Assembly: GCA_902797525.1 (NCBI GenBank)
Contig: CADBSZ010000239.1
Location: 1-11,564, forward strand
Length of the DNA: 11,564 nucleotides
DNA from: an uncultured Ruminococcus sp.
GTDB taxonomy: Bacteria > Bacillota > Clostridia > Oscillospirales > Acutalibacteraceae
Direction: 5' to 3'
Below, piece by piece: positions 1-11,564 of the stretch; the first letter of the stretch is position 1, and each line of letters starts with the position of its first letter. The notes below the pieces were generated by a model. The model did not search any database. It saw only the letters and a program-made list of their open reading frames with translations, and had not been told where the DNA came from. A program made the position numbers and the translations under genes.

Positions 1-65
1 AAACCGACACGTTTTGCAAAACCGACCTCTCCAAAGGCGTCCTGCCCGTCGAGGCACTCGGTCGG
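1..65. repeat. Dispersed intergenic repeat, copy A (cut by window edge)
   Basis: Contains GTTTTGCAAAACCGACC, then CTCCAAAGGCGTCCT, then a CGAGGCACTCGG element. The same order of motifs recurs at 131-200 and, without the last element, at 8272-8322. The 5' part may be missing because the window begins here. A short inverted repeat GTCGGG-TAC-CCCGAC follows at about 61-75. The function is not known; seen directly as repeated sequence. Confidence 0.75.
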
Positions 66-130
66 GTACCCCGACGGGTAAACGCGCAAGATGTGTTAGT
101 ATAAAATCTTACCTTCTCAGCACGCGGTCA

Positions 131-200
131 GCCACGCCGTTTAACCGACGTTTTGCAAAACCGACCTCTCCATAGGCGTCCTACCACCCGAGGTACTCGG
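131..200. repeat. Dispersed intergenic repeat, copy B
   Basis: This is the most complete copy in the window: GCCACGCCGTTTAACCGACG, then a perfect 12-bp palindrome GTTTTGCAAAAC, then CCGACCTCTCC, AGGCGTCCT and a terminal CCGAG-GTA-CTCGG inverted repeat. It matches copy A across about 50 bp and copies at 8062-8322 over the left half or more. It sits just downstream of the small P-loop ATPase gene. The terminal CCGAG/CTCGG hairpin has no T-run on either side, so it is not an obvious terminator. Confidence 0.8.
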
Positions 201-202
201 AG

Positions 203-619
203 TTAGACTTTTTCGCAGACTGCGTTGATGGAGTCGGGAATGTCCGCCTCGTCCGCAGAAATCAAAAGCACAATGTTGGTGGAGCAGGTTTCGGACAGGC
301 TCTGGAGCTTTTTGGTGAACTCCTCCAAGCCGTCAACGCCCTCCTTGCAGATTTTGAAGGTGGAGTCAACAAGAATATCCGTAACGTCATAGTTGCCTGC
401 GCAAATGCCGCTGATGAAGCCGTAGAGCATATCGTAGCCGGAAACAGCGTACTGGTCAGTATCGATCAAACGCGCCTTGTGGGTTACGTCATAGGTGAGC
501 TTGGAGCCCTTTTCGATAACAACAACGTTGCCCGAAGAAGTCGCAACAGCCTCGTTAGCGCGCGCAATCAGCTTTTTGGTTTTGCCTGTGCCTTTTTTTC
601 CGATAAGTAAAGTAACCAT
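203..619 (-). CDS. Small P-loop NTPase of unknown function
   Basis: A 138-residue protein whose N-terminus is a Walker A motif, GKKGTGKT at residues 7-14. A hydrophobic strand ending in Asp (ILVD, residues 82-85) is a plausible Walker B, and VVVIEKGSK near 32-40 and IVLLISADE near 116-124 look like further strands of the fold. The chain is much shorter than most P-loop ATPases and shows no extra domain, membrane segment or signal peptide, so it is probably cytosolic. The start is well supported by AGGAGG eight bases before ATG. It lies 35 bp downstream of pgi with no terminator between, so the two are probably co-transcribed. I do not recognise a named family; substrate and role are unknown. 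The N-terminus resembles kinase or ATPase cores, but function should not be inferred from that alone. Confidence 0.85.
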   Translation of the reverse strand: MVTLLIGKKGTGKTKKLIARANEAVATSSGNVVVIEKGSKLTYDVTHKARLIDTDQYAVSGYDMLYGFISGICAGNYDVTDILVDSTFKICKEGVDGLEEFTKKLQSLSETCSTNIVLLISADEADIPDSINAVCEKV

Positions 620-654
620 TATGAGTTCCTCCTGAATTTTTTTCGATGATGAAG

Positions 655-1992
655 TTAGCCGAGTCGAGCCTCGAGAGCAGCCTTTTGGTCTTCGTAACCG
701 GGCTTGCCGAGCAAGGCAAACATATTCTTCTTGTAGCTTTCAACGCCGGGCTGGTTGAACGGATTAACGCCGAGCATGTAGCCGGAAATGGCGCAAGCCT
801 TTTCGAAGAAATAGATGAGATAACCGAGCTCGGTTTCGTTCATTTCGGGAACGTTAATCACAACGTTCGGCACGCCGCCGTCGTTGTGCGCAAGCACGGT
901 GCCCTCAAATGCCTTTTGGTTGACAAAGCCCATGGTCTTTCCCGCGAGGAAATTGAGGCCGTCAACGTTGGTCGGGTCGGTGCCGAGGGTAACTTCTTTT
1001 TTGCATTTATCAAAGAGGACAACAGTTTCAAACATGGTGCGTCTGCCGTCCTGAATGTACTGACCGAGAGAGTGAAGGTCGGTTGAGAAGATAACGCTTG
1101 CCGGGAAAATGCCCTTGTTATCCTTGCCTTCGCTTTCGCCGTAGAGCTGCTTGAACCACTCCGCCATCATGGTGTAGGCAGGCTCGTAGGAAACCATTAC
1201 CTCCATGGTTTTGCCCTTGCGGTAAAGAATGTTGCGGATAGCGGCGTATTTGTAGCAGTCGTTGGTCATGAGGTCGTCGTTGTCAAGCTCCTGCTGCGCC
1301 TTTTGCGCGCCTGCCATCAAAGCGTCGATGTCAGCGCCCGAAACGGCGATGGGAAGCAGACCGACAGCGGTGAGAACCGAAAATCTGCCGCCGACGTCGT
1401 CGGGTACAACGAAGGTTTCATAGCCCTCCTCATCGGCGAGCGCCTTAAGGGTGCCGCGCGCCTTGTCGGTGGTGCAGTAAATTCTTTCCTTGGCGCCTTC
1501 CTTGCCGTATTTCTTCTCGAGCATTTCGCGGAATACGCGGAACGCGATTGCCGGCTCGGTGGTGGTGCCTGACTTTGAAATCATGTTAACGGAAACGTCC
1601 TTGCCCTCGCAAAGCTCCATGATTTCCGCCAGAGCGGAGGAGCTGATGGAGTTTCCGGTGAAGAAAATCTGTGGAGTGTCCTTGCAGGTGAGGTTGTAGT
1701 TCTGAGAGGTCAGAAACTCAATCGCCGCGCGCGCGCCGAGATAGGAGCCGCCGATGCCGATCACCACGAACACGTCGGTATCCTTTTTGATTTTTTCAGC
1801 CGCCGCCTTAATGCGTGCGAATTCCTCTTTATCGTAGTTGGTGGGAAGGTCGAGCCAGCCGATAAAATCGTTGCCGAGACCGGTTCCCTCGTGCAGAGCC
1901 TTGTGCGCCGCCTTGACCTCCTGTGCCACGCCGGCATATTCCTGCTCGCCGATAAAACCTTGCAAATACTTGTCTGTTAACTTTGTTGCCAT
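655..1992 (-). CDS. pgi: Glucose-6-phosphate isomerase
   Basis: Interconverts glucose 6-phosphate and fructose 6-phosphate in the cytosol, at the entry to glycolysis and in gluconeogenesis. The 445-residue length fits the compact bacterial form. Family motifs are clear: the sugar-phosphate binding stretch [10 protein letters not shown] near residues 138-147, signature 1 (DDVGGRFS, about 198-205), HNDGGVPN in the C-terminal third, and signature 2 ([19 protein letters not shown], about 404-422). An in-frame TTG lies five codons upstream at 2007, but it is part of the ribosome binding site (TTGGAGG). The ATG at 1992, eight bases after GGAGG, is therefore the likely start. A consensus promoter lies just upstream. 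A small P-loop ATPase gene follows 35 bp downstream on the same strand. Confidence 0.97.
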
Positions 1993-2025
1993 ATAGTCAT
2001 CCTCCAAGTTATACTAATTGTCTTT

Positions 2026-2054
2026 ATTATACAATAGATGAAGTGATTTTGCAA
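2026..2054 (-). promoter_or_regulatory. Sigma-A-type promoter for pgi
   Basis: On the minus strand TTGCAA (2054-2049) and TATAAT (2031-2026) are separated by exactly 17 bp. The predicted start lies about 25-30 bp before the pgi ATG. It is in the 79-bp spacer between the carboxypeptidase stop and pgi, so pgi need not depend on read-through. Confidence 0.8.
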
Positions 2055-2071
2055 GGCGTTTTCGTGATTTT

Positions 2072-3208
2072 TTATAATGCTAACAAAGAATTAAACAATC
2101 TCCCCCACACCAAGGAGTAGGACGCGGCAGGGATGTCGGTTTTGCAGAGAATGTCAAAGCTTTGGGTGTCGCCGCCGGTTTTATAAACAACGGACCCCAC
2201 CTTTTCGCCCTCAACTACGGGCGCGCTCAAGATTTCGGGCAGGGCGATTTCATACGCCACCTCGTCGGCGCTCGCCTTGTTGAGAACCACGTTGGAATCC
2301 ACCGTGCAGGACAGCGCCGCAAACGGCTCCATGCCGCCCTCCACAGGCAGCGATTCGGGCAAATCTTCGGGGGTGCTTAATTCTTTTATCGCAAAATTAG
2401 CAAAGCCGTAATCGAGCAGCGCCGCCGCGTCGGCAAAGCGCTCCTTGCCCGTTGCCGCGCCGAGCGCCACGCCGATCAAACTCATGCCGTCGCGCGCAGC
2501 GGTGGCGGAAATACAGCAGCCGGCGTCGTCGGTGGTGCCGGTTTTTAAGCCCGTTATGCCGTTGTAGGTTTTGAGCAGCTTGTTGGTGTTGACAATTTGG
2601 GTTTTGCCGCCGCGCAGATTGTCGAGCCAAATGGACGTGTAGTCAAAGATTTTTTCGTGCTGAATGAGCGCACGCGACATCACCGCAACGTCATAGGCGG
2701 AGGTCAGGTGTCCCTCCTCGTCGAGTCCGTTGCAGTTTTTGAACACCGTGTCGTTCATGCCGAGCTGCGCGGCGCGCTCGTTCATCTGCGCAACAAACGC
2801 GTCCTCGCTGCCGCTGATGTGCTCGGCAAGGGCAACTGCCGCGTCGTTGGCGCTGGCAACGACCGTGGCTTTTATCATATCGTCGGCGGACATGGTCTCT
2901 CCCGGTTCGAGCCAAATGTCGCTGCCGCCCATGGACGCCGCGTGCTCAGACGCGGTGATGGTGTCGTCAAGGCTGAGCTTGCCGCTGTCGATTGCCTCGA
3001 ATACCAGCAGCAGCGTCATGACCTTGGTGACGGACGCGCAGGGACGCTGCTCGTGCGCATTTTTCTCATAAAGAATTTTCCCTGTGGACGCTTCCATCAA
3101 AACGCCCGCAGGCGCGGAAATCAAACTGCCGTCCTGTGCCGAAACGATGACAACGGAGCAGAACGTCAGCACAACCGCCATCAGTAATGCCAATAATTTA
3201 TGAACCAT
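2072..3208 (-). CDS. D-alanyl-D-alanine carboxypeptidase (low-molecular-weight PBP, S11 family)
   Basis: Removes the terminal D-Ala from peptidoglycan stem peptides outside the cytoplasmic membrane. All three active-site motifs of the serine S11 family are present: SVTK (Ser59, Lys62), SAN (Ser119-Asn121) and KTG (Lys222-Gly224). The N-terminus is a signal peptide: a short Lys-bearing head, a hydrophobic core to about residue 22, and a likely cleavage after VSA. A C-terminal beta-rich part follows the catalytic domain, as in PBP5-like enzymes. The last residues (LVWGRLFNSLLAL) are hydrophobic and could serve as a weak membrane anchor. A GTG three codons upstream at 3217 lies within the ribosome binding site ACCGAGGTG, so ATG at 3208 is preferred. 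It could be a vegetative DacA-type or a sporulation DacF/DacB-type enzyme; sequence alone does not decide. Confidence 0.95.
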   Translation of the reverse strand: MVHKLLALLMAVVLTFCSVVIVSAQDGSLISAPAGVLMEASTGKILYEKNAHEQRPCASVTKVMTLLLVFEAIDSGKLSLDDTITASEHAASMGGSDIWLEPGETMSADDMIKATVVASANDAAVALAEHISGSEDAFVAQMNERAAQLGMNDTVFKNCNGLDEEGHLTSAYDVAVMSRALIQHEKIFDYTSIWLDNLRGGKTQIVNTNKLLKTYNGITGLKTGTTDDAGCCISATAARDGMSLIGVALGAATGKERFADAAALLDYGFANFAIKELSTPEDLPESLPVEGGMEPFAALSCTVDSNVVLNKASADEVAYEIALPEILSAPVVEGEKVGSVVYKTGGDTQSFDILCKTDIPAASYSLVWGRLFNSLLAL

Positions 3209-3265
3209 ATAAAACACCTCGGTAAAACTTATGTCGGCACCTCGGCATTAATGAATCGTTAATGA

Positions 3266-3322
3266 TGAAAAACGGCCGGGCAGATCGGTTTGCTTTTGCA
3301 CAAACTGTTCTGCCCGACCGGC
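3266..3322 (-). terminator. Intrinsic terminator after ispF with an elaborate stem
   Basis: Read on the minus strand, an 8-bp arm CGGGCAGA pairs with TCTGCCCG (3316-3309 with 3284-3277). It is extended outside by CGG/CCG past one mismatch, and inside by GTTTG/CAAAC around a short loop. The stem is followed directly by TTTTTC. It lies 22 bp past the ispF stop and before the carboxypeptidase start, so it ends the ispD-ispF transcript. Confidence 0.8.
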
Positions 3323-3343
3323 ATGATATGCGATTTGATGGAA

Positions 3344-3823
3344 CTATTCCGTTTTTTCTATTACCGTGACCGCGTGCGCCGAAATGCCCTCGAGCCTTCC
3401 GGTAAAGCCGAGCCTTTCCTCGGTGGTCGCCTTAACGCTGATTTGCGAAAGCGCAACGCCGCAGTTTTCGGCAATGGTTTTGCGCATGGAGAGGATATAA
3501 TCCTTGAGCTTCGGCTTTTGCGCAATAACGGTAGCGTCGATGTTGCCGATTCGGTATCCGTTTTCCGCAAGGATACGGCAAACCTCGCGCAGCAAAAGCA
3601 TGCTGTCGGCGCCCTTGTAGCGGTCGTCGGTGTCGGGAAAATGCTGTCCGATGTCGCCCAGCGCCGCCGCGCCGAGCAGCGCGTCCATCATCGCGTGGGC
3701 AAGCACGTCCGCGTCGGAGTGACCGAGCAGTCCGTATTCATAGGGGATTTCAACGCCGCCCAAAATTAATTTGCGGTTCTCCGCAAAGCGGTGAACGTCA
3801 TAGCCGTGTCCGATTCGAATCAT
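3344..3823 (-). CDS. ispF: 2-C-methyl-D-erythritol 2,4-cyclodiphosphate synthase
   Basis: Cyclises 4-diphosphocytidyl-methylerythritol 2-phosphate with release of CMP, in the MEP route to isoprenoid precursors; the family forms cytosolic homotrimers. The 159-residue length is typical. The N-terminal GHGYDVHRF gives the metal ligands Asp9 and His11. [32 protein letters not shown] (in pieces from residue 33) supplies His43 and substrate-binding residues. [11 protein letters not shown] near residues 132-142 is the conserved C-terminal signature. The start is fixed by the ATGA overlap with the ispD stop and by GAGG eight bases upstream. The ispD-ispF order and overlap indicate translational coupling. 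It ends in a strong terminator. Confidence 0.97.
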
Positions 3824-4515
3824 GTGTGTTCCCTCTTTTGTAAAATGCTTTCCGCAATCAGAATGTCAATAGGAGTGGTCAGCTTGATGTTTTCGCGGCT
3901 GCCCTCAATGATTTGCACCTCGCCGCCCATCTGCTCAATCAGCGAGCAGTCGTCGGTGACGCTTTCCAAATGCGCCGCCCCAGACAGCGCGAGGGTGTAA
4001 AGCTTGCGCTCGAACACCTGCGGCGTTTGCACCGCACGAAGCGCGGCGCGGTTGGGCGTGGCGGTAATGACGTTATGTTCGTCAACCACCTTAATCGTGT
4101 CGGTGACGGGCGTGCCGAGCGTTGCGGCGCCGGTTTCAAGCGCCGCTTCGACCACGGCGGTGATGTCCCGGACGGTAATCAGCGGCCGCGCGCCGTCGTG
4201 AACAGCAAAGTACGCCGCGTCGGGGTTGGCGGCAAGAATGCCGTTTTTTACGCTTTCGGCACGGCAGGCGCCGCCCTCGGTGACGGCAGTCACCTTGGTA
4301 AATCCGTATGCATCGGCAAGCGCCTGAATGCGCTCAATGTCCTGTGCGCGGCTGACAATGACGATTTCACGAATCAAGCCGCAGCTTTGAAACGCGGCGA
4401 GCGTGTAGGAAAGCGCCGGCTTGCCGAGCAGCTCAATAAACTGCTTGCTGTCGGACGTTCCCATGCGCGTTGAGCCGCCCGCGGCGACAATAACAGCGGA
4501 AACAAAAGCAGACAT
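3820..4515 (-). CDS. ispD: 2-C-methyl-D-erythritol 4-phosphate cytidylyltransferase
   Basis: Transfers CMP from CTP to methylerythritol 4-phosphate, the third step of the MEP pathway. The protein has 231 residues, the usual length. The CTP-binding loop AAGGSTRMG (residues 11-19) is followed by Lys24. HDGARPLI lies near residue 105, and the signature VQTPQVF near 155-165. The start is supported by CCGGAGG six bases before ATG. The last codon overlaps the ispF ATG by four bases (ATGA). Upstream lies a 182-bp spacer after metY that holds a tandem 7-mer, a palindromic repeat and a further hairpin. I found no convincing promoter in it, so ispDF may be read partly from the metY transcript; this is uncertain. 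Confidence 0.97.
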
Positions 4516-4529
4516 AATTACCTCCGGGG

Positions 4530-4550
4530 TGAGTGGTCAGTGGTTAGTGG
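4530..4550. repeat. Three tandem 7-bp repeats in the ispD leader
   Basis: TGAGTGG, TCAGTGG and TTAGTGG stand head to tail (4530-4536, 4537-4543, 4544-4550), differing only at the second base (G, C or T). They begin immediately upstream of the ispD ribosome binding site. On the transcript they read CCACTAA-CCACTGA-CCACTCA. The short, near-perfect array resembles a small variable-number repeat; function unknown. Confidence 0.7.
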
Positions 4551-4587
4551 CCGGTTAAGTAATGATTCACTCAAACCTATAAGAGTG

Positions 4588-4633
4588 ATTTCCTATCCCG
4601 GGCGAGCAATGCTCGCCCCTACAATAAGGAAAT
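4588..4633. repeat. Palindromic repeat element of the GGGCG...CGCCCCTAC type
   Basis: An 8-bp arm GGGCGAGC (4600-4607), an AAT loop and GCTCGCCC (4611-4618) are followed by CTAC. Outer arms ATTTCC (4588-4593) and GGAAAT (4628-4633) extend the inverted repeat. A second copy with a different but still complementary stem lies at 8126-8151. No T-run follows on either strand, so it is not a classical terminator. It separates metY from ispD. Confidence 0.75.
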
Positions 4634-4648
4634 GATTGCTTTAGTTGA

Positions 4649-4675
4649 CGACATTGCCTGTTAGGGGAAATGTCG
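4649..4675. other. Hairpin just after metY
   Basis: CGACATT (4649-4655) pairs with AATGTCG (4669-4675), with an inner CCT/AGG pairing around GTT. It begins 22 bases beyond the metY stop. No T-tract follows on the minus strand, so termination would be inefficient or protein-dependent; it could instead protect the 3' end of the message. Confidence 0.45.
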
Positions 4676-4697
4676 CGAAACAACCCGAAACGCAACT

Positions 4698-5969
4698 CTA
4701 AATTTTATCAAGCGCCTGCTGCAAGTCGGCGATGAGGTCGTCGGCGTTTTCCAAACCGACGGACAGGCGGATGAGGTCGGGCGCAACGCCTGCCTCGCGG
4801 AGCTGCTCCTCGGTGAGCTGACGGTGGGTGTGGCTGGCAGGATGGAGCAGACAGGTGCGCGCGTCTGCAACGTGGGTTGCGATGGTGGCGAGCTTTAAGC
4901 TGTCCATGAATTTTACGGCAGCGTCTCTTCCGCCCTTAACGGCAAAGGCGAGCACGCCGCAGGAGCCGTTGGGCAGATACTTCTGCGCCAGCTCGTAGTT
5001 TTCGTCGCCCTCGAGGTTCGGGTAGTTTACCCATGCAACCTTGTCCTGCGCTTTGAGGAAGCGCGCGATTTTCAGCGCGTTGTCGCAGTGGCGCTGCATG
5101 CGCACGTGCAGGCTTTCGAGTCCGTTGTTGAGATAAAACGCGTTCTGCGGCGACTGAATGGAGCCGAGGTCGCGCATGAGCTGTGAGGTGGTCTTGGTGA
5201 TGTAGCCCAGCTTGCCGAATTTTTCGGCGTAAACCAAGCCGTGATAGCTCTCGTCGGGGGTGGTCATGCCGGGATATTTGTCGGCGTGCGCCATCCAGTC
5301 AAAATTGCCGCTGTCCACAATCGCGCCGCCGACGCCGACGCCGTGGCCGTCCATGTATTTGGTGGTGGAGTGGGTAACGATGTCCGCGCCGAACTCAATC
5401 GGGCGGCAGTTGACGGGCGTGGCGAAGGTGTTGTCCACAATCAGCGGAACGCCGTGGGAATGCGCCAGACGCGCGAATTTTTCAATGTCAAGCACCGAAA
5501 CGGTGGGATTGGTGACGGTTTCGCCGAACACGGCGCGTGTGTTGGGACGGAACGCCTTGGCAAGCTCCTCCTCGGGAAGGGTTTGGTCAACAAAGGTGAC
5601 GTCGATTCCCATTTTCTTCATGGTAACGCCGAGCAGGTTGTAGGTGCCGCCGTAAATCGCGGAGGACGCGACAATGTGGCTGCCGGTTTCGCAAATGTTA
5701 AAGAGCGCGAAAAAGTTTGCTGCCTGTCCGCTGGAGGTCAGCATGCCGGCAACGCCGCCCTCAAGCGCAGCGATTTTTGCCGCAACGGCGTCGTTGGTGG
5801 GGTTTTGGAGACGGGTGTAAAAATAGCCGCTCGCCTCTAAGTCAAACAGCTTGCCCATATCGTCGGAGGAAGCGTACTTCCATGTGGTGCTCTGATAAAT
5901 CGGGAGCTGTCTGGGCTCGCCGTTTTCGGGTTCGTAGCCTGCGTGCAGGCATTTGGTTTCTACATTCAT
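4698..5969 (-). CDS. metY: O-acetylhomoserine sulfhydrylase (PLP-dependent, Cys/Met metabolism family)
   Basis: Makes homocysteine from O-acetylhomoserine and sulfide (or methionine from methanethiol) in the cytosol. It is a 423-residue fold-type I PLP enzyme. The cofactor lysine is Lys204 in THSTTKYMDGHG. VDNTFATP near residues 178-185 supplies the Asp that contacts the pyridine nitrogen, and YTRLQNPTN near 51-59 and TSSGQAA near 78-84 are further family motifs. The length near 420-430, SSAIYGGTYNLL, and insertions beyond those of cystathionine synthases/lyases (about 380-400 residues) favour MetY over MetB/MetC. The start follows AAGGAG by eight bases. It lies 19 bp after a small membrane-protein gene and shares its promoter. 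No S-box or T-box leader is evident near it. Confidence 0.93.
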   Translation of the reverse strand: MNVETKCLHAGYEPENGEPRQLPIYQSTTWKYASSDDMGKLFDLEASGYFYTRLQNPTNDAVAAKIAALEGGVAGMLTSSGQAANFFALFNICETGSHIVASSAIYGGTYNLLGVTMKKMGIDVTFVDQTLPEEELAKAFRPNTRAVFGETVTNPTVSVLDIEKFARLAHSHGVPLIVDNTFATPVNCRPIEFGADIVTHSTTKYMDGHGVGVGGAIVDSGNFDWMAHADKYPGMTTPDESYHGLVYAEKFGKLGYITKTTSQLMRDLGSIQSPQNAFYLNNGLESLHVRMQRHCDNALKIARFLKAQDKVAWVNYPNLEGDENYELAQKYLPNGSCGVLAFAVKGGRDAAVKFMDSLKLATIATHVADARTCLLHPASHTHRQLTEEQLREAGVAPDLIRLSVGLENADDLIADLQQALDKI

Positions 5970-5988
5970 GTTTTTTACTCCTTCTTTT

Positions 5989-6408
5989 TTAGCTGAACAG
6001 ACCTTTAATCCAGCCTGTAACCATGTCTGTGCCGAAAATCACCGCGGCAACCAGCAGAATAAACAAAACTGCCGAGATAATGCGCACGGCGGTGCGCTTG
6101 CCGCTTGGCATGTCCTCAAATTCTTCGGCGGGCGCCGCCTCTTCCCCGTCGGGTTCGATGATTTCTTCTTCGCCGTCGAGCTTAATCGCGCCGATGCCAA
6201 CGCAGATGTCATAGGCATTGTCATAGTCCTGCGCGGCAACGTAAACGTCCTGCTCGGACATGTCCACGCCCGTGACCGCCTTGGCGGAAAAGTTGCGCTT
6301 TTGCGGCTTGCTGTCGTTGGGGATTCCGTTGTCGGAAAGAGCGGTGCGAATGCGCTCCAGCTCAAAGCCCGAGGCGGAAACCAGATATTTTAAATCCATC
6401 TCTGTCAT
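5989..6408 (-). CDS. Small tail-anchored membrane protein, possibly DUF2007-like
   Basis: A 139-residue protein. Residues 1-75 form a small soluble domain: YLVSASGFELERIRTALSDNGIP, then VYVAAQDYDNAYDICVGIGA. This alpha/beta pattern, with a helix ending in 'L...GI' and a later 'VYV...D...A', resembles the DUF2007 putative signal-transducing family. An acidic linker follows (about 78-100), then a basic SGKR and one membrane helix (about 108-127), with a short C-terminal tail. There is no signal peptide, so the soluble domain should face the cytoplasm. The start is supported by AAAGGAG six bases before ATG. It is the first gene of an operon with metY. The link to sulfur metabolism is by position only, and the DUF2007 match is from pattern memory. 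Confidence 0.8.
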   Translation of the reverse strand: MTEMDLKYLVSASGFELERIRTALSDNGIPNDSKPQKRNFSAKAVTGVDMSEQDVYVAAQDYDNAYDICVGIGAIKLDGEEEIIEPDGEEAAPAEEFEDMPSGKRTAVRIISAVLFILLVAAVIFGTDMVTGWIKGLFS

Positions 6409-6438
6409 AGCAAACTCCTTTGTTTGATTTACAGGAAT

Positions 6439-6467
6439 ATTTTAGCACAAAACAAGGAGCGTATCAA
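6439..6467 (-). promoter_or_regulatory. Sigma-A-type promoter for the membrane-protein/metY operon
   Basis: On the minus strand TTGATA (6467-6462) and TAAAAT (6444-6439) are 17 bp apart, with TGC just before the -10 (extended -10). The predicted start is about 25 bp before the ATG at 6408. It sits immediately beyond the dpaAB terminator. Confidence 0.8.
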
Positions 6468-6475
6468 GTCTTTTT

Positions 6476-6514
6476 CAAGATAAAACCATTGCGGAGCGGG
6501 AAATCCCGCTCCGC
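6476..6514 (-). terminator. Terminator of dpaA-dpaB
   Basis: A perfect 11-bp stem: GCGGAGCGGGA (6491-6501) with TCCCGCTCCGC (6504-6514), separated by two A residues. It starts nine bases past the dpaB stop. On the minus strand it is followed by AATGGTTTTATCTT, a modest U-rich tail. The stem is very stable; the tail is imperfect. Confidence 0.75.
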
Positions 6515-6522
6515 CGGAAATG

Positions 6523-7095
6523 CTAGAATAAGACCGGCTGAACCTGTTTGCCGGCAAGCGCGGCGACGGCGCATTCGGGAATGCGCTTAAAATCCGCGAC
6601 GAGCGAACGGGGCTTTTTGACGGGGTCGTCCTGATTCAGCGGTACGAAATAGATGTTTTTTGTATTAAACAGTCTGCCGATGTTTTGCGCGGACGCGCCG
6701 AGCGCGTCGTTGGTTGCCGCGCAAATCAGTACGGGCCTGAGCACGCGCAGGTGCGACTTTGCCGCCATGGTGACGGACGTGTCGGTTACGCCGAGCGAAA
6801 GCTTTGCGAGGGTGTTGCCCGTGCAGGGCGCGATAATCAGCAAATCGCACATATTTTTCGGGCCGATGGGCTCGGTTTCCACGGCGGTGCAAAGCACCTT
6901 TTTGCCGGTAATGCTCTCCGCCCGTTTGACCATGTCCTCAGCCGCGCCGAAGCGCGTGTCGGTGGTGCAGGCGTTTTGCGACATGATGGGAATGACGTCA
7001 AAGCCCTGCCGCACCAGCTCCTCCATTTGTTCAAATGCCTTTGAAAAGGTGCAAAAGGAACCGCACATGGCAAACCCTATGGTTGCTTTTGTCAC
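6523..7095 (-). CDS. dpaB: Dipicolinate synthase subunit B
   Basis: Together with DpaA converts a dihydrodipicolinate-pathway intermediate to dipicolinic acid in the mother cell; dipicolinate is then loaded into the spore core with calcium. The 190-residue protein belongs to the flavoprotein-like fold: TIGFAMCGSFCTF at the N-terminus, IIAPCTGNTLAKLSLGVTD mid-chain, and AATNDALGASAQNI followed by the FVPLNQDDP(V)KKP signature typical of SpoVFB. The open frame runs back to an ATG at 7164, but that would overlap dpaA by 70 bases and has no special support. GTG at 7095 sits seven bases after GAGGAGG, overlaps the dpaA stop as GTGA, and gives the normal family length. It is the last gene before a strong terminator. 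Confidence 0.93.
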   Translation of the reverse strand: MTKATIGFAMCGSFCTFSKAFEQMEELVRQGFDVIPIMSQNACTTDTRFGAAEDMVKRAESITGKKVLCTAVETEPIGPKNMCDLLIIAPCTGNTLAKLSLGVTDTSVTMAAKSHLRVLRPVLICAATNDALGASAQNIGRLFNTKNIYFVPLNQDDPVKKPRSLVADFKRIPECAVAALAGKQVQPVLF

Positions 7096-7961
7096 CGATT
7101 TACCTCCTCGATGATTGAAAAAACAGTTTTTTTGATGATTTCTCCCGCGGATTTCGGGGCGCATTTTCCGGGCAGCGACAGCGCGCGGTGCGCGTCAACG
7201 CCGAGCTTGCGCGCCGCTTCAAAATCCACTCCCCCGGGAAGGGAGGCAAGGTCTATGAGCAGGGTGGCTTCGTCGGTGTTTTTGAGCAGCGTTTCGTCGA
7301 AAATGAGCGCCGGCACGGTGTTGAACACAATGTCGTAGCCGTGCACCAGCGACAGCGAGGCGGTGTTTTTGGCGTGATAGCCCAGCGCCTCGATATAGGC
7401 GAAATCGGACGGCTTGCGCGCACAGACGGTGACGTCCGAGCCGAGGGCTTTGAGCATTTTTGCAAGGATTTTGCCGATTCGCCCGAAGCCTGTCACCAGC
7501 GTGCGGCTGCCGAAAACGGTGCCCTCGTATTCGCGCATGGCAACCTCAACGGCGCCCTCCGCCGTGGGAACGGCGTTGAGAACGGCAAAGTCGTCGCGCG
7601 CGGCGTAGTCGAACACCTCAGCGCCGTCAAGCGCGGGATAGGCGCGTATCAGGCGGTCGCGCATGGCGGCAAAAACGGGCTTTTGGCGCATGACCTCAAG
7701 CTCGCCTGCGGAAAAGAAAATGCTGCGCGCGGCAAGCGGCGCGTTAACGCTTTTGTCGGCGCGCACGCTCGGCAGCGGCAGGATAATCGCGTCGCTGTAG
7801 AGAATTGCCGCCTCGACGCTCGAAAGGTTATCGAAGCCCTGCTCGCGCAGCTTGCCGAAGCCTGCCAAAATGATATGATATCCGTCCGAAAGCAGCGACT
7901 GCGCCAAAAACAACTGCCGCTTGTCGCCGCCGATAATACCGAAGGTTTTGATGTTGCTCAT
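7092..7961 (-). CDS. dpaA: Dipicolinate synthase subunit A
   Basis: NAD(P)-dependent partner of DpaB in spore dipicolinate synthesis. The 289-residue protein starts with IIGGDKRQ (residues 9-16), the typical SpoVFA N-terminus. Its second half has a Rossmann nucleotide-binding loop, TGFGRIGKILA with GxGxxG at residues 158-163. LPGKCAPKSAGEII near the C-terminus is also characteristic of the family. An ATG five codons upstream (7976) overlaps the ribosome binding site, and ATG at 7961 after CAGGTG is preferred. It overlaps dpaB by four bases. In Bacillus subtilis this operon is transcribed by sigma-K in the mother cell, and a matching promoter is visible upstream here. Aspartokinase and asd, which follow dpaAB in Bacillus, are absent. 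Confidence 0.94.
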   Translation of the reverse strand: MSNIKTFGIIGGDKRQLFLAQSLLSDGYHIILAGFGKLREQGFDNLSSVEAAILYSDAIILPLPSVRADKSVNAPLAARSIFFSAGELEVMRQKPVFAAMRDRLIRAYPALDGAEVFDYAARDDFAVLNAVPTAEGAVEVAMREYEGTVFGSRTLVTGFGRIGKILAKMLKALGSDVTVCARKPSDFAYIEALGYHAKNTASLSLVHGYDIVFNTVPALIFDETLLKNTDEATLLIDLASLPGGVDFEAARKLGVDAHRALSLPGKCAPKSAGEIIKKTVFSIIEEVNR

Positions 7962-7995
7962 AAAAAACACCTGCATTGCAATAGACTTTACACTG

Positions 7996-8022
7996 TATCT
8001 TATGCAAGGCAGGTGAAGGTGT
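7996..8022 (-). promoter_or_regulatory. Candidate sporulation (sigma-K-type) promoter of dpaAB
   Basis: On the minus strand CATAAGATA (8004-7996) fits the CATAnnnTA -10 element recognised by sigma-K. An AC (8022-8021) lies 16 bp before it, in place of the short -35. The expected start is about 28 bp before the dpaA ATG. The role of the operon agrees, but the -35 is only two bases, so a chance match is possible; sigma-E, whose -10 also begins CATA, is an alternative. Confidence 0.6.
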
Positions 8023-8061
8023 GATAGGTTATCATTCGTAACGCGTAATAAACAGCGTTAA

Positions 8062-8115
8062 GCCACGCCGTTAACCCGACGTTTCCGATTCATCTGCGCC
8101 TTCCAAAGGCATTCT
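8062..8115. repeat. Dispersed intergenic repeat, degenerate copy C1
   Basis: GCCACGCCGTTAACCCGACG and TTTCC match copies B and C3. The right half is diverged, though TCCAAAGGCATTCT still aligns with CTCCAAAGGCGTCCT. It lies about 100 bp upstream of dpaA. Confidence 0.65.
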
Positions 8116-8125
8116 GCTTTTATCA

Positions 8126-8151
8126 GGGCGCACACATGGGTGCGCCCCTAC
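8126..8151. repeat. Second copy of the GGGCG...CGCCCCTAC hairpin
   Basis: GGGCGCAC (8126-8133) and GTGCGCCC (8140-8147) enclose a six-base loop and are followed by CTAC, as at 4600-4622. Two adjacent stem pairs differ from the other copy (A-T to C-G, G-C to A-T) with pairing preserved. Confidence 0.7.
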
Positions 8152-8190
8152 GGTATTTCAAATAGGATGGATTTAAAAACAACGTATCTT

Positions 8191-8240
8191 ACGCCGTTAG
8201 TCCGACGTTTCCAAAAAAACGATTGTTCCGTAGTCGTCCC
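8191..8240. repeat. Dispersed intergenic repeat, degenerate copy C2
   Basis: ACGCCGTTAGTCCGACGTTT followed by CCAAAAAAAC matches the left half of copies B and C3. The right half (GTAGTCGTCCC) is barely recognisable. Confidence 0.6.
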
Positions 8241-8271
8241 GAAAAAACGTTTTGCCTGCTGAAACGCCGGA

Positions 8272-8322
8272 CACGCCGTTAACCCGACGTTTCCAAAAAA
8301 CCGACCTCTCCAAAGGCGTCCT
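8272..8322. repeat. Dispersed intergenic repeat, copy C3
   Basis: CACGCCGTTAACCCGACGTT, then CCAAAAAACCGACC and CTCCAAAGGCGTCCT. It matches copy B over its whole length except for the central bases and the missing CGAG/CTCGG end. ACGCC at the left can pair with GGCGT at the right. Confidence 0.8.
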
Positions 8323-8343
8323 AAAAAAGACGTCCTAAAAAAA
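8315..8343. repeat. Tandem 14-bp duplication at the end of repeat C3
   Basis: GGCGTCCTAAAAAA (8315-8328) is followed directly by GACGTCCTAAAAAA (8329-8342), one mismatch. The A-run of the second unit forms the T-tract of the adjoining minus-strand terminator. Confidence 0.75.
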
Positions 8344-8373
8344 GCAAAACAGGCCGCCGATTGGCAGCCTGTT
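8337..8373 (-). terminator. Intrinsic terminator of the small-RNA unit
   Basis: On the minus strand AACAGGC and GCCTGTT (8373-8367 with 8354-8348) pair, continued inward by GCC/GGC past one mismatch with a four-base loop. TTTTGCTTTTTTT follows. No protein gene on the minus strand ends nearby, which is what reveals the RNA unit. Confidence 0.8.
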
Positions 8374-8478
8374 CCGCGATTGTGTGTTTTATGAAAATGA
8401 ATGCTCTAAGAACGCAATTCATTTTGCCGAATTCCAATGAAACCAAACCGCAAGATGTTGCGGTTATCCGTTTCTTTT
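8338..8478 (-). ncRNA. Candidate free-standing structured small RNA
   Basis: A transcription unit of about 140 nt with its own promoter and terminator and no convincing gene. On the transcript the first hairpin has GAAAC/GTTTC outside an internal loop and an 8-bp stem AACCGCAA-CATC-TTGCGGTT (8465-8446). The second has AAAATGAA/TTCATTTT plus TGC/GCA, with a single bulged base and a nine-base loop (8425-8394). The third is the terminator hairpin. A 33-codon ORF begins at about 8422 with ATGAATTGC, but it has no good ribosome binding site and reads through the terminator stem. I do not recognise the RNA as 6S, SRP, tmRNA or a known riboswitch. It could be a trans-acting small RNA, or an upstream leader element for dpaA 380 bp away. 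Confidence 0.55.
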
Positions 8479-8483
8479 TGTCT

Positions 8484-8512
8484 ATTATACAATTTCAACG
8501 CCCTTTTTTCAA
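8484..8512 (-). promoter_or_regulatory. Sigma-A-type promoter of the small-RNA unit
   Basis: On the minus strand TTGAAA (8512-8507) and TATAAT (8489-8484) are exactly 17 bp apart. The expected start is near 8478, giving a transcript of about 140 nt to the terminator. Confidence 0.8.
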
Positions 8513-8935
8513 GCCTGAAAAAGTGGATTTGTCTTAACTAAACATGCAAAATGACGTTTTGCACAATAATTTTCGACAAAGTTTGTGCAAGATTTTTTGA
8601 CTTTTTCGTGATTCAGTTGTTTTTCAAAACATCAAAAATTTGTTTGTTGACAAATGTTACAAAAATTTCATTTTGTTTTTGACATGCTTTATAATATTAT
8701 TGAAACATTTTTTGATTCTTTTTTGCGTTATTCTGCTTCCCTATTTGACAAAAGTTCAGTATTAATGCGCTTTTTCCGGCTTTGTGGTGCGGAGCCGGCA
8801 ACGCCTTTTTCCGGCATAAAAAAACTACGAAGTTGTAATATTTTTCTTTGTCGGAATTAAATTTTTACGCATTGTCCTGACAATCGCCCAATGCCCTGTT
8901 TTTTATGAATAACAAAACAATTTTCGAACATTCGT
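8513..8935. other. AT-rich intergenic region without a supported gene
   Basis: This spacer between the divergent small-RNA and HTH-operon promoters holds several inverted repeats: TGCAAAA/TTTTGCA (8545-8563), TTGCACA/TGTGCAA (8559-8590), and CCGGCT/AGCCGG (8776-8798). The sequence CTTTTTCCGGC occurs twice (8770-8780 and 8805-8815). A lone TATAAT at 8690-8695 lacks a good -35. A 68-codon plus-strand frame at 8654-8860 has no ribosome binding site and unusual composition, and is not called. Confidence 0.6.
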
Positions 8936-8964
8936 TTGACTATTGTACAAAAATGCGTTATAAT
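8936..8964 (+). promoter_or_regulatory. Sigma-A-type promoter of the HTH operon
   Basis: TTGACT (8936-8941) and TATAAT (8959-8964) are 17 bp apart, a near-consensus promoter. The start is expected near 8971, leaving a leader of about 78 nt before the first ATG. Confidence 0.85.
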
Positions 8965-8971
8965 AGAATCA

Positions 8972-8985
8972 GGAACCAAGGTTCC
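8972..8985 (+). promoter_or_regulatory. Palindrome at the transcription start, candidate operator
   Basis: GGAACC-AA-GGTTCC is a perfect 14-bp palindrome lying at about +1 to +15. It could be a protein-binding site for autoregulation by the downstream HTH protein, or a 5' hairpin that stabilises the message. A second short inverted repeat, ATGAG/CTCAT, follows at about 8987-9006. Confidence 0.5.
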
Positions 8986-9049
8986 GATGAGCACGCCCCG
9001 ACTCATGAACGAATAACCACACCTTATTGCAAAAACGAAAGGACGAAGA

Positions 9050-9256
9050 ATGAACTACACACAATGGGCACACGAATATGAAGAAACCGCCAACGAGCTT
9101 GACAAGGTTGTCACCAGATTAAAACGCGAGCGCAAAAGCGCGTGCGACTCGGTCAAAAAGGAGCTTGCCGACAAGATTGTGTTTTATCGCGGCTGCCGCA
9201 ACGAGTGCATTAAAATCGCGAACCATTTGATGAACCGTCAAAGAGGGATTTTCTGA
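9050..9256 (+). CDS. Small helical protein of unknown function
   Basis: A 68-residue, strongly helical and charged protein. Heptad-like spacing in YEETANELDKVVTRLKRERKSACDSVKKELADKIVFYRG suggests an antiparallel helical hairpin or coiled coil. Three cysteines (32, 49, 53) include a CRNEC pair. It has no signal peptide or membrane segment. AAAGGA nine bases before the ATG serves as ribosome binding site. Its stop overlaps the next start by one base (TGATG), so the two proteins are probably made together and may act together. I do not recognise a family; pairs like this occur in Clostridia near sigma-like regulators, often in mobile or phage-derived regions. Confidence 0.8.
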   Translation: MNYTQWAHEYEETANELDKVVTRLKRERKSACDSVKKELADKIVFYRGCRNECIKIANHLMNRQRGIF

Positions 9257-9558
9257 TGAAAACCAGGCTGCAATATTTTGACGAAAAAAACACCTCGCTG
9301 CTCTGCTTTCAGCTTTATCGGCAGAAAACAGGCGGCGTAAACAGCCGTGAGCTGGCGCGGATGAGAGCGCTGATGCTGACGGCACTGGAAAAAGAGCTGA
9401 CGCCGCTGCAAAAAATCTGTCTGACCGAATACATCATGCACGGCACCAAGCAAAAAGCAATTGCAGCGTCGCTGGGCTTAAACCCGTCCACTGTTTGCCG
9501 CCATATTGCGGCAGGCATGAAAAAACTGAAACACGCGGCAGCGTATTATTGCGCCTAG
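9256..9558 (+). CDS. Sigma-70 region-4-like helix-turn-helix protein
   Basis: A 100-residue protein. The C-terminal half, LTPLQKICLTEYIMHGTKQKAIAASLGLNPSTVCRHIAAGMKKLKHA in pieces from residue 48, is the region-4 helix-turn-helix of sigma factors and related regulators. The turn lies at about residues 67-74 (KAIAASLG) and the recognition helix at about 77-90. There is no region 2, so it cannot be a complete sigma factor. It is more likely a DNA-binding regulator or a phage-type late-gene activator of the ArpU/RinA kind, although assignment to a named family is not possible here. The start overlaps the previous stop as TGATG, with GAGGG eight bases upstream. A strong terminator follows. Confidence 0.85.
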   Translation: MKTRLQYFDEKNTSLLCFQLYRQKTGGVNSRELARMRALMLTALEKELTPLQKICLTEYIMHGTKQKAIAASLGLNPSTVCRHIAAGMKKLKHAAAYYCA

Positions 9559-9565
9559 CAGCGAC

Positions 9566-9606
9566 AAAAAGAGCCGGCTTTTCAGCCGGCTCTTGTTATT
9601 TTTGGT
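9566..9606. terminator. Bidirectional intrinsic terminator
   Basis: AAGAGCCGGCT (9569-9579) and AGCCGGCTCTT (9584-9594) form a perfect 11-bp stem with a TTTC loop. On the plus strand it is followed by GTTATTTTTGG; on the minus strand by the T-run TTTTTG. It lies between two convergent genes, the HTH operon and the dockerin protein, and can serve both. Confidence 0.9.
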
Positions 9607-9611
9607 TTTGT

Positions 9612-11564
9612 TTACTCAATAAAGCCCGCAAGCGCTCTTTGAATAGCAGTGACGTCGCGAACGTCCACTTTTCCGTCGGCGTTTGCGTCAGCCGCGAGCA
9701 TTTGTGCGTCGGAAAGCGCGTCGAACTCGGCGAGATAACGCTGCAGCGCGGTCACGTCGTCGATGGACAGCTTGCCGTCACCGTTCACGTCGCCGGAAAC
9801 ATATTCGCCGCCGTTGAGGCTAAGCAGCAGGTTAATCAAATCCGTTTCCTCCTGCTCCTCAAAGCCGCGCTCCGTAATGCTGTCGATCACCTCCTGCGGA
9901 GTAAGATAGAGGTCGCCGAGAATCCGGGTGATGTTGGCGGCCGAATTCATTGTGCTGTCGCCGTAGTTGTGATGGAGATAATCAACGGTGTATGTCAGCG
10001 GAATGGTTTTGTCGTCGTCATAGGTCGGGTCCTCAAATCTGCTTGCCCACTGGATGTTATAAAGCCTGCGCGAAACACCGGTGCTCATGTCCGTTTCCCA
10101 GTCGCCGGTCATAAAAATCATATCGCCGATAAAATCTTTTCTGAAAAGCAGGCGGTTGGTTGCTTCAGACCCATCGTCGACAATCGTCACGGAATACGTT
10201 TCGTCGTCTTCATAGGGAACGTTGTGTTCGGCAAGGTCATATGACCAAATGCCGTCGCCCTCGTCGGTCATCAGCATGTCGTCGCTGCCCCAGTTAAACA
10301 ACGCTCCGTCCTCATTTTCGATGAGCAGGCTGAGGTTTCTGACGCCGGGCAAAAGCTCGGGGTTGACAAGGAAATAAATCTTGCTGTTGTCGCGCTTTTC
10401 CCAAACGGGCGGATCGGGGTCAACCGGCGGATTTTCGTTGGGGAAAAACGTAAAGCCGGCGTTCAGCGTGTCGCCGTAATCCTGCCAAAGCTCAACGATG
10501 TAGGTCTTGCCCGCGTCAAGTGTTGCGCTTTCGTAATTAGACATATCGTCGGTCAGCTCGCAGAGCACGTTAAAGCTCTCGTCATACAGACGAATCGCAA
10601 CGTCTGAATTATCGCGGTCGATATGCAGGTCGCCGTATGCTTCGGCGGTATAGCTATAGAACGCGCGGTCGTCCACCTTTAAGTTTTCAACGCGGTTATC
10701 CGCAACCGGCAACGCCTCCAAAGCGGAAGCGTCGGGCAGTCCGCACACGGTGCAGAAGCCGTCCTCAAAGTGATGGTCGCCTGTTTTTTCAATGAGGTGG
10801 TAGTCAAATATCTCACCGCAGACTTGGCAGGTAAAGCGCGTCATGCCGGTGTGTCCGCAGTCGGCAGGATAAACCTCATAGTACCAGTCGTGGTTGCCTG
10901 TGGGCTCAAACCATTCCACTTCACCAAGCCACTCCATGCAGTCGAGACACCGGTAGCCCTCGGTATGGCCCCACGTGCCGCAGGTTGGCTCCGTGGCAGG
11001 CATAAATTCTACGTTTTCGTGCTTGCATTCATCCGACGGATCGTCGACGGGATTGTTGGCATCGGGGTCAAAGCCGGTTTCTTCATACGCCTGCAGCTGC
11101 TGTTCCTTGGTCAGGCCCAGCTTGGCAGCGGTCTCGTCGGCAATCTGCGACATAGGTTCTTCTCTGAACATAGCGGCGTTGCGGATGCCGTCATTGCCCT
11201 CTGACTTGAGAAAATTACAAAACATGCCGTAGGGCGTTTCGCCCTTCCAATATGCTTCGCCGATAACGTTGCCGATTGAGGTTATCGCCACGGGCGGCGC
11301 ATAAGTGCTGCGGTCGGCATTTGCCCATTCGACGTAGTAGCTATGTTTGTTGCTGTCTAGGTTGTTTTCAACTATGTTGCCGCCGTCGAGATATGCCAAG
11401 TCGCCCAAACACGCGCTGCCGAAAATCAAATCGCAGGTTTGAGTGCTCCAGTCGGCGGTAAAAATCACGCCGTACTCCTTGCTGTCGTCAAGCTCGAAGC
11501 CCTTTGCGGCGAGGTCAAACGACCAAATGTTGTCGCCCTCGTCGGTCATTCTGCCTTTTTTGCT
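9612..11564 (-). CDS. Dockerin-containing extracellular multidomain protein (N-terminus beyond the window)
   Basis: 650 codons are visible and the frame stays open to the window edge, so the real start and any signal peptide are missing. Numbering is from the first visible Met (11549). Residues 1-165 and about 388-565 are two copies of a beta-rich module with a helical tail (MTDEGD-IWS-DL in both, ending EETGF and TERGF). Residues 175-270 are Cys/His-rich, with CLDC, CQVC and CTVC pairs, like segments in clostridial surface proteins. Residues 285-370 look like a PPC/CBM-type beta-sandwich (FYSYTAEAYGDLHI, GKTYIVELW). Residues 585-645 are a type I dockerin with two calcium loops, DVNGDGKLSIDD and DANADGKVDVRD. 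The acidic composition suits an exported protein. A dockerin implies binding to a cohesin, so cellulosome- or amylosome-like attachment is possible. No catalytic domain is visible. Confidence 0.88.
   Translation of the reverse strand, partial: SKKGRMTDEGDNIWSFDLAAKGFELDDSKEYGVIFTADWSTQTCDLIFGSACLGDLAYLDGGNIVENNLDSNKHSYYVEWANADRSTYAPPVAITSIGNVIGEAYWKGETPYGMFCNFLKSEGNDGIRNAAMFREEPMSQIADETAAKLGLTKEQQLQAYEETGFDPDANNPVDDPSDECKHENVEFMPATEPTCGTWGHTEGYRCLDCMEWLGEVEWFEPTGNHDWYYEVYPADCGHTGMTRFTCQVCGEIFDYHLIEKTGDHHFEDGFCTVCGLPDASALEALPVADNRVENLKVDDRAFYSYTAEAYGDLHIDRDNSDVAIRLYDESFNVLCELTDDMSNYESATLDAGKTYIVELWQDYGDTLNAGFTFFPNENPPVDPDPPVWEKRDNSKIYFLVNPELLPGVRNLSLLIENEDGALFNWGSDDMLMTDEGDGIWSYDLAEHNVPYEDDETYSVTIVDDGSEATNRLLFRKDFIGDMIFMTGDWETDMSTGVSRRLYNIQWASRFEDPTYDDDKTIPLTYTVDYLHHNYGDSTMNSAANITRILGDLYLTPQEVIDSITERGFEEQEETDLINLLLSLNGGEYVSGDVNGDGKLSIDDVTALQRYLAEFDALSDAQMLAADANADGKVDVRDVTAIQRALAGFIE

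Follow-up and report, generated by a model that had tools for sequence, protein, structure and literature searches.

The small RNA DicF acts on ftsZ. Both DicF and StfZ of Escherichia coli are small RNAs tied to cell division, and StfZ acts on ftsZ, according to the available portions of the reports (PMC5069750, PMC9628754). For the dcw operon, the available text on StsR of R. sphaeroides describes a trans-acting small RNA that binds the dcw 5' UTR, affects dcw expression and cell division, and acts on UpsM and the mraZ leader together with RNase E (PMC8307010); UpsM derives from the dcw leader, again as given in the available part of the source (PMC5089854). Among the matches listed in our literature searches, and as far as their accessible text goes, the trans-acting small RNAs on dcw or ftsZ are proteobacterial. 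Titles and abstract openings on R. bromii held no report of small RNAs of its own, and among the matches listed for small RNAs with ftsL, mraZ or dcw in Firmicutes, none concerned this group. A large catalogue of microbiome RNA candidates could, judging from its available portion, include the RNA described here (PMC8040213). Within a window of 11,564 nucleotides (the whole stretch of DNA analysed) from an uncultured Ruminococcus sp., we identified a conserved, probably regulated RNA gene whose predicted target, in the dcw operon, is well supported; our searches gave no earlier report of such an RNA in this lineage. We consider it likely that this gene encodes a small non-coding RNA that acts in trans by base-pairing with the ftsL leader, thereby tuning cell division.

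On the minus strand of the window, a promoter of the form TTGAAA-17-TATAAT (8484..8512; 11 of 12 consensus positions) and an intrinsic terminator (8337..8377), composed of a 15-pair hairpin at 8377-8344 and a T tract running to 8337, bracket a predicted small RNA of about 141 nt (8337..8477), the start of which was placed from the -10 element. This architecture is read directly from the sequence, and from it we infer transcription; it bears out the initial annotation, which had placed a promoter and a terminator around about 140 nt, and both elements, together with an internal segment, recur in 57 of the 161 same-genus genomes, which is more than expected by chance. The two further hairpins named there also appear in the MFE fold: a variable 5' hairpin (hairpin 1, 8439..8474) with the inner stem AACCGCAA/TTGCGGTT, and hairpin 2 (8394..8425), with 11 pairs and one bulge. 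The MFE of the RNA is -51.8 kcal/mol, compared with -30.2 (sd 3.8) for shuffled sequences (z -5.63), and none of 200 shuffles was as good. Downstream of hairpin 2 lies the linker CATAAAACACACAAT (8379..8393, minus strand), predicted to be unpaired from its unpaired probability across homologs. The 17-nt predicted pairing segment ATTTTCATAAAACACAC (8382..8398, minus strand) has its complement in the ftsL leader and, for the window's subclade, largely also in the mraZ leader. The most informative part of the RNA, absent from the initial annotation, is the segment ATTTTCATAAAACACACAATCGC, whose complement occurs in dcw operon leaders.

The absence of a credible ORF, claimed earlier, likewise holds: no ORF of at least 60 aa overlaps the RNA locus, and on the strand of the RNA there are only two short ORFs, of 41 and 30 aa, both starting with TTG. 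A coding gene was rejected: the longest complete ORF within the predicted transcript has a median length of 13 aa and a maximum of 43 across 54 homologs, and translation from the ATG of the hairpin 2 arm would enter the core in any of three frames, depending on the homolog (28, 16 and 10 homologs). The earlier statement that no named RNA family has this layout agrees with our searches, in which no Rfam family (release 15) matched in the window at its gathering score; at a relaxed threshold the top match reached 22.7 bits, where the gathering score is 55, and seven related loci gave no match at E 0.1. 6S RNA (RF00013), which like the present RNA is encoded by a free-standing small RNA gene, had no match at the RNA locus; a separate 6S RNA was found in 10 of the 11 genus genomes tested, with no match in the window's own incomplete genome.

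Homologs were recovered by several routes. BLAST against 98 related genomes retrieved 17 same-genus loci with E values of at most 6.6e-10, the window's own among them, and a 23-mer pattern allowing 0-1 mismatch was present in 55 of 161 genus genomes. A covariance model built on 56 homologs gave one strong match apiece in 57 of these 161 genomes, each scoring at least 61 bits, with the next best at 46.6 bits. In a sample of 394 genomes of the order, which included a few of the same genus, the model gave no strong match outside the genus, the best reaching 42.9 bits. Named records in which a 19-mer search pattern occurs exactly include R. bromii ATCC 27255, YE282 and 5AMG, Ruminococcus sp. FMBCY1 and Ruminococcaceae bacterium P7; the same 19-mer had no match in viral contigs. 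Since the homologs in alignment A1 were chosen by this exact 19-mer, its invariance there is by construction; 9 of the 65 distinct 19-mer stretches, from Bacteroidota, Nitrospirales, Ignavibacteria, Patescibacteria and one Bacillota MAG, did not show the gene architecture and were excluded. The BLAST loci, 17 of 17 of which contain the 19-mer, and the covariance-model matches provide checks free of that selection. Collectively, these searches place the predicted RNA gene in 57 genomes from gut relatives of Ruminococcus bromii.

Comparison of the homologs separates fixed from drifting parts of the RNA. TATAAT is exact in all 54 homologs with upstream DNA, two further homologs having been left out of this count where the contig ends before the promoter, and the spacer is 17 bp in 53 of the 54. 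The predicted RNA length ranges from 82 to 178 nt. The 5' part is absent in 8 of 54 homologs and extends up to a long hairpin in others; where present, it folds with z below -1 in 39 of 46. Of the two stems described in the initial annotation, hairpin 2 is kept in relatives, where z lies below -1 in 50 of 54 cases, whereas hairpin 1 is replaced by other hairpins or missing: its sequence is not conserved, and it is absent from the shortest homologs. In the covariation analysis of hairpin 1, 79.5% of cells are paired, and 62 of 500 shuffles scored equally high. In the terminator, 10 of the 15 pairs show compensatory, both-side changes (56 homologs). Hairpin 2 combines a 3' arm invariant in letters with a drifting 5' arm. 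The linker has a mean unpaired probability with a median of 0.89 and a lowest value of 0.54 across 54 homologs. A fixed segment amid drifting structured parts suggests a pairing seed. A diverged RNA copy lacking a recognisable promoter was also observed at L178 (genome G196) and L280, with the ftsL site of the genome altered too, possibly reflecting joint decay.

Upstream of the promoter, the 54 homologs aligned gap-free on the -35 element reveal an ungapped conserved block of 70 bp (8528..8597, minus strand), defined by column conservation. It contains two dyads, TTGCACAAA...TTGTGCAA and TGTCnTTT...AAAnGACA, which likely constitute one or more regulator sites; TTGCACAAA is exact at 8582-8590, and both dyads lie at a constant distance from the RNA promoter in all 54 homologs. 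Given this conserved upstream block with its two dyads, expression of the RNA is probably regulated.

In the window, dpaA lies on the same strand as the RNA, about 360 bp downstream, and the identities of dpaA and dpaB were confirmed by profile; this arrangement would accommodate the initial annotation's second proposal, a terminated leader or attenuator acting on dpaAB. Synteny leads us to reject that proposal as very improbable: dpaA follows the RNA in just 5 of the 17 homologous loci (L001-L005), while the RNA persists in all 17. Three copies of an imperfect direct repeat, ACGCCGTTAACCCGACGTTTCC, were also observed between dpaA and the RNA terminator (8064-8328). On the other side, orf68 and a 100-aa sigma-70 region 4-like protein (Sigma70_r4_2) are divergent neighbours (9050..9558, plus strand) that form the usual, though not a required, context. 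orf68 lies divergently 246-2185 nt upstream of the RNA in 52 of the 57 RNA-positive genomes; of the other five, one has no orf68 match, two carry it on another contig, one shows another arrangement, and in one (G100) it is about 592 kb away. Homologs of orf68 also occur in 7 RNA-negative genomes with no strong RNA match. Cis action on orf68 is thus unlikely, given the distance in G100 and the different arrangement in G126. This variable dpaA and orf68 context indicates that the RNA is an independent gene. The conserved promoter, terminator and internal segment support the initial annotation's first proposal, a free-standing gene for a small RNA in a lineage of spore-forming Clostridia. As separate observations, the orf68 leader (8965-9050, and L185-L191 upstream of orf68) contains a recurrent element, which in RNA-negative relatives reads about GAGC...CCCCATGCTCAGTGAATACG in orf68 orientation; it may be a separate leader RNA and had no Rfam match in the window. 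Further along the window, a 645-aa protein encoded at 9612-11549 combines a type I dockerin with a weak match to CBM26, a starch-binding module, as in amylosome-type starch degraders.

Searching six close genomes with the complement of the linker recovered, apart from the RNA gene, the mraZ leader in all six and, in four of the six, another site that follows on the same contig at a distance of about 1.65 kb. The gene order in the window's genome is mraZ, rsmH (both assigned by profile) and a gene for a 182-aa protein, with the second complementary site falling between rsmH and this last gene. The 182-aa protein is likely FtsL-like, mainly by its position after mraZ and rsmH together with a weak profile match (17.1 bits against TIGR02209, cut-off 42.45; its top Pfam match is DUF5788). 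In this genome, another in-frame ATG precedes the ftsL start used here by 24 nt; the downstream start was preferred because it is preceded by the Shine-Dalgarno-like AAGGTG. The dcw sites lie on contig G000:C29 and the RNA gene on C239, which are different contigs of the window's genome. With its own promoter and intrinsic terminator around a short non-coding stretch, and a conserved unpaired segment matching an unlinked leader, the locus has the sequence features of a trans-acting base-pairing small RNA.

For the wider survey, mraZ coordinates were used from the 150 of 157 genomes with a match, by which 3 of the 57 RNA-positive genomes were missed. This yielded dcw regions from 54 RNA-positive genomes and from 85 of the 96 listed RNA-negative genomes, of which two in each group were too short for judgement; the region of G174 is not dcw and was left out. 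A site of 13-18 nt exactly complementary to the RNA precedes ftsL in 50 of 52 evaluable RNA-positive genomes, and the two without a 13-nt exact match (G141 and G026) differ by a single A-to-G change that leaves a G-U pair. Among 83 evaluable RNA-negative genomes, the site is present in only four: in G142 and G187 the contig ends near the expected RNA start, in G177 another gene occupies that place, and no RNA was detected in G189, a genome 80% complete. The remaining 79, the close relatives G009, G193 and G003 included, have a complement of at most 10 nt in the ftsL region. The distance from the ftsL site to the start codon is 39-54 nt, with a median of 48 (53 leaders), the start codon being unplaceable in 2 leaders. 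The mraZ-leader site (at least 13 nt) is more restricted, occurring in 11 of the 53 RNA-positive genomes judged and, among 84 others, in G187 and G177; within the window's subclade the complement falls in the loop of a predicted hairpin, as seen in the 4 genomes folded.

The predicted duplex energy of the window's RNA is -22.3 kcal/mol with the ftsL leader and -23.7 kcal/mol with the mraZ leader. Duplex energies better than those of all 60 shuffles were obtained in 53 of 55 RNA-clade genomes, against 2 of 61 RNA-negative genomes. The association between RNA and ftsL site has a Fisher value of 1.2e-29, which overstates it because the MraZ and RsmH tree gives only 4 well-supported independent pairs and no significance. 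As RNA and site are largely confined to one clade, their co-occurrence does not amount to many independent events.

Within the ftsL leaders, the complementarity forms a block of 17 positions, with pairing dropping to background at both borders. Across 56 leaders (51 distinct; alignment A3 holds 34 of the 56), the 867 cells of the block comprise 834 Watson-Crick pairs, 19 G-U pairs and 14 broken positions, and 19 of the 27 substitutions opposite an RNA U are A to G. Block positions 2-11 were part of the pattern used to place the site, so that invariance there is partly by construction; every evaluable leader of the RNA clade passed that pattern. The shared sequence might instead be a DNA operator, a double-stranded motif recognised by MraZ or some other regulator of dcw at three places: the RNA gene, the mraZ leader and the rsmH-ftsL gap. 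The mraZ leaders do contain direct repeats of type GGTGTCATTT about 10 bp apart, which we take to resemble MraZ boxes; the third of these overlaps the complement of the RNA in the window's subclade. However, the ftsL block is a single 17-nt stretch with sharp borders and changes that mostly preserve G-U pairs, its counterpart in the RNA gene lies within the transcribed region between hairpin and terminator, and the RNA-negative genomes read have the mraZ repeats too, without the ftsL site. We therefore regard operator function as unlikely and favour RNA pairing.

Consistent with RNA pairing, the fixed 3' arm of hairpin 2 would supply the first part of the pairing segment and the linker the rest. 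From the complementarity and spacing, which are features of the genomes themselves, we infer pairing in cells that would start at the unpaired linker and then open hairpin 2, producing a duplex of about 17 bp with the ftsL leader; its end would fall about 31 nt short of the start codon, immediately ahead of the ribosome-binding site. A further contact would be made in the window's subclade, between the segment and the predicted hairpin loop of the leader of mraZ, which opens the dcw operon. Occupation ahead of the Shine-Dalgarno sequence may lower ftsL translation or mRNA stability, an outcome that we favour only slightly over activation. Upon pairing, predicted Shine-Dalgarno accessibility rises in 13 of 53 leaders and falls in 7, so that across these leaders neither freeing nor hiding of this sequence is consistently predicted.

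We also weighed whether this conserved small RNA has its main role elsewhere, on a protein or on other mRNAs, with the dcw complementarity being secondary. The target search was limited to complements near a core of 15-16 nt, and the fixed segment extends beyond the 17-nt block, both of which leave room for such a role. A point against the pairing model itself is that, in a 16-nt complement search covering 30 of the 57 RNA-positive genomes, at least two other places in the window's genome equal the ftsL site (2 mismatches) among the matches listed. Against a main role elsewhere stand the prominence of the mraZ leader among the recurrent matches in all six close genomes, with the second site on the same contig in four, and the almost universal presence of the ftsL site in the RNA clade; such a role thus appears quite improbable, and pairing at the ftsL leader remains our preferred reading.

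Two further complementary sequences were considered as targets. A leader element, ATTGTGTGTTTGATAAAATTTTACGA, lies just after a promoter-like sequence and before a gene for a predicted secreted protein with no Pfam match (L181, L182, L219, L347-L376, L378-L380). It was found in all 35 RNA-positive leaders read and also in the RNA-negative genomes G009, G193 and G003, so part of the motif exists without the RNA, and this leader was dropped as a third target. A TGTGKGYTTTATGATA match recurred in 8 of 161 genomes, all RNA-positive, and was set aside because each of the 8 loci has it antisense to an open frame, with frame lengths of 160-754 codons.

Taken together, the RNA would probably help control the timing of division in R. 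bromii-related bacteria, as its conserved sites in the dcw operon suggest. A broader proposal, that the R. bromii lineage has its own division-control RNA, which pairs before ftsL, has in one subclade captured the mraZ-leader loop, and exerts post-transcriptional control over the septum, is more tentative, and we would place it a little short of an even call; if true, no RNA of this sort would have been described before for the dcw operon of Firmicutes. The locus offers a concrete, testable pair of small RNA and target in the lineage of a cultured degrader of resistant starch, R. bromii, and the 17-nt pairing rule should be useful for finding further targets.

Compared with known systems, as far as the accessible descriptions of these allow, the present RNA resembles StsR (with UpsM) as a trans-acting small RNA directed at a dcw leader, a likeness in mode of action for which we claim no homology. 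StsR, however, is alphaproteobacterial and acts on the mraZ leader, whereas the widespread predicted site of the present RNA lies before ftsL. Similarly, it resembles DicF and StfZ, again with no homology claimed, as a small RNA linked to division control; yet, in the same accessible descriptions, DicF is encoded by a prophage and StfZ is an antisense RNA acting in cis on ftsZ, while the present RNA is encoded by a free-standing Ruminococcus gene with a predicted site in the ftsL leader.
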